Below, piece by piece: positions 1 through 64,000 of a DNA stretch of 64,000 bases. The translations under genes were made by a program, and so were the position numbers. The notes below the pieces were generated by a model, which made no database searches, was not told where the DNA came from, and saw only the letters and a list, made by a program, of their open reading frames with translations. The DNA comes from Aurantiacibacter sp. MUD11 (GTDB lineage: Bacteria; Pseudomonadota; Alphaproteobacteria; Sphingomonadales; Sphingomonadaceae), in contig NZ_CP114054.1 of NCBI RefSeq assembly GCF_026967575.1, positions 1,736,001 to 1,800,000 of the forward strand, written 5' to 3'. Position 1 is the stretch's first letter. Every line of letters starts with the position of its first letter.

Positions 1-150
1 CAGGACTACCAGACCAGCGACGCGCAGATCTGGGCCTGCGGCGACATGCGGCGCGGACAGTCGCTGGTCGTCTGGGCCATCCGCGAAGGCCGCCAGTGCG
101 CCGCCGCCGTGGACGAGGCATTGATGGGGGCGACCCAGCTGCCGCGCTGA
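1..150 (+). CDS. gltD: Glutamate synthase small subunit, C-terminal end (partial)
   Basis: Only the last 49 codons lie in the window; the gene enters from the left and stops at 148-150. The visible peptide contains [18 protein letters not shown] followed by AVDEALMG, the conserved C-terminal tail of the FAD/NADPH-binding small subunit of glutamate synthase (GOGAT beta), which passes electrons from NADPH to the large subunit for making glutamate from glutamine and 2-oxoglutarate. The same tail occurs in related flavoprotein reductases, but the [16 protein letters not shown] sequence is most typical of GltD. Nothing can be said about its start. Confidence 0.85.
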
Positions 151-287
151 TCCAGCAGACGACAGCTGATGGGCGACAGGCGGACATTCGGTCTTCCCCG
201 TTTTCTTCGCTTGCTCGATGCGGCGGGCAGGACGGCTGAGATGGAAGGCTTGTGCCAGCCGATGTGCTGGGCCAACAATCAACGCTG

Positions 288-1745
288 ATGGCGCGACGTC
301 AGATCATCATAGTCGGTGGCGGCTTTAGTGGCGCATCGGCGGCTGTTCAGTTGGTTCGCAAGATTGCCGACCCCCTGGCGGTCACCATTGTAGAACCATC
401 GCCGGTAATCGGCCCTGGCCTCGCCTACAGCACCGATGACCCATCCTTTCGCCTCAACGCCATTTCTGGTGTGCACTCGATCGATGTCGCGGACCCGGGC
501 CATTTCACCCGCTGGTGCGAGGATCAGGGTCTGATGGGGAGCGATCCGGAAGCCCGCCTTCCGAACGGAGAAGCCTTCATCCGCCGCCGGGATTTTCGCA
601 GATATCTCGCCGAAACAGTGCAGTCTCACGCTCTGCAACCGAACGGCTCGACTATCACCCATGTCCGGAGCAGGGCCGACGATCTTCACCTCATGGATGA
701 AGGCGTGGAGGTGTCGCTCGACAACGGCAACAGCATCGTCTCTGACGCGGTGATCCTGGCAGTTGGTAACGCACCTTTGCGTCGGCCTGATTGGACAAAA
801 GGCGGCACGGAAGGACATCCGGGACTGATCCCTGACCCCCTGCGCAGAGGCCTTGATACCATCAAGCCCGATGCAAGGGTGCTGGTCGTTGGCGCCGGCC
901 TCACCGCACTCGACATTATCGCCAGCCTCCTCGCTCGCGGACATAGCGGGCCGATCAAGGCAATTTCTCGCCGGGGCCTGCGACCGCAACCGCAAGCACC
1001 GCGTATCTTCGCCCCGCAGGCGGACCCTCCAGAGCCACCGGTCGTTCCGCTGGATCTTCTGGAAGGCGAACTCCCCGATTATGCAGCCGCAGAAAGCCTG
1101 ACCGCGTTGAGGCTGCTGCGCGACATGAGGAGGCACGCTGCCGAGACGAAGGCGGACGGACTGGGATGGCAAGCGGGCTTTGACGCCGTATCGCTACCCC
1201 TGTCGCGGATATGGCCCAGGCTGCCGGTGGAAGAGAAGCGACGTGTCTTGCGGCACTTGCGACCGTTCTATGACGCACATCGCTTTCGCACTCCGCCAAT
1301 GACCGACCTCGCGGTACAAGCGAGCGAGGGTTCGGGCCAGGTTTCCTTCCGCAAGGCAGCACTCGACAGTCTGGATACTCAACCGGACGAGCAGCTGGTC
1401 GCAAACCTGCGAATGGCTGATGGGCAGGTCATTCCCGAGACATTTGACGCAGTGATAAATTGCACCGGTTTCGACACCTCCCGAGCGATAAGGCACAATC
1501 CCATCCTGGACAGTCTCCATGACCAGGGAATGATTTCACCCCACCCTACAGGTCTTGGAATCGTCACCGATGCCGAGAACCGTGTCCTGGCCCCAGGTGG
1601 CGCGAGCATACCGCAGATACGCGCTATAGGTCCCATCACGACTGGAGTTTTCGGAGACCCGCTCGGCGTCTTCTTCATCTCTGCCCAGATCCATCGGCTG
1701 ATACCGGGTTTGGCTCGGGATCTTGACGTCAAGCTACTGAGCTAG
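288..1745 (+). CDS. FAD/NAD(P)-binding protein (NAD_binding_9 type)
   Basis: A 485-residue flavoprotein-like protein. It opens with a dinucleotide-binding Rossmann motif, GGGFSGASAA at about residues 10-19, and has a second one, VVGAGLTALDI, near residue 205, plus NCTGFD in the last quarter. This matches the family of FAD/NAD(P)-binding proteins related to HcrB-like and amino-acid hydroxylating flavoproteins whose substrates are mostly unknown. I chose the ATG at 288 because it sits just before the nucleotide-binding motif; an upstream GTG at 252 in the same frame would add 12 residues. It follows gltD after 137 bases and converges on the protease gene. The reaction cannot be told from sequence. 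Confidence 0.8.
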   Translation: MARRQIIIVGGGFSGASAAVQLVRKIADPLAVTIVEPSPVIGPGLAYSTDDPSFRLNAISGVHSIDVADPGHFTRWCEDQGLMGSDPEARLPNGEAFIRRRDFRRYLAETVQSHALQPNGSTITHVRSRADDLHLMDEGVEVSLDNGNSIVSDAVILAVGNAPLRRPDWTKGGTEGHPGLIPDPLRRGLDTIKPDARVLVVGAGLTALDIIASLLARGHSGPIKAISRRGLRPQPQAPRIFAPQADPPEPPVVPLDLLEGELPDYAAAESLTALRLLRDMRRHAAETKADGLGWQAGFDAVSLPLSRIWPRLPVEEKRRVLRHLRPFYDAHRFRTPPMTDLAVQASEGSGQVSFRKAALDSLDTQPDEQLVANLRMADGQVIPETFDAVINCTGFDTSRAIRHNPILDSLHDQGMISPHPTGLGIVTDAENRVLAPGGASIPQIRAIGPITTGVFGDPLGVFFISAQIHRLIPGLARDLDVKLLS

Positions 1746-1839
1746 GGCTGGCCAGATTTGATGTCCGGTTGCTGGGTCGCAGACCAGCCTTTGGCGTAAC
1801 CGGCTGGCCACACGGGGTGACACCTGGGGAGAGCCCGTC

Positions 1840-3435
1840 CTAGCAGGCCCGCCAGCCAGAGACGTCGCAGGCCCAAGTCATCAGGTAGTTGTCGCGGGAC
1901 ACCTCCCTCGCCCTGCGGATCCAGTCCCGGTAGTATCCAACGTCGGTAAAGATCTTCGGCGTCCCCTCCAGCCCGCAGCCGGCGCCATAGGAGACAATCC
2001 CGACCAACTCTCGCCTGCCGCGGTTCACCAGAACCAGCGGGCCGCCACTGTCACCACGACAACTGTCGACGCCTTCGATCGAGCTTGCGCACAGCTGTCC
2101 GGGCCAGATCGTAATGCCATCCAGTGCGCCATCGTTGCCGCAGGTACTGGGATCATGCAGGTACAGGTCGCCTTGCTGAAGGATGCGAGAATATCGCTGC
2201 GGACGGCCGGAAATATCCCTGTTCAACGTCGCATTATAGGTCCGGCCAGTCAGGCCCCAGCCGGTGAGCATCAACGGTGTGATCAGGCGACTGTCGCGAT
2301 ATGGGGCGCGGGGCACCGCTGCGGTCCGTATGCCGGACGAACCAACTTCACCCGATAGCCGCAACAGCGCGATGTCATGGCGATAGTCGCTGTCGCGCCC
2401 AGTATATCCGGCATGAATCACGGCTGCTGAAATCTCGAACTCCCGCCCGCCCGTTTCGGCATCGGTCGCACCAAGACGAACCCTCATCAGCTCGCGCAAG
2501 TCCCGGCCGCCCCATCCTTCCAGGCAGTGCGCGGCCGTAACGACCCAGTTGTCGCCGAGATAGACACCTCCGCACACGTGGCGGTTCTCCCAGTCGGGCA
2601 GATATTCGCCGTAAATTTCGAGCTCGGCCCGTCGAAATCGCGGCGTCGTCCACAGAGCCAGGCCTGCTTCCGACCGGATAAGCTGTGCTTGCCACGGTGC
2701 ATCGCCCGGGCGGACGTCTTGACCATTGGTGAGGCGACCTATCGGCCTGTTCCAGCCCTCCATGAAGGCCAAGACCGCAGGCGAGCACTGCGGGGCAGCG
2801 GCTTCCTCCCAGTCGACTCCGCTGGGTTCACCAATTCGTGTGCCGATCACGCTTCCAAGCAGTTGCCCGACTTCTTCGTCAGGCATGGGCTCCGGCAAGC
2901 TTTCGGATTCGACACCCGGATAGGCAGGATCGGGACAAGCGGCATAGGGCCCTGCCACGAACAGGGCCCAGGCCACTTCCGGCGGCGTGACCTGCGCGGC
3001 GTAGGTGCCCAGAGCGTCCCACCGACGCGGCTCCCGGCTGGTCGCTGCATCAACCAACCGCCACCGATTGCCGCCCAGATAACTGAGGAACTCGATGAGG
3101 GCAGACACTTCTGCGGGTTCCATCCTCAGCAGCGCGGCTGCGAAAATCCCGCGTTCGCCAACCGGCAACTGGTCCGACATGTCGAGCAAGGCCGCGCGCT
3201 CATACATGGCGAGGTCTGCGTATAGAGCGACGAACAGTTCCTGTTCGTCTGCGTCCAGCTCCGCCATGAGCCAGCCATAGGAATACTCTTCGGCATTCGG
3301 CAGTTCGTAATGGCGCGCCCAGGACTGGCTATGCTCGGTTTCCTCAGGCGTCGCTTCCTGGGCCTGCACATCCGGCGATAATCCGACCGAGGCGAGCGAC
3401 ATCAGCGCCGCGAAACCCATTCGATGCGCCAGCAT
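1840..3435 (-). CDS. Secreted trypsin-like serine protease (S1) with long N-terminal region
   Basis: A 531-residue exported protein. The first 26 residues form a signal peptide ending near VQAQ. Residues about 27-235 are an acidic, mostly helical region I do not recognise. The S1 domain follows: VVTAAHC with catalytic His303, HDIALL with Asp354, and DSCRGDSGGP with Ser463. Asp457, six residues before the catalytic Ser, is in the specificity-pocket position that in trypsin gives preference for Lys/Arg. The N-terminal region may act as a propeptide or a targeting domain (inference). It converges with the FAD gene and is on the same strand as the lipoprotein gene upstream, 100 bases away. Confidence 0.88.
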   Translation of the reverse strand: MLAHRMGFAALMSLASVGLSPDVQAQEATPEETEHSQSWARHYELPNAEEYSYGWLMAELDADEQELFVALYADLAMYERAALLDMSDQLPVGERGIFAAALLRMEPAEVSALIEFLSYLGGNRWRLVDAATSREPRRWDALGTYAAQVTPPEVAWALFVAGPYAACPDPAYPGVESESLPEPMPDEEVGQLLGSVIGTRIGEPSGVDWEEAAAPQCSPAVLAFMEGWNRPIGRLTNGQDVRPGDAPWQAQLIRSEAGLALWTTPRFRRAELEIYGEYLPDWENRHVCGGVYLGDNWVVTAAHCLEGWGGRDLRELMRVRLGATDAETGGREFEISAAVIHAGYTGRDSDYRHDIALLRLSGEVGSSGIRTAAVPRAPYRDSRLITPLMLTGWGLTGRTYNATLNRDISGRPQRYSRILQQGDLYLHDPSTCGNDGALDGITIWPGQLCASSIEGVDSCRGDSGGPLVLVNRGRRELVGIVSYGAGCGLEGTPKIFTDVGYYRDWIRRAREVSRDNYLMTWACDVSGWRAC

Positions 3436-3535
3436 GCTCCGGCCTCCTCAAGTGACTGTCACGATCCGGATTACGGTCTGATGCTGGCGGCTGGCACAAA
3501 TTGCATGCCTGCCGCCAGATCAATTTGGACAGCTG

Positions 3536-3796
3536 TTATCCTGCCGGACGAGGCCCGCGCGGATCGGTGTTGGGATCGACCGAGGCCTCCGGCTCCTGAC
3601 CGCTCTCTTCGCCTTCGGCATCCATGCCATCCGCACCGTCGTCGGCAATCATGACGTCCTCGACCGGCGTTTCCGGCAGGTTCACCTCCACGCCTTCGTC
3701 TTCTTCGACGACAGCCTGTTCCTCTGCCGCATCGCCGCAGGCGACCAAAGTCAGCGACAGTGCGCTGCCCATCGCGACCAAAACGATCTTCTTCAT
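3536..3796 (-). CDS. Small acidic lipoprotein
   Basis: An 86-residue predicted lipoprotein. MKKIVLVAMGSALSLTLVAC is a typical signal with lipobox LVAC; the Cys would be lipidated. The remainder is rich in Glu, Asp and Pro and has no recognisable fold. I chose the ATG at 3796 because an AGGGGG ribosome-binding site lies about nine bases upstream; the in-frame ATG at 3805 is too close to that site. It lies 31 bases after the TIR-TPR gene on the same strand and may be the last gene of that operon. Function unknown. Confidence 0.75.
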   Translation of the reverse strand: MKKIVLVAMGSALSLTLVACGDAAEEQAVVEEDEGVEVNLPETPVEDVMIADDGADGMDAEGEESGQEPEASVDPNTDPRGPRPAG

Positions 3797-3827
3797 CCGT
3801 TGCATCCCCCTGTTGTTCAGCCCCGGC

Positions 3828-5747
3828 CTAGGCTTCCAGACCGAGACGACCGAGAATTGCCGCAAATCTTGGGTCTTGTCGAATCGGATCAAACAGCGGC
3901 TCGGCACCGCAGATGGCGACGCCGGGGTCGGAATTCTCCAATCCCGTTTCAAGCGCATCGAGAGCCGCTTCATTTTCGCCCCAGACAGCAAGCACTTGCG
4001 CCTGTTGGTAGATGCTGTTCTCGCCGTGGGACGTAATCATTTCGTCAAGCCGCGCCCTGGCAGCTTCACGTCCCTCAAGCCGGTCTTCCACCATGGCCAG
4101 GCCGCGAAGGCGCTCCAGGGCGTATGGCTCGGACCGAAAGTGTTCGCGGGCGGCCTCGAAGTCTCCGTCGAGGAAAGCAATATCGCCCAGGCTTGCATGT
4201 ACCGTGCTGATGTCCTCGTTGAGCACCAGGGCCTGGTTGGCGGCAGACTTGGCACCATCGAGCTCTCGCGCCAGATAGTGCACGAAGGCGGATGTGCGAT
4301 AAACCTGCGCATTGAGCGGATCGAGCCGTTGCGCGCGAGCGATCGAGGTCTTCGCATCGTCGAACTCGGTCAGGTAGGCGGAAAACTGTGCGAAAGCGCC
4401 GAGGATCTGGGCATTGCCGAACCCCAGGTCAAAGCTGGTTTGGTACGGTTCGCGCGCACCGCGCAAATCCAGGCTGTTGAGCAGTATCAGGCCAAGGGCA
4501 GCGTGCCCTTCCGGAGCATTGGGGGCCAATTCGATGGCCCGTCGGGCAGCGACTGCCGCGCGCCGCTTGTAATCGGAAAGCTCCTCTCCGGCCGTGTAAG
4601 TCGCGCCAACGATCATCAGCGCCCAGCCATATGTTGCATGGCCCACCGCATAGGCCGGATCGATGGCTATCGCCCGCTCGAATTCGCGCAGGGCTTCGCG
4701 GTCAGTCTCTTCGCTTGCGGCGAGACGGAAGAGTGACAATCCCTGCAGGTAATGATCGAGCGCCTCGCTGGAGTCCGTACCGCCGGGGCGCTGGGTGATT
4801 GCGACGTCGAGATCGTCCGCAGCAAAAAGCGCGTCCACGACGCTTGTCGCCAATTCGCGGTGCAGCTCCAACGTGTTGTCCGGCGGCCTCTCGAACACCT
4901 GTGACCAGGCGTCGAAGCCGGTGGTCACATCAACAAGCCGCGCGGTAATCCGCAGCAGGTCAGCCGACCGCCTGACGGAACCTTCCAGTACGAAAGCCAC
5001 CCCCAGGCGCTCGGCGATCGCTTCCAGCCCTTCGTTGCTTTCCTCGAAAATGCGCGAGGAAGTCTCGGCCGCGACCAGCAGCTGCGGGTTCAGGCTCAGG
5101 GTAACGCGCAATTCCTCCGCCAGGCCGGCCGAAAAGTAGTCTTGCGTCTCGTCGCCACTCAGGTTGCGAAAGGGCAGAACCGCGATGCTGTTCGTCGCCG
5201 CGGCGGGGGCAAAGGCATCGAATTTCCACAGGGTCCAGCCACCAAGTGCCGCAAGTGCGCCGCCGCCCGCCAGCAGCGCATTCCTGCGCGAGATCCCGGG
5301 GAACCGAGGGGCATGCTCAATTGGCGGGATTGCCCGGCCTCGCAAGTCGGCAACGGCCTGGAGCAACTGGCCGGCGACCGGCTCTTGCGCCTTGCCCTTC
5401 CACCCGGAGAAGTCGATGGCCTGGATCTGGCGAAACCCGAGCGGTGCCATGCTTCCATCCAGCGAAACCGGAACCAGGCAATTGCGGTCCCGACCGCTCA
5501 TCGCCTCGTCACGAACCCAGTTCGAGGCAATGGATGTCTGGGTCCACAAGACGACGACGGCCTTGGCACTTTCCAGGGCCTCTTCGGTACTGTCGAGATA
5601 TTGGCTGCCGGGCTTCAGCTCTCCGTCCCACCAGACGTTGAGCCCGGCATCCTGCAGCAGCTTGATGACTTGCATCGCCTGCTTCTGGTCAGCGCGTGAA
5701 TAGCTGACGAAGACTTCGGTTTCGCTGGCCTCCCTCCAATCGCTCAT
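3828..5747 (-). CDS. TIR domain protein with membrane segment, TolB_N-like domain and TPR repeats
   Basis: A 639-residue protein. Residues about 10-135 form a TIR domain starting EVFVSYSRAD, with WVRDE placing Glu81 at the position of the catalytic glutamate of NAD-cleaving TIR enzymes. A hydrophobic segment at about 157-174, preceded by Arg-Arg, probably crosses the inner membrane. Residues about 186-310 match the TolB N-terminal/FlgO-like module (SIAVLPFRNLSGD, VLEGSVRR) that in other bacteria is joined to CadC-type DNA-binding or nucleotide-cyclase domains. TPR-like helices fill about 340-620. The TIR would be cytoplasmic and the TPR part periplasmic if the single segment is real. It lies 74 bases downstream of the SLOG-like membrane protein, same strand, suggesting co-transcription. 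Confidence 0.85.
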   Translation of the reverse strand: MSDWREASETEVFVSYSRADQKQAMQVIKLLQDAGLNVWWDGELKPGSQYLDSTEEALESAKAVVVLWTQTSIASNWVRDEAMSGRDRNCLVPVSLDGSMAPLGFRQIQAIDFSGWKGKAQEPVAGQLLQAVADLRGRAIPPIEHAPRFPGISRRNALLAGGGALAALGGWTLWKFDAFAPAAATNSIAVLPFRNLSGDETQDYFSAGLAEELRVTLSLNPQLLVAAETSSRIFEESNEGLEAIAERLGVAFVLEGSVRRSADLLRITARLVDVTTGFDAWSQVFERPPDNTLELHRELATSVVDALFAADDLDVAITQRPGGTDSSEALDHYLQGLSLFRLAASEETDREALREFERAIAIDPAYAVGHATYGWALMIVGATYTAGEELSDYKRRAAVAARRAIELAPNAPEGHAALGLILLNSLDLRGAREPYQTSFDLGFGNAQILGAFAQFSAYLTEFDDAKTSIARAQRLDPLNAQVYRTSAFVHYLARELDGAKSAANQALVLNEDISTVHASLGDIAFLDGDFEAAREHFRSEPYALERLRGLAMVEDRLEGREAARARLDEMITSHGENSIYQQAQVLAVWGENEAALDALETGLENSDPGVAICGAEPLFDPIRQDPRFAAILGRLGLEA

Positions 5748-5821
5748 CGCCGAAGTCCCTTTGCCCGCGAGCCCGTCAGAACGTTACCGCAACCCGGCGC
5801 CAAGGGTCAAAAGCCCTTGCA

Positions 5822-7762
5822 TCATGCCGGTAGTGAAATGTGCTTGCCGCTGAAGACCGCCTGCCAGTTCTCCAGCTCCTCGATCACGATCTGATCGACC
5901 GCATGGGCCAACTCGCTGACTGTAGCGAAGGAAATCGCATGGTCGGCGCCTCCCAGCAGAAGACCGATGCGTTCGTCGACCTGTTCAAGCTTCCCTGCGG
6001 TCGCTTGCGAGATGGCCGCGAAGCGTTCGAAATCGGCGAAGAAACGGATGCCGGCGATACTGGCACCCAGAGTTGGGAAAGCGATGCCGCAGAAGGTCAG
6101 CGTCATCGAAATCGCGGTCGGCCACGCATAGGGGAGCAGCCCAAGAGCCGCTCCTGCCTTCAGCGCAAGGTAGAGCGACACCGAAAGGATGGCGAGGATG
6201 AACAGGCCTTCTGCAATCTTGTCGAGCCGGCGATTTACGTTGAGCAAGCGACTGGCCTTGGCGGAGTGATAGGAGCGCTGCTGCTCGACATGTGGTTGCA
6301 GCAACCCGCTCAAGGCGGTTCGCAGATAGTCGCGATCAAGCGCGAGATGCGGCAGGCCAACCGCTCTCAGGCTGTGCTTGCTGTAGTGCTCGGGCCAGGC
6401 GCTTCCCTCGCTGCGCGGCCATCTCCCGGCGGGACGGGAAATGCCCAGCAAGGACATGATCGGCCCATGCCGCAGGTATTCGGCGACCCGGCGCGTTTCG
6501 AACCAGCGGGCATGCCATTTATGGCGCTTGCCGATGATCGTGATGAAGACGATCATGAGCAGCAGCAGCAATTCTGCGCTCGCGAACAGCCATTTGTGGT
6601 CAGCCAGTCCGAGCGGCAGATAGGCTGCACCAATGATCACCGCGAAGGCAGCAAGGATGAAATTCAGGCACATCCCGCTGCGATATGCATCCGAAAGCCA
6701 GCTGGATATTCCATCAGCCCAGGCAAATTGCGGAATCACCCCTCCAAGAATGCCGCTGAGCTGCCTCTGGTCCACATTGGGCAGGCGCTTGGCTGCCTGT
6801 ACCAGCCCTGCGGCACTGCCCTCGGCAATCTCGTCCGGCCGCTCGTACTTGGTGACCAGCCTGGTGCCATCCCTCGCATCGCTGCCAAAGGCCCTCTCGA
6901 TGCCCCGGTAGAGCGCCCACAGGCGGCTGCTCCGAAGATGCCACTGCTCCCGGTCAATCTTCGATACCATGTCTGGCGACGTCAGCCCCACGGCAGTGTC
7001 GATGATGCCGTGCAACTGCTCCAAGTCATGCAGCCGACCTCCGAACATGTCTTCGGGACGAGACAGGATGGACCAGACTTCCGGCTGTGAAGGATCGATC
7101 AACAGCACGGGCGTCCCCATGTTGAGGGCCGTCCTTACCGTATGGCCAGTGCCGCCGCGCAGATTCGAGATCTTTCCATCCCAGACTGCCAACAGGAGGT
7201 CAGCCCGTTCGATCATGACGCGCCCGGCCAAGGCCACCTGGTCGTTACTCTGCGTTTCGAAAGCGCTCCGCCTCTCAACGTCGTCTGGGTGCTGGAGCAT
7301 CGACAGATACAGCTCCGCGATGTCCTCGTCGCGATCTGCCAGTTCGAAAACGCGTGCCTGCGCCAACAGCTGGTCGAGATGCGCCGATCGGCCGGCCAGG
7401 TCCTGATCTCGGACGGCTTCGCCATTCAGCAACGCCTTTGCCTCATCCGGCGATGCCGGGTGCAGGTTGATCGCAGCATTGAGTGCGCGACCGAAAGGCA
7501 ATGGTATGGCGAGCTCCCAGCCTCTGGCGAGCGCGGCTTCAGAGGTGATCTGGTCGATCCCATCGGCCATCAGATTGTGCAGGATGACGGGGCCAAGATC
7601 ATCGCGTGCGGCATCAAGGCGGGCGTCGATCTGCTCGAACAGGCTGATAAGAGCCTTCTCGACCGCCGGCAGGTTTGCCTTGAGCTGGGCATTGTTCCGA
7701 CGGTGCCCCGTCACCGCCAAAGACAATTGTCGTGGAGCCAGTTCAGGCTTTTGTATCTTCAC
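5822..7762 (-). CDS. SLOG-like nucleotide-binding protein with four membrane segments (DUF4231/SLATT-like)
   Basis: A 646-residue protein. The N-terminal third resembles SLOG-type Rossmann sensors: AVTGHRR at 16-22, ADGIDQITSEAALARGWE at 66-83 and GGTGHTVRTALNMGTPVLLID at about 203-223. Two hydrophobic pairs follow, at about 364-383/391-410 and 518-536/548-570; the sequence after the first pair, WFETRRVAEYLR, is of the kind found in SLATT/DUF4231 two-helix effector modules. Such proteins are known or predicted to sense a nucleotide-derived signal and open or damage the membrane. It is the first gene of a probable operon with the TIR protein. The family assignment is by motif only, so the effector role is inference. 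Confidence 0.7.
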   Translation of the reverse strand: MKIQKPELAPRQLSLAVTGHRRNNAQLKANLPAVEKALISLFEQIDARLDAARDDLGPVILHNLMADGIDQITSEAALARGWELAIPLPFGRALNAAINLHPASPDEAKALLNGEAVRDQDLAGRSAHLDQLLAQARVFELADRDEDIAELYLSMLQHPDDVERRSAFETQSNDQVALAGRVMIERADLLLAVWDGKISNLRGGTGHTVRTALNMGTPVLLIDPSQPEVWSILSRPEDMFGGRLHDLEQLHGIIDTAVGLTSPDMVSKIDREQWHLRSSRLWALYRGIERAFGSDARDGTRLVTKYERPDEIAEGSAAGLVQAAKRLPNVDQRQLSGILGGVIPQFAWADGISSWLSDAYRSGMCLNFILAAFAVIIGAAYLPLGLADHKWLFASAELLLLLMIVFITIIGKRHKWHARWFETRRVAEYLRHGPIMSLLGISRPAGRWPRSEGSAWPEHYSKHSLRAVGLPHLALDRDYLRTALSGLLQPHVEQQRSYHSAKASRLLNVNRRLDKIAEGLFILAILSVSLYLALKAGAALGLLPYAWPTAISMTLTFCGIAFPTLGASIAGIRFFADFERFAAISQATAGKLEQVDERIGLLLGGADHAISFATVSELAHAVDQIVIEELENWQAVFSGKHISLPA

Positions 7763-8000
7763 GGAGCGCTGCCTTTAGCCAAGAGCCGAAGCTTAACTCG
7801 CTTGATTGCACCAGTCTACTTCGGGGCGCCAGGGGCGCACTCGACGATCCGGCTCGCCATGGGCTTCCTCGGTTTGCGGAAGCAGCGGAATACCGCAGAC
7901 TGCCGGGAATCGCATGGTCCGTCCTCCCGGCCGGCGAGGAAGATCCGAGTAGAGGCCGAAGAGTCTTCAAACTGTAACATTGGCAGCGTCGTATCGACAC

Positions 8001-8234
8001 ATGCCAAGCTTCCGATTCTGCCTCGAGGGCAAGTGCTCCCCCGCTCGCGGTATCGCGTTGGACCTGCCTGACGAATCGGTGATCGCGCTGGTGGCAAAGC
8101 AGGCCGCGCGGCAGATGGCTTCACGCGAACTGGAAGCCGGGCAGCTGTCCCTGGCAAGGCACCTGGTCGTGTTCGACAGCGACGATGCCGAGGTCGCGCG
8201 CTTCCCGCTCTCCGACTTCGTGTTCGTCGGCTAG
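8001..8234 (+). CDS. DUF6894-like small protein
   Basis: A 77-residue protein starting MPSFRFCLEG. The layout (short beta strand, a Pro-Asp turn at LDLPDESVIALVAKQAAR, a helix with MASRELEAGQ, then RHLVVFDSDD) resembles the DUF6894 family, common in multiple copies in alphaproteobacteria and of unknown role. The ATG at 8001 fits the family start; a TTG at 7980 is an alternative. It is divergent from the SLOG-like gene and converges on the acyltransferase gene 24 bases away. Confidence 0.6.
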   Translation: MPSFRFCLEGKCSPARGIALDLPDESVIALVAKQAARQMASRELEAGQLSLARHLVVFDSDDAEVARFPLSDFVFVG

Positions 8235-8258
8235 GTCCAGCTTGCCCGGACAGCCACC

Positions 8259-10052
8259 TCAGTCCGCCCGCTGGCGGTCCGCCGCGAAAATCTGCTCGTA
8301 AAGCCAAAGCTGCACAGGGGTGTCCAAGCGCTCATGCAGGTGGTTGGTGTCACGGTAGAGCAGCGTGTCGCCCCGCAGCACCCGGCATCCCTCCGCATCG
8401 CAGAAGGGCCCATGCGTATCGATCTGCGGCAGGTCGGTAGCGGCGGCCAGCGCCCAGTTGCCTTCCGTGGCATTCTGCACGACGTCGAGCGGTAACGGCT
8501 TGCCGAGGTCGTGGCCGCAAAAGCCGTAGAACATGATGGCATGCTGATTGACCCAGCAGGCGACCACGTTGAACGTGTAGGCCGGGATATCCCGCACCAG
8601 CACTGCTTGCGGCAAGGGATCGGCGGCCATCGCCGCCAGCAATGCCCGCACCCCGTCGGCATCTTCGTTGTACCAGCGGAACGCGACATAGACGCGGCTT
8701 GCCCCGGCTTCGTCCGCGGCGCGCTTCGCCTCGCTCCACACCTCCGCCAATTCGCCCGCAGTGGCGCTGAGGCGCATGGTCCGGGTCTCCGGCTCCGCCG
8801 CGGCGAACAGCGGCATGAAGTGCCGCGCGTGCGAATCCCCCAGAATCATCACGGTGTCCTCGGTCGCTGGCGAACAAGCCAAATGGAAGCCAAGTCCGGC
8901 AAACTCCTGGCGGCAGGCAGCATTGCTCCGATCGCGCATGATCTCCAGCGAGGCATAGGGCGCCAATACGGCGGGCCAACGGAAGGTGAAGCCATTCGTC
9001 GCTATGCCCACCGTCGCGCCCAATCCCAGGACGGCGGCGGCCACCGCGATGACGACGGTGCGACGCAGGAAGCCGTTCCTCTCGATGAGGTAATAGGACG
9101 CCGCAGCGGCAACCAGCGAGATCGCCGCAAGGATCGGCGCTTCCCACAGCCGCACGTCAAAATTGCGAACCGCCAGCATCTGGAACGTGATGACCGGCCA
9201 GTGCCAGATGTAGAGCGAATAGCTGATATCGCCGAGCCAGCGCAGCGGAGCGCCCAGCAGTCTCGGCAGGGGCACCGGGCGCGCCAGCATCATCATCGGC
9301 AGCCCTACCGGGACGAGGAGGAACACCGCCGGACTGGGGAATACCCGCGCCAGCAATTCATCCGCGAACAACACGGCCAGCAGGGCGATGCCCGCCACGG
9401 TCAGGCCCAGGGCGGGGAGCGGCGCCATGGTCCAGCGCCGTGCGCTCACCCAGAAGGCGAACAGGAACAGCGCCATGCGCGGCAGCGGATTGAAGTAGCT
9501 GATCTGGTCGCCCTGCACCCACCACATGGCGAGGAATGCCAGTGCCGAGGCGACCGCACCGCCGAGCGCCAGCCGCTCGCGCAGCTTCTCTGACCCACTG
9601 ACCAGCAGGCCCAGCGCCACCAGCGCATAACAGAGGAATTCCACCCCCAGCGACCATGTGTGGAGCAGGGGGTTGGTCTGCCGCGGTTCATCGAAATAGC
9701 CGGTGTTGGCGGCGAACCAGAATTCGCTGACCGAGAAGATGGCCGCCAGTCCACTTTGCGAGAAGGCATCCATCTCGCCCGGCATCATCGTCACCCAGCC
9801 CAGTGCAAAGCTGACGGCGATTGCGGCCAGCAGCGCCGGATAGATGCGTTTCACCCGCGCCAGCAGGAAGGTGCCGGCGGAATACTTCGGCAGGATCAGC
9901 GGCATCAGGAAGCCGGAAACCAGGAAGAACAGGTCGACGCCCAGATAGCCCCAGGCAAACCATCCCAGTTGCAGGTGGAATCCCAGCACCAGCAGCACGG
10001 CGACACCGCGCAGCATCTGGATGTTCTGGTTGTAGCCTGCGGTCCCGGTCAC
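8259..10052 (-). CDS. Membrane O-acyltransferase (OafA/YrhL type) with C-terminal SGNH domain
   Basis: A 597-residue inner-membrane protein of the acyltransferase-3 family, which moves acetyl or other acyl groups onto surface sugars. It begins NIQMLRGVAVLLVLGFHL, the usual first membrane helix with the conserved Arg and His; about ten hydrophobic segments run to residue ~365. The last ~200 residues form a periplasmic SGNH-hydrolase-like domain with GDSHARHF (Ser) and DTNHLH (Asp and His). The GTG start at 10052 lies 11 bases after the DksA-like gene's stop, so the two are probably one transcript. The sugar acceptor is unknown; the polysaccharide made at 13-44 kb is a possible target (inference). 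Confidence 0.88.
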   Translation of the reverse strand: MTGTAGYNQNIQMLRGVAVLLVLGFHLQLGWFAWGYLGVDLFFLVSGFLMPLILPKYSAGTFLLARVKRIYPALLAAIAVSFALGWVTMMPGEMDAFSQSGLAAIFSVSEFWFAANTGYFDEPRQTNPLLHTWSLGVEFLCYALVALGLLVSGSEKLRERLALGGAVASALAFLAMWWVQGDQISYFNPLPRMALFLFAFWVSARRWTMAPLPALGLTVAGIALLAVLFADELLARVFPSPAVFLLVPVGLPMMMLARPVPLPRLLGAPLRWLGDISYSLYIWHWPVITFQMLAVRNFDVRLWEAPILAAISLVAAAASYYLIERNGFLRRTVVIAVAAAVLGLGATVGIATNGFTFRWPAVLAPYASLEIMRDRSNAACRQEFAGLGFHLACSPATEDTVMILGDSHARHFMPLFAAAEPETRTMRLSATAGELAEVWSEAKRAADEAGASRVYVAFRWYNEDADGVRALLAAMAADPLPQAVLVRDIPAYTFNVVACWVNQHAIMFYGFCGHDLGKPLPLDVVQNATEGNWALAAATDLPQIDTHGPFCDAEGCRVLRGDTLLYRDTNHLHERLDTPVQLWLYEQIFAADRQRAD

Positions 10053-10063
10053 GCTGGTGGCTC

Positions 10064-10396
10064 TCAGCTGCCGCTTGCGCAGGCGACGCACTTGGCTACG
10101 CTGGGATCGTTGGACAGCCGCCCTTCGGCGATCTCCTCGCCGCACTGGACGCAGTAGCCCCATTCGCCCTCGTCCAGCCGTTCCAGCGCCGCCCTGATGC
10201 GGCTGCGTTCGGCTTGTCGGCGCCGTTCCTCGGCCTGGGCCATGGCCTGCTGCTGCATGGCGTCCATGCGCGACAGGCGCCCGACGCTATCCTGCTGCAA
10301 GGTGACAGGCGCACGTCCTTCCGCGCTGATCGCGTCGAGTCGATCCAGCTCGGCGAGCCGCTCGGCCAGGGCAGTTCGGGCGTCGTCTTCGATCAT
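10064..10396 (-). CDS. DksA/TraR-family zinc finger protein
   Basis: A 110-residue protein. An N-terminal helical region (coiled coil with RLSRMDAMQQQAMAQAEERRR) is followed by a four-Cys zinc finger, CVQC at about 77-80 and CVAC near the end. This is the DksA/TraR fold, whose members bind in the secondary channel of RNA polymerase. It is shorter than DksA itself (about 150), so a TraR-like or accessory role is possible. The ATG at 10396 begins the conserved helical part; upstream in-frame codons extend through non-conserved sequence. Confidence 0.8.
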   Translation of the reverse strand: MIEDDARTALAERLAELDRLDAISAEGRAPVTLQQDSVGRLSRMDAMQQQAMAQAEERRRQAERSRIRAALERLDEGEWGYCVQCGEEIAEGRLSNDPSVAKCVACASGS

Positions 10397-10560
10397 CGTT
10401 CGGGCAGCTTTCCTACTCTGGCGCCGATTGTCAAAGCAGGCGCATGGGAAACTTGCCCAAGCGGCTGACATTGCGAGCAAAATGGAACTCCACAGTCGCC
10501 GGAGTTTTTCCTCCCGGGACACTGTTCCATGTGTTCCACATTAGTTGGACTTGCGCGCCG

Positions 10561-11244
10561 TCACAGTCGCCAGTCGACGCTGCCGCGACCGTTCTGTTCG
10601 AGAAACGCGTTGGCGCGCGAAAAGGGCTTGGAGCCGAAGAAGCCGCGATGGGCGGACAGCGGGCTGGGGTGCGGGCTCTTCAGCAGCAGGTGGCGATCCT
10701 CCTCGTGCAAGGCCGGGATCCGCGCCGCCTTGCCCTGCGCATGGCTGCCCCAGAGGATGAAGACGCACGCCTCCTGCCGTTCGGCCACCGCCGCCACGCA
10801 GGCATCGGTAATCGCGTCCCAGCCCTTGCCCGCGTGACTGCCGGCCTGCCCCTGCTGCACCGTCAGCGTGTTGTTGAGCAGCAGCACGCCCTGCTGCGCC
10901 CAGTGCTGCAAGTTGCCATGCGCGGGGGCGATGATGCCGAGGTCGCTCTCCAGTTCCTTGAAGATGTTCTTCAGCGATGGCGGCGGGGCCACGCCTTCGG
11001 GCACGGAAAAGCACAGGCCGTGGGCCTGGCCAGGGCCATGGTAGGGGTCCTGCCCCAGGATGACGACGCGCACGGCATCCAGCGGGGTCAGTTCCAGCGC
11101 CTTGAGCCGGCAGCCGCGCGGCGGGTAGATCGCCTTGCCGGCATCCTCCTCGGCACGCAGCCAGCCGCCCAGCCGCCGCGCTTCCGCAGTGGCAAGCACG
11201 GGTTCGAGCACAGGGGCCCAGCTTAGCGGCACGGTTTCACTCAT
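10561..11244 (-). CDS. ung: Uracil-DNA glycosylase (family 1)
   Basis: A 227-residue base-excision repair enzyme that removes uracil from DNA. Both family-1 motifs are present: GQDPYHGPGQAHG, carrying the water-activating Asp, and HPSPLSAHRGF, the minor-groove loop with the catalytic His. LLLNNTLTVQQGQAGSH is also typical. The ATG at 11244 begins the protein at a normal family length; the open frame continues upstream across the intergenic region and antisense to rnd, which is not real. It is divergent from rnd across 81 bases. Confidence 0.95.
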   Translation of the reverse strand: MSETVPLSWAPVLEPVLATAEARRLGGWLRAEEDAGKAIYPPRGCRLKALELTPLDAVRVVILGQDPYHGPGQAHGLCFSVPEGVAPPPSLKNIFKELESDLGIIAPAHGNLQHWAQQGVLLLNNTLTVQQGQAGSHAGKGWDAITDACVAAVAERQEACVFILWGSHAQGKAARIPALHEEDRHLLLKSPHPSPLSAHRGFFGSKPFSRANAFLEQNGRGSVDWRL

Positions 11245-11325
11245 CGACCCAGAGATAGGAGCGGAGGGCGCAGGCGCAAAGCCGCCCTTCCCTCCAATCC
11301 CCAATACGCCTAAGGGACGCGAGAC

Positions 11326-11946
11326 ATGGCTGTATATTTCCACGAAGAAGACCTGCCCGAAGGCGTGCTCGCCGATGGCCCGGTCGCTGTCGATACCGAG
11401 ACCATGGGTCTCGTCACCCCGCGCGATCGCCTCTGCCTGGTGCAGATCAGCGATGGCAATGGCGACGAACACCTCGTCCGCTTCGCCAATGGCAGCGCCT
11501 ACGATGCGCCGAACCTGAAGGCGGTGCTGGCCGATCCGGCACGGATCAAGATCTACCACTTCGCCCGTTTCGATCTGGCCGCGATCGAGCATTACCTCGG
11601 CGTTACCGCTGCGCCGGTGTTCTGCACCAAGATCGCCAGCAAGATGACCCGCACCTACACCGACCGGCACGGGCTCAAGAACCTGGTCGAGGAACTGCTG
11701 GGCGAAAGCATTTCCAAGCAGCAGCAGTCGAGCGACTGGGGCGCGCCCGAAATCAACGAGGCGCAGCGCGACTACGCCGCTTCCGACGTGCGCTTCCTGC
11801 ATCGCCTGCGCGAGGTGATGATCGAACGGCTGGAGCGCGAGGGCCGGATGCACCTGGCGCAGGCCTGCTACGATTTCCTCCCCACCCGCGCCAAGCTCGA
11901 TCTTGCCGGATGGGCAGACAAGGACATTTTCAGCCACGAGTCATGA
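11326..11946 (+). CDS. rnd: Ribonuclease D (short form)
   Basis: A 206-residue 3'-to-5' exonuclease of the DEDDy type, acting on RNA. The motifs are VAVDTETMGL (Asp23, Glu25), HFARFDLAAI (second Asp) and YAASDVRFLH (Tyr and last Asp). It lacks the HRDC domains of the long E. coli RNase D, as is usual in alphaproteobacteria. The stop is 23 bases before lptC, so the three genes rnd-lptC-lptA are probably co-transcribed. Confidence 0.93.
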   Translation: MAVYFHEEDLPEGVLADGPVAVDTETMGLVTPRDRLCLVQISDGNGDEHLVRFANGSAYDAPNLKAVLADPARIKIYHFARFDLAAIEHYLGVTAAPVFCTKIASKMTRTYTDRHGLKNLVEELLGESISKQQQSSDWGAPEINEAQRDYAASDVRFLHRLREVMIERLEREGRMHLAQACYDFLPTRAKLDLAGWADKDIFSHES

Positions 11947-11969
11947 GACTCGTGCGGTAGAGCACAGAC

Positions 11970-12626
11970 ATGACCATCGCCGCCGACCGTATCCGTACCA
12001 AGCGCCAGGCCTTCGCTGTCCCGGGCAGCCAGCTGGACAAGGTGATACGCGTGCTGGCGGTGGGCCTGCCGGCCCTGGTCGGCGTGGTGGCGGCGATGAT
12101 GCTGATCACCCCGCTGTCTCCGCGCGGCGACGTCAGCTTCCTGCTCGATCGCAACAAGGTGGCCATCGCCGAAGACCGGCTGCGCGTCGACAATGCCATG
12201 TATCGCGGGCAGGACAGCCGGGGGCGCCCGTTCTCGCTGGTGGCGGGCGAAGCCGTGCAGCAGAGCAATTCGGTGCCGGTGGTGCAGCTGGAAGACCTCA
12301 CCGCCCGCATCGTGCTGGCCGATGGCCCGGCCGTGCTCAGCGCTCCGCGCGGCACCTACGCCATCGACGACGAACAGGTCGGCATTCCGGGCATCGTGCG
12401 CTTCACCGCGGCCGACGGTTATGAATTCGTCGCGCGCAATGTCACCATCGACCTGCCCACCCGCACGCTGGTGGGCGAAGGTAGCGTTGGCGGCGAGCTG
12501 CCGGCGGGCACCTTCTCCGCCGATGCCATGCGCGCCGACCTGGAAGAGCGGAGCTTTTCGCTCAACGGCAATGCGCGGCTGCGGATGACCCCTGGCCGCC
12601 TGCGCCTGCCGCAAGGCATAGAGTGA
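11970..12626 (+). CDS. lptC: LPS export periplasmic anchor LptC
   Basis: A 218-residue inner-membrane-anchored protein of the LPS transport bridge. One membrane helix lies at about residues 25-47 (VIRVLAVGLPALVGVVAAMM); the rest is a periplasmic beta-jellyroll with repeated hydrophobic strands such as VAIAEDRLRVDNAMYRG and NVTIDLPTRTLVGEGSV. It takes lipopolysaccharide from LptBFG and hands it to LptA. The stop overlaps the GTG start of lptA (GTGA), supporting the pairing. Confidence 0.88.
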   Translation: MTIAADRIRTKRQAFAVPGSQLDKVIRVLAVGLPALVGVVAAMMLITPLSPRGDVSFLLDRNKVAIAEDRLRVDNAMYRGQDSRGRPFSLVAGEAVQQSNSVPVVQLEDLTARIVLADGPAVLSAPRGTYAIDDEQVGIPGIVRFTAADGYEFVARNVTIDLPTRTLVGEGSVGGELPAGTFSADAMRADLEERSFSLNGNARLRMTPGRLRLPQGIE

Positions 12627-13201
12627 CCGATATGAAGACGGAGCTTTCGACCATGTCCCACAAGACTTCGCTTTCCCGCCTGGCCCTGCGCGGCCTTGCC
12701 GGTGGCCTGCTGGCGGGCACGGTCGCGGCGCTTTCGTTCGGCTCGGTCGCGGTGGCGCAGAACATCGCCGGGTTCAATTCGAACCAACCGGTGAACTATG
12801 CAGCCGACCGCATCGAACTGCAGGATCGGCAGAACCGCGTGGTGCTGTCGGGCAATGTCGAAATCCGGCAGGGCGACCTGCGAATGACGGCCCAGCGCAC
12901 CACGGTCGCCTATACCGACACCGGCACGCTGCGTATCCAGCGCATCGATGCGACCGGCGGCGTGACCGTCACGCGCGGCAACGAACGCGCCAGCGGGGCG
13001 GCGGCGGTTTATGACTTCAATCGCCGGGTGATCATCATGTCGGGCGGCGTCGCGCTGCGACGGGGCGGCGATACGCTGGATGGCGGCCGCTTGGTAATCG
13101 ACCTCAATTCCGGCGTCTCCAGCGTCGACGGCAGCAGCTCGCGCGCGGACGAGAATACGGGCCGGGTGACGGGCACCTTCGCCGTGCCTGATCAGGAATA
13201 G
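12623..13201 (+). CDS. lptA: LPS transport periplasmic protein LptA (OstA-like)
   Basis: A 192-residue periplasmic protein with a signal sequence ending at about AVAQN and an OstA/LptA core: IELQDRQNRVVLSGNVEIRQ, then DGGRLVIDLNSG. LptA oligomerises into the bridge that carries LPS across the periplasm. The GTG at 12623 overlaps the lptC stop; ATGs at 12632 and 12653 are also possible starts. In related bacteria lptB usually comes next, but here the sequence after the stop is non-coding and AT-richer and the polysaccharide locus begins. Confidence 0.88.
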   Translation: MTDMKTELSTMSHKTSLSRLALRGLAGGLLAGTVAALSFGSVAVAQNIAGFNSNQPVNYAADRIELQDRQNRVVLSGNVEIRQGDLRMTAQRTTVAYTDTGTLRIQRIDATGGVTVTRGNERASGAAAVYDFNRRVIIMSGGVALRRGGDTLDGGRLVIDLNSGVSSVDGSSSRADENTGRVTGTFAVPDQE

Positions 13202-13608
13202 GCGCCTACGATCTCGAGGCTGTCCAAGAATGGCGGAAATGGCCGCCGTGTGAAACTATGGACAACCTCCAACCAGAAAATGAGCTTCAAGGCCTTGCTT
13301 CGGCACGCCACTCCGCACGGCGTTTCGAAGTGGCGTGTGGTCATTCGACTTTGGCAAGGTCACCTTTGCTGCAACCTCTTACATGGCTGATGCCGGGAAA
13401 TGGGTTCGTTTGGTCAGAATGACGGCCTAGACGGAAATTGGCTGAAATTCTCGGATTTCCATACATTTATGCGAATATTTGCGGCGTGAAATATGCAAAG
13501 AAAGCTTGCATGATTTCATTTTCGTGAAGTATAATTGCGATTTGGCCGACTTTTGTGTATCATTGTGTTTCGAGCAATTTCGCATGCACCTTCCGGAGGC
13601 GACCTTCG
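13202..13608. other. Non-coding, AT-richer junction after lptA
   Basis: About 400 bases without a supported gene, between core genes and the polysaccharide locus. The composition becomes visibly more AT-rich from about 13,430. It contains a 9-base perfect inverted repeat (CACGCCACT at 13304-13312, AGTGGCGTG at 13329-13337) without a T-tract. No terminal repeats, integrase or tRNA gene was seen. The final bases hold the ribosome-binding region of the next gene (CCGGAGG near 13,594). Confidence 0.5.
13304..13337. repeat. Inverted repeat, 9-base arms
   Basis: CACGCCACT and AGTGGCGTG are perfect reverse complements separated by 16 bases. There is no following T-tract, so it is not an obvious terminator. 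It could form a hairpin or be an operator; it may also be chance. Confidence 0.4.
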
Positions 13609-14076
13609 ATGACATCAGAAAAGCAGATGGCGGCAAACCGGAGCAATGCTCAAAAGAGCACCGGTCCTCGGACCGAGGAAGGCAAAAGGCGCAGCAGCCT
13701 TAATGCCTTCAGGCATGGCGTCTTGAGCAAGACGGCAGTGGCAGACCATGAGGATGCCTTTGACTATGATCTCTTACTGATGGCTTTGAAGGGCGACTTC
13801 AAACCAGCAACCGCAGTGGAGCTGATCCTTGTCGAACGAATTACCAACCTCATTTGGCGTGAAAAAAGGTTGGCGACAGCAGAAGCTGATATGATCGACA
13901 ATATCCACGACAAGGCAGACGTGTTCGGCCTATTTCTTTGCGACAGGCACCTGGGGCTACAGGATCAGCAACTTGTCGGCCGTTATCAAGGCATGCTCAG
14001 TCGCCAGATGCGGGACGCAATCCAAGACTTGCGAGATGAACAAGATCGTCGCCTCAAGATTGTCGAGGCAGTTTAG
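13609..14076 (+). CDS. Conserved hypothetical protein with AANR-N-KSTGPRT-EGK motif
   Basis: A 155-residue protein with lower GC than its neighbours. Near the N-terminus it carries MAANRSNAQKSTGPRTEEGK, then NAFRHGVLSK, a motif I recognise from scattered, often multi-copy proteins of unknown function in diverse bacteria. The rest is charged and helical. I chose ATG 13609, which begins MTSEKQMAANR. It stands alone at the left edge of the polysaccharide locus and converges on the O-antigen-ligase pair. Its base composition and patchy family distribution suggest horizontal transfer (inference). Confidence 0.65.
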   Translation: MTSEKQMAANRSNAQKSTGPRTEEGKRRSSLNAFRHGVLSKTAVADHEDAFDYDLLLMALKGDFKPATAVELILVERITNLIWREKRLATAEADMIDNIHDKADVFGLFLCDRHLGLQDQQLVGRYQGMLSRQMRDAIQDLRDEQDRRLKIVEAV

Positions 14077-14103
14077 TTCCAGCCTGCCAACAGATGAACT
14101 GTC

Positions 14104-14829
14104 TCAAGGCTGCAATTGCTCTTTGGCGCAGTCACCACGCCAAACCTTGTTGGCCAAGTCGCTCTGATCTCGGCGTAGGAAATTCAAGGCAGCCGGACGT
14201 AATTGAGCACAATCCAAGGTAGCGTCAAAGTCCCAGGCCATCTCAATCGTCTCGGCAAATTCTTCGTCCATGCCGACGGAACGAAGTCGCTGAACGAAAT
14301 AACGCTTCCAGGTGCCATCGCGCGTCAACAGCGCTGCAATAGCCTGCCGACCGCCCGCTTCATCCATCATGGCGGTCAGGATGTCATTTGCCTGATCATT
14401 GGCTGAGCCAGTTGCACTCAAGGCTGCGACGCGCTCAGCCGCGGATGCATAGTCTCCTGAAAGAAGGCCCGCTCTAGCTACGGCGATCTGGGGGACGGGC
14501 TCTCGCCATCCCCTTGCTGCAGCAACTTCAAGGGCTCCAATCGCTGCATCATTGTTGCCGTCAAGCTCAGCTGCCTGAGCATACAAGAGAGGATGCCGCG
14601 CCGGCAAAGGCCGCATCCTGACCAGATTGCGGGCCTCAGTCAGGATGTTGTTGCTGTCGCCTCGAGCAACAGCTGCTTCGAGGGATCTTTGTTGCGCCAC
14701 ACCTCTGAAGGGAGAAGGAACCAAATCGACTACGGAAGGATCGCTGTAGGCCTGCCGATCCATCTGAATGCCGATGGCCGCCATCGCAATCACTGCGAGG
14801 GCGAAGAAATAGACTGCCCGCCCCATCAT
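14104..14829 (-). CDS. Membrane-anchored TPR-like protein beside O-antigen ligase
   Basis: A 241-residue protein with an N-terminal hydrophobic anchor (VYFFALAVIAMAAIGIQM) and then alanine-rich helical repeats resembling degenerate TPRs (HPLLYAQAAELDGNNDAAIGALEVAA, LLSGDYASAAERVAAL). Its ATG overlaps the stop of the O-antigen-ligase gene by four bases (ATGA), so the two are translationally coupled and may act together in the membrane. No enzyme motif is visible. Confidence 0.75.
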   Translation of the reverse strand: MMGRAVYFFALAVIAMAAIGIQMDRQAYSDPSVVDLVPSPFRGVAQQRSLEAAVARGDSNNILTEARNLVRMRPLPARHPLLYAQAAELDGNNDAAIGALEVAAARGWREPVPQIAVARAGLLSGDYASAAERVAALSATGSANDQANDILTAMMDEAGGRQAIAALLTRDGTWKRYFVQRLRSVGMDEEFAETIEMAWDFDATLDCAQLRPAALNFLRRDQSDLANKVWRGDCAKEQLQP

Positions 14830-16157
14830 GCCGACTTCTCACGAGCAGGAAGGAGCAGCACGACGAGCAGCCCCGCGATGCATAGCATCGCGTGGTTTCG
14901 CAGAGGATAGTCGAGCACAGACTGGAGCGCGATACAGGTAAAGGAGACGATTGCGGCGAAGGCAAGCCACCTGTCGGCATCGTTCCGACGTTGCCATGTC
15001 GCCCATCCTAGCCAAGCAAACCATGCAAGAAGGACAAGGATGCCGATCACGCCGGTCTCAATCGCAAGCTCAATGTAATCGTTATGCGCACGGCCCGCCC
15101 TTCCCGGGGAAACATAGGCCAGCGATTCGTCGATCTGGAAGACTTCGTCGAACGTTCCCGTGCCTGAGCCGACCGGCCAGTAGCGCTTTGCCACGAAGGC
15201 ACCGTCGTCCCACATCTCTAGGCGATCGCCGTCGATTTGAGAAAAGCGCTCAAGGCTCTGGGCGGCACGACCGCCAGAAGCCACAGACGCGACGATGGCA
15301 ACGATGCCGATTACAACAACAATCGCGCTTCCGATGATCATGGGGCGCCTGTTGGCCAGAACGCCTGAGCGCTTGCTGCGAAGGTAGCTGGCGGCAAACC
15401 TGGCGACGACAAATGCGAGCAACAAGACGAGCAGCGTCATGCTGGAACGCGACTGTGTCAGAACCACCGCTATCACCATCAAGGCACCGGCGCCGGCAGC
15501 CAGCATTGGCCAGAGGCGACCTGACGGCAGAGGCACGGCCGCCAAAGTGATCGTCGCTATGACGAAGAAGATGCCTGTCGAATTGCGGTTGGAAAAGGTG
15601 GCGTAGAAGACGTCTGGGCCGGCATCGATATCTTGCAGGATACCAAACGTATTGGCGCTGCTGAGTTGCAGCGTCCCCAGCAGGAATGCGCCAAGCGCAA
15701 CCGCGACAAGGGTCTTGACGAGGACATGTCGATCTTCCTGCGACAGTGACCAGCCCAATACGATCATGGCAGCCGGTGCCAGGGTGGCGCAAAAGGACGT
15801 CAGGGTTCGCAAGGGATCGACACTGAATGTGAACCAGCTCTGCGTATCGATACCCGTGACGCTGTAGGCCTGCACCACCAGGTCTCGACCGGGTAACGCC
15901 TGCCACAGGGGAGCAGGTAGCGGGACCGCCTGCAGGAGCGGGAAAGCCAAGGTCAGCGCGACAAGGATGACGAGGACCCGCGGAGCTTCGCGGACGAAGT
16001 CCCCGAACCGCCCTGCGTTCAACGCCAGCAAGGCGAGTGCGAACAACTGGATCGCCATGTGCCGAAAGCCATAGACCACACCGCCGCCGCCAAGAAGGAC
16101 AGCCAGGACGAGTAGGATCTGGAGCTGGGTAACGGGACGTTGGATCAGCTTCATCAT
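14826..16157 (-). CDS. O-antigen ligase/polymerase family membrane protein (Wzy_C)
   Basis: A 443-residue protein with about eleven hydrophobic segments and one large periplasmic loop containing YWPVGSGTGTFDEVF and AHNDYIELAIETGVIG, the hallmark of the Wzy_C/O-antigen-ligase family. These proteins polymerise or ligate lipid-linked glycans at the periplasmic face. A second family member is at 33,289-34,611, so one may be the chain polymerase and the other a ligase; sequence alone does not decide. Confidence 0.88.
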   Translation of the reverse strand: MMKLIQRPVTQLQILLVLAVLLGGGGVVYGFRHMAIQLFALALLALNAGRFGDFVREAPRVLVILVALTLAFPLLQAVPLPAPLWQALPGRDLVVQAYSVTGIDTQSWFTFSVDPLRTLTSFCATLAPAAMIVLGWSLSQEDRHVLVKTLVAVALGAFLLGTLQLSSANTFGILQDIDAGPDVFYATFSNRNSTGIFFVIATITLAAVPLPSGRLWPMLAAGAGALMVIAVVLTQSRSSMTLLVLLLAFVVARFAASYLRSKRSGVLANRRPMIIGSAIVVVIGIVAIVASVASGGRAAQSLERFSQIDGDRLEMWDDGAFVAKRYWPVGSGTGTFDEVFQIDESLAYVSPGRAGRAHNDYIELAIETGVIGILVLLAWFAWLGWATWQRRNDADRWLAFAAIVSFTCIALQSVLDYPLRNHAMLCIAGLLVVLLLPAREKSA

Positions 16158-16219
16158 CGTAAGACCATTTGTCCCTTTTCAGTCTTTCGAGGACAAGCGG
16201 AAAAGATCAGTCAGATACG

Positions 16220-16251
16220 AAAAGGGGAGCCGGCCATTAGGCGAGCTCCCC
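16220..16251 (-). terminator. Rho-independent terminator after small exported protein gene
   Basis: On the minus strand a 7-base stem (GGGGAGC, 16251-16245, with GCTCCCC, 16230-16224) is followed at once by TTTT. It lies 30 bases past the stop of the 84-residue protein gene and before the O-antigen-ligase gene, so it should isolate the two transcripts. Confidence 0.75.
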
Positions 16252-16280
16252 GAATTCCGTTCAAATGATCTAGATCGAGA

Positions 16281-16535
16281 TCAGTGGATGATGCCCTTGG
16301 AAGTGACGATCTCGTGGATGACGAGGCCGGTCAGCAGAGCGATGGCGGCAGCCAGGGCCGGCGAGATCTTGACGCCGGCTTCTTCGCCTTCTTCCGAAAT
16401 CGGAGCGGCGGCGCGTTCAGCAGCCAAGGGAGCAAGCGACACGTTGGCCTCGCTGGCACGTTCACCGGCATGCGCAGCAACCGGAGTGAAGGCAAGCGAT
16501 GCGACAGCCGTGGCTGCGAGGATCTTCTTCAACAT
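16281..16535 (-). CDS. Small exported or membrane protein, unknown
   Basis: An 84-residue protein. The first 23 residues are a Sec signal peptide (MLKKILAATAVASLAFTPVA, cleavage near AHAG). The mature part has a short acidic stretch (ISEEGEEAG) followed by one hydrophobic segment, ALAAAIALLTGLVIHEIV, and a short tail. An AGGAG ribosome-binding site precedes the ATG at 16535, and a strong terminator follows. It lies between the lasso-type B2 gene and the O-antigen-ligase pair, all on the minus strand. I do not recognise the family. Confidence 0.72.
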   Translation of the reverse strand: MLKKILAATAVASLAFTPVAAHAGERASEANVSLAPLAAERAAAPISEEGEEAGVKISPALAAAIALLTGLVIHEIVTSKGIIH

Positions 16536-16688
16536 GGTGAACTCCTGAATGGACGAGATTTCACGTTTGCTTTGAGGCTTCATACCGCACTGCACAAAGC
16601 CATGCAATGATCTATACGAGAAAATTCTTAATGGCCGCTTGTGTCTTACATGTTGCAAGTCACGTAATTCAAAAGCCTATTGGCCGGT

Positions 16689-17246
16689 CTAGCCAAGCAG
16701 AACTTCATAGGCGTCAATCTCGCCCCCGGTGACCACTTTGTCGCCATAGGTCAGCCATGCGTGGGCATTGAAATCTCCGCCTCCCGATTTCTCGACCCCG
16801 ATTGTGAGATTGCTGGCGATACCCGCACTTTCGAGCCACTTTTGGGCTGCAAGGGCCTGCACCAGGCAGTCTGATCGCCATGGGACGCGGCGCGCAATCC
16901 GAGGGATCATGAAGGAGACCTGCCTTGCCAGCAATTCGTCGCCCGGAAAGGCGTTTTCCGGCGAACGTCCGGAAGCTGCGATGTTCCGATTGTTTCTCAC
17001 AAAGGCGGATGGTGCATTACGTGCAAATGCCAGACGACCCCGTGCCAATTCGCAAATTGCCCTGACGGCGAACCGAACCATCGCCACCCAGCGAATCAGG
17101 ACGGAACGCGCCTCGAAACCGGGAATTGCAGCGTATCGACGGAAGGCCATGCCCTCCTTGCTGGCACGAAGCAGAGCGACTTCCAAGTCCGAGTAATCTG
17201 GCGCAGGTCTCGCCTCGTTGGATGCTTGCAAGCCAATGCTCGCCAA
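16689..17246 (-). CDS. Lasso peptide biosynthesis B2 protein (leader protease, transglutaminase-like)
   Basis: A 185-residue protein of the Transglut_core3 / lasso B2 family, the Cys protease that removes the leader from a lasso precursor. The C-terminal half has the active-site pattern: RSDCLVQALAAQKWL with Cys127, FNAHAWLTYGDK with His162 and GGEIDAYEVLLG with Asp178 as the likely third residue. The N-terminal half is helical and hydrophobic. It is divergent from the cyclase gene across 70 bases. Its recognition partner is the separate PqqD-like protein at 20,508, so this is a split B1/B2 system. Confidence 0.88.
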   Translation of the reverse strand: MASIGLQASNEARPAPDYSDLEVALLRASKEGMAFRRYAAIPGFEARSVLIRWVAMVRFAVRAICELARGRLAFARNAPSAFVRNNRNIAASGRSPENAFPGDELLARQVSFMIPRIARRVPWRSDCLVQALAAQKWLESAGIASNLTIGVEKSGGGDFNAHAWLTYGDKVVTGGEIDAYEVLLG

Positions 17247-17316
17247 TCCATTAGTGCTCCATGAAGCTTAGATCGGCATCGCACCTCTCCGGCATCTCTG
17301 GCAACAGCACATCGGC
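17247..17316. promoter_or_regulatory. Divergent intergenic region of the lasso-type cluster
   Basis: The 70 bases between the divergently read B2 protease and cyclase genes must hold start signals for both. I could not assign convincing -35 and -10 boxes, so this is a call from gene layout only. Confidence 0.35.
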
Positions 17317-19203
17317 ATGAGCGCGGTCGCCGCAGTTCTTGACCTTAGCGGCGATGGAAGCGGACTGCGACGCATTCAGGCCATGAAACATGCCATGAGC
17401 TATGCCGCTATCGACGGCGACAGCCAATGGTCTGGCAACGACATGGCTCTTGGCCACTGCGCCATGCATGCAACGTCAGAGGCGCGCGATGCGAAGCTGC
17501 CATTGCAGTCACAAGATGGCCAGCTTGCCGTCGTGATAGATGGCTACGTCGCCAATTACGACGAAATGGTCCTGGAACTCGATGCCCGCGGTGCCATCCG
17601 GCGTAACCGCTCCGATGCCGAGATCGTTCTGCAAGCCTGGTCGGTCATGGGAGAGGATTGCCTCGACCTTATCGAAGGAGAATTCGCCTTCGTCATCGCT
17701 GACCTACGAAGTGGGAAGATGCATTTGGCTCGCGACCACATGGGCTTGCGACCACTCTTCTACAACTTCGATGGCAGGCGCCTGGTTGTGGGATCGCATA
17801 TCGGAGGTGTCTTGGCTGGAATGGGCCAACAGCCACCTCTCAATTTCGGTTTCCTTGCCGAGATCATGACGTTTGAATTCGTGACGCTCGGCGAGACCGT
17901 CTGGTCAGGCATCAGAAGGGTAAAGCCGGCACACGTCGTCACTTTCGGGCCCAGTGGTGTCTCTGAGAGGCAGTATTGGAGCGTTCCGAGCGAGCCGCCG
18001 ATCCGATACCAGGACGATCGCGAATATGTCGAACACTATCGCGACGTTCTTCAGGAAAGCGTGCGGCGGGCGTCGCGAACCGATGCCCTTCTTGGCGTCG
18101 AATGCAGCGGCGGCCTCGATTCCTCTGCCGTCTTTGCCGTGGCCGACGAATTGCATCTCTCAGGACGACTTCCAGCACCAGACATAGCCGGATTTACCCT
18201 TGCGGCGCCTAAGGGCAGCGCCGCCGATGAGAGCAAATACGCTCAACTTGTAGCAGCCCACCTCAAGCGCGAACTGACCGAGTGCCGTCTCTATCTTCCA
18301 GATGCTTCCGAGATCCTCGAACGGGCGGCGGAAAGCCGGAATATCGCCACCTATCCCAACACCTTCATGTTGCAGAACATGTCACGCGAAATGGTGGCCA
18401 AGGGATGCCGCGCCGCCCTCAATGGCCAGGGCGGCGACATCTTTCTGGATGGCAACGGCCTCTACTATCACGAGGCCTTTGCAGAAGGGGAACTTGGCCG
18501 TCTTGCCAGTTATCTGAAGGCTGACTGGAGCGAACTTGGGCCAAGAGCCACGCTAGCGGCGCTTCTTAGGGGAAGCCTCTCGCATCTTCTGCCCCAGACA
18601 ATCCTTCGATTGAGAGACCAACGAGGCTGGTCAGAGCAATCGATTGAAGATCGGGTCTCGAAGTATGATTGGCTGAGCCCTGAATTGCAGAGGCTGTTGC
18701 GAGCCAGGATCGCGGACAGTCAGCCGCAAGATCGGTATGTTCGCCAATACAAGCAGATCAAGGTGTCTCATCCACTTATCGGGCACCTGCTCGACATGAT
18801 CGCGGAACAAAACGCAAGGAATGGCCTTGAGGCTCGCAGCCCGATGATGTCGCGATCATTCATCGAATTCTTCGGCCGAACGCCTGAAAGGATCAGGCGG
18901 CAAGGCAAGACGACCAGATTGGTACACCGAAAGGCAATGTCAGGAAGGCTACCCAAGGACGTACTTGAGAGGAGGGATAAGGCAGGTTTTGAGATCGCAT
19001 TCAGGCACTACGACGAGGCAATGGCGGAGTGCCTGGCTCAGGCGGCATCTTCTGCGTCAGAGATGCTCTTCTCGAAGCCGAACATCGCCACTCTTTTCGA
19101 ACGTTTCCGCGATGCCAAACAAGAACAAATTAACCATTGGACGGCCTGGGGGATATGTGGGATAATTTGGTTAGGGCAAAGGGATTTGAAGGATTGTTCT
19201 TGA
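17317..19203 (+). CDS. Lasso peptide cyclase, asparagine-synthetase-like (C protein)
   Basis: A 628-residue protein with an N-terminal glutamine-amidotransferase-like fold (about 1-215) and a C-terminal ATP-dependent synthetase domain. Residue 2 is Ser, so the Cys needed to hydrolyse glutamine is missing, as in lasso cyclases that use a peptide amine. The PP-loop VECSGGLDSSAVF lies at 262-273 and ALNGQGGD near 370. Such enzymes activate an Asp or Glu side chain with ATP and join it to the core peptide N-terminus. The precursor gene begins ten bases downstream. A true asparagine synthetase is unlikely given the lost Cys and the neighbours. Confidence 0.87.
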   Translation: MSAVAAVLDLSGDGSGLRRIQAMKHAMSYAAIDGDSQWSGNDMALGHCAMHATSEARDAKLPLQSQDGQLAVVIDGYVANYDEMVLELDARGAIRRNRSDAEIVLQAWSVMGEDCLDLIEGEFAFVIADLRSGKMHLARDHMGLRPLFYNFDGRRLVVGSHIGGVLAGMGQQPPLNFGFLAEIMTFEFVTLGETVWSGIRRVKPAHVVTFGPSGVSERQYWSVPSEPPIRYQDDREYVEHYRDVLQESVRRASRTDALLGVECSGGLDSSAVFAVADELHLSGRLPAPDIAGFTLAAPKGSAADESKYAQLVAAHLKRELTECRLYLPDASEILERAAESRNIATYPNTFMLQNMSREMVAKGCRAALNGQGGDIFLDGNGLYYHEAFAEGELGRLASYLKADWSELGPRATLAALLRGSLSHLLPQTILRLRDQRGWSEQSIEDRVSKYDWLSPELQRLLRARIADSQPQDRYVRQYKQIKVSHPLIGHLLDMIAEQNARNGLEARSPMMSRSFIEFFGRTPERIRRQGKTTRLVHRKAMSGRLPKDVLERRDKAGFEIAFRHYDEAMAECLAQAASSASEMLFSKPNIATLFERFRDAKQEQINHWTAWGICGIIWLGQRDLKDCS

Positions 19204-19213
19204 GGTGGGAAGC

Positions 19214-19579
19214 ATGTCTAAGAGTGCAGGTAAGAAGCGCCAGACTTATATAGTCCCAAGGTTGACGAAGTTCGGTACCGTCAGGGCACTGACGGGAGGC
19301 AGCCTAGACGTCGGCACCGACACCGGTTTCCCGACTGGAAAGAACTTTCAGTCAGACATTCGCGTCAAGGAAAACATCGCCCGCATTGGCGAACATCCCG
19401 CCGGCTTCGGTCTCTACCTTTTTGACTACAAGCCACATTTCCAGACAGGCGGAAGGCGCGGCCGACATTTTGGCGTGATGGCACAGGAAGTCGAAGGCAT
19501 TATTCCCGAAGCCGTATCGGTTGCCGCAAATGGCTACCTGCAGGTCGATTACGGCAAGCTTGGCATTAAGCTCCACTGA
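19214..19579 (+). CDS. Lasso-type precursor peptide fused to a Peptidase_S74 self-cleaving domain
   Basis: A 121-residue protein in two parts. Residues 12-27 (YIVPRLTKFGTVRALT) match the lasso leader pattern YxxPxLxxxGxxxxxT exactly. In known precursors that Thr is the next-to-last leader residue, so the core starts at Gly29; Asp36 is core position 8, the only acidic residue allowing a 7-9-member ring. Residues 47-121 match Peptidase_S74: SDIRVKENI, LYLFDYKP, RHFGVMAQEVE, GYLQVDYGKL. Ser47 and Lys52 have the S-D-x-R-x-K spacing of the self-cleaving phage tailspike chaperones. I chose ATG 19214, behind GAGGTGGGA; a GTG at 19205 would add three residues. A short S74 domain without the usual long C-terminal helices may cleave poorly. 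Confidence 0.82.
   Translation: MSKSAGKKRQTYIVPRLTKFGTVRALTGGSLDVGTDTGFPTGKNFQSDIRVKENIARIGEHPAGFGLYLFDYKPHFQTGGRRGRHFGVMAQEVEGIIPEAVSVAANGYLQVDYGKLGIKLH
19298..19351 (+). other. Predicted lasso core segment within the fusion precursor
   Basis: The 18 codons encode GSLDVGTDTGFPTGKNFQ. Gly1 to Asp8 would give an eight-residue macrolactam ring; residues 9-18 would be loop and tail. The left edge follows from the leader rule (cut two residues after the conserved Thr). The right edge is where S74 domains self-cleave, before the Ser at 19352. Both edges are predictions from family knowledge. Confidence 0.6.
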
Positions 19580-19601
19580 GTGGCTTGAAGTTCTGATTTG
19601 C

Positions 19602-19635
19602 ACGACCGCTCGGGACCATCCTGGGCGGTCGTTTT
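19602..19635 (+). terminator. Rho-independent terminator after the precursor gene
   Basis: A ten-base stem (ACGACCGCTC at 19602-19611 pairing with GGGCGGTCGT at 19623-19632, one G-T pair) with an 11-base loop, followed by T residues. It begins 22 bases after the precursor stop and ends 22 bases before the kinase gene. It should stop most transcripts after the precursor, with read-through serving the downstream maturation genes. Confidence 0.8.
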
Positions 19636-19657
19636 CGTGAGGGTCTGACAAACGGCA

Positions 19658-20506
19658 ATGGCAACTCTCACCAAGCGAAGCGCCCGCAGGCAGGAAGATC
19701 TGGCCAGTTCGCCCTTCGACAGTTGGACCAGACCTGCTGGCGGACCGATTGCCCATTTCCATCGGCAAGGAGACGACATCCTCCTTCGCTTCCCCCAATG
19801 CGCTGACTTCGAGATCCGGCCAGGATCAGAAGAGGTCGTCTGCCACCCGGTACCCGGCATCGACGAAACGACGATCGACAACGTCTTCTACAATTCCATC
19901 CGACCGCTGCTGATCAACCATGGCGGAGGCCTGGCCCTCCATGGAAGCGCATGTTCGACCCCTTATGGTGCCATCGCCTTTGTCGGATTGTCTCGCAGCG
20001 GCAAGACTACCCTTGCAGGGGCATGTGCCAAGGTCGGCAACCCCTTCCTTACCGAGGATGTCATCGAGCTACAGTTCAGCGGCGACGCCTACCGGGTGAT
20101 CCCTCAAAGGCCTTTGCTGAGAGTGTTTTCCGACACAGCCGACTACCTGCGCCAAGAACGGGAGGGCGAAAATGGGGCGCTCCCCAAGGTTGCTCTAAAG
20201 TCAGGGAAGGACCTACCCTTTGCCTCCGAAGCAGCAGACCTTGTTGCGATCTATGTGCTGGGTGCAGGTGAAGCGACAGAGCCGACTTTCAAGCCATTGG
20301 AACCCCAGCATGCCCTTGCAGAGATCATGCAGCATGCCTTCGTCCTGGATGTCGAAGACAAGCCAAGGCTGAGAGCACACTTCAATCGCCTTTCCGACCT
20401 TGCCTTGAAGGTGCCTTTCGTAGCCCTGGACTATCGACGCCAATACGATGCCTTGCCAAGCTTGGTGGAAGCGGTAGTTGAAGACGCTAGGAGCCGTGGG
20501 ACATGA
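19658..20506 (+). CDS. HPr-kinase-like protein of the lasso-type cluster
   Basis: A 282-residue protein with a Walker A loop, FVGLSRSGKTTLAGA at about 108-122, and LTEDVIEL where HPr kinases have their acidic metal-binding motif. The fold resembles the C-terminal domain of HPr kinase/phosphorylase. Relatives in other lasso clusters (for example paeninodin's) phosphorylate the precursor peptide. Here possible acceptors in the core are Ser2 and Thr7, 9 and 13, but there is no C-terminal Ser as in paeninodin. The PqqD-like gene begins one base after its stop (TGAAATG). Confidence 0.78.
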   Translation: MATLTKRSARRQEDLASSPFDSWTRPAGGPIAHFHRQGDDILLRFPQCADFEIRPGSEEVVCHPVPGIDETTIDNVFYNSIRPLLINHGGGLALHGSACSTPYGAIAFVGLSRSGKTTLAGACAKVGNPFLTEDVIELQFSGDAYRVIPQRPLLRVFSDTADYLRQEREGENGALPKVALKSGKDLPFASEAADLVAIYVLGAGEATEPTFKPLEPQHALAEIMQHAFVLDVEDKPRLRAHFNRLSDLALKVPFVALDYRRQYDALPSLVEAVVEDARSRGT

Positions 20507-20507
20507 A

Positions 20508-20792
20508 ATGCTGAAACTCGAAGACTGCATCTGTCGAAGCGACGATATCGTTTCGCGCGACGTCGGCGGCGAAACCGTTCTACTGGATCTCGAAGCCGGA
20601 ACCTATTTTGGCCTCAATCACGTTGGAGGTCGGCTATGGCAATTGCTCGAAGGTGGCAGCCGATCCCTGAAACAGCTTTGCGACGAACTGGAACGAGAAT
20701 TTGAAGTCGACCGCTCGGTCCTGGAGGCCGATGTCGTCGCACTGGCAAACGAATTGCAGGAAAACGGCTTAGCCAAGATCGAGCAGCAATAG
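20508..20792 (+). CDS. PqqD-like RiPP recognition protein (lasso B1)
   Basis: A 94-residue protein of the PqqD fold: DIVSRDVGGETVLLDLEAGT, then YFGLNHVGGRLWQLLEGG and a winged-helix-like C-terminal helix set. These RiPP recognition elements bind the leader, in lasso systems at the conserved Tyr and Pro, and present it to the B2 protease. The ATG at 20508 gives the family length. It converges on the nucleotidyltransferase gene seven bases away. Confidence 0.85.
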   Translation: MLKLEDCICRSDDIVSRDVGGETVLLDLEAGTYFGLNHVGGRLWQLLEGGSRSLKQLCDELEREFEVDRSVLEADVVALANELQENGLAKIEQQ

Positions 20793-20799
20793 GTAGCTC

Positions 20800-21942
20800 T
20801 CAGGAGCGCAGCAGCCTCACTCCGCTTTCGAAGGCATATCGCAGGTACAATAAGGGCAACGGCCAGTTGCTGGCGCGCGGGAAGCGCTTCCGCAAGTGTC
20901 GCGGCTTCGGCATCAGCATCTTGGCGACGAATTCGCCCTTCGCTTTCAGACCACGCGAAGCCATCAGGTCGGCCTTCTTTCGTGCAATCATTTGGTCAGC
21001 CTCCAGGTATCGCATCACCTGAGTGTCGGTCGGGGCAGCCCGAAGTTCGGAGAGGATGCCTTCATCGATAGGCGTCCCAAGTGCCGAACGTGCATGCTCG
21101 AAAGCCTCTAGCAAGGCAGACGCCGCACCCGTTTCGAGAGCCGTCCGCAGCAGCCGCTCCCATTCTGCCTGTTCCATCGCCTCCGCCAGCAAGTCGGCAT
21201 CATAGGCCCAGATCAATCTCCTCGCACCGACAATCCTATCTCCATTCAGAAAGACGCCAAAATCCGAATGCCACTTCAGGTTGAAGGCCAATTGCATTAA
21301 GCTGTCTGGGTAGGACAGAGATCGAATACCGTCTCCTAGACGTTCCAGGGGGCGAGTGTTCGCAAGGGCTTCCTCTAGCGGAAAGGCCTTCTGAAGGACC
21401 GGCGAATCGTTGACCTGCCAGTGAAGGTCGATCTCGGTCTTCAGACTGCCTGGCGATGCGGCAATCCAGGCCTCCTGGAACATCTTTCCGTGGATCGGAT
21501 CTGCCAGCTCGAAGCCAATGTCCGACAAGACCTTCCTAGCCTCGGAAAGGTCGTCTCTGCGAACCAGGAGGTCGGTATCGCCGCGCGTTCGAGAGGCAGG
21601 ATTGTCGTAGAGGGAATAGGCGAGTGCCGTTCCCTTCATGACGACCGTTTCAATGCCAGCTGCGACCAGCGCCTCCAGCAACCGCACAATGGGCTGCATA
21701 TGGGCCGCTTCCCAGAATTCGCGACCCATGGCCGACTGACGCAACATTCCCGCAAATGGCTCAGGCCAATCTGGTCGCTCCGCCGTACTAGTGACCAGCA
21801 GATGGGCAATCCCGTGGTAGTCGATGCGCTCGGCCATTTGTTGGGGCGATGACGCTGCAATGGGCAGAAGGAGGGTAGCGCCTGCCAGTTCCCCCCTCAG
21901 CAGAGCAGCCAGCCCCTCATCAATTGCATCGAAGTCTGCCAT
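20800..21942 (-). CDS. Nucleotidyltransferase family protein (NTP_transf_5)
   Basis: A 380-residue protein. The family core is MKGTALAYSLYDNPASRTRG followed by DTDLLV, with Lys103 and the paired metal-binding Asp122 and Asp124. These proteins are common beside HPr-kinase-like and PqqD-like genes in RiPP and polysaccharide loci; in one lasso pathway a relative adds a nucleotide to the product, but most are uncharacterised. I chose ATG 21942; a TTG at 21978 would add 12 residues. It converges on the PqqD-like gene and lies 83 bases downstream of wecB on the same strand. Confidence 0.82.
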   Translation of the reverse strand: MADFDAIDEGLAALLRGELAGATLLLPIAASSPQQMAERIDYHGIAHLLVTSTAERPDWPEPFAGMLRQSAMGREFWEAAHMQPIVRLLEALVAAGIETVVMKGTALAYSLYDNPASRTRGDTDLLVRRDDLSEARKVLSDIGFELADPIHGKMFQEAWIAASPGSLKTEIDLHWQVNDSPVLQKAFPLEEALANTRPLERLGDGIRSLSYPDSLMQLAFNLKWHSDFGVFLNGDRIVGARRLIWAYDADLLAEAMEQAEWERLLRTALETGAASALLEAFEHARSALGTPIDEGILSELRAAPTDTQVMRYLEADQMIARKKADLMASRGLKAKGEFVAKMLMPKPRHLRKRFPRASNWPLPLLYLRYAFESGVRLLRS

Positions 21943-22025
21943 CTCCAACCTTGTGCCCTTGGGACTGGGGGCTGACAATATCGCTCGCCCTCGTTCAGGC
22001 CGATAGGCGAGAGGCTTGCCGCGCC

Positions 22026-23180
22026 TCAGGCGCTCGCAACTCCATGCGCGTGGGCCACGGCCTTCGCAATGCGCATTGCGGCCTTGCCGTCACCATAGGG
22101 GTTATGCGCCTTTGCCATCGCCTCATAGGCTGCGGCATCGTCGAGGAGGCGGCTGGCTTCGCGGAAGATCAGCTCCCTGTCGGTTGCGACCAGCATTGCC
22201 GTTCCGGCTTCGATGCCTTCGGGGCGCTCGGTCGTGTCGCGCATAACCAGAACCGGCTTTCCGAAGCTGGGACCTTCTTCCTGCACGCCGCCGCTGTCGG
22301 TCAGGAGCAAGTCGGACATTGCCATCAGGCGAACGAAATGCGGATAGTCGAGCGGCTCGAGCAGTGCGACGTTGTCGCGACCACCAAGTTCAGCCTCCAT
22401 CACCGGTCGGACGTTGGGATTGGGATGGACAGGGAAGACCACAGCGACGTCTTCGCGCCTCGCCAGGTCAGCAACGGCTCCTGCGATATTGCGCATGCCT
22501 TCCCCAAAGTTCTCGCGGCGGTGTGCCGTCACGCCGATGATCCGCTTGCCGGCAAAACGGGTCGCAACGTCGTCGAGGCCAGACGCAAGCTCTGGCCGCG
22601 CCGCCACCTTGTCGCGCGTCGAAAAGAGGGCATCGATCACGGTGTTGCCGGTGACGTGGATGGCGTCTTCGGGAACGTTCTCGGCTCGCAGTGCCGCCGC
22701 AGCTCCTTCGGTTGGCGCAAAGTGGAGGTCGGCAACCGCACCTGCGACCCTGCGGTTCACCTCCTCAGGCCATGGCGAATAGATGTTGCCGCTTCGAAGG
22801 CCAGCCTCGACATGGCCGACGGGGATCTTTCTGAAATAGCTGCTTAGCGTCACCATCATGGTCGTCAGCGTATCGCCATGCACCAGAACGCGATCTGGCT
22901 TGCAGGCATCAAGCGCACCTCCGAATTCCGTCAGGATACGCGCCGACAAAGCATCGAGCGACTGGTTTGGCCGCATCAGGTCAAGGTCGATGTCGGGCAC
23001 GATGTCGCCGATCTCCAGAACCTGGTCGAGGATCTGGCGATGCTGCGCCGTTACCGCTACGCGCACGTCCATGCCGCCATGGTCTCGAAGCGCATGGACG
23101 ACGGGAAACATCTTGATCGCCTCCGGACGCGTTCCGAAGCAGACCAGGATGCTGGGAGAGGCGACGCCCCTACCGCTCAT
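22026..23180 (-). CDS. wecB: UDP-N-acetylglucosamine 2-epimerase (non-hydrolysing)
   Basis: A 384-residue enzyme that interconverts UDP-GlcNAc and UDP-ManNAc. Family motifs: CFGTRPEAIKMFPVVHAL at the start, VHGDTLTTMMVTLSSYF, GHVEAGLRSGNIYSPWPEE and DSGGVQEEGPSFGKPVLVMR. The ATG at 23180 overlaps the wecC stop (ATGA), so product and next enzyme are made from one message and together supply UDP-ManNAcA. Confidence 0.94.
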   Translation of the reverse strand: MSGRGVASPSILVCFGTRPEAIKMFPVVHALRDHGGMDVRVAVTAQHRQILDQVLEIGDIVPDIDLDLMRPNQSLDALSARILTEFGGALDACKPDRVLVHGDTLTTMMVTLSSYFRKIPVGHVEAGLRSGNIYSPWPEEVNRRVAGAVADLHFAPTEGAAAALRAENVPEDAIHVTGNTVIDALFSTRDKVAARPELASGLDDVATRFAGKRIIGVTAHRRENFGEGMRNIAGAVADLARREDVAVVFPVHPNPNVRPVMEAELGGRDNVALLEPLDYPHFVRLMAMSDLLLTDSGGVQEEGPSFGKPVLVMRDTTERPEGIEAGTAMLVATDRELIFREASRLLDDAAAYEAMAKAHNPYGDGKAAMRIAKAVAHAHGVASA

Positions 23181-24487
23181 TGGGCCCACATGCCGCGGGT
23201 ATCGTAGACAATCTTGTTGGCGCTGAGGTAGCGCGGCGCAGAGCGAAAGGCGTCGTGATCGACAAGGACGGCAACGAGTTCGGCCTTTGCCATAGCCTCC
23301 TCGTAGGTCGTCAGCTGAGCGCCATGGTCTGCCATGTCACCTGGAAGTTCATCGGTATATGGCTCGACCACCAATACCCTGTCGCCGTATTTCCGGGCGA
23401 TCCGATCAGCGATTTCGAGCGCAGGGCTTTCACGAAAGTCATCGATATTGGGTTTGAAGGCAAGGCCCAGCAGAGCGATGCTGGCGTCGGGATTGCCGTC
23501 GAGCATTGCCGTCAGGCGATTGACGACGTGATCAGGCTTTGCGTCGTTCACTTCGCGCGCGGTACGGATGAGGCGGGCATGTTCAGGGGCGCTGGACACC
23601 AGGAACCAGGGATCGACGGCGATGCAGTGACCACCGACGCCGGGGCCTGGTTGAAGGACGTTGACGCGTGGGTGGCGGTTGGCGAGCCTTACGACTTCCC
23701 AGACGTCGATGCCCATGTGCTCAGCCAAGAGTGACAATTCGTTGGCGAAGGCGATGTTGACGTCGCGGAAGCTGTTTTCGGTGAGCTTGACCATCTCAGC
23801 GACATCGGAGGTGGTGTTGATGCAGTCACCACGAACGAAGCGGCGGTAGAACTTCTGAGCCTGGAGCGCGCAGCTCTCTGTGAGGCCGCCAATAATGCGA
23901 TCGTTGGCAACCAGCTCTTCGATGATGCGGCCAGGCAGAACACGCTCTGGACAATAGGCGATATGGACGTCTGGTGCCTGATCTTCGCAGAAGCCTGGAA
24001 CGGCTAGGTCGGGACGCATCTCTGCGATCACGCTGGCCATCTGCTTCGTCGTCCCGACGGGCGAAGTGGATTCCAGGATCACGATCCCGCCTGTAGGAAG
24101 GACCGGCGCGATCAGGCGCGCGGCATCCAGCACCATCGAGATGTCGGGCGCCTTGTTGTCGCCCAGAGGCGTCGGCACTGCGATGAGATAGACATCAGCG
24201 ACCGGAGCTTCGGTGGAAGCCGTCAGGACGCCGTCGGCTACGACATTCCTGACGAGGGCATCGAGGTCGGTTTCCTGGATATGAACCTTGCCGGCGTTTA
24301 CGACGTCGACGATCCTCTGAGAAATATCGACGCCGCGAACTGAAAGGCCGGCGCGGGCAATGATGGCAGCTGTCGGAAGGCCAATGTAGCCGAGACCGAT
24401 CATGGCGACATCGAAGCGTTCGACCTGTGCGTCGCTCGCCTCTGTGTGGCCTTTGGTATTCTTCAGCTGCGACTGATTGATGTACAT
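23177..24487 (-). CDS. wecC: UDP-N-acetyl-D-mannosamine dehydrogenase
   Basis: A 436-residue UDP-sugar dehydrogenase. GLGYIGLPTAAIIARAG is the NAD-binding loop, AEMVKLTENSFRDVNIAFAN the central helix, and PGPGVGGHCIAVDPWFL carries the catalytic Cys. It makes UDP-N-acetylmannosaminuronic acid from the wecB product by two oxidations. A start at ATG 24487 gives a 24-residue lead before the Rossmann fold; no later start is better placed. Confidence 0.93.
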   Translation of the reverse strand: MYINQSQLKNTKGHTEASDAQVERFDVAMIGLGYIGLPTAAIIARAGLSVRGVDISQRIVDVVNAGKVHIQETDLDALVRNVVADGVLTASTEAPVADVYLIAVPTPLGDNKAPDISMVLDAARLIAPVLPTGGIVILESTSPVGTTKQMASVIAEMRPDLAVPGFCEDQAPDVHIAYCPERVLPGRIIEELVANDRIIGGLTESCALQAQKFYRRFVRGDCINTTSDVAEMVKLTENSFRDVNIAFANELSLLAEHMGIDVWEVVRLANRHPRVNVLQPGPGVGGHCIAVDPWFLVSSAPEHARLIRTAREVNDAKPDHVVNRLTAMLDGNPDASIALLGLAFKPNIDDFRESPALEIADRIARKYGDRVLVVEPYTDELPGDMADHGAQLTTYEEAMAKAELVAVLVDHDAFRSAPRYLSANKIVYDTRGMWAQ

Positions 24488-24698
24488 GGATTATTCCAAT
24501 GCGCAGCCCCTTCAGGGGCATAGGTTGCCTAATTCTGCATCAACCATAGGCAGACAATCGTTTAAGAAGCGTTCTTTGGTAGGTAGCTTGAAGAAGGGGA
24601 TGACGGCCCCGAGGCAGTCAATCTGCAGTTGACCGGAATGGCTAATGTTGCAATGCGGGATGTTCTTGCAGTACGGCCGAAAACAGGGAGGCAAATCC
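24488..24698. promoter_or_regulatory. Divergent intergenic region, wecC and rfbA
   Basis: The 211 bases between divergent wecC and rfbA are AT-richer than the coding sequence and must hold promoters for both. A 5-base hairpin (GCCCC at 24506-24510, GGGGC at 24515-24519) lies in the wecC leader, 19 bases before its ATG. The GGGAGG at 24686-24691 is the ribosome-binding site of rfbA. No promoter boxes are assigned. Confidence 0.4.
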
Positions 24699-25580
24699 TT
24701 GAACCGCAGAGGCATAATCCTGGCTGGCGGCTCCGGCACGAGGCTCTATCCGCTGACCAGAGGCGTCTCGAAACAGCTGATGCCTGTCTTCGACAAGCCG
24801 ATGATTTATTACCCACTCAGTACCCTGATGCTGGCTGGTATCCGTGAAATCCTGATCATCACCACGCCCGAAGACCAGGAACAGTTCCGGCGCGTCCTTG
24901 GCGACGGTTCCGACTTCGGGATCGAACTCAGCTACGCCGTCCAGCCAAGCCCCGAAGGCCTGGCACAGGCCTTCCACATCGGCGCCGATTTCGTGGCCGG
25001 GCATCCCAGTGCCCTCGTTCTTGGCGACAACATCTTCTACGGCCACGGCCTTCCTGAACTGCTTGGCAACGCCAATGAACGCGAGGCCGGCGCCAGCGTC
25101 TTCGCCTACCGCGTCAACAATCCCGAAGCCTATGGCGTCGTCGCCTTCGACGAGAACGGCAAGGCATCCTCCATTGAGGAGAAGCCAACCAATCCCAGGT
25201 CCAACTACGCCGTCACCGGCCTCTACTTCTACGACGAGACGGTGGTCGAACGGGCGCGCGACCTGAAGCCTTCGCCTAGGGGGGAACTTGAGATCACCGA
25301 TCTCAACCGCCTCTACATGAACGATGGCCATCTCTCGGTGGAGATCATGGGTCGCGGCTATGCATGGCTCGATACCGGCACCCACGGATCGCTCCTCGAT
25401 GCAGCCAGCTATGTCCGCATTACCGAGGAAAGGCAGGGCATGAAGATCTGCTGCCCGGAAGAGATTGCATGGCGCCAGGGCTTCATCGACGATGCAAGGC
25501 TGGAAGCCATCGCAGCGCCGCTCAAGAAGTCGGGCTACGGCGAATACCTGATTTCACTTCTGCGCGAGGGTAGCCGTTAA
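24699..25580 (+). CDS. rfbA: Glucose-1-phosphate thymidylyltransferase
   Basis: A 293-residue nucleotidyltransferase making dTDP-glucose, the first step to dTDP-L-rhamnose. [20 protein letters not shown] is the signature; [16 protein letters not shown] and [12 protein letters not shown] are typical. The start is a TTG at 24699, chosen because GGGAGG precedes it by seven bases and it gives the usual RmlA length; an upstream ATG at 24645 lacks a good site and would add 18 residues. First gene of rfbA-rfbC-rfbD-rfbB, with overlapping joints. Confidence 0.93.
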
Positions 25581-26125
25581 TGCAGGTCAAACGCTGCGAC
25601 ATTGATGGCCTCCTGATCATCGAACCGCAGGTCTTCGGCGATGAACGCGGCTTCTTCATGGAAAGCTGGAACGCGGCGAAATTCGCAGACGCCGGCCTCG
25701 ACATCGCCTTCTTGCAGGATAACCATTCTCGCTCTCAGAAGGGCGTTTTGCGCGGCATGCATTTCCAGAACCCGGGGCCGCAGGGCAAGTTGGTGCGGGT
25801 CGTATCGGGCGCGGTCTATGATGTGGCGGTGGACCTGCGCCGCTCTTCGCCAACCTTCGGCAAGTGGTTCGGCGTCGAACTATCTGCTGACAACAAGCGA
25901 ATGTTCTGGGTTCCGCAAGGCTTCGCCCACGGCTTCCTGACGCTCGAGGACGACACCGACTTCCTCTATAAATGCGACGCCCCCTATGCTCCGCAATTCG
26001 AACACTCTCTGGCATGGGACGACCCAAAGGTTGGCATCGAATGGCCGACCGACGGCCTGACAGTGCAGCTTTCTGACAAGGATCGTGAAGGCCTTCCCCT
26101 CGACAAGGTGGAGGCCTTCGCATGA
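25580..26125 (+). CDS. rfbC: dTDP-4-dehydrorhamnose 3,5-epimerase
   Basis: A 181-residue cupin-fold epimerase, third step to dTDP-L-rhamnose. Motifs: PQVFGDERGFFMESWN, FLQDNHSRSQKGVLRGMHFQ with the catalytic His, and PQGFAHGFLTLEDDTDFLYK. Its ATG overlaps the rfbA stop (TAATG) and its stop overlaps the rfbD start. Confidence 0.95.
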   Translation: MQVKRCDIDGLLIIEPQVFGDERGFFMESWNAAKFADAGLDIAFLQDNHSRSQKGVLRGMHFQNPGPQGKLVRVVSGAVYDVAVDLRRSSPTFGKWFGVELSADNKRMFWVPQGFAHGFLTLEDDTDFLYKCDAPYAPQFEHSLAWDDPKVGIEWPTDGLTVQLSDKDREGLPLDKVEAFA

Positions 26126-26970
26126 AGGTGCTTGTAACCGGTGCCAAGGGACAGCTCGGCAGAGCTCTACAAGCCTGCTCGCCAGTCGAAGCCAAGATCC
26201 ATGCCATCGACATTGACGAATGCGACCTGACCGATGCCGCGGCGATCAAGGAACTTGTGGCCGAGGTCACTCCCGAAGTCGTCATCAATGCCGCCGCCTA
26301 CACCGCCGTCGATAATGCCGAAAAGGACGAGGCAAAGGCTTACGCCATCAATGCAGGTGCGGTTGCTGCTTTGGCCGAAGCCCACGCCGGCAAGCTGGTC
26401 CATGTGTCTACCGACTTTGTCTTCGATGGCACATCCAGCCGCGCCTATCGACCCGGCGATGAACGCAATCCCTTGTCGGCCTACGGCCGAACCAAGGCTG
26501 CTGGCGAGGATTACCAACGCGAGGGCGATATCCTCGTCCGCACGTCCTGGGTCTATACCGCCGGCGGCGCCAATTTCGTTCGCACCATGCTGAGGCTGAT
26601 GGCGGAGAAGCCCGCTCTCAATGTCGTTGCCGACCAGATCGGCGCGCCGACCTGGGCGCCGAGACTGGCCGCCACCATCTGGGGGCTGATCGGCAAGGAT
26701 GCGAGCGGCACCTTCCACCACAGCGATGCAGGCGTCGCCAGCTGGTACGATTTTGCCGTCGCCATCCAGGAAGAGGCTCTGGAACTTGGCCTGCTCAACG
26801 CGGCGATCCCGATCACCCCTATCCCAACCAGCGCCTACCCAACGCCCGCCAGGCGCCCGGCCTTCTCGCTGCTCGATTGCAGCGCCACGCGCGAACTGCT
26901 GGACGACGGCTACACCCATTGGCGCACCAACCTGCGCCTGATGCTCGAAGAGGAAGCGAGACTTGGCTAA
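26122..26970 (+). CDS. rfbD: dTDP-4-dehydrorhamnose reductase
   Basis: A 282-residue short-chain-type reductase that completes dTDP-L-rhamnose with NAD(P)H. GAKGQLGRALQ is the cofactor loop, STDFVFDG and YGRTKAAGE carry the active-site Thr, Tyr and Lys. The start overlaps the rfbC stop (ATGA) and the end overlaps rfbB by eight bases. Confidence 0.94.
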   Translation: MKVLVTGAKGQLGRALQACSPVEAKIHAIDIDECDLTDAAAIKELVAEVTPEVVINAAAYTAVDNAEKDEAKAYAINAGAVAALAEAHAGKLVHVSTDFVFDGTSSRAYRPGDERNPLSAYGRTKAAGEDYQREGDILVRTSWVYTAGGANFVRTMLRLMAEKPALNVVADQIGAPTWAPRLAATIWGLIGKDASGTFHHSDAGVASWYDFAVAIQEEALELGLLNAAIPITPIPTSAYPTPARRPAFSLLDCSATRELLDDGYTHWRTNLRLMLEEEARLG

Positions 26971-28033
26971 CCTTCTCGTCACCGGCGGCGCCGGCTTTAT
27001 CGGCGGCAATTTCGTCCACTATTGGGCCGAAAGGCACCCGGACGATGCCGTGATCGTTCTCGACTGCCTAACCTATGCCGGCAATCGGTCGACAATCGCA
27101 GGCGTCGAGCAGGCTGATCTGGTAGTTGGCGACATTCGCGATACCGACCTGGTCGAGAAATTGCTCCGCGACCGCGACATCGCAACGATCGTTCATTTCG
27201 CTGCCGAGAGCCACGTAGACCGCTCGATCAGTGGTCCGGACGCCTTCATCGACACCAATATCCTCGGCACCAATTCGCTGCTGAAAGCCGCGCGCGCCGT
27301 CTGGCTGGATAAAGGCAGCGGCAAGCAACACCGCTTCCACCATATCTCGACAGACGAGGTCTACGGCTCGCTCGGACCTGACGATCCCGCCTTCACCGAA
27401 ACGACACCATACCAACCGAACTCTCCATATTCGGCCTCCAAGGCCTCGTCCGATCACCTGGTCCGTGCCTATCACCACACCTTCGGGCTGGAGGTGACGA
27501 CCACCAATTGCTCTAACAATTATGGTCCCTACCAGTATCCCGAGAAGCTTATCCCACTGTTCCTGCTGAACGCGTTACACGGCCGCAGCCTGCCGATCTA
27601 CGGCGACGGCATGAACGTGCGCGACTGGCTGCACGTTGAGGATCATTGCCGCGGTATCGAGGCCTGTCTCGACGATGGGCGACCGGGCGAAACCTACAAC
27701 ATCGGCGGTGGTGCGGAATTGCCCAACATGGCCGTGATAGACCGCATCTGCGCCTCGGTAGACAAAGCAATGGAAGAGATCGACGGACTGGCCCAACGCT
27801 ATCCCGATGCTCCTGCCGCCAAAGGACAGCCGACCGACAGCCTCAAGACCTTCGTGACGGACCGCGCGGGGCACGACCGCCGCTACGCCATCGACGAAAC
27901 CAAGGCGCGCAACGAGCTGAATTATGCGCCTCATCACACGTTCGAAGACGGCATGGCGCAAACGCTACGCTGGTATCTAGACCATGAAGAGTGGTGGCGT
28001 CGACTTACACCTTGGGCGCAAACAAGCCATTGA
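26963..28033 (+). CDS. rfbB: dTDP-glucose 4,6-dehydratase
   Basis: A 356-residue NAD-dependent dehydratase, second step to dTDP-L-rhamnose. LLVTGGAGFIGGNFVHYW binds NAD; HISTDEVYGSLG and YSASKASSDHLVRAYHHT hold the catalytic Thr, Asp, Glu, Tyr and Lys. The start is a TTG inside the end of rfbD. The order A-C-D-B is rearranged from the enterobacterial B-D-A-C. It converges on the acetyltransferase gene three bases away. Confidence 0.94.
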   Translation: MANLLVTGGAGFIGGNFVHYWAERHPDDAVIVLDCLTYAGNRSTIAGVEQADLVVGDIRDTDLVEKLLRDRDIATIVHFAAESHVDRSISGPDAFIDTNILGTNSLLKAARAVWLDKGSGKQHRFHHISTDEVYGSLGPDDPAFTETTPYQPNSPYSASKASSDHLVRAYHHTFGLEVTTTNCSNNYGPYQYPEKLIPLFLLNALHGRSLPIYGDGMNVRDWLHVEDHCRGIEACLDDGRPGETYNIGGGAELPNMAVIDRICASVDKAMEEIDGLAQRYPDAPAAKGQPTDSLKTFVTDRAGHDRRYAIDETKARNELNYAPHHTFEDGMAQTLRWYLDHEEWWRRLTPWAQTSH

Positions 28034-28036
28034 TGA

Positions 28037-28639
28037 TCATAAGCACTCTTGGTTGAATCGCTGGCTGATAATTTGTGCAGGCACCCCAGCGACAATGGAG
28101 CCGGACGGCACATGCCCCTTTACGACGGCTCCCGCTGCGACGATACAACCATCTCCGATGATGGTTCCCGGAAGAATGATCGCACGCGTGGCTAGCCAGA
28201 CATCGTTGCCGATCACTACGTCTGCTTCCCGCATCGGCTGGTCGGATATTGGGCACCCAGACCTGTAGTCATATGTCGCAGCGGTAATCATTACTTCCGG
28301 TCCCATCAGAACATCGTGACCGATAGATATTTTCCCATCTCTGGGACCGGCCCACAAGTGACAACGCGAGCCGATGCGCGCTCTATCGCCAATCTTAATC
28401 CGCTGGTGATTGGAGAATGAAGCGTCAGGACTAATTGCTGGCTCGCTACCAAGAGCGAGTTCTCGCATGGGCACCACATGCGTATAATTGTAGTAATTGA
28501 TGATCTTTAGTAAATGTAACCACGCCCGCAGATCAAGAGCACTCTTAATTAAGCGAAAAATCTTCGCGCGTCGCGTCGGGCGAAACTTGTGTGCGAGACG
28601 TTGTTGAGCCTGGGAATTTGCGCAATCGTCATCCATCAC
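28037..28639 (-). CDS. Left-handed beta-helix acetyltransferase (WcaF/LacA-like)
   Basis: A 200-residue hexapeptide-repeat acyltransferase. Residues ~70-185 show repeats of the I/V-G-x-x-x type: RIKIGDRARIGSRCHLWAG, ISIGHDVLMGPEVMI, DVVIGNDVWLATRAIILPG. Such enzymes move acetyl from acetyl-CoA to sugars; the TYDYRSGCPISDQP loop fits the colanic-acid/maltose acetyltransferase subgroup. Its start overlaps the flippase gene's end, so it belongs to that short operon. Target sugar unknown. Confidence 0.85.
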   Translation of the reverse strand: MMDDDCANSQAQQRLAHKFRPTRRAKIFRLIKSALDLRAWLHLLKIINYYNYTHVVPMRELALGSEPAISPDASFSNHQRIKIGDRARIGSRCHLWAGPRDGKISIGHDVLMGPEVMITAATYDYRSGCPISDQPMREADVVIGNDVWLATRAIILPGTIIGDGCIVAAGAVVKGHVPSGSIVAGVPAQIISQRFNQECL

Positions 28640-29912
28640 AGGATAGCGCCTTTTGCGCGTTTTTCTGGGTAACTACGAGCATTGTGACTACGTTTGCTCC
28701 ACATCTGATAACTGAAATTGAAAGCAAGCCCAATGCTGCCCCCATGATTCCCATTGATGGTATCAGTAATGCGATCAACAAAAGGCCTGCCAGATTCGCC
28801 GCGATCTCATGGCGAAGAACAAAGGCTTCTCTATGCATCATGACTAGAGCCATACCGGATAATCCAAACGCGATTTCGACCGTAAACGCCACGATCATGA
28901 TGCGTAACGCGCCAGAACCTTCGATAAAACTTGGATCGAAGAAAAAGAGAATTTCTTCTGCGAAGCCCATACCAATGATCCAAAGCGGTATTGCCAAGCC
29001 TACCCCGTTCAAACCCGCGATCAGAACTTTTCTGATGAGGTCCTTCATATCATTTTCAGCCGCAGCGCGAGCCAAGTGAGGAGCCGCCATGGTGCCGAAA
29101 GCTGAACTGATAGTCTGCAGTACAAGACATAACTGGAACGCCGTACGGAATATGCCCGCGGTTGCCACGTCAAGCAGCGCGGCTACCAAAGCGAGACTCC
29201 CCCAAGTGCCGAGTGATGTAGCAGTCTGCAAAGCAGCGATCCGCCAACCCTCCCAAATCCTAACCGTCGCCTCTCCATTTTTCTTTGCGCGCTTGAGCAT
29301 CCGATGAACCAACAGTCTGTTAATGATAAGAACAATGACGACGCTAGAAACGTAGGCGATCGCTGGAAGCTGCAGCACGACGTTATCGCTAATATACAAG
29401 GCAGTGACAATAATTAGACAAGTGAGCGTGGAGTACGCAAAGCCCTCGAGAAATTGAGATTGCACCACACGCCCCGCCGCTCGCAACAAAGCGTTTCCGA
29501 GCTTCAAGATGGGAGCAAGCACAGCAATGATTGCAAAGATTAGAAGAAAAACTGCTGCATCCCTCTCGCGAAATACGTAGTGGCTGATTGCGTGTGAAGC
29601 GCCAATCAGCAGTAACGCCAGCGGCAGACCGACTGCGATGATATACCTTTCGCAGCGCTGAAAAGTCGCCTTCAGGTCATCCCACAGGCCGTCCTTCAGA
29701 AGGGCTCCCATCTTCCGGATGAGGACAAAGTCCATACCTAGCGAAGCAATTGTGCCAAAGAACAAGGCAGTCGACAGTCCGATATGGTAAAGGCCCACCC
29801 CCGTTGGGCCGAATGTTCTGGCGATAAGCCAAGTCAGGGCAAAGCTGGCGATAGCCCCAAGGCCGCGCAAAAGGAGCCCAACAAACAGGTCAAAATGAAA
29901 TTTGCCGGCCAT
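28629..29912 (-). CDS. Lipid-linked oligosaccharide flippase (Wzx-like)
   Basis: A 427-residue membrane protein with about twelve hydrophobic segments, starting GKFHFDLFVGLLLRGLGAI and ARTFGPTGVGLYHIGLSTA, the first-helix pattern of polysaccharide flippases in the MATE/Wzx group. It should move the undecaprenyl-linked repeat unit to the periplasmic face for polymerisation. I chose ATG 29912; an ATG at 29936 is an alternative. Codon use is AT-richer than in the flanking core genes. Confidence 0.87.
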   Translation of the reverse strand: MAGKFHFDLFVGLLLRGLGAIASFALTWLIARTFGPTGVGLYHIGLSTALFFGTIASLGMDFVLIRKMGALLKDGLWDDLKATFQRCERYIIAVGLPLALLLIGASHAISHYVFRERDAAVFLLIFAIIAVLAPILKLGNALLRAAGRVVQSQFLEGFAYSTLTCLIIVTALYISDNVVLQLPAIAYVSSVVIVLIINRLLVHRMLKRAKKNGEATVRIWEGWRIAALQTATSLGTWGSLALVAALLDVATAGIFRTAFQLCLVLQTISSAFGTMAAPHLARAAAENDMKDLIRKVLIAGLNGVGLAIPLWIIGMGFAEEILFFFDPSFIEGSGALRIMIVAFTVEIAFGLSGMALVMMHREAFVLRHEIAANLAGLLLIALLIPSMGIMGAALGLLSISVIRCGANVVTMLVVTQKNAQKALSCDG

Positions 29913-29936
29913 ATTCCCTGGAAATTTCGGCCCCAC

Positions 29937-30536
29937 TCAAATGCGGACGATTGCTCTAAAGGTGCCCTGAGCCACCTCTATAAATACGTCAATGCTTTCA
30001 TTTTGCGCTGCGCGATGAAAGCGGGTCGTGCCACTCCTTCATGGCAGAGCAGGCACCCCAAGCGCGCTTCGCGCTAAGGACAGGCAAAATTGCTATCCGC
30101 CACTCCGAAGTCGTCGAGACCCTGCCAATTCTCCAATACTAGTAAACTAACCCGCGTCGGTGGCGTGAGGAGTTTTTGATTCCCAATCGACTGATCGTGC
30201 CACCGGCTGAAATCGCTAAATAGAAAGTCGCATTTCTATCAGGCAGGTATTATAATACCAATCTCCAAAATATTTCGAATCCAAGCTTCTTCGCTCATTT
30301 CGTCCGGGCGTCTGGATTTGAATCGAAGAGCTCTTAAAGCAGTCTGGCACTGCACTGATACGCTCCTCGCACGACGGGCTCGTTTTCTAGCGAGAAGGAA
30401 TGGTTTCGCTCAGCGCCACTCCGCATCGCGGTAGATGTCTAGAAATACTAAAATTTGTGGAAGTTTTCCTCGCATCGGAGGCTGACTCAGCTAATGTCGC
30501 AGCGGCTGTGAAGATGTCGAGATTATGGGGTTAAGA
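29937..30536. other. AT-rich intergenic stretch
   Basis: About 600 bases between the divergent flippase and first glycosyltransferase genes, with no supported gene. It contains a short GC hairpin at 30061-30075 (AGCGCG/CGCGCT) without a T-tract and AT-rich runs around 30,130 and 30,240. It must hold promoters for both flanking operons and may include remnants of a lost gene, but I see no recognisable protein remnant. Confidence 0.45.
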
Positions 30537-31469
30537 ATGAGTAACATCGACATATTGCTCGCGACGTATCAGAGCGCGAGATATCTGCCGTCCTTGCTCG
30601 ATTCTCTCGTAACCCAGACATATACCGATTTTCGGCTACTCGTAAGCGACGATTGTTCGACCGACGAAACGGTCAATATTCTGCGTCATTACAGAAATCG
30701 TTTTTCGAATATGCAACTTGTTGAGCGGACATCATCAAGTGGGTCTGCCAAAGCCAATTTTTCATTCTTGTTGGATCGTAGTGACGCTGATTACATTCTG
30801 TTTTGCGATGCAGACGACATTTGGGATCCTGACAAAGTTGAGGTCACAGTTAATGTGTTGCAGCAATGTGAGGAGGAGGCTGGGGCCGACATTCCCCATT
30901 ATGTATTTGGAGACGCTAGGGTTATTGATGGGGCTGACACCCTCAGCCATGCAAGTTTCTGGCAGTACAAACGAATGCGCCCCTCAAAAAGCAATGCCTT
31001 GACCCAAGATATCCTTTGCCCTCCGATGCTCGGTTGCAATTCCGGAATAAATCGCGCTCTAAAGTTGGCAGCAACACCGGTTCCACTTGACCAAGTCACC
31101 GGCCATGATTGGTGGCTCTATCTCGTGGCAAAGGCGGTTGGCAAAATCGAAACAATTGACCGCGCACTGATGTCCTACAGAATTCACGGCACCAATAGTT
31201 CCCAACAGCGGCGCGTAAGCTTGCTGGATTATGGCAAAGAGCCGGGAAAATTGGCGCGCGTCAGGCGGGGAATGTGTCTCAGGCAGAAGCAGGCGGGAGC
31301 GTTATTGGAGCACTGCCGCGAACACTTGGATGAGAAAACAGCTCGGAAATTGCAGGGCTTCGCGAACTTGGACCGCAATGGCTTTTTTTTGCGAAGGTCC
31401 TTTCTCCTTAGAAATGGTTTCATTTATCCAGATTTCCCACGAAACTTAGCAATGATGCTTGCCACGTGA
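30537..31469 (+). CDS. Glycosyltransferase family 2
   Basis: A 310-residue GT-A-fold glycosyltransferase. DILLATYQSARYLPSLLDSL starts the nucleotide-binding region, VSDDCSTDETVNIL is the first Asp motif and ILFCDADDIWDPDKV the metal-binding DxD. The C-terminal part resembles rhamnosyl- or GlcNAc-transferases of O-antigen loci. ATG 30537 begins the conserved fold; ATG 30525 is four residues earlier. It overlaps the next gene by four bases (GTGA). Confidence 0.87.
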   Translation: MSNIDILLATYQSARYLPSLLDSLVTQTYTDFRLLVSDDCSTDETVNILRHYRNRFSNMQLVERTSSSGSAKANFSFLLDRSDADYILFCDADDIWDPDKVEVTVNVLQQCEEEAGADIPHYVFGDARVIDGADTLSHASFWQYKRMRPSKSNALTQDILCPPMLGCNSGINRALKLAATPVPLDQVTGHDWWLYLVAKAVGKIETIDRALMSYRIHGTNSSQQRRVSLLDYGKEPGKLARVRRGMCLRQKQAGALLEHCREHLDEKTARKLQGFANLDRNGFFLRRSFLLRNGFIYPDFPRNLAMMLAT

Positions 31470-32428
31470 CAAAGAGCCCAACAGCCCAGGTCGGCACCCC
31501 AGTCGTCTCGATCATGATCGTCGCGTACCAAGCGCTGGATGTTATCAGCAATTGCCTCACATCCATTGCGACATCGAGGACTTCGGCGGCTTACGAGGTC
31601 TTAATGATTGACAATGGAACCGACGGGACAACCGACTACGTGAGGAACGAATTCCCCGACGTTCAAATCATTCCTTCGCGCGGCAACATCGGCTTCGGAG
31701 CCGGAAACAACGCGATAGCGGAACACGCCAACGGAACATATTTGCTTTTGCTTAATCCGGATACTGTCGTCCAACCGGATGCGATCGATGAATTACTCGA
31801 CTTCGCAGCAAAACACGACGAGGCGATAGCTTGGGGAGGAGTGATTAATTCACCTGATGGCGCACCGGACGTAAGCAATTTCTTACGCCTGCCGTCACTG
31901 ACTCAATTAATATACGCCGCTCTGGGCGTGGAACGCTTGTACTCAAGGATGCATCACGATTTGAGTAATGATCCAATAATACAAAGGGAAGTATTATGTG
32001 GTGCATTTTTCTTGATTAAATCGACTGAATATAGGCGGATCGGTGGTTTTGACGAAAGCTTTTTCTTGTATAGCGAAGAAATGGATTTTTTTGCTCGCAT
32101 CGCAAAAGAAGGTGGCACGGTGCTCGCGACGCCTAATAGCAAAATCATCCACTTAATTGGAACTTCAGGAACAATGAGTGAGGAGCGGGCCCTTTATAAG
32201 GCGCAAGGCATGATGCATTTTGCGCACAAGCATTGGTCGAAACCCAAGATATTCCTAGCGGCCTTCCTTATCTGGCTCGCGGCCTTCGAACGCGCCATCA
32301 TCGGTCTTACGCAGATTGATCGCTCCAGCCGTGTGGCTCAAATGGGAAGAGTATCCTGGGCGCTCTGCTGGCAGCCGGGCGCTTGGATGAGAGGGTACTC
32401 TATCAGAAGCCAAAAGGGCATCGATTAA
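31466..32428 (+). CDS. Glycosyltransferase family 2 (rhamnosyltransferase-like)
   Basis: A 320-residue glycosyltransferase starting at a GTG that overlaps the previous stop. VSIMIVAYQALDVISNCLTS, MIDNGTDGTTDYV, GNIGFGAGNNAIA and LLLLNPDTVVQPD form the usual order in rhamnosyltransferase-type family 2 enzymes; GGFDESFFLYSEEMDFFAR is the acceptor-site motif. With the rfb genes nearby, rhamnose transfer is plausible but not proven. Confidence 0.87.
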   Translation: MTKSPTAQVGTPVVSIMIVAYQALDVISNCLTSIATSRTSAAYEVLMIDNGTDGTTDYVRNEFPDVQIIPSRGNIGFGAGNNAIAEHANGTYLLLLNPDTVVQPDAIDELLDFAAKHDEAIAWGGVINSPDGAPDVSNFLRLPSLTQLIYAALGVERLYSRMHHDLSNDPIIQREVLCGAFFLIKSTEYRRIGGFDESFFLYSEEMDFFARIAKEGGTVLATPNSKIIHLIGTSGTMSEERALYKAQGMMHFAHKHWSKPKIFLAAFLIWLAAFERAIIGLTQIDRSSRVAQMGRVSWALCWQPGAWMRGYSIRSQKGID

Positions 32429-32429
32429 A

Positions 32430-33257
32430 ATGAGCCAAACAGTTCATATACTTCTCACCCGGTTCAACGTCGCCACGCAAGGCCGAGAGGCACCCATCCG
32501 TAACGCCCCGGGTTGGCTCCAGCGGCGTTTTGATTTGTTTGAACGCTATTGTCTGCCCAGCTTAGAAGCCCAGACTACCAAGAACTTTTCGTGGCTTATA
32601 TACTTCGATAGCAAGACGCCCGATCAATTTCGAGAAAGGATCGAGCGCGATAGGCAAATTTTTGATTTCGAACCTAGGTTTGTAAGTTTGTTCAGCGTTG
32701 CAGATGTCGTCAATGATCTTAGGCAACTTCTCGCAAAAGATGTCGATTTGCTCCTTACAACTCGGCTCGACAACGACGATGCGGTGTCTCGAGATTTCAT
32801 TGAACGGATCCATCGCGCCGGCGCAGAAGCTGCCGACGGTACAGTTCTTAACTTCACAAACGGATTAGCTATGCGGAGCGGGGCAATCTACTCAGCACGC
32901 GATCAAAGCAACCCATTTACGACCCTTGTAGAACGAGAGCCGACTGCGCCTAAGACGATCTGGTCAGCGCAACATCATCAGCTCAGTTGCAAATGGAATA
33001 TTGTTCAGGTCGATGCGCCACCTACTTGGCTGCAGGTGATCCATGGTGAAAATGTCACCAATCGAGTCAAGGGAAGGATGCTTTCTCCACAAGTGCTACA
33101 TCAGCGTTTTTCGATCGCACCTGATATAGAAATATTGGCCGATCACAACCTACGCGTCATGATCGACAACTTCGTACTTTATCCTTTTCGCACAATTAGG
33201 GAGAGGGTCTTCCTTCTACTCAAGGCTACGCTAAAGATAATACGCGGTCGCACCTAA
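32430..33257 (+). CDS. Putative rhamnosyltransferase (Rhamno_transf family)
   Basis: A 275-residue protein. HILLTRFNVATQGR at the start, WLIYFDSKTPDQFRERI and LLTTRLDNDDAVSRDFIERI are the signature blocks of the putative rhamnosyltransferase family PF11316. It directly follows the previous gene (one base) and ends the three-gene glycosyltransferase operon, converging on the polymerase gene. Confidence 0.83.
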   Translation: MSQTVHILLTRFNVATQGREAPIRNAPGWLQRRFDLFERYCLPSLEAQTTKNFSWLIYFDSKTPDQFRERIERDRQIFDFEPRFVSLFSVADVVNDLRQLLAKDVDLLLTTRLDNDDAVSRDFIERIHRAGAEAADGTVLNFTNGLAMRSGAIYSARDQSNPFTTLVEREPTAPKTIWSAQHHQLSCKWNIVQVDAPPTWLQVIHGENVTNRVKGRMLSPQVLHQRFSIAPDIEILADHNLRVMIDNFVLYPFRTIRERVFLLLKATLKIIRGRT

Positions 33258-33288
33258 CTGCACGACCGAGGCGCCCTAACTAGTCAAA

Positions 33289-34611
33289 TCAAGCTTCAAC
33301 GCCCGCCTTTCGTCGCCGAGCCAAGAGTACGCTGAGTGACACCGCTATTCCTGAGAGGATATTGAACCACGCTTGTGTGTTGTTCCAAAGCGCAACAGAA
33401 AATCCCAGAATTGAAAAGAATAGAAGGCTGATTGCAACGCCTCTTGCGAGCGATTGTTCGCGCGGATCGAGCGCCGAACTTTGGAGAAAGAGCACAATTG
33501 AGACCCCGACCGGGATGGTGAGCCGCAGGATGGCTTCCGGCAGACCGTATCGTATGGCGATCATCAGCCAGTAATTGTCGATGCTACTTGGCATCCATGC
33601 TGCTCGATCCCAATCGGCGAAACCGATTCCGAACCAGGGATGAGCTCTTACATTGAGGATGCCATAATCCCAGATCAACGTACGATAGTAAGCGGTCCAC
33701 GGATCAAGGGCTGTCAGAGTCATGATTACCTGTATAGAACCTCTATTACTTGCAAACTCAAGAGCAAGAAAAGATATCGCGATAAAGGTAATGAGAAGAC
33801 GCCACGATAATTGTGGATATTTTCTTGATATCCAATTGTATAGAAGGGCGCCCGTTGAAGCAGAGAGCATAATCAAGGCCGCCGAGCTTAATGTTGCCAT
33901 TGCCGACAGTGCCGCAGCGATCCCTATCCACATGGGCCAACCGCGCAATCGAGAAAGGGCATATAGTGAAAGAAGGCTTGCGAGGTGCAGGCCCGCCAAT
34001 ATCGGGTGAGGAAACATCCCCGTTCCGCGAGTGAGCCCAAAGCGCGGCGATGAGATTGCCAAATCGCCCTCTGCGGCTTGACCGAAGATCTGCACCGCAA
34101 GAGGTTGGACTAGGTAGCGGCCAGCTAGCATTTCAAACGTGACCGTGGCTGCCGCAACGAAAAAGCCAGGCGCGACCAAAATCAGAAATCGGCGGACGTC
34201 GTCGCTGGTCTGAACACAGTAGCGCGCTAGAAAGTAACTGATCGAGACGTCGAGTGCGGAAGACCCACCATTTTGCAGTGCCCGATCAATACCCTCAGTA
34301 TCTGCAAGAGCCACAAAGATATATAGTGCCGCTAACACCACTACGCCGTCAAAGGCACTGAACTTACGGCCCGATTTGACCCAGCCGAAGAGAACCAATG
34401 GGATGACTGCTATCAGCCCGATCCTGTAGAAGGGCAAAACAAAACCAGCTGGCGAGAGCGCGACCTGCGGCGGCAAAAGTGTCAGATATGTAATGAGCAC
34501 CAAAGGCAGCACAGCATATGCACTGCGCCCCCCACTTGGCATCGCCTGTCGCATGCCGGTTTGGAAGCGGCTTTGTCGGGAATTTGTCGGAAGATTTAAT
34601 TGGCTAGCCAT
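33289..34611 (-). CDS. O-antigen polymerase/ligase-like membrane protein (Wzy candidate)
   Basis: A 440-residue protein with about ten to twelve hydrophobic segments. The large loop contains TRGTGMFPHPILAG early and VRAHPWFGIGFADWDRA late, placed as in Wzy and O-antigen ligases. Sitting among glycosyltransferases, next to the tyrosine autokinase, it is the better candidate for the chain polymerase of this locus than the protein at 14,826. It follows the doubtful 34,612-35,108 interval on the minus strand. Confidence 0.83.
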   Translation of the reverse strand: MASQLNLPTNSRQSRFQTGMRQAMPSGGRSAYAVLPLVLITYLTLLPPQVALSPAGFVLPFYRIGLIAVIPLVLFGWVKSGRKFSAFDGVVVLAALYIFVALADTEGIDRALQNGGSSALDVSISYFLARYCVQTSDDVRRFLILVAPGFFVAAATVTFEMLAGRYLVQPLAVQIFGQAAEGDLAISSPRFGLTRGTGMFPHPILAGLHLASLLSLYALSRLRGWPMWIGIAAALSAMATLSSAALIMLSASTGALLYNWISRKYPQLSWRLLITFIAISFLALEFASNRGSIQVIMTLTALDPWTAYYRTLIWDYGILNVRAHPWFGIGFADWDRAAWMPSSIDNYWLMIAIRYGLPEAILRLTIPVGVSIVLFLQSSALDPREQSLARGVAISLLFFSILGFSVALWNNTQAWFNILSGIAVSLSVLLARRRKAGVEA

Positions 34612-35108
34612 TTAGGTCCTATCGGCCCACCAATTATCTATTTCACCGGGCCTCACCGGCAGAGTATGCCGAGGCGATAGGAGGTTGGTGCAGGTCGGAT
34701 AGACGCAGTTACGAAAAAGGCACGCCGCCAATGTTTTGATTGAAGACCTCCAGGTGACCGGTTCCGTTCCCACCGGTGGAGGACATGTTGAGTTCCACGT
34801 TACCTTTCTAGTCAGCGCATAGTTCGCCGCCGCGAGGCAGCCATCATGCCAGCGAGAACCAAGTCTCGACTTGGGGAATTGCCTTTTCCCCAGGGGGTGG
34901 ATCGCATCTACTCCGTTGACGATTAGCAGCTTAACAATCGGCAAGCCTATTACCGCTTTGAAGACTACGGCAAAGCATGGAGCTATTCGGGCGCACGAGT
35001 CCTTGGCCAACAAACATGAAGATACGGTCGACACATAGCGCAGCTCACGCCACGGCACGAGAGGCCCTCCGTCCAGCTCGGCCCTCCCCGCCTGGCCAAC
35101 AATGCTGC
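34612..35108 (-). other. Interval with doubtful open frame between glycosyltransferase and polymerase genes
   Basis: About 500 bases. One minus-strand open frame spans it completely (35,112 to 34,612, 166 codons) and its ATG overlaps the glycosyltransferase stop (ATGA). Its protein is rich in Cys and Trp, has poor codon bias and matches no family I know, so I do not call it a gene. A 29-codon frame at 34,709-34,798 with an AAAGG site four bases before a GTG has better codon bias but no known match. The interval may be a decayed gene. Confidence 0.4.
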
Positions 35109-35984
35109 TCATGGCTGCCTTGCCGCCTCATCGCGTTCCCAAACAATGACATTATTGCGACGCTTTACGAACTCGAGGCGTAGCCGAACCAATGCCTTAA
35201 TTCCTATGTAGAATGCCAGATCAAGCGGGCTTACTCCGTTGCGTAAGGCAAGTTGCAGATTGCGGACTGCGTTCGAACGAGTATGGTAAGGGCTGGGATG
35301 CAGCCTTATCATTTCTTGGTTTCCAAGCCTGCGCCGGGTTTCTACTCGGATCTGATCAATAGCGCGCCGTGGCGGCGTTACCACAAAGAACACTGGCTTT
35401 CCGGCAGCATCCTTTGAAACGTTTACCCGCTCTTCCGGCCTAAATCGCGTACGCACCCAAATGTCATCTCCCGTAATTTGCGGGAATGCACCTATACGTT
35501 CATGCGCCTCTCGGGAAATTCCATAGCAACCTGAGCCAACCAACTTTTCAGTAACATAAGGCTGAGTTTGCCAAACGCGATAGTAAGATTTGATAGGATA
35601 ACTGGATCTTGACAAGTCAAGACTAAGAGAAGGTGAACCTGCCATTACTCCCTTCTGCCGCAGCGCATTAGCTAAGGACAACAAGCTATGATAATCGCAT
35701 TGGACATCGGCATCGAGATATATACGAGGAAAGTATTTCGCTACTTCGTTAGCAGCGTTCATTGCATATGGCTTCGATCCTTCAGCAAGGTCTAGAATGA
35801 GTGCACCGGGTGCTTTCGCCCGAGCAACTTCGACCGTGCGGTCGGCGCAACCATTCGCAGCGACAATGAATTGCGTCGAATGACCTGCGGGGGCATCCTG
35901 TAACGCCTTGGTCAGACAGCGCCCTATGACTGCTTCTTCATTATGAGCCGGAATTATAACGGTGAATTGCGTCAAGTCCGTCAT
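35109..35984 (-). CDS. Glycosyltransferase family 2
   Basis: A 291-residue glycosyltransferase. FTVIIPAHNEEAVIGRCL opens the fold, FIVAANGCADRTVEVA binds the nucleotide, and IYLDADVQCD is the metal motif; TGDDIWVRTRF is the acceptor region. The type is close to dolichyl-mannose-synthase-like and ExoA-like enzymes with a hydrophobic stretch near the C-terminus (SPLDLAFYIGIKALV). It lies 24 bases after the tyrosine autokinase gene, same strand. Confidence 0.86.
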   Translation of the reverse strand: MTDLTQFTVIIPAHNEEAVIGRCLTKALQDAPAGHSTQFIVAANGCADRTVEVARAKAPGALILDLAEGSKPYAMNAANEVAKYFPRIYLDADVQCDYHSLLSLANALRQKGVMAGSPSLSLDLSRSSYPIKSYYRVWQTQPYVTEKLVGSGCYGISREAHERIGAFPQITGDDIWVRTRFRPEERVNVSKDAAGKPVFFVVTPPRRAIDQIRVETRRRLGNQEMIRLHPSPYHTRSNAVRNLQLALRNGVSPLDLAFYIGIKALVRLRLEFVKRRNNVIVWERDEAARQP

Positions 35985-36008
35985 GAGGTCATCAATCGGC
36001 CAGCCTTC

Positions 36009-38231
36009 TCAAGCGGTTTTACCCTCGTTGCCATACTGGTAATATGCATAATTGTAATAATACGACTGACCGTCTTCCAGCGCACGATACTTGGTCAAGA
36101 TGGCTCCGACAGGGTGGCCGCCGCTACCACGCAACCGTTTGATACCTGCGCGGACCTGGCCGAAATGGACTTTATTCGCTTCAAGTACAAAGATGGTTCC
36201 ATCGACCAGCCCAGATAGCATTGGCGCATCGGCCAAGCCTAGCATTGGCGAAGAGTCAAAGATTACGAGCGAATATTCTTGCCGCGCCCTTTCGATAAAC
36301 TGTCGCAAACGTTCGGACGCGAAAATCTCAGTTGGGTTCGAAGGCGCCTCTCCGGCCAGCAGAATTTCGAGGTTTTCGTGGGTGCCTTTGACGACTGCGG
36401 CTTCGACATCAACTTGCTCCTGCAATACTTGCACGAGGCCGGCCTTGGAGCGTGGAGAGTTAGTCATCTTTGCCAGCGCCGGACGACGCAAGTCGGCATC
36501 GATCAGCAGCGTTCGGCGACCTAGGCGAGCAAACATCTCGGCAAGGATCAGCGCGGTGGTCGACTTGCCCTCAGCCGCCTGACTGCTAGTAAATTGTATC
36601 ACGTTTCGATCTTTCGCCAGCGAGAAATCGAGTGTCGAGCGGATCGAGGCATACGCCTCCATCAATGGACTGAAACGATCCAGCTCCTCCTCGCTCGCAC
36701 CATCGTACTCAGCGACAAAGGGTGTGTGACCCAACAGCGGCAGGCCGATTTTCTCTTCAGCACCTTCTGGAGAACGTACCTTGTCATCCAGCGTCTCACG
36801 TAGCAGAGCCAATCCCGCGGCAAGGGCTGCTCCGAGCGCTAATCCCAACATCAGATTGCGCGGCAGGCTAGGCGCAACAGGCGATGACGGAACGTTCGCG
36901 TAATCAAGCGGTATGAGCCTACCAGTTTCGACATTTGCAGCCGTGCTTACTTCGTTGAAACGATTGAGAAGCACCTGCAACTGATCACTTAAGGCCTGCA
37001 CTTCACGCTCTAGAACGCCGTACTGAACTCGACTATCCTGTTCTTGGAGGGTGTCGCCGGTTACGGCATTCAATTCGCGACTCAATGCCTGCTCCTGGCT
37101 CAAGGCAACAAGATAGTCAGTGCGCGCCGCCGCCCTGATGTCGCCAGCACTCCGTTCGATCTGCGCATCCAGCTCGGCGATCTGGGCGATCAGGTCGCGC
37201 ACTTGTGGATGTCCTTCGAGATATCGCTGGCGCAGTTCTGCTAACCTTGCCTGCTGAGCCGTACGGTCAGCGATCAGTCGCTGCAGCAGCGAACTTTCTA
37301 AGACTTCGGGAAGTTCCGAACTCGGCACATCCTGCACCGTGCGCCAGCGCTGCTCGGCAGCGATCCTGGCTGCACGCGCTTCAGAAACGCGCGAGTTGAT
37401 GTTAGCTAGCCTGCTTGTAGTTAGTGTAGCTTGACTTTCACCCTCCTCGGCTCCCGCGGCCTGAATGATGATCCCGTTGTTCCGGGCGTAATTGTTGGCT
37501 GCAACCTCAGCGACTTGCAGCCGCTGGCGAACCTGTTCAATCTGGTCACGCAAGTAATCTTGTGCATACCTATTATTCTCGAGCGCTTCCCGCGACTCCG
37601 AAGTGGCGAATGCCGCCAGATAGGCATTCGCCACTTCTGCTGCGATTGCCGGGCTATCCGATCGGTAAGCAATCTCGATGATCCAATTTAGGTCTGGCAC
37701 CTCAGCGCTGACGTTATTCTGAAGGATTGCTGCAGCGCGGGCCTGCTTGGCTTCGCGCCAGGCCTCATCTGTCAAGTTCGGCGGTCGATCCTCGTCAATG
37801 TCGGCTCCGAGGAAGTCGTCGCGTTCGCCCAGGTTCAGGTCTTCCGCAACCTGGCTAGCTAGTCGGTGGCTTGTGATGATGCCGATATAGGTCGAAAGTT
37901 GATCACGCATTTGGCTCGAGCCGACCGCTTGGTCGAGGTTCTGCCCTTCGACAATGAAGGCGCCATAAGGATCAATGCGCACCGATGAACGCGCTTCGTA
38001 TACCGGAGTGGTCAGCAGGGTAATGACTAGCCCAGCAACCACCGCCGCACCGATCAGACCAGCGATCAGCCAACGCTGGCGAAAGAGGATACCACGGATA
38101 AAGCCGAAGGTGAGGAACTGAACCTCCGGCTGAGGTTCAATGCGTGCCAACTGGCCGTCCGGCATGTACTTGTCCAGCCATACGCCCTGCCCGTTATTGT
38201 TGGGAGAATTCATCATGGAGCGTCCGTTCAT
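36009..38231 (-). CDS. Polysaccharide co-polymerase and tyrosine autokinase (Wzc/ExoP type)
   Basis: A 740-residue inner-membrane protein controlling chain length and export. A Wzz domain with two membrane helices (about 50-75 and 460-480) surrounds a long periplasmic coiled coil. The cytoplasmic BY-kinase has FTSSQAAEGKSTTALILAE (Walker A) and LLIDADLRRPAL (Walker A'). The tail GQSYYYNYAYYQYGNEG is a Tyr cluster for autophosphorylation. No outer-membrane export protein or phosphatase gene is in the window. The ATG at 38231 is one of three close candidates (also 38216 and 38213). Confidence 0.93.
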   Translation of the reverse strand: MNGRSMMNSPNNNGQGVWLDKYMPDGQLARIEPQPEVQFLTFGFIRGILFRQRWLIAGLIGAAVVAGLVITLLTTPVYEARSSVRIDPYGAFIVEGQNLDQAVGSSQMRDQLSTYIGIITSHRLASQVAEDLNLGERDDFLGADIDEDRPPNLTDEAWREAKQARAAAILQNNVSAEVPDLNWIIEIAYRSDSPAIAAEVANAYLAAFATSESREALENNRYAQDYLRDQIEQVRQRLQVAEVAANNYARNNGIIIQAAGAEEGESQATLTTSRLANINSRVSEARAARIAAEQRWRTVQDVPSSELPEVLESSLLQRLIADRTAQQARLAELRQRYLEGHPQVRDLIAQIAELDAQIERSAGDIRAAARTDYLVALSQEQALSRELNAVTGDTLQEQDSRVQYGVLEREVQALSDQLQVLLNRFNEVSTAANVETGRLIPLDYANVPSSPVAPSLPRNLMLGLALGAALAAGLALLRETLDDKVRSPEGAEEKIGLPLLGHTPFVAEYDGASEEELDRFSPLMEAYASIRSTLDFSLAKDRNVIQFTSSQAAEGKSTTALILAEMFARLGRRTLLIDADLRRPALAKMTNSPRSKAGLVQVLQEQVDVEAAVVKGTHENLEILLAGEAPSNPTEIFASERLRQFIERARQEYSLVIFDSSPMLGLADAPMLSGLVDGTIFVLEANKVHFGQVRAGIKRLRGSGGHPVGAILTKYRALEDGQSYYYNYAYYQYGNEGKTA

Positions 38232-38487
38232 AGCTTAAGGCTGCACATCGTGATGGGAGGAGGAAACCGGGGATGTAAAGGTCCAAGTGCCGTTCAAAAT
38301 ACTGCAAGTCAGTCAGCCAATAAGCTGGCTTCTCTTCGATTGCATAACGCTTCAGATTGTGCGTTGCAACATGATTGAATATCAGCGTTCACAACGTTGA
38401 GAATATGCATAATCTTCATACTGGGCTCGCACTCGAACGGCGGCGCTCGCAATTATTCTGGCATGGAGACCGAGGCGACGGCATAAG
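38232..38487. promoter_or_regulatory. Divergent intergenic region upstream of the autokinase operon
   Basis: The 256 bases between the divergent autokinase and 196-residue membrane protein genes are AT-rich, with TTGCATAACGC and similar runs. They probably hold the promoter for the autokinase-glycosyltransferase-polymerase operon. No specific boxes are assigned. Confidence 0.35.
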
Positions 38488-39078
38488 ATGCCGTCATTCG
38501 AACAATCGGGAACCTTTGCCATGGCGTTCACCGCATCGCCGCTAAGCCTCGCAGGTGCGGCAATCTACGTGTTAGTAGCAATCACTACTGCTTTCGCTGC
38601 GCATTTCGCGGCAAGTCGCGAACAGCAAACTTGGCACATTCGCAGCTGGGCAGCTTTGACGCTCCTCTTCGTGCTGCTGATCGCCATGCGGCTGTTCGAT
38701 GCCGAGGGAGTATTGCGCGACAGCCTGCGTGAATATGCGCGGTGGCACGGCCTCTACGGCAGTAGGGGATCTATGCAGCGACCGATGGTGGCTGTTGTAA
38801 TCGTCATCGCTGCTCTGGCAGGCTGCTGGGGTTTCTGGCGGTTCGGGCGCACGCTGCGCGGGCGGCGCAATATCGCCGTCGGCCTGGCCTTGGCATGCGG
38901 CGCCTCAATGTTCGCCCTTGTAGGCCTGCGAGTCATCTCCCTGCACCTGGTGGACTCCTTGCTCTACGGCCCCTTGAAGCTGAACTGGCTTGGCGACGTC
39001 GGGCTGAGCTTCTTGGTGGCTGGAGCGGCCATCATCTACGTGAAGATCGTCAGCTCCTCTGGCCAAAATCTCCGCTAA
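38488..39078 (+). CDS. Four-helix membrane protein, unknown
   Basis: A 196-residue protein with four predicted membrane helices: about 20-42 (LSLAGAAIYVLVAITTAFAA), 53-68, 100-118 (VAVVIVIAALAGCWGFWRF) and 130-150, plus a weaker fifth near the C-terminus (VGLSFLVAGAAIIYVKIV). I know of no family match. It sits between the autokinase operon and the Alg14-Alg13-like transferase. A second start at ATG 38521 is possible. Confidence 0.7.
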   Translation: MPSFEQSGTFAMAFTASPLSLAGAAIYVLVAITTAFAAHFAASREQQTWHIRSWAALTLLFVLLIAMRLFDAEGVLRDSLREYARWHGLYGSRGSMQRPMVAVVIVIAALAGCWGFWRFGRTLRGRRNIAVGLALACGASMFALVGLRVISLHLVDSLLYGPLKLNWLGDVGLSFLVAGAAIIYVKIVSSSGQNLR

Positions 39079-39178
39079 AGCAATGTTGCGGGCAATCAAG
39101 TGACGCGACTATCACAGTGGCGGGGCGTCGTTGGCAATTCGCGCGCAACACCAAGCCGATGAGACTGGTCGAACAATC

Positions 39179-40228
39179 ATGAAGAGCCGTTCCGCGCGTC
39201 CGCTGCTTTGTCTCGCTGCATCGGGCGGTGGACACGTACGCCAGCTGCTCGACCTTGAGCCCCTCTGGCGGAACTTCGACTATTACTTCGTCACCGAGGA
39301 TACCGCCCTCGGCCAGTCGATTTCCAAGCAGCATCGCACCGAATTCGTCCCGCATTTCGCGCTTGGCCAAGCAAAGCTGGGGCAGCCGCTGAAGATGCTG
39401 CGCGAGGCAGGCCGCAGCATGTGGCAGTCGCTCTCCATCATTTGCCGGAACCGACCGGACTACGTGATCACCACCGGTGCGGGATCGCAGCTGTTCATCG
39501 CCTTCTGGGCAAGGCTGATAGGCGCCAAGATCATTCTCATCGACAGCTTCGCTCGCTTCGACAGCCCTAGCGCCTTCGCCCGGCTGGCGGGGCCGATCGC
39601 ACATCTCCGACTGTCGCAATCCGCCGCCAGCGCCCGCAATTGGGGAAATGCGCAGGCATTCGATCCATTGCGTTACCTTCCGGTGGAACGCCCAGCGAAA
39701 GATGACCTGGTCTTTGCTACTGTCGGTGCGACCTTACCCTTCCCGCGACTGGTGGACCTGGTGATCGAAGCCAAGAGAAGCGGGCGGATCTCCGAAAGGG
39801 TGATCCTCCAGGTCGGCGATGTCGAAGGCGAACTGCCTGCCGTCGGAGGGGTCGAGGTGGTCAGGTCACTGCCGTTCGACGAGGTCCAGCAGACGCTTGA
39901 ACGGGCCAGGATCGTCATCTGCCACGGCGGGACGGGTTCGATCCTTACAGCCTTGCGAGCAAGCTGCGCCGTCATCGTCATCCCCCGCCTCTTCGCTCAA
40001 GGGGAGCATTACGACGACCACCAGCTCGAGATCACTGGGAGCTTCGAGCAGCGCGGCCTGTTGCGCTCAGCGACCAACGGGGAGGAGCTGGCTGAGGCGC
40101 TCGAATGGGCCAGAGACTTTGAACCTCGCCCAGTCACGACGGACTATTCCGAAATGATCGAGGCACTGCGAGACTTCATCAAAAGCAACACGGTTGCTCC
40201 CCAGGAAGGTCTCGAAGGCCGAAGCTGA
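39179..40228 (+). CDS. Glycosyltransferase, Alg14-Alg13-like fusion (PssD/PssE type)
   Basis: A 349-residue protein combining two parts that are usually separate. The first ~165 residues resemble Alg14/PssD (LLCLAASGGGHVRQLLDL, DYVITTGAGSQLFIAF); the rest resembles Alg13/PssE (FATVGATLPFPRLVDLV, VICHGGTGSILTAL). In rhizobial and sphingan systems such pairs add glucuronic acid to the lipid-linked acceptor. ATG 39179 begins the conserved region. Confidence 0.82.
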   Translation: MKSRSARPLLCLAASGGGHVRQLLDLEPLWRNFDYYFVTEDTALGQSISKQHRTEFVPHFALGQAKLGQPLKMLREAGRSMWQSLSIICRNRPDYVITTGAGSQLFIAFWARLIGAKIILIDSFARFDSPSAFARLAGPIAHLRLSQSAASARNWGNAQAFDPLRYLPVERPAKDDLVFATVGATLPFPRLVDLVIEAKRSGRISERVILQVGDVEGELPAVGGVEVVRSLPFDEVQQTLERARIVICHGGTGSILTALRASCAVIVIPRLFAQGEHYDDHQLEITGSFEQRGLLRSATNGEELAEALEWARDFEPRPVTTDYSEMIEALRDFIKSNTVAPQEGLEGRS

Positions 40229-40375
40229 AGCCAAGGTTGGACGAGACAATACGAGACCCAAGGTATTGCCAAGGTCGGACCTACGCTTCCTTGTTGCATC
40301 GCTTGCCACGAGCAAGGCCACGTGTTTAGGCGGTCATGCCAGAAGAAACAGCACTCCGAGGGAAGATCACGAATA

Positions 40376-41437
40376 ATGCCAAAAACCGCCCTCATCACCG
40401 GCGTCACTGGACAGGACGGTGCCTACCTGGCCCACCTGCTTCTCGAAAAAGGCTATGAAGTCCACGGCGTGAAGCGACGCTCTTCCAGCTTCAACACCGG
40501 CAGGATCGAGGACATTTACCAGGACCCCCATGTCGACAACCGGATGTTCCACCTTCACTATGGCGACCTGACCGACAGCACCAACCTGATCCGCATTATC
40601 CAGGAGGTGCAGCCTGACGAGATCTATAATCTTGCGGCGCAAAGCCACGTCGCGGTGAGTTTCGAGACGCCCGAATATACCGCAAATGCCGACGCCGTCG
40701 GTGCCCTGAGGCTGCTCGAAGCCATCCGCATCTTAGGCCTCGAAAAGAAGACACGCTTCTACCAGGCGTCGACCTCAGAGCTATACGGACTGGTCCAGGA
40801 AGTTCCTCAGAGAGAGACGACTCCCTTCTATCCTCGCAGCCCCTATGCCGCTGCAAAGCTTTATGCCTACTGGATCACGGTGAACTACCGAGAAGCCTAT
40901 GGCATTCACGCCAGCAACGGCATCCTCTTCAACCACGAAAGCCCTCTGCGAGGCGAGACCTTCGTCACCCGCAAGATCACCCGCGCCGCCGCTGCCATTG
41001 CTCTTGGCCGTCAGGAAAAGCTCTACCTCGGCAATCTCGATGCACAGCGCGACTGGGGCCATGCCAAGGAATATGTCCGCGGCATGTGGATGATGATGCA
41101 GCAAGACGAGCCTGACGACTACGTCCTCGCCACCGGCGAGACGACCTATGTTCGCGATTTCGTCCTGTGGGCCTTCGAGGATGCCGGTATCCCCATCGAG
41201 TTTCGCGGCGAGGGCGTAGAAGAAAAGGGTTACGCCCTGAGCGACGGTCGCTGCCTGGTCGAGGTGGACCCGCGCTATTTCCGTCCGACCGAAGTCGACC
41301 TCCTGATCGGCGATCCAGGCAAGGCTCACCAGAAGCTCGGCTGGCGGCACGAGACCAGCGTGCGCGAGCTGGCTCGCGAAATGGTCGAGGCGGACCTCAA
41401 GGTCATGCGCGACGAGCCGATCCCAGGTTCTGAATGA
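40376..41437 (+). CDS. gmd: GDP-mannose 4,6-dehydratase
   Basis: A 353-residue NADP-dependent enzyme, first step from GDP-mannose to GDP-L-fucose. [18 protein letters not shown] binds the cofactor; [19 protein letters not shown] and [20 protein letters not shown] are the family blocks, with the Tyr-Lys pair. ATG 40376 is chosen from the start of the conserved fold. It overlaps fcl by four bases (ATGA). Confidence 0.95.
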
Positions 41438-42375
41438 TGTCCTACGACCTAGCCGGCAAGCGCGTCTATGTCGCCGGGCACAAGGGCATGGTCGGCTCGG
41501 CCCTGGTCCGGCGGCTGGAGCGCGAGAACTGCGAAATCCTGACCTCCGATCGCTCGGTCGACCTTCGCGAACAGGCCGCCGTGCGAGAATGGTATGCCGA
41601 CAATCGTCCCGACGGCGTGATCGTGGCGGCAGCCAAGGTTGGCGGCATCCTGGCAAACGACACCTATCCTGCCGATTTCCTCTACGACAACCTCATGATC
41701 GAGGCGAACCTCATCGAGGCTGCCTATCGCAACGACGTCGAGAAGCTGCTCTTCCTCGGCTCCTCCTGCATCTACCCGAAGATGGCTCCGCAGCCGATCC
41801 CTGAGGAGGCTCTCCTGACAGGACCTCTTGAGCCGACCAATGAATGGTATGCGATCGCAAAGATCGCAGGCATCAAGCTTTGCCAAGCCTACCGTCGCCA
41901 GCACGGCTGCGACTACATCAGTGCCATGCCGACCAACCTCTATGGCCCTGGTGACAACTTCGATCTCAAAAACAGCCACGTCCTTCCTGCCCTGATCCGA
42001 AAGGCGCACGAGGCGAAGGAAGCAGGCTCCGACAGCATCGAGATCTGGGGCACGGGTACGCCGCGCCGCGAATTCCTGCATGTCGACGACCTGGCAGACG
42101 GGTGCGTTTTTCTGCTTCGCAACTACTCCGGGGACGAGCACATCAACCTTGGATCAGGCAAAGACATTCCGATCATCGAGCTGGCCGAAATGGTCTGTCA
42201 GGTGGTTGGCTTCGAAGGTACGATCAGCAAGGACACTTCCAAGCCTGACGGAACGCCGCGCAAGCTGATGAGCGGCGACAAGATCGCAGCCATGGGCTGG
42301 GCTCCGAAGATCGCATTGCGTGACGGCATCGCAGATGCCTACCGCTCCTTCCTTGCCGGAGAAGGAAAGGCCTAG
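41434..42375 (+). CDS. fcl: GDP-L-fucose synthase
   Basis: A 313-residue epimerase-reductase that turns the gmd product into GDP-L-fucose. [18 protein letters not shown] binds [24 protein letters not shown] carries active-site Ser and Cys, and [15 protein letters not shown] the Tyr and Lys. Fucose or a related 6-deoxysugar is thus a likely component of the polysaccharide. It converges on the initiating transferase gene six bases away. Confidence 0.95.
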
Positions 42376-42381
42376 GATAGG

Positions 42382-43848
42382 TCAGAAGGCTCTTTCGTGG
42401 ACGAGCACCGTCGCGGTGGCGAAGAGGATCTTGATGTCGAGCCACATGCTCCAGTCTCGCCCATATTCCAGATCCGCCATCAGGCGTTTGGCGAGGTCAG
42501 CCTCATTCTCGGTCGCACCCCTGTATCCTCGAACTTGAGCCAGACCAGTGATGCCAGGTCGTAGGCCATGTCGCTGCCAATACTTTCGGTCGACCTCCCA
42601 GAAGAGCCTGTTGCCGGCCTTCGAACCGATCGCATGAGGCCTTGGTCCAACGAGGCTCATGTCGCCCTTCAGGACGTTAAATAGTTGCGGCAATTCATCG
42701 ATGCTGGTGCGGCGGATGAAGCGACCAACCATGGTGATACGATCATCGTCCTTGCTGGCAGAGCGGTCGCCATTGGCATCAGCCTGCCGCATCGAACGAA
42801 ACTTGTAGATGTCGAAGAACTGGTTTCCGCGACCCATCCTTCTTTGCTTGAAGATGACTGGCCCGCGATCCTCCAGCTTTATGGCCAGAGCCACCACCAG
42901 CATCACGGGGCTTAGCAACAACAAGGCAATTGACGTTAGGGCAAGGTCAAATAGGCGTTTGGAGGCGCGTGCCCGAATGCCGAGGTGACCGACTGATACC
43001 GTCAGAGAAGAGATGTTGACGTCATCGTGGTGGACGACGCCCAAGGCACCAAGGTCACGGACATTCTGGTCTACGACCTCACCCTGGAGCCCGGAACCCT
43101 TCAGAACCTCTGACCATGCAAGGCGATGCTCTCGACTTGAGCTGATCAGAACCCTGTCCATGTTGCGAAGATATTTCGCCAGACGGTCGAGGGCATCTGG
43201 GTCATCAATGTCGGGCCTCAAGCCGTGCACTTCGGCGTCGACGTGGTAGGAGTGCGGCAAATGAAACCTCGGGCCGCCTGCATGTATAACAAGATTGTTG
43301 ACGGCGTTCGGACCCCAAAGGCCCGTGAGCCATCTGGTAAATGCTGCACGAAAAGCCGTCAGGACGACGAAGCTGACAAGCGCACCCGCCACAAAGATCA
43401 CCCTCGAGAAATCGGCATTCATTTTCGCGAAGAACAGCAGGAAATTCAGCAATGCCGACGATATCAATATCGAAATCACCACCTTGGTAGAGGCGTGGCG
43501 CCAATCCGTCAGGCTCTTGAGGGAATATGAGCCATTGTAGGCGGCAATCGTGATGTAGATAGGAAGAAAGAGGAGGCCAGGCTGGTAAGATGCCAAAAGC
43601 CCAACCGTCCCCATGTAGATCTTAGAGACGATGCCGAAGCTGGCTGTGATTGCCAGCAAATCAAAAACCACCATCCCGAGGTAGGCCTGCAGCCGTTTCT
43701 TCTCGAGCGAATTGGCAAGGCCGTTTGAAGGAGGTGTTGGAAGTCGATATTCAGCAGGTCCGCCGCCAAACGAGGGGGCGACCTTTTGGCCAGCAGCCTT
43801 GTCGACTGCCGCCTCTTCTTCCTCATGAATGCCTGCAGGCTTCTGCAA
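42382..43848 (-). CDS. Undecaprenyl-phosphate sugar phosphotransferase (WcaJ-type, initiating)
   Basis: A 488-residue polyprenyl-phosphate hexose-1-phosphate transferase that starts the lipid-linked repeat. Four N-terminal membrane helices (about 45-150) and a CoA-binding-like middle part precede the bacterial sugar transferase domain: [48 protein letters not shown] and LVGPRPHA. The start is a TTG at 43848 behind AGGGAG six bases upstream; the open frame runs further but through unconserved sequence. Confidence 0.88.
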
Positions 43849-44099
43849 ACGCCACTCCCTGCCGAATGCTACAAATAAACGGCGAGGCTTCCCTACCAAC
43901 AATCCACATCTAGCGCACCAAGTAATTGTTGCCAAACAAAAATGTCGTTTTCGTACAATTTGACACAATTGGCATCTCGGTTTGCCAAGGTTCGCTGTGA
44001 CACCTTGATGATGCGACTGCGTCACGGCCAAAGTGCCACTTCGTTGAGGCAATGGCCTTTCGCGAAGTACCAAGAAACAATGCTGTTGAGGTTGCCGAA

Positions 44100-45134
44100 C
44101 TAGCGTCGGACAGCAGCGTAGCGGGCAATCTGCGCCAGTTCCTGCGCCAGGATCAGCTCTGCCATCTGGCTGTTCGCCAATAGCGAGCGATGCAGGTCGG
44201 CCAGGCGCGGAACGAGGCGTTCCAGCTTACCGCCGCTCCAGCGCTGCAGCTGGTCGCCCACGTCGCGGTGGTCCTTCCAGAACACGCCATTGGCCTTGAG
44301 GAAACTCTGCATGTCGTCACCCGGCCGCAGCTTGGCGGAAAGCGTCGCGAGCTGAGCCGCGCGCCGCTCCATCGCCAGCGCCACGCCGACGGGGTTGAGC
44401 GAAACCTCGTGCAGCCGGCGCAGTTCGGCGGGCAGCTTGCGTACTTCGCCTCCCAGCGCGGCATTCACCAGCGGCATGAAGCCGTCTTCCTCGGTCGATG
44501 CGCCGATGACGTCGAAGTCCTCCGGCCCGGCCGCCTTGGGCGATTGCGGCGAGGCATCGAGATAGAGCGCCAGCTTGTCGACCTCGCTCTGCGCCAGCCG
44601 CACGTCGAGCCCGGCCGCCTGCGCAATGCGTTCCGCCAGGTTGCCGCCCAGTCGCAGGCCCGCCGCATCGGCCATGGCGCGCACGTCGGCGGTGACCGAG
44701 CGCAGGTCCGGCGGATAGAACACCGCCACCAGCGCATCGCCGCGCTTGATCAGCAGCTTGGCGCTGCGCGACTTGTCGGTGGCGGAAGTGGCGACGATGA
44801 AGATCGGCCATGCCTCGTCCGCCTCGCCGCGGTCGGCCAGATCGCAATAGGTCTTCAGCGCATCGTGCGCTTCCTCACCGGTCACCCTCACGAACAGGTG
44901 CCGCGCATCGCCGAACAGCGAGGTGGAGCGCGCCTCGTCCACCAGCCGCACGGGATCGCTCTTGAGGTCCTGCCCGGTCAGCTCCACGCGTTCGCCCGCA
45001 TCGGGCAGCGTCGCGATCAGTTTCATGGCGGCGGCCGATGCCCCGGCCTCGTCGGCACCGCAGAAGAAGCAGATGCGCAGCTTGCCCGCCGCCTTCTGCG
45101 CGGCTTGCGCGTAGTCGCGCTGGGTGGCCTTCAC
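44100..45134 (-). CDS. holA: DNA polymerase III subunit delta
   Basis: A 344-residue clamp-loader subunit that opens the beta sliding clamp. RICFFCGADEAGASAAAMKL starts the AAA-like region, and IFIVATSATDKSRSAKLL, VRAMADAAGLRLGGNLAERI and LYLDASPQ follow in the expected order. The GTG at 45134 overlaps the lptE stop. leuS-lptE-holA is a common alphaproteobacterial operon order. Confidence 0.9.
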   Translation of the reverse strand: MKATQRDYAQAAQKAAGKLRICFFCGADEAGASAAAMKLIATLPDAGERVELTGQDLKSDPVRLVDEARSTSLFGDARHLFVRVTGEEAHDALKTYCDLADRGEADEAWPIFIVATSATDKSRSAKLLIKRGDALVAVFYPPDLRSVTADVRAMADAAGLRLGGNLAERIAQAAGLDVRLAQSEVDKLALYLDASPQSPKAAGPEDFDVIGASTEEDGFMPLVNAALGGEVRKLPAELRRLHEVSLNPVGVALAMERRAAQLATLSAKLRPGDDMQSFLKANGVFWKDHRDVGDQLQRWSGGKLERLVPRLADLHRSLLANSQMAELILAQELAQIARYAAVRR

Positions 45135-45625
45135 TGCTGTTCGCGCAGGGTGCGGGTGACCCTGACGACGATCTGGTCGGCCACTTCCTGCGCCAGGTTT
45201 TCCAGCGCGGTCTGCTCGGCGGCGATGGTGGCGAATTCGGAGCCGACCACATCGATACCCGCGTCCGAACCGGCGGTGGCGTCGATCAGGATGGTGGCGG
45301 TGGCGACATCGACCAGCTGGTAACGCGCGCGCAGGATGCGGCGTTCTCGGCCGATGGTGTCGTCGGTTAGCAGGCCGAGGCCTTCGACCTGGTCGTCCAG
45401 CACCACGTCGAGCCGGTAGCGAGTACCGCCTTCCGAAGTGCCTCGGCTGAGGCGGTCGGTCAGCGCATTGCGCACCAGCCAGCCGTCGCGGCCGGGAATG
45501 GCGGGCACTTCGATGGCGGCCAGTTCGCGGGCGACATGGCCGTCGCCGCCGCCTGCATAGATGGGCTGCAGGCCGCACCCAGAGAGCGACACAAGCGCCG
45601 CACAAAGGGCCAGAACCCGCATCAT
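45131..45625 (-). CDS. lptE: LPS-assembly lipoprotein LptE
   Basis: A 164-residue outer-membrane lipoprotein, partner and plug of Lpt[18 protein letters not shown] is the lipoprotein signal; GLQPIYAGG directly after the Cys is the hallmark of the family. Later [30 protein letters not shown] matches the C-terminal helix of LptE. The ATG overlaps the leuS stop (ATGA). Confidence 0.9.
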
Positions 45626-48141
45626 GTGACGATATTCACCAGCCTGCCGGGCACCACGATCACCTTGCGAATTTCCGCGCCATCGATCGAACGCTGGACC
45701 TTCTCGCTGGCAAGCGCAAGCGCTTCGAGGTCCTCTTTCGACGCATCGGCGGGTGCCTTCAGCGTATCGCGCAGCTTGCCCTTGTGCTGGACGGCGATGA
45801 TCACCTCGTCCTCCACCAGCATGGCTTCGTCGACTTCGGGCCAGACGGCTTCGGCCACCAGCCCTTTGCCGCCCATGGCCGCCCAGCCTTCTTCGGCAAG
45901 GTGTGGCATCATTGGCGAGGCCATCAGCAGCAGCGAACGAATAGCGTGGTTGCGATCGGCCGAGGGCCTGGCCTTCTCGGTGGCGCTGGTGAGTTCGTAG
46001 ATCCGCGCCACCGCCTTGTTGAAGGCCAGCGCCTCGATATCCTCGGCGACGGCGGCAATGGTCTGGTGCGTCTTGCGGGCCAAGTCCTTGTCTTCGCCCG
46101 AAGCACCCGCGTCGAACTGGCCGAACAGGCGCCACAGGCGCTGGACGAAGCGGCCGCAGCCCTCGATCCCGGCTTCGGACCACGGCAGGTCGCGTTCGGG
46201 CGGGCTGTCCGACAGCATGAACCAACGCACGGCGTCGGCGCCGTAGTCGCGGATGATGTCCTCCGGGTCGACAACGTTCTTCTTCGACTTGGACATCTTG
46301 ATGACCTTGCCGATCTGCACCGGCTGGCCGTCGGCCTTCAGCGTCGCGCCCTCGCCAGTACGCTCGACCTCGGCAGGGGTGTAATAGATTTCGCGCGGAC
46401 CATCCTTGCGGCTGTAGGTCTCGTGCGTGACCATGCCCTGCGTGAACAGGCTGGCGAACGGCTCCTTCACCTCCAGCTGGCCGACATGAGCCAGCGCGCG
46501 AGTCCAGAAGCGGGCGTAGAGCAGGTGCAGGATCGCATGCTCGATGCCGCCGATATACTGGCCTACCGGCATCCACTGCGCCACTTCGGCAGCGTCGAAG
46601 GGCTTGTCAGCCGGCTGGCTGGCGAAGCGTAGGAAATACCAGCTGGAATTGACGAAGGTGTCTAGCGTGTCGGTCTCGCGCCGGGCGGCGGCACCGCACT
46701 TCGGGCAATCGACATGCTTCCAGGTCGCGTGCCGTTCCAGCGGGTTGCCCGGCGTCTTGAAATCGACGTCCTCGGGCAGCTTCACCGGCAGCTGGTCCTT
46801 GGGCACCGGCACCACGCCGCAGGCATCGCAATGGATGAAGGGGATCGGCGTGCCCCAGTAACGCTGGCGCGACACGCCCCAGTCGCGCAGGCGCCAGACG
46901 GTGGTGCCCTTGCCCCAGCCGCCCTGCTCGGCGCGGGTGATGACCTCGTCCTTGGCGTCCTCGACGGCCATGCCGGAGAGGAAATCGGAATTGACGATCA
47001 CCCCGTCGCCAGCCTCGGCTTCGCCCGCGAACGGCTTGTCCGCTTCCTCGACCGAGGAGGCGACGACTCGCGGGATCGGCAGGCCGTACTTGGTGGCGAA
47101 TTCGAAGTCGCGCTGGTCGTGCCCCGGCACGGCCATGATCGCGCCGGTGCCGTAATCCATCAGCACGAAGTTGGCGATGTAGACCGGCAGCTCTTCGCCG
47201 GTGAACGGGTGCCTCGCGGTGATGCCGGTATCGAAGCCCAGCTTCTCGGCCGTTTCCAGCTCTGCCGCGGTGGTGCCGCCCTTCTTGCACAGCTCGATGA
47301 AGGCGCGCGCCTCCTCGCTGTCGGCCGCCACGCCGTGCGCCACCGGGTGGTCGGCAGCCACGGCGACGAAGCTGGCACCGAAGATGGTGTCGGGACGCGT
47401 GGTGTAGACCGGCAGCGTCTCACCGTTCGACAGGTCGAAGGCGAATTCCAGGCCCTGGCTCTTGCCGATCCAGTTGGCCTGCATCAGGCGCACCTTCTCC
47501 GGCCAGTCCTCCAGCGTGTCGAGGCCGGCCAGCAGGTCTTCGGCGAAGTCGGTGATCTTGAGGAACCACTGGTTGAGCTTGCGCTTCTCGACTTCCGCGC
47601 CGGAACGCCAGCCCTTGCCGTCGATCACCTGCTCGTTGGCGAGCACGGTCATGTCGACCGGGTCCCAGTTGACCTCGCTTTCCTTGCGATAGACGAGGCC
47701 CGCTTCGTAGAGGTCGATGAACTGCGCCTGCTCGTGGCCGTAGTAGTCCGGGTCGCAGGTGGCGAATTCGCGGCTCCAGTCGAGCGCGAAGCCGAGCTGC
47801 TTCAATTGCCCCTTCATCGTGGCGATGTTGTCGTAGGTCCAGCCGCCGGGGTGGACGCCCTTTTCCATCGCCGCGTTCTCGGCCGGCATGCCGAAGGCGT
47901 CCCAGCCCATCGGGTGCAGCACCTCGCGCCCGCGCATCTTGTGATAGCGCGCCAGCACGTCACCCATGGTGTAGTTGCGCACGTGGCCGATGTGGATGCG
48001 CCCGCTGGGATAGGGGAACATCTCCAGGACATAGGTCTTGGGCTTGTCGCTGCCGCTGTCGGCTTCGAAGCACTTGGCCTCGTCCCACGCGGCTTGCCAG
48101 CGACCATCGGCACTGGCCGGATCGAATCGTTCAGCAGTCAT
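45622..48141 (-). CDS. leuS: Leucyl-tRNA synthetase
   Basis: An 839-residue class I synthetase. [20 protein letters not shown] holds the HIGH motif, [17 protein letters not shown] the KMSKS loop, and [20 protein letters not shown] the editing-domain start. Length matches bacterial LeuRS without the archaeal-type insert. First gene of the leuS-lptE-holA operon. Confidence 0.97.
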
Positions 48142-48160
48142 GGCAGTCCCCTAAGGGAAG

Positions 48161-48622
48161 TTAGAGAACGGCGGAACGCCGCAGATCGCGGGCCTTGGTG
48201 AGGATGATGTCCTCGAGGCGCTGCAGCGTGGCGGCCTGCACCGGGGCTTCCACCCAGACGCCATTCTGCAGCACCTGCCGGCTGGCGGCGACGCGCAGCG
48301 CATCGGCGCGCAGGTCCTGATCGAGGATGGCGACCGAGACCTTCACCCGCTCGTTGGGATTGTCGGGATCTGCATACCAGTCCGTCACCAGCACGCCGCC
48401 GTTCGAATCCGCCTGCGTCAGCGGCATGAAGGACAGCGTCTCCAGGCTGGCGCGCCAGAGATAGGAGTTCACGCCGATGGCCGTGACGCGCGATGCGGCG
48501 AGGTCCGTCCGCAGCCGCTCGTCGTCACCGCCACCGCAGGCCGAAAGGGCGAAGGTGGCCATGCCGAGCATGGAAGCGCCAGCAATCTGGCGGGCAAAGG
48601 CGGGAACGGAAGAAAATGCCAT
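48161..48622 (-). CDS. DUF3576 lipoprotein
   Basis: A 153-residue exported protein. The N-terminal segment (about 1-30) ends ATFALSACGGGDD, a lipobox-like site. The core IGVNSYLWRASLETLSFMPL, GGVLVTDWYADPDNPNERVKV and a C-terminal DIILTKARDLRR match DUF3576, an alphaproteobacterial family of unknown function usually beside leuS. ATG 48622 has AGGA six bases upstream; ATG 48625 is next to it. Confidence 0.88.
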   Translation of the reverse strand: MAFSSVPAFARQIAGASMLGMATFALSACGGGDDERLRTDLAASRVTAIGVNSYLWRASLETLSFMPLTQADSNGGVLVTDWYADPDNPNERVKVSVAILDQDLRADALRVAASRQVLQNGVWVEAPVQAATLQRLEDIILTKARDLRRSAVL

Positions 48623-48943
48623 CATTGGTCCTGTAAACTCGAATGAAAGGCCGCAAGCCAGCCTTTGCAACGGGTGCCCTCTATAACGGGCATGTCGTCT
48701 GCGGCAAGGCGCAGCACATGCCTGCGCACAAAAGCGCCGAATCGGCGTGAACCCCTGCTTAATGCGCGGCGCCCCGGGGCGGGAGTCTGTGGACCGGCTG
48801 CAACAGTATGAAAATAAGGCGAAGGCGGAGATAGCATTGTCTGGAATTTGTCGTGGGCCGGGCGTAGCCCAATAGAGTCCGTTGCGACTCGCGAGATTCG
48901 GGGAACCACCTCGTTCAGCAAGAGTCCATCGGACAGGGAAGAA
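48623..48943. other. Divergent intergenic region without a gene
   Basis: About 320 bases between the DUF3576 gene and the next gene on the other strand. No protein or RNA gene is supported. It must contain promoters for both neighbours; GGGAAGAA just before 48944 is a ribosome-binding site. Confidence 0.45.
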
Positions 48944-49723
48944 ATGGGTGTCATGAGCAAGTTGCGCAAAGGATTGGCAGGAAAGGTGGCGCTTGGCGCG
49001 TCCGCCGCGCTGCTGGCCGTTGCCGTGCCGGGCACCGGCCTTGCCTTCGTGTCGCTGGATGGCGGCGCTGCCACCGAAACCGATAGCACCTTCATCGCCT
49101 TCACCCCGGCTGACGCCGATCCGCGCCTGGCCCGCTTCCTGGCGGAACGTGGCAGCGATGCGCGGATGATGCGCTTCACCCCGGCTGGCGTGGCTGCATC
49201 GCAAGCCGCGCGTTCGATTACGGTCGCCGTGCGGGTCGATCCGGAAACGGCCGATGCCCTTGCCGCGCGCTCGGTCATCGACGGGTCGCGCAAGAATGCA
49301 CCGGCTTCGGCGCTGCGCGTCACGCCCACCCGCTACAACCTCGGCCTGGCTCGCGGCTACAGCAGCTTCGCCCAGGCTCCGGCGGCCGCTGCCCCGGCCA
49401 GCTCGCGCCTGTCGCGCACCATTGCCCGGACGGAGATGCCGGACCTGGCCGATTTCACGCCCTCGCGGGGCGCCCAGCAGGAACCCAGCCGGTTCGCCGC
49501 GCGCATCGCGCTGGATGAAGATCGCACCGCCGACAATGCCGCGGTTTCGGGCGAGCGCCTGACCGACCAGATGCTGGACGTTACCGGCAGCTATTCGCTG
49601 ACGCGCAATCTCGATATCACCGCGGGTATCCGTTACGAGCAGGATCGCGACCTGTTGCCGGTTCCCAATATCGATCAGCAGGATAGCCAGGCCGTCTACA
49701 TCGGCACGCAGTTCCGCTTCTGA
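48944..49723 (+). CDS. Exported protein with C-terminal beta-rich segment, unknown
   Basis: A 259-residue protein with a signal-like N-terminus (KVALGASAALLAVAVPGTGLA). The middle is Ala- and Arg-rich. The last ~45 residues, LDVTGSYSLTRNLDITAGIR through YIGTQFRF, have alternating hydrophobic residues and end in Phe, as in outer-membrane beta-barrel strands. No catalytic motif is visible. It is preceded by GGGAAGAA and followed by a clear terminator, so it is its own transcript. Confidence 0.72.
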   Translation: MGVMSKLRKGLAGKVALGASAALLAVAVPGTGLAFVSLDGGAATETDSTFIAFTPADADPRLARFLAERGSDARMMRFTPAGVAASQAARSITVAVRVDPETADALAARSVIDGSRKNAPASALRVTPTRYNLGLARGYSSFAQAPAAAAPASSRLSRTIARTEMPDLADFTPSRGAQQEPSRFAARIALDEDRTADNAAVSGERLTDQMLDVTGSYSLTRNLDITAGIRYEQDRDLLPVPNIDQQDSQAVYIGTQFRF

Positions 49724-49751
49724 CCGGACGAGAAATCATTGCATCCCATGC

Positions 49752-49777
49752 ACCCCGCTTCGGCGGGGTTTTATTTT
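49752..49777 (+). terminator. Rho-independent terminator
   Basis: Stem CCCCGC (49753-49758) and GCGGGG (49763-49768) with a TTCG tetraloop, one extra A-T pair, then TTTTATTTT. It ends the transcript of the unknown exported protein and separates it from phbB. Confidence 0.9.
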
Positions 49778-49840
49778 GCGCAACACCCGTGCCTTCTTTA
49801 AGACTGAAGGCGACACGATTCCCCAACAGGAGATTTGGAA

Positions 49841-50563
49841 ATGGCACGCGTTGCAGTCGTTACCGGTGGCACCCGCGGCATTGGCCGCGCAATTTGTGAA
49901 GCCTTGCAGGCAGACGGCTTCAAGGTAGTCGCCAATTATGCCGGCAACGAAGAAAAGGCACGCGCCTTCACCCAGGAAACCGGCATCCCGACCTACAAGT
50001 TCGACGTGGGTGATCATGCCGCGACGCTGGCTGCCTGTCAGAAGATCGAGGAAGAGGTCGGCCCCATCGATGTGGTGGTCAACAATGCCGGCATTACCCG
50101 TGACGGCACGCTGCTGAAGATGAGCTACGAGGAGTGGGACGATGTCATGCGCACCAACCTCGGCGGCTGCTTCAACATGGCCAAGGCGACCTTCGCCGGC
50201 ATGAAGGAACGCAAGTGGGGCCGCATCATCAACATCGGCTCGATCAATGGCCAGGCGGGCCAGTACGGCCAGGTCAACTACGCCGCTGCCAAGAGCGGCA
50301 TCCACGGCTTCACCAAGGCGCTGGCGCAGGAAGGAGCGCGCTACGGCATCACCGTGAACGCCATCGCGCCGGGCTATATCGATACCGACATGGTCGCTGC
50401 CGTGCCGGAGAACGTGCTGGAGAAGATCGTCGCCAAGATCCCGGTCGGCCGCCTTGGTCAGGCCAGCGAAATCGCCCGCGGCGTCAGCTTCCTCGCTGCG
50501 GAAGAAGGGGCCTTCGTCACCGGCTCCACGCTGTCGATCAACGGCGGCCAGCACATGTATTGA
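49841..50563 (+). CDS. phbB: Acetoacetyl-CoA reductase
   Basis: A 240-residue short-chain dehydrogenase. VTGGTRGIGRAICEAL binds NADPH, NNAGITRDGTLLKMSYEEWD and YGQVNYAAAKSGIHGFTKAL hold the Ser-Tyr-Lys triad. The pattern matches PhbB rather than FabG, making (R)-3-hydroxybutyryl-CoA for polyhydroxybutyrate. ATG 49841 lies behind AGGAG. No thiolase or synthase gene is nearby. Confidence 0.9.
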   Translation: MARVAVVTGGTRGIGRAICEALQADGFKVVANYAGNEEKARAFTQETGIPTYKFDVGDHAATLAACQKIEEEVGPIDVVVNNAGITRDGTLLKMSYEEWDDVMRTNLGGCFNMAKATFAGMKERKWGRIINIGSINGQAGQYGQVNYAAAKSGIHGFTKALAQEGARYGITVNAIAPGYIDTDMVAAVPENVLEKIVAKIPVGRLGQASEIARGVSFLAAEEGAFVTGSTLSINGGQHMY

Positions 50564-50574
50564 CGGGGCGACCG

Positions 50575-50820
50575 GTGGGCGACCTCTACCACCCGCCGGT
50601 CAAGCGCTCGATCGAGATCGCCGGGCACAAGACCTCGATCAGTCTCGAACCGCTGTTCTGGGACCTGCTGCGCGACGCGGCGGAGCGCGCGTGCCTGCCG
50701 CTCAACGCGCTGGTCGCGCGCATCGATGCCGAACGGATCGAGGCCGAGCATCCGCCCGGCCTCGCAACTGCCATCAGGTTGTGGCTGGTCGCCGACCTGC
50801 GCCGGCGCACCGATCAGTAA
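50575..50820 (+). CDS. Ribbon-helix-helix domain protein (RHH_4 type)
   Basis: An 81-residue protein. SIEIAGHKTSISLEPLFWDLL gives the short beta strand and first helix of the RHH fold, and ACLPLNALVARIDAERI the second. This arrangement matches the RHH_4 family, common in alphaproteobacteria and presumed to bind DNA. The GTG at 50575 is 12 bases after the phbB stop, so it is probably in the same transcript. Confidence 0.75.
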   Translation: MGDLYHPPVKRSIEIAGHKTSISLEPLFWDLLRDAAERACLPLNALVARIDAERIEAEHPPGLATAIRLWLVADLRRRTDQ

Positions 50821-50829
50821 TTGGCCTGA

Positions 50830-51072
50830 TCAGTAATTGGCTGGCGGATCGCTGGCAGGGAAGCTCTCGTCGCCTTCCTCGTCCACCATGTCCCAGGTGT
50901 CCTTCGGCTTGTCGGCCATGGCCTCCGGCCCGGCATCGCGGATCTGCTGGAAGTTCTTGCCGCCGGCCTGGCCGGAGGCAAAGGCTTCATTCTGCTGCGG
51001 ACGGATCTTCTTCTCGTAAAAGCGGTAGCCCGCGTAACCGAGGGCACCGAGGGCTGCGAGTTTGAAAAGCAT
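50830..51072 (-). CDS. Small membrane-anchored protein, unknown
   Basis: An 80-residue protein with a short N-terminal hydrophobic stretch (MLFKLAALGALGYAGYRFY) and a charged tail ending in ESFPASDPPANY, a C-terminal motif shared by several small alphaproteobacterial proteins. Its ATG follows AGGAG. It converges on the RHH gene and is divergent from galU. Confidence 0.65.
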   Translation of the reverse strand: MLFKLAALGALGYAGYRFYEKKIRPQQNEAFASGQAGGKNFQQIRDAGPEAMADKPKDTWDMVDEEGDESFPASDPPANY

Positions 51073-51197
51073 GGGAGTGTGCTCCTTTCCTTCACCTCAC
51101 CAACGCGCAAGTGGCGGGAAAGTTCTGCAACAGTGCCAAAATCGGGCGTCCAATTGTTGTGGTTGACCCCAATCCTTCCGGTCTGCACACATCCATC

Positions 51198-52073
51198 ATG
51201 ACCACGCACAAACCGATCCGCAAAGCCGTGTTCCCCGTCGCGGGCCTCGGCACCCGCTTCCTGCCCGCCACCAAGGCCATTCCCAAGGAATTGCTGCCGA
51301 TCGTCGACCGCCCGCTGATCCAGTACGCGGTGGACGAGGCACGCGAAGCGGGGATTGAGCAGATGATCTTCGTCACCGGGCGCGGGAAGACCGCCATCGT
51401 CGAGCATTTCGACATGGCCTACGAGCTGGAAGCCACGATGCAGGAGCGCGGCAAGGACATGTCCGTGCTCGATGCCACGCGGGCGACGCCGGGCGACATC
51501 ATCACCGTGCGCCAGCAGGTCCCGCTCGGGCTCGGCCACGCGATCTGGTGCGCCCGCGCCATCGTGGGGGACGAGCCCTTCGCCATTCTCCTGCCTGACG
51601 AGATGATGGTGGGCGAGCCCGGCTGCATGGCGCAGATGGTGCAGGCCTACAACGAAGTCGGCGGCAACCTGATCTCGGTGCTGGAAGTGCCGCAGGAGGA
51701 AGTCTCCAGCTACGGCGTGATCGACCCGGGCGAGAGCAAGGGCGCGCTGACCGAGGTGAAAGGCCTGGTGGAGAAGCCGCCGGTGGCCGAGGCGCCGTCG
51801 AACAAGATCATCTCCGGCCGCTACATCCTGCAGCCCGAGGTGATGCGCACGCTGGAGAACCAGGGCAAGGGTGCCGGCGGCGAGATCCAGCTGACCGATG
51901 CCATGGCGCGGATGATCGGCAACCAGCCGTTCCACGCCGTCACCTTCAAGGGGCGCCGCTTCGACTGCGGCAGCAAGACCGGGTTCGTGGAAGCCACCCT
52001 GGCCCTGGCGCTGGAGCGCGAGGACATGGGCGAAGAGGTGCGCCGGATAGCAAAACGGCTGCTAGAGAACTAG
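51198..52073 (+). CDS. galU: UTP-glucose-1-phosphate uridylyltransferase
   Basis: A 291-residue enzyme making UDP-glucose, a precursor for envelope sugars. KAVFPVAGLGTRFLPATKAI is the nucleotide-binding signature; PKELLPIVDRPLIQYAVDEA and VEKPPVAEAPSNKIISGRYI follow. ATG 51198 gives the family length. It lies away from the polysaccharide locus, as often for shared precursors. Confidence 0.95.
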   Translation: MTTHKPIRKAVFPVAGLGTRFLPATKAIPKELLPIVDRPLIQYAVDEAREAGIEQMIFVTGRGKTAIVEHFDMAYELEATMQERGKDMSVLDATRATPGDIITVRQQVPLGLGHAIWCARAIVGDEPFAILLPDEMMVGEPGCMAQMVQAYNEVGGNLISVLEVPQEEVSSYGVIDPGESKGALTEVKGLVEKPPVAEAPSNKIISGRYILQPEVMRTLENQGKGAGGEIQLTDAMARMIGNQPFHAVTFKGRRFDCGSKTGFVEATLALALEREDMGEEVRRIAKRLLEN

Positions 52074-52109
52074 CAGCCGCCTATCCCGTCCAAAGGATAA
52101 TTGCCTAAC

Positions 52110-52784
52110 TTATTCGGGGCCGCCGCGCGCCGCGGTCGCGCTGTCTTCGGTCTCCAGGTCGGCGAACATGTAGGGCAGCGGGTTCACCGGCTCGTCCGCC
52201 ACGCGCACTTCGTAGTGCAGGTGCGGGCCGGTGGAACGACCGGTCGAACCGACATAGCCGATCAGGTCACCCTTCTCGACTTCGTCGCCCGGACGCACCG
52301 AGTAGCTCGACAGGTGGGCGTAGCGGGTTTCCAGCTCACCGCCGTGGCCGATCTGCACGTAGTTGCCGTAGCTGCCCCAGTACTGGGCCATCTCGACCAC
52401 GCCGTCAGCCGTGGCATAGACCGGCGTGCCGCGCGGGGCGGCAAGGTCGACACCGTTGTGACGGCGGCGCTGGCGCAGGATCGGATGATCGCGCATGCCA
52501 TAGCCGCTGGTGAGGCGCACGCCGTCGACCGGCATGCGCGACGGAACCGAAACGGCAACGCGCGGGGCCGGAGCGATATCGCCGGCAGCGGTCACGCGGC
52601 CGCCGTCTTCCAGATCTTCCCAACTGGCGAAGAGTTCGGTGAATTCGGCATCGTCGCCCATCAGCGGGGCATCGACCACGGTGCTGGTGTCGATCGCGCC
52701 GCTTTCGGGCGCCTCTTCCGCCACGGCCGGACTGGCGACAGCCATGGAGCCGATGGCGATAATGCTGGCGATCTTGACGAGCAT
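52110..52784 (-). CDS. M23 family peptidase (LytM domain)
   Basis: A 224-residue exported protein. Signal peptide about 1-22 (MLVKIASIIAIGSMAVASPA). The LytM domain has RRHNGVDLAAPRGTPVYATA with the first zinc His and Asp, and GPHLHYEVRV with the last His pair. Such proteins cut peptidoglycan crosslinks or act as inactive regulators; here the ligand residues appear complete. Confidence 0.9.
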   Translation of the reverse strand: MLVKIASIIAIGSMAVASPAVAEEAPESGAIDTSTVVDAPLMGDDAEFTELFASWEDLEDGGRVTAAGDIAPAPRVAVSVPSRMPVDGVRLTSGYGMRDHPILRQRRRHNGVDLAAPRGTPVYATADGVVEMAQYWGSYGNYVQIGHGGELETRYAHLSSYSVRPGDEVEKGDLIGYVGSTGRSTGPHLHYEVRVADEPVNPLPYMFADLETEDSATAARGGPE

Positions 52785-52934
52785 ACGATCCCTTTTTGCT
52801 TCTCGTCCGGCGCCCTCGGGAGCCTTCGTCAGTTCATTCTGCGTGGCCCCGTCCGGGCCATTCGCTTTGTCTGTGGAGATGGTCGGAACCTTCCGCCGTC
52901 TCGTGCATTTGTTGCGTATGCGGGGAAGTATTAA

Positions 52935-53732
52935 CTAGGCAATAGCCCCGTAGAATTCCCGCGACAGACCGGCTGCAAGACGCGCTGAGTCGTTGAACGG
53001 TGGTTTCAGCGCCCCGTGAAAGTGGCGTTTCACCAGCATTTTCCAGTGATTTTTCGGCTCCTTGCCGCGCTTGCGACAAAAAGCGTCGAAATGACTTGCG
53101 CCCGCTGCGACGTGACGGATTTCGTCGTCAAGGATTCTTTGCAGGATCGCCGCGCCGCGCTCATCCCCTTGTGATTTCACGCGTTCGAGCGTCGCCGGGG
53201 TCACGTCCAGCCCCCGCGCTTCCAGCACCATGGGCACCACGGCCAGCCGCGCGCCGACGTCGTACGCCGTCTCTTCGGCGGAACGCCACAGGCCGCCGTG
53301 CACCGGCAAGTCGCCATAGGCAGCGCCCTGATTCGCCAGGTGCCGCTCGATTACGGCGAAATGCATCGCTTCGTCCGCAGCGACGGAGAGGAAGTCGGCG
53401 ATGAACCCCTCGCCCATCTCGCCGCCGAATCGCCCGACCATGTCCAGTGCCAGGTCGATGGCGACGAATTCGATATGTGCGAGGCTGTGCCACAGGGCGA
53501 TGCGGTTGCGCGCTGAGCCGCCCTTGCCGCGCTTGGGCATCCGGCCCGGCGGCAGCACCTGCACCTCGTCCGGCCAGGCGGGGCGATCGGGCATGGCCAC
53601 GCTGAACCGGGTCGGCAGCTCGCCGCGCCGCCAGGCCCGCACCAGCGCGCGGGTCGCCTTCACCTTGCCGCGCTTGTCGCCGGTCAGCAGGGCGGCGCGA
53701 ATGGCCTGCGAGAGATCGTCACCCAAGGGCAC
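52935..53732 (-). CDS. DUF455 ferritin-like domain protein
   Basis: A 265-residue helical protein. HSLAHIEFVAIDLALDMVGR, SVAADEAMHFAVIERHL and RILDDEIRHVAAGASHF carry the repeated Glu and His residues of a di-iron ferritin-like bundle, matching DUF455. Function is unknown; it follows bcp after ten bases and is likely the third gene of glnE-bcp-DUF455. Confidence 0.87.
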   Translation of the reverse strand: MPLGDDLSQAIRAALLTGDKRGKVKATRALVRAWRRGELPTRFSVAMPDRPAWPDEVQVLPPGRMPKRGKGGSARNRIALWHSLAHIEFVAIDLALDMVGRFGGEMGEGFIADFLSVAADEAMHFAVIERHLANQGAAYGDLPVHGGLWRSAEETAYDVGARLAVVPMVLEARGLDVTPATLERVKSQGDERGAAILQRILDDEIRHVAAGASHFDAFCRKRGKEPKNHWKMLVKRHFHGALKPPFNDSARLAAGLSREFYGAIA

Positions 53733-53742
53733 TGAAGGGCAC

Positions 53743-54219
53743 CTAGAGCGCCTTGGCGGCTTCCAGCACCTCGGCCACGTGGCCCTTCACCTTCACCTTG
53801 CGCCAGACGCGCGCGATCCTGCCATCGGCATCGACCAGGTAGGTGGTGCGCACCATGCCCATGAAGGTCTTCCCGTACATCTTCTTCTCGGTCCAGATGC
53901 CCAGCGCATCGGACAAGCCATTCTCTTCCGGGTCGGAAGCCAGCGGCACGGTCAAGTCGTGCTTGGCGATGAACTTCTCGTGCCGCGCATAGGCATCCTT
54001 CGACACGCCCAGCAACGCGGCACCGGCCGCCTCGAAATCCGCCTTGGCCGCGCTGAATTCCACGTTCTCGGTGGTGCAGCCGGGCGTCATGTCCTTGGGG
54101 TAGAAGAACAGCACCAGCTTCTGTCCGCGGAAGTCCGAGGGCTTGATGGTGGCGCCATCGGCACCTTCCATCGCCACGTCGGGCATCATGTCGCCTTCGC
54201 CGGGAAGGTTGTCGCTCAT
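53743..54219 (-). CDS. bcp: Thiol peroxidase of the BCP/PrxQ type
   Basis: A 158-residue peroxiredoxin reducing hydroperoxides. VLFFYPKDMTPGCTTENVEF has the peroxidatic Cys48. The resolving Cys often found five residues later is absent (Val is there), so it is a one-Cys type or uses a distant partner. The ATG overlaps the glnE stop (TGATG). Confidence 0.92.
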   Translation of the reverse strand: MSDNLPGEGDMMPDVAMEGADGATIKPSDFRGQKLVLFFYPKDMTPGCTTENVEFSAAKADFEAAGAALLGVSKDAYARHEKFIAKHDLTVPLASDPEENGLSDALGIWTEKKMYGKTFMGMVRTTYLVDADGRIARVWRKVKVKGHVAEVLEAAKAL

Positions 54220-56879
54220 CAGTCAATCTCCAGTGTCTCGCCGAAATGCTCGGCCCATTGCGCGGCGATGCATTGCCTTGCCTCGGCCAGGGTTTGCAAC
54301 AGGGCCTTATAGCTGTCCTCCCCGCAGGCCTGCGCCAGCACCGCGCGGGTCGCCTCGATCGGCTCGGCTCCGTCGGGGGCGAAAAGGCGCTCGGCAATGA
54401 GGAAGCGGGTGATGGCAAGGTGGTGCTCGGCATAACCATGCGGCAGCAGCCCGGCGTCGACCAGCGCGGCAATCGCCTTTTCCAGCGCCGGGTCGAGGCC
54501 GATCCCTTCGCGCAGTTGCAGGTAGTGGATCAGGAACTCGCTATCGACGAGGCCACCGCGCACCAGCTTCACGTCGAGCGGGCCCTGCGGCGGCTTGGCC
54601 GCGAACATCTCGGCGCGCATCTCCAGCACGTCGGCCTTCAGCTTTGCCCCATCGCGATCGGCACACAGCGTGTCGCGGATGATCTTGGAAAGCTCCTCGC
54701 GCGCCGCCTCGGAGCCGAAGATCGGCCGCGCCCGGCCAAGTGCCATGTGCTCCCAGGTCCAGGCGGATTCATGCTGGTACTTCTCGAAGGCAGTAAAGCT
54801 GACCGCGATCGGCCCCTGCTTGCCTTGCGGCCGCAGCCGCGTGTCGATCTCGTAGAGCGCACCCTCCGCCGTCGGCACGGACAGCGCCGCCGACACCCGC
54901 GCGGCCAGGCGATTGTAGTAGAGCGAGGGGGAAAGCGGACGCTTGCCGTCGGAATCACCCAGCTCGTCACCCGTGTAGAGGAACACGATGTCGAGATCGG
55001 ACGCATGGGTCAGCGCCCCGCCGCCCAGTCGTCCGAGCCCGAGGATGGCCAGTTCGCTGCCGGCGATTTCGCCGTGCTTCTCGCGGAAATCGGCAATCGC
55101 CGCCTCGGCCCCGGTCTGCACGGCGGCCTCGGCGATGCGGCACAGCCCCTCGGCAATGTCGAGCGGGTCGTGCCGGCACTCGACCATCTGCACGCCCAGC
55201 GCGAAGCGTTCGTCGCCCACCACCTGCCGCAAGCGGTCGAGCCGCGATTCGTAGTCGCTCTCCTCGCTCGCCCGCATCCGCTCGGCCAGCACCTCGACGC
55301 TTTCGGGAAGCTCCATCGCATTGGGATCGATCAGCGCGTCGAGCAGCTCGGGCCGACGGGCCAGCTCGTCCGCCAGCGGCCGCGCCTGGGTCAGGATGCG
55401 CAGCAGCCGGTCGAGCAGGCCGGGGCGCTGTTCGAACAGGCGGAACAGGTTGATCGCGGTCGGCAGGCGGGTGAGCAGCGTCTCCCACCGGGCCAGCGCG
55501 TGATAGGGATCGGGCGCATTGGCGATGGCATCCAGCAAGTCGTCGCGCATGGCGTCGAAAGCCTTGCGCGCCTCCACCGAGCGCAAAGCCCGCACGGAAT
55601 TGCGCCAGTGCTCCACCCGTTCGTCGAACCGCTCGCGGAACTCGCCGGCGACGCTGACGGTGGTGCGTTCTTCCTCGGCATCCTCGCCCAGCAGGTCGCC
55701 ATAGCGCGCGGCCACCTCGCCGGTGATCCGGCGCAGTTCCTCGACCAGCGCCGCGCCGTCGGGCAGGCCTTCCAGCCGGGCGACATTATCGATCCGCTCG
55801 GCAGAGTCGGGCAGTGAATGGGTCTGGCGGTCCTCGACCATCTGCAGGCGGTGCTCGATCACCCGCAGCCGGTCGTAGGCGTCGCCCAGCACGCGGGCAT
55901 CCTCCGCGCCGATAATCTGCGCCTCGGCCAGCGCATCCAGCGCTGCGCGCGTGCCGCGCTGGCGCAGTTCGGGGATGCGCCCGCCGTAGATCAGCTGGTG
56001 CGTCTGGGCATAGAACTCGACTTCGCGAATGCCGCCGCGGCCCTTCTTGATGTCGAAGCCCGGCCCCACCTCGCGCGTGCCCTTGTAGGCCTGCCGGATA
56101 CGCGCGGTGAGCCGGCGCACTTCCTCGATGGCGGTGAAGTCCAGGCTCTTGCGCCAGATGAAGGGGCGCAGGTCTTCGAGGAAGGCCTCGCCCGCGGCAA
56201 TATCGCCCGCCGCCGAGCGCGCACGAATGAAGGCGGCGCGCTCCCACGCGAGCGCGCTCGATTCATAGTGCGACATGGCCGCGTTGAAGCTGATCGCGAG
56301 CGGGGTGACCTCGCTCGCCGGGCGCAGCCGTAGGTCGACGCGCATGACATAGCCCTCGCCCGTGGGTTGCGAGAGCAGCTCCACCAGCTTGCGGGCATAG
56401 CGCGCCGCGGCCTCGCCCGGCTCGTCGCGGTCGAGCCGCGGCAGGCGTTCCGGGTCGAACAGCAGGATCGGGTCGATGTCAGATGAATAGTTGAGTTCGT
56501 GCGCGCCCTGCTTGCCCAGCGCCAGCGCGGTGAAGCCCTGCACCTCGGCATCCTCCACCCGGTGGCGGATCACCGCGGTAATGGCCTCGTCCAGCGCGCG
56601 GTCGGCGAAGTCGGACAACTCGCGCATCACCCGCGTCACGTCGAAGGCCCCCGCAAGGTCGCCCACGGCCAGTACCAGCGCCAGCGACAACCGCTCGCGC
56701 CGCAGGGCATCGCCGGTGTCCGCCGCGCCCTCGCCATCGGCCCTCGCCTGCGCCAGCGCCCCCTCGCCATCGCCCGCCTGCATCAGCGCGACGAGTTCGG
56801 GGCGACGGTCCATCGCCCGCTTGAGGAACGGGGCATGCGCGGCAGCGCGATCGAGAGCGGATTGCCAGTCGGCGGTCAT
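54219..56879 (-). CDS. glnE: Glutamine synthetase adenylyltransferase/adenylyl-removing enzyme
   Basis: An 886-residue bifunctional enzyme that adenylylates and deadenylylates glutamine synthetase under control of PII. Both nucleotidyltransferase domains are visible: LNYSSDIDPILLFD in the N-terminal half and THASDLDIVFLYTGDE in the C-terminal half, each with its paired Asp. GFDIKKGRGGIREVEFYAQ joins to the first. I chose ATG 56879 (MTADWQ); in-frame ATGs at 56933 and 56951 would lengthen it. Confidence 0.93.
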   Translation of the reverse strand: MTADWQSALDRAAAHAPFLKRAMDRRPELVALMQAGDGEGALAQARADGEGAADTGDALRRERLSLALVLAVGDLAGAFDVTRVMRELSDFADRALDEAITAVIRHRVEDAEVQGFTALALGKQGAHELNYSSDIDPILLFDPERLPRLDRDEPGEAAARYARKLVELLSQPTGEGYVMRVDLRLRPASEVTPLAISFNAAMSHYESSALAWERAAFIRARSAAGDIAAGEAFLEDLRPFIWRKSLDFTAIEEVRRLTARIRQAYKGTREVGPGFDIKKGRGGIREVEFYAQTHQLIYGGRIPELRQRGTRAALDALAEAQIIGAEDARVLGDAYDRLRVIEHRLQMVEDRQTHSLPDSAERIDNVARLEGLPDGAALVEELRRITGEVAARYGDLLGEDAEEERTTVSVAGEFRERFDERVEHWRNSVRALRSVEARKAFDAMRDDLLDAIANAPDPYHALARWETLLTRLPTAINLFRLFEQRPGLLDRLLRILTQARPLADELARRPELLDALIDPNAMELPESVEVLAERMRASEESDYESRLDRLRQVVGDERFALGVQMVECRHDPLDIAEGLCRIAEAAVQTGAEAAIADFREKHGEIAGSELAILGLGRLGGGALTHASDLDIVFLYTGDELGDSDGKRPLSPSLYYNRLAARVSAALSVPTAEGALYEIDTRLRPQGKQGPIAVSFTAFEKYQHESAWTWEHMALGRARPIFGSEAAREELSKIIRDTLCADRDGAKLKADVLEMRAEMFAAKPPQGPLDVKLVRGGLVDSEFLIHYLQLREGIGLDPALEKAIAALVDAGLLPHGYAEHHLAITRFLIAERLFAPDGAEPIEATRAVLAQACGEDSYKALLQTLAEARQCIAAQWAEHFGETLEID

Positions 56880-57040
56880 GGTTCGGGAATGCCGCCGCTG
56901 CTCGCCAAGGGCAAGTGCCGCTTCCCAAGCCATCGCATTGCGGCGCCTCAAGTAATCAAGTATCTAAGATAAGTATCTCGACTCTAATAAGGAATTCTAG
57001 CTGAATACGATGTAACAGATGCTTCCAATAGGGGGGAATA

Positions 57041-57496
57041 ATGACTCATCCTTGCCATGAAATATCGCTTTATAGTGGAATTGAATACAGCGACTTCCAA
57101 TTTATTTCTCCCCCGCAAAACTTCATGGACCTGCTGATGCGGTGGCTCCCGGAGGTGCTGCAACTCTACTTCTCCGCTCGCGCACGCGCCCAGGGTGCTG
57201 CGCAAATGAAATATGCCGAGGATTGCGAGCACTGGGGGCGGGAATGCTTCTACAAGTTCGGCGAATACGCCACCCGCGACATCTACCCCATCGAACACCA
57301 GGTGCGCACGTCGTTCGTGCCCGGTGTCGGCGCCGTCAGGCGGTCGGAGCTCAGGGCCGCGGTCGAGTGGAAACTGATCGTCGGCTGCGCCCGCCGCGGT
57401 GAAGTGGAAGAGACCAAGGTCGATCCGCTGAGCCAGTCCTCTTGGCAGGGGTTGCTCGATTCGGCGCGCAATTACGGCGCGAAGCCGCGCGAGTAA
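57041..57496 (+). CDS. Orphan protein, unknown
   Basis: A 151-residue protein with no family I recognise. The start ATG at 57041 follows AGGGGGGAATA. The first 40 codons are AT-rich and the rest GC-rich, an unusual change inside one gene. A hydrophobic stretch FMDLLMRWLPEVLQLYF is amphipathic rather than a clear membrane helix. It is divergent from glnE and 110 bases before the M28 peptidase gene. Confidence 0.6.
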   Translation: MTHPCHEISLYSGIEYSDFQFISPPQNFMDLLMRWLPEVLQLYFSARARAQGAAQMKYAEDCEHWGRECFYKFGEYATRDIYPIEHQVRTSFVPGVGAVRRSELRAAVEWKLIVGCARRGEVEETKVDPLSQSSWQGLLDSARNYGAKPRE

Positions 57497-57606
57497 CGCG
57501 CCCGCGCCGGGCAGGTGCGGAGCGGGTGTGGAAGACGAAGCCTTGCGGGCAGGAAGCGGCCCTGCCACATGGCGCTGCAATGTTAGTTGCTCCTGAAAGG
57601 AAGCCC

Positions 57607-59247
<1,641 letters not shown>

Positions 59248-59251
59248 TCGC

Positions 59252-60238
59252 ATGACCTTCCGCATGCCCGCCGAGTGGGCGCAGCAGGACTGGATCTGGA
59301 TCGGCTTTCCCGCCCATGCCGACCTGTGGGAGGAGGACCTCCTCCCCGCGCAGCAGCAGATGGCGGCCTTCGCCAATGCCGTGGCCGAGACCGGCCAGCA
59401 GGTGCGACTGGTGGTGCGCGATGCCGCTGCCGAAATGCGGGCGAAGGAACTGGTCTCTGGCGCGGTAGCGATCGAGCAGCATCCCTATGGCGACATCTGG
59501 CTGCGCGACACCGGTCCGCTGACCCTGCTCGATCCCGACGGCCAGCGCCGCGCGCAGGGCTTCGGCTTCAACGGCTGGGGCGGCAAGTTCATCATGGCAG
59601 GCGACCAGGACACCGGCCCCTCGCTGGCCTCGGCCGGCGGCCTGCCCTACCAGCGGGCCGACTGGATCCTGGAAGGCGGCGCGATCGAGACCGACGGCAC
59701 CGGGCTGGTGGTGACGACCGAGCAATGCCTGCTCAATGCCAACCGCAACCCCTCGCTCTCGCGCGAGCAGATCTGGGCCAACCTCCAGCGCGACCTCGGC
59801 TTCGAGCGGATCCTGTGGCTGGGCGATGGCCTGGCGGGCGACCATACCGACGGCCATGTCGACAACCTGGCACGCATGGTGGGCGCGAACACCGTGGCCA
59901 TTCCCGTCGCCAGCGGGTCTGACGATCCCAACGCCGCCGTCTACGATGACGCTCGCCAGCGGGCGCGCGATTTCGGGCTGACGGTGCGTGACATCCCCTC
60001 CCCCGGCCTGATCGGCGAAGACGACGAGGCGGAACCCGCCAGCTATATGAATTTCGCCATCTGCAATCACGTCGTGGTGGTGCCGACTTATGGCTCCGCA
60101 CACGATGACGAGGCGGTGGCGGCGATCGGCGAACTCTTCCCCGGACGCGCTGCCGTGGGTCTGCGCGCCGATGCAGTCCTTACCGGCGGCGGCAGCTTCC
60201 ACTGCGCCAGCCAGCACGTGCCGGCGGCAGGCGGATAA
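59252..60238 (+). CDS. Agmatine deiminase family protein
   Basis: A 328-residue enzyme of the PAD_porph family. GDIWLRDTGPLTLLD, DWILEGGAIETDG, TDGHVDNLARM with catalytic His, and TGGGSFHCASQHVP with the catalytic Cys match agmatine deiminases, which turn agmatine into N-carbamoylputrescine. No polyamine genes are nearby, so related deiminase activities are possible. ATG 59252 is four bases after the peptidase stop. Confidence 0.9.
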   Translation: MTFRMPAEWAQQDWIWIGFPAHADLWEEDLLPAQQQMAAFANAVAETGQQVRLVVRDAAAEMRAKELVSGAVAIEQHPYGDIWLRDTGPLTLLDPDGQRRAQGFGFNGWGGKFIMAGDQDTGPSLASAGGLPYQRADWILEGGAIETDGTGLVVTTEQCLLNANRNPSLSREQIWANLQRDLGFERILWLGDGLAGDHTDGHVDNLARMVGANTVAIPVASGSDDPNAAVYDDARQRARDFGLTVRDIPSPGLIGEDDEAEPASYMNFAICNHVVVVPTYGSAHDDEAVAAIGELFPGRAAVGLRADAVLTGGGSFHCASQHVPAAGG

Positions 60239-60319
60239 GCGCAGGCTGAAGGGTGGCAAAGAATTCCTTGCCGCTCACGGGCTTGCCCGGATGGCTAACG
60301 GAGGGCTAGTCGCGCTGGT

Positions 60320-61231
60320 ATGAAACGCCTGACGCATCTTGAACGTCTCGAAGCCGAGAGCATCCACATCATTCGCGAAGTCGCCGCGGAGGCGACCAAG
60401 CCGGTCATGCTCTATTCCATCGGCAAGGATAGCGCGGTCATGCTGCACCTGGCCAAGAAGGCCTTCTATCCTTCGCCGCCGCCCTTCCCGCTGATGCATG
60501 TCGACACCACCTGGAAGTTCCAGGACATGTATGCCCTGCGTGAAAAGAGCGCGCAGGATGCCGGCATGGACCTGATCGTCCACCGCAATCCCGAAGCCGC
60601 GGAAAAGGGCATCAACCCCTTCGACCACGGGCCGCTGCATACCGACATGTGGAAGACCGAAGGGCTGAAACAGGCGCTGACCATGCACGGCTTCGACGCG
60701 GCCTTCGGCGGCGCCCGCCGCGACGAGGAAAAGAGCCGCGCGAAGGAGCGCATCTTCTCCTTCCGCACCGCCAGCCACGGGTGGGACCCGAAGAACCAGC
60801 GCCCGGAACTCTGGAACGTCTACAACACCAAGAAGGCCAAGGGCGAAAGCATTCGCGTCTTCCCGCTATCCAACTGGACCGAGCTCGACATCTGGCAATA
60901 CATCATGGCCGAGAACATCGAGATCGTGCCGCTCTACTACGCCGCCCTCCGCCCGACCTACGAATACGAAGGCGGCCTGTTCATGGCCGACGACCTGGAG
61001 CGGCTGGAAAAGGTGATGGGCCGCCAGCCCGAGATCACCATGCGCAAGGTGCGCTTCCGCACGCTCGGCTGCTTCCCGCTGACCGGCGCGGTGGAGAGCG
61101 AGGCGGAAACGCTGGCCGAGGTGGTGCAGGAAATGCTGCTCACCACCACCAGCGAACGCCAGGGCCGCGTGATCGACCAGGACGAAGGCGGTGCCGGCAT
61201 GGAGAAGAAGAAGCAGGAGGGCTATTTCTGA
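60320..61231 (+). CDS. cysD: Sulfate adenylyltransferase small subunit
   Basis: A 303-residue ATP sulfurylase subunit. [20 protein letters not shown] is the PP-loop; [19 protein letters not shown] and [15 protein letters not shown] are conserved. With CysN it makes adenosine 5'-phosphosulfate. The stop overlaps the cysNC start (TGATG). Confidence 0.97.
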
Positions 61232-63156
61232 TGGCCGACAATCCCGCCAGCGAACCCTCCTACAAGGTCGATGCCCTGATTGCCGAGGACATCGAGAAAT
61301 ACCTCGAGCTGCACCAGACCAAGGGTCTGCTGCGGTTCATCACCTGCGGTAGCGTCGACGATGGCAAGTCCACGCTGATCGGCCGCCTGCTCTACGATTC
61401 GAAGATGATCTTCGAAGACCAGCTCGCCGCGCTGGAGGCCGACAGCAAGAAGGTCGGCACCCAGGGGCAGGAAATCGACTTTGCCCTGCTGGTGGACGGC
61501 CTGGCGGCAGAGCGCGAGCAGGGCATCACCATCGATGTCGCCTATCGCTTCTTCGCCACCGAGAAACGCAAGTTCATCGTCGCCGATACGCCGGGGCATG
61601 AGCAGTACACCCGCAACATGGTCACCGGTGCCTCCACCGCAGACCTCGCGGTGATCCTGGTCGATGCGCGCAAGGGCGTGCTGACGCAGACCAAGCGGCA
61701 CAGCTTCATCGCGCACCTCCTCGGCATCAAGCACCTGGTGCTGGCAGTGAACAAGATGGACCTGGTCGACTACGACCAGTCGACTTTCGAACACATCGTT
61801 GCCGACTATCGCAGCTTCGCCAGCGAGATCGGCATTACCGAGTTCACGCCCATCCCGATTTCCGGCTTCAAGGGCGACAACATCACGCACGCGCCGTCTG
61901 ACAATACCAAGTGGTACGCCGGCCCCTCGCTGATCGACCACCTGGAGACGGTGGAGATCGCCAATTTCGCCGCGCAGTCGGACAGCTTCCGCATGCCGGT
62001 GCAGTGGGTGAATCGCCCCAACCTCGACTTCCGCGGGTTCTCCGGCCTGATCGCCAGCGGCACGGTGAAGCCGGGCGATACCATCCGCGTCGTACCCTCG
62101 GGCAAGACCAGCACGGTGGAGCGCATCGTCACCATGGGCGGCGACCTCGACGAGGCCGTCTCCGGCCAGTCGGTGACGATCACGCTGGCGGACGAGATCG
62201 ACGTCTCGCGCGGCAGCGTGCTGGCAGCGGCCGACGACCCGCCCGAAAGCGCCGACCAGTTCGAAGCCAACATCGTGTGGATGAGCGAGGATGCCCTGAT
62301 CCCCGGTCGCGGCTACTGGCTGAAGCTGGCGACACAGACCGTCTCCGCGACGATCGCGCAGCCCAAGTACGAGATCGACGTCAACAGCCTCGAGCACCTG
62401 GCGGCGAAGACGCTGGGTCTCAACGCCATCGGCGTGGCCGAGGTCACCACCGACAAGCCGATCACCTTCGAGAGCTATGGCGACAGTCGCCAGCTGGGCG
62501 GCTTCGTGCTGATCGACAAGCTAACCAACGCGACGGTCGGCGCCGGCATGATCAACTTCAGCCTGCGCCGCGCGCAGAACGTGCACTGGCAGTCGGTCGA
62601 CATCACCCGCGAACAGCACGCCGGCATCAAGAACCAGAAGCCCGCCGTGCTGTGGTTCACCGGCCTTTCGGGCAGCGGCAAGTCGACCATCGCCAACATG
62701 GTCGAAAAGAAGCTGTTCCGGATGAACCGGCACACCTTCCTGCTCGATGGCGACAATGTCCGCCACGGCCTCAACAAGGACCTCGGCTTTACCGAGCAGG
62801 ACCGCATCGAGAACATCCGCCGCGTGGGCGAAGTGGCCAAGCTGATGGCCGACGCCGGCCTGATCGTGATCACCGCCTTCATCAGCCCGTTCCGCGCCGA
62901 ACGGCAGATGGTGCGCGACATGCTGCCCGAGGGCGAGTTCATCGAGGTGCATGTGGATACGCCGCTGGAAGTCGCCGAAGCGCGCGACGTGAAGGGGCTC
63001 TATGCCAAGGCGCGCTCTGGCCAGCTGAAGAACTTCACCGGCATCGACAGCCCCTACGAGGAGCCTGAATCGCCCGAGATCCGCATCGACACCACGGCGA
63101 TGACGCCCGAGGAGGCGGCGGACCTGATTGTCGACAAGTTGCTGGGCGATGCCTGA
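61231..63156 (+). CDS. cysN: Bifunctional sulfate adenylyltransferase large subunit / APS kinase
   Basis: A 641-residue CysN-CysC fusion (NodQ type). The GTPase part (about 1-440) has [26 protein letters not shown] and NKMDLVDY; the C-terminal APS kinase (from about 470) has [16 protein letters not shown] and [16 protein letters not shown]. It drives APS formation with GTP and then phosphorylates it to PAPS. Coupled to cysD and overlapping cysQ by eight bases. Confidence 0.96.
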
Positions 63157-63901
63157 CATGGATGACGCCGCCCTCGCCGCGCACCTCGCCGAATGTGCCG
63201 GGCGCATCCTGCTGGAAGTGCGCGCCAGCGGCATGTTCGAAGGCAAGGCGCTGGGCAAGGCGGGCGACGAGACCGCCAACCAGTTCCTCGTCCATGCCCT
63301 GCGCCAGCAGCGCCCCGACGACGGCCTGCTGTCGGAGGAAAGCAAGGACACCGAGGAGCGCCTGTCCAAGTCGCGGGTGTGGATCGTCGACCCGGTCGAT
63401 GGCACGCGCGAGTATGGCGAGGCGCGTTCGGACTGGGCGGTGCACGTCGGCCTGGCCGTGGATGGCGAACCGGTGACCGGCGCCGTCGCCTTGCCGGGGC
63501 TCGACGGTGGGATGGTGCTGCGCACCGACCAGCCGGGGCCGCTGCCCGCCGCTGCCGACAAGCCGCGCCTCGTCGTCAGCCGCACGCGCCCGGCGGCCGA
63601 AGCCGTGGCCGTTGCCGAAGCCATCGGCGGGGAGCTGGTGGGAATGGGCAGCGCCGGGGCCAAGGCCATGGCCGTGGTGCGCGGGGAAGCGGAAATCTAC
63701 CTGCACTCGGGCGGGCAGTACGAATGGGACAGCTGCGCACCTGCGGCCGTGGCCAAGGCGCACGGGCTGCACATCAGCCGCATCGACGGTTCGGCGCTGG
63801 TCTACAACCAGCGCGATACCTACCTGCCGGACCTGCTGATCTGCCGTCCCGAATGGGCAGAGCGCGTGCTGGCCGAGGTGAGGGCGCTGGCCGCGACCTG
63901 A
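63149..63901 (+). CDS. cysQ: 3'(2'),5'-bisphosphate nucleotidase
   Basis: A 250-residue inositol-monophosphatase-fold enzyme that recycles PAP, the by-product of PAPS use. [20 protein letters not shown] holds the metal-binding Asp residues and [16 protein letters not shown] the second site. ATG 63149 overlaps cysNC; ATG 63158 is three residues later. Last gene of cysD-cysNC-cysQ. Confidence 0.92.
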
Positions 63902-63944
63902 AATCTAAACAGTTTGCTAACGTTTGGGGCCTAGCCTGGTGGCC

Positions 63945-64000
63945 ATGAAACGTGCGCGCGCCTTTGTTATCCGCCGGGTAGCCCGAGATTCGCAGGAGAT
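63945..64000 (+). CDS. Start of an unidentified gene (partial)
   Basis: An open frame beginning ATG 63945 runs off the right edge after 18 codons (MKRARAFVIRRVARDSQE). Too little is visible to name it or even to be sure it is coding. Confidence 0.25.
   Translation, partial: MKRARAFVIRRVARDSQE

Follow-up and report, generated by a model that had tools for sequence, protein, structure and literature searches.

A predicted lasso peptide precursor that reads on into a compact Peptidase_S74 domain in Aurantiacibacter

Precursors of the described lasso peptide clusters with an HPr-kinase homolog (HPrK) are not known to extend beyond the core. Proteobacterial clusters of this kind comprise the Sphingobium yanoikuyae type (PMC8498205) and the Bradymonadales BsfA/BsfK cluster (PMC10368454), the available portions of both papers being the source here; in the former several precursors have a C-terminal Ser which is phosphorylated by the kinase, and in the latter, another HPrK-type cluster, BsfK phosphorylates Ser3. 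The locus considered here lies in a stretch of 64,000 nucleotides from Aurantiacibacter sp. MUD11, analysed as a whole and called the window below. It shares with these clusters a split B1 (PqqD) and B2, a cyclase C, an HPr-kinase homolog and a YxxPxL leader, and differs from them in a 75-residue Peptidase_S74 domain placed after the core. Residue -2 is Ile in BsfA and Thr in the window precursor, and the C-terminal Ser of the known HPrK clusters was found in just 1 of 25 relatives of the window precursor that are devoid of the S74 domain (referred to as plain, in contrast to fused).

S74 domains, or ICA domains, have been described from phage endosialidase and MyRF, where, according to the accessible sections of two papers (PMC8326128, PMC3742443), the domain is located C-terminally to the part it releases, as it is predicted to be here. 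Common features are a Lys five residues after the Ser and the Gly of a GV[IM]A-type motif, and the residue following the Ser is Asp in MyRF and in the window but Asn in phage endosialidase. In contrast to both, the part upstream is a short peptide instead of a trimeric beta-helix, and the coiled-coil helix is missing. The third related group consists of engineered lasso fusions: reviews consulted in excerpt report that astexin-1 and pandonodin mature even when GFP or a leucine zipper extends the tail (PMC13352647, PMC8498205), the astexin-1 fusion having carried a flexible linker (PMC8498205). These also have a folded domain at the C-terminus of a lasso precursor, but they are man-made and meant to stay on, whereas the fusion in the window occurs naturally, has no linker and is predicted to undergo cleavage. 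No literature in which lasso peptides are linked with S74, endosialidase or tail-fibre domains was found in a search whose coverage left most subscription journals outside, and a lasso precursor with a putative C-terminal S74 processing domain appears to be undescribed as far as the literature searched shows.

The fused precursor and its neighbouring genes

The 121-residue open frame at 19214-19579 of the window (plus strand) comprises a leader, a core and an S74 domain, which are uninterrupted by a stop codon. Its parts are, in order, MSKSAGKKRQTYIVPRLTKFGTVRALTG (leader), GSLDVGTDTGFPTGKNFQ (core) and SDIRVKENIARIG... (start of the S74 part), and a Shine-Dalgarno-like GAGGTGG was seen by eye 5' of the ATG at 19214. 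The features of the locus are as follows.

16689..17246, minus strand: B2 leader peptidase (Transglut_core3); NCBIfam lasso_biosyn_B2 73.1 bits (cut-off 33), and Pfam
17317..19203, plus strand: lasso-type cyclase C of the Asn synthase fold, with Ser at position 2 and an SGGLDSS motif; Pfam Asn_synthase 3.4e-44
19214..19297, plus strand: lasso leader, residues 1-28, YxxPxL...G.V..LTG with Thr at -2; NCBIfam lasso_leader_L3 16.8 bits (cut-off 19), and a weak match of the family profile to the TbiA leader
19298..19351, plus strand: predicted 18-residue lasso core GSLDVGTDTGFPTGKNFQ, with a predicted Gly1-Asp8 ring; acid at core position 7-9 in 229/229 parsed homologs
19352..19576, plus strand: compact Peptidase_S74 domain (Pfam PF13884), residues 47-121, with the Ser47-Lys52 dyad and a predicted cut before Ser47
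19658..20506, plus strand: HPrK-like kinase with the precursor as its predicted substrate; HprK_rel_B weak (E 0.1), P-loop GLSRSGKT by eye
20478..20792, plus strand: B1 / PqqD leader-binding protein; Pfam PqqD 8.6e-21, lasso_PqqD_Bac 59.1 bits (cut-off 80)
20800..21978, minus strand: NTP_transf_5 nucleotidyltransferase; Pfam 1.8e-32

An earlier note on this DNA had described a lasso leader pattern and a Gly-first core with Asp at position 8, and both are present: the leader holds Y12, P15, L17, G21 and T27, the core begins with G29, and D36 occupies ring position 8. The same note was right in that the S74 domain reads on from the core without a stop, since Pfam Peptidase_S74 matches residues 47-101 (E 2.3e-9, 37.8 bits, cut-off 22), and in that Ser47 and Lys52 both occur, to which D48 and G87 can be added. 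In the comparison with lasso precursor models that it proposed, NCBIfam lasso_leader_L3 matches residues 12-29, and at 16.8 bits the score falls slightly below the cut-off of 19. This model matches 104 of 120 homologs at E <= 0.05. Against solved structures, the family profile found the MyRF ICA domain (E 1.7e-5), which is the best solved relative of the S74 part, and weakly the lasso leader in TbiA (E 0.62).

Profile matches place the B1, B2 and C genes all next to the precursor within the window. The top NCBIfam match of the cyclase is a lasso cyclase, with a score below the cut-off of that model. In glutamine-hydrolysing Asn synthetases, Cys2 stands at the position where the lasso-type cyclase has Ser; this Ser was noted in 31 of 34 cyclases of the collected loci. 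With leader motif, core acid and B1/B2/C genes alongside, every sequence feature tested for a lasso precursor is present, and the 121-residue protein is very probably one.

Recurrence of the fusion and its plain relatives

The set of 302 proteins was pooled from the best 120 of 395 matches of a single-sequence search, 120 of 2961 matches of a distant-member profile and 95 matches of a search with the S74 part. Co-conservation of leader, ring acid, Ser and Lys, a check which the earlier note had called for, was borne out by this set: leader, acid at core position 7-9 and Ser....Lys occur together in 292/302 proteins under a strict rule, and in 293 when P0285, with all features present and a shifted leader, is added by eye. 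Of the remainder, P0248 keeps leader and ring acid and has Thr in place of the Lys of the dyad, and eight proteins are without the leader, namely four gene calls of 81-84 residues and four other compact S74 proteins. The dyad is thus kept in 293 of the 294 proteins with a leader. Because conservation counts from similarity searches are biased to full-length kin, the search with the S74 part alone serves as a check; here all features were found in 85 of 95 matches by pattern (86 with P0285), and the ten failing the pattern were P0285, P0248, four leaderless gene calls of 81-84 residues and four compact S74 proteins. In 229 parsed homologs out of 237, Thr at -2 and an acidic residue at core position 7-9 are present without exception, the eight unparsed by the core rule having another motif spelling (seven) or His after the Ser (one) and all passing the strict rule. 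An S74 match, conserved Ser and Lys and a ring acid, the lack of any of which the earlier note had named as speaking against its proposal, were therefore all found.

A scan of genome contigs yielded 28 loci from Alpha-, Beta- and Gammaproteobacteria, with a cyclase match in 19, HPrK in 21 and one or both in 23; the remaining five are L071 on a 3 kb contig, the orphan precursors L073 and L075, and the leaderless L078 and L079. The fusion is not a product of chance, because it recurs in 293/302 proteins and in the company of the same biosynthetic genes. Since the layout recurs across homologs, a lone read-through and an annotation artefact were both ruled out. A prophage leftover was likewise ruled out, given that the source genome, a single contig, has one S74 match in total, that this match is located among lasso genes, and that the matches of the S74-only search are nearly all of lasso type. 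Few family members among the matches listed are named, several of those as “tail fiber domain-containing protein”. It was also observed that compact S74 domains lacking the trimer helix end leaderless small proteins (P0299-P0302 and L138), some of which have secretion-like starts as judged by eye.

In a search of 396 genomes of the order, the family profile matched ordinary lasso precursors with the same leader as well. The 20 regions fetched comprise 4 fused clusters, 11 plain clusters, 2 fused orphans, 2 plain orphans and 1 region cut by a contig end. The gene order C-A-HPrK-PqqD is identical in 15/15 clusters (4 fused, 11 plain), so that HPrK is found in fused and plain clusters alike (11/11 of the plain ones), and B2 is divergent beside C in 12/15. 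Beside the fused clusters L032-L034, which belong to the same genus, B2 was not found by tblastn, and the single Transglut_core3 match of each genome lies elsewhere. NTP_transf_5 matches are situated close to the precursor in 13/20 regions. In each of the four orphan-bearing genomes a strong cyclase is present, with best E values from 1e-107 to 1e-117.

Sampling by the cyclase, independently of S74, gave a match at E <= 1e-90 in 17 of 296 genomes, with 3 fused and 14 plain precursors, and 5 matches in 398 genomes phylum-wide. The stretches fetched from G577 yielded no precursor, none was detected at L113, the second cyclase locus of G346, and L137 (G694) had no match to the precursor pattern. 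On a cyclase tree (n=34), in which L060 is labelled fused and L032 was dropped as coming from the same genome as L053, the fused/plain label switches at least 4 times, as forced by the starred branches; its outer rows stem from an S74 query and are hence fused by selection, so that the tree counts the switches without giving their direction.

It could be argued that the frame is not a lasso precursor at all, the leader-like part serving another modification and the Asp being structural. The scores of lasso_leader_L3 and of the cyclase below their NCBIfam cut-offs point that way, as do the 25 of 233 parsed homologs in which core position 1 is Asn, Thr, Asp or Pro. Nevertheless, this is highly improbable in view of the adjoining B2, C, PqqD and HPrK genes, the invariant acid at core 7-9 in the parsed homologs, the prevalence of Ser2 in the cyclases and the leader shared with plain precursors beside the same genes.

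The core-S74 junction and the Ser-Lys dyad

Core GSLDVGTDTGFPTGKNFQ and the S74 domain are joined with zero linker residues. Fused cores are 14-25 residues long with a median of 17 (229 of 237 parsed), plain cores 14-26 with a median of 17 (25 distinct), and a Mann-Whitney test shows no significant difference (p 0.30); among the 292 strict-rule proteins, which include more distant kin, fused cores range from 14 to 33 with a median of 18. The S74 Ser coincides in position with the stop of plain precursors, and whether or not the S74 domain is there, the core that enters the lasso pathway would be of one kind. Mainly on the ground that the Ser occupies the plain stop position with no linker, the S74 domain is read here, at a probability of roughly 60%, as a built-in C-terminal processor which likely cuts itself between Gln46 and Ser47 and so sets the end of the 18-residue core. 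In L060:8164-8455, from a Sphingomonadales MAG, the Ser codon is TAG and the remaining S74 frame is intact. Relics of S74 were sought downstream of 36 leader records, many of which are duplicates of a single gene; the match in L060 has an E of 5e-39, and the other matches listed are at E 0.41 or worse, thus a general decay history of S74 is not supported.

In 120 homologs the residue before the junction is M in 31, Q in 19, A in 15 and G in 12, followed by R, P and others, whereas Ser, Asp and Lys after the junction are almost invariant. This combination is easier to reconcile with an autocatalytic cut than with a site-specific protease, and it tells against the idea that another protease clips an exposed junction, the S74 part being a solubility or oligomerising tag with a relic dyad. 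Such an arrangement seems quite improbable, although the trimer helix is absent, and the Lys missing in one protein and the Ser in one locus indicate that the dyad may be dispensable. The latter locus is L072:10001-10342 of Polaromonas, in which the catalytic Ser is replaced by Cys.

S47, D48, K52 and G87 are invariant or above 90% in 120 homologs and are the equivalents of the MyRF processing residues: in the sections available of PMC8326128 and PMC3742443, changing the Ser, the Asp at +1, the Lys at +5 or the Gly of GV[IM]A is described to block or reduce MyRF processing. The notion that Ser/Lys conservation alone proves cleavage was rejected; the pair is usual across S74 domains and occurs in general S74 proteins too. 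Of the general S74 set, 27 of 29 loci were parsed (L089 and L102 left out) and only lengths were used, since for part of these 27 the pattern hit a later site, which makes the Ser/Lys count unreliable; the length of 18 for L107 is a mis-parse. The C-terminal helix that forms a trimeric coiled coil, a MyRF feature not included in the Pfam model, is absent: the domain stops before it, with 34-37 residues following GVMA in 116/120 members, and the structural match ends at MyRF residue 677. MyRF cleavage requires this helix, as the accessible part of PMC8326128 states, hence self-cleavage is less certain here than in phage tailspikes.

The missing helix, which activates MyRF, also favours the view that the S74 domain is never removed and acts as a folded plug, anchor or carrier, the product being a natural lasso-protein fusion. 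Lasso enzymes do tolerate the C-terminal fusions of astexin-1 and pandonodin according to the reviews consulted in excerpt (PMC13352647, PMC8498205), compact S74 domains end leaderless small proteins as well, and equal core lengths would also be expected if this length were a requirement of the lasso core itself. We nonetheless regard permanent retention as rather unlikely, as it leaves unaccounted for the linker-free junction at the stop of plain cores, the dyad in all but one of the leader-bearing proteins, the stop at the Ser codon of L060, and G012, a genome with a plain precursor in its cluster, a fused orphan elsewhere and one strong cyclase match.

Proposed maturation and accessory observations

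Assuming that the S74 domain is a C-terminal processor, maturation may be envisaged as follows. PqqD would bind the leader, B2 would remove residues 1-28, C would join Gly29 to Asp36 round the tail, HPrK would phosphorylate a Ser of the core, for which Ser2 is a possibility, and the Ser47-Lys52 dyad would free the S74 domain either before or after threading. Prior to release the domain may help the short core to stay in solution or serve as a lower plug. The claim of the earlier note that threading requires a free C-terminus was too strong, because astexin-1 and pandonodin also mature when fused at the C-terminus (PMC13352647 and PMC8498205, seen in excerpt), and the S74 cut could thus precede or follow threading. 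As regards the kinase, analogy with BsfK suggests that it may act on a core Ser: of 229 fused cores, 137 have Ser at position 2 or 3. Gly-Ser begins 20 of the 25 distinct plain cores, and Ser2 of the plain cores is a candidate phosphorylation site. A tentative extension, on balance unlikely, takes the S74 domain for a phage tailspike chaperone recruited into a natural RiPP class as a folding sensor, which holds the tail and cuts itself only after threading, so that its release would signal a correctly threaded lasso, a stop at the catalytic Ser having repeatedly made plain precursors.

If the predicted cut occurs, this would be a natural lasso pathway whose precursor supplies its own C-terminal protease, a second processing step beside leader removal, and many proteins would gain a role (2961 profile matches, of which the 120 listed were examined). 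The S74 domain of about 75 residues would then also be a candidate tag for scarless release at the C-terminus in peptide work, and its lack of the trimer helix would make it a simple test of whether S74 catalysis needs trimerisation. To our knowledge, the guidance of lasso threading is an unsettled question in the field, and a domain holding the tail would make it testable. The S74-lasso layout is widespread and easily tested.

Several minor features accompany these genes. Next to B2, at 16281-16658 of the window (minus strand), a small protein is encoded whose start looks signal-like and whose C-terminal part has a hydrophobic stretch, both noted by eye, and tblastn matched it in 6/20 regions and 2/28 loci, beside fused and plain precursors. 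In an Aurantiacibacter cluster, a gene for a PrmA/PRMT-like methyltransferase (L053:10411-11349) lies between precursor and HPrK; the corresponding gap in the window, 78 bases, is too small for a methyltransferase gene such as that in L053. Three orphan fused precursors (L036, L037 and L073) have long Gly/Met-rich cores and share one conserved genomic place, where no lasso genes were found in the fetched stretch, the genomes of L036 and L037 having a cyclase elsewhere; their neighbours, named by eye, are sodium-symporter-like and sugar-metabolism genes.
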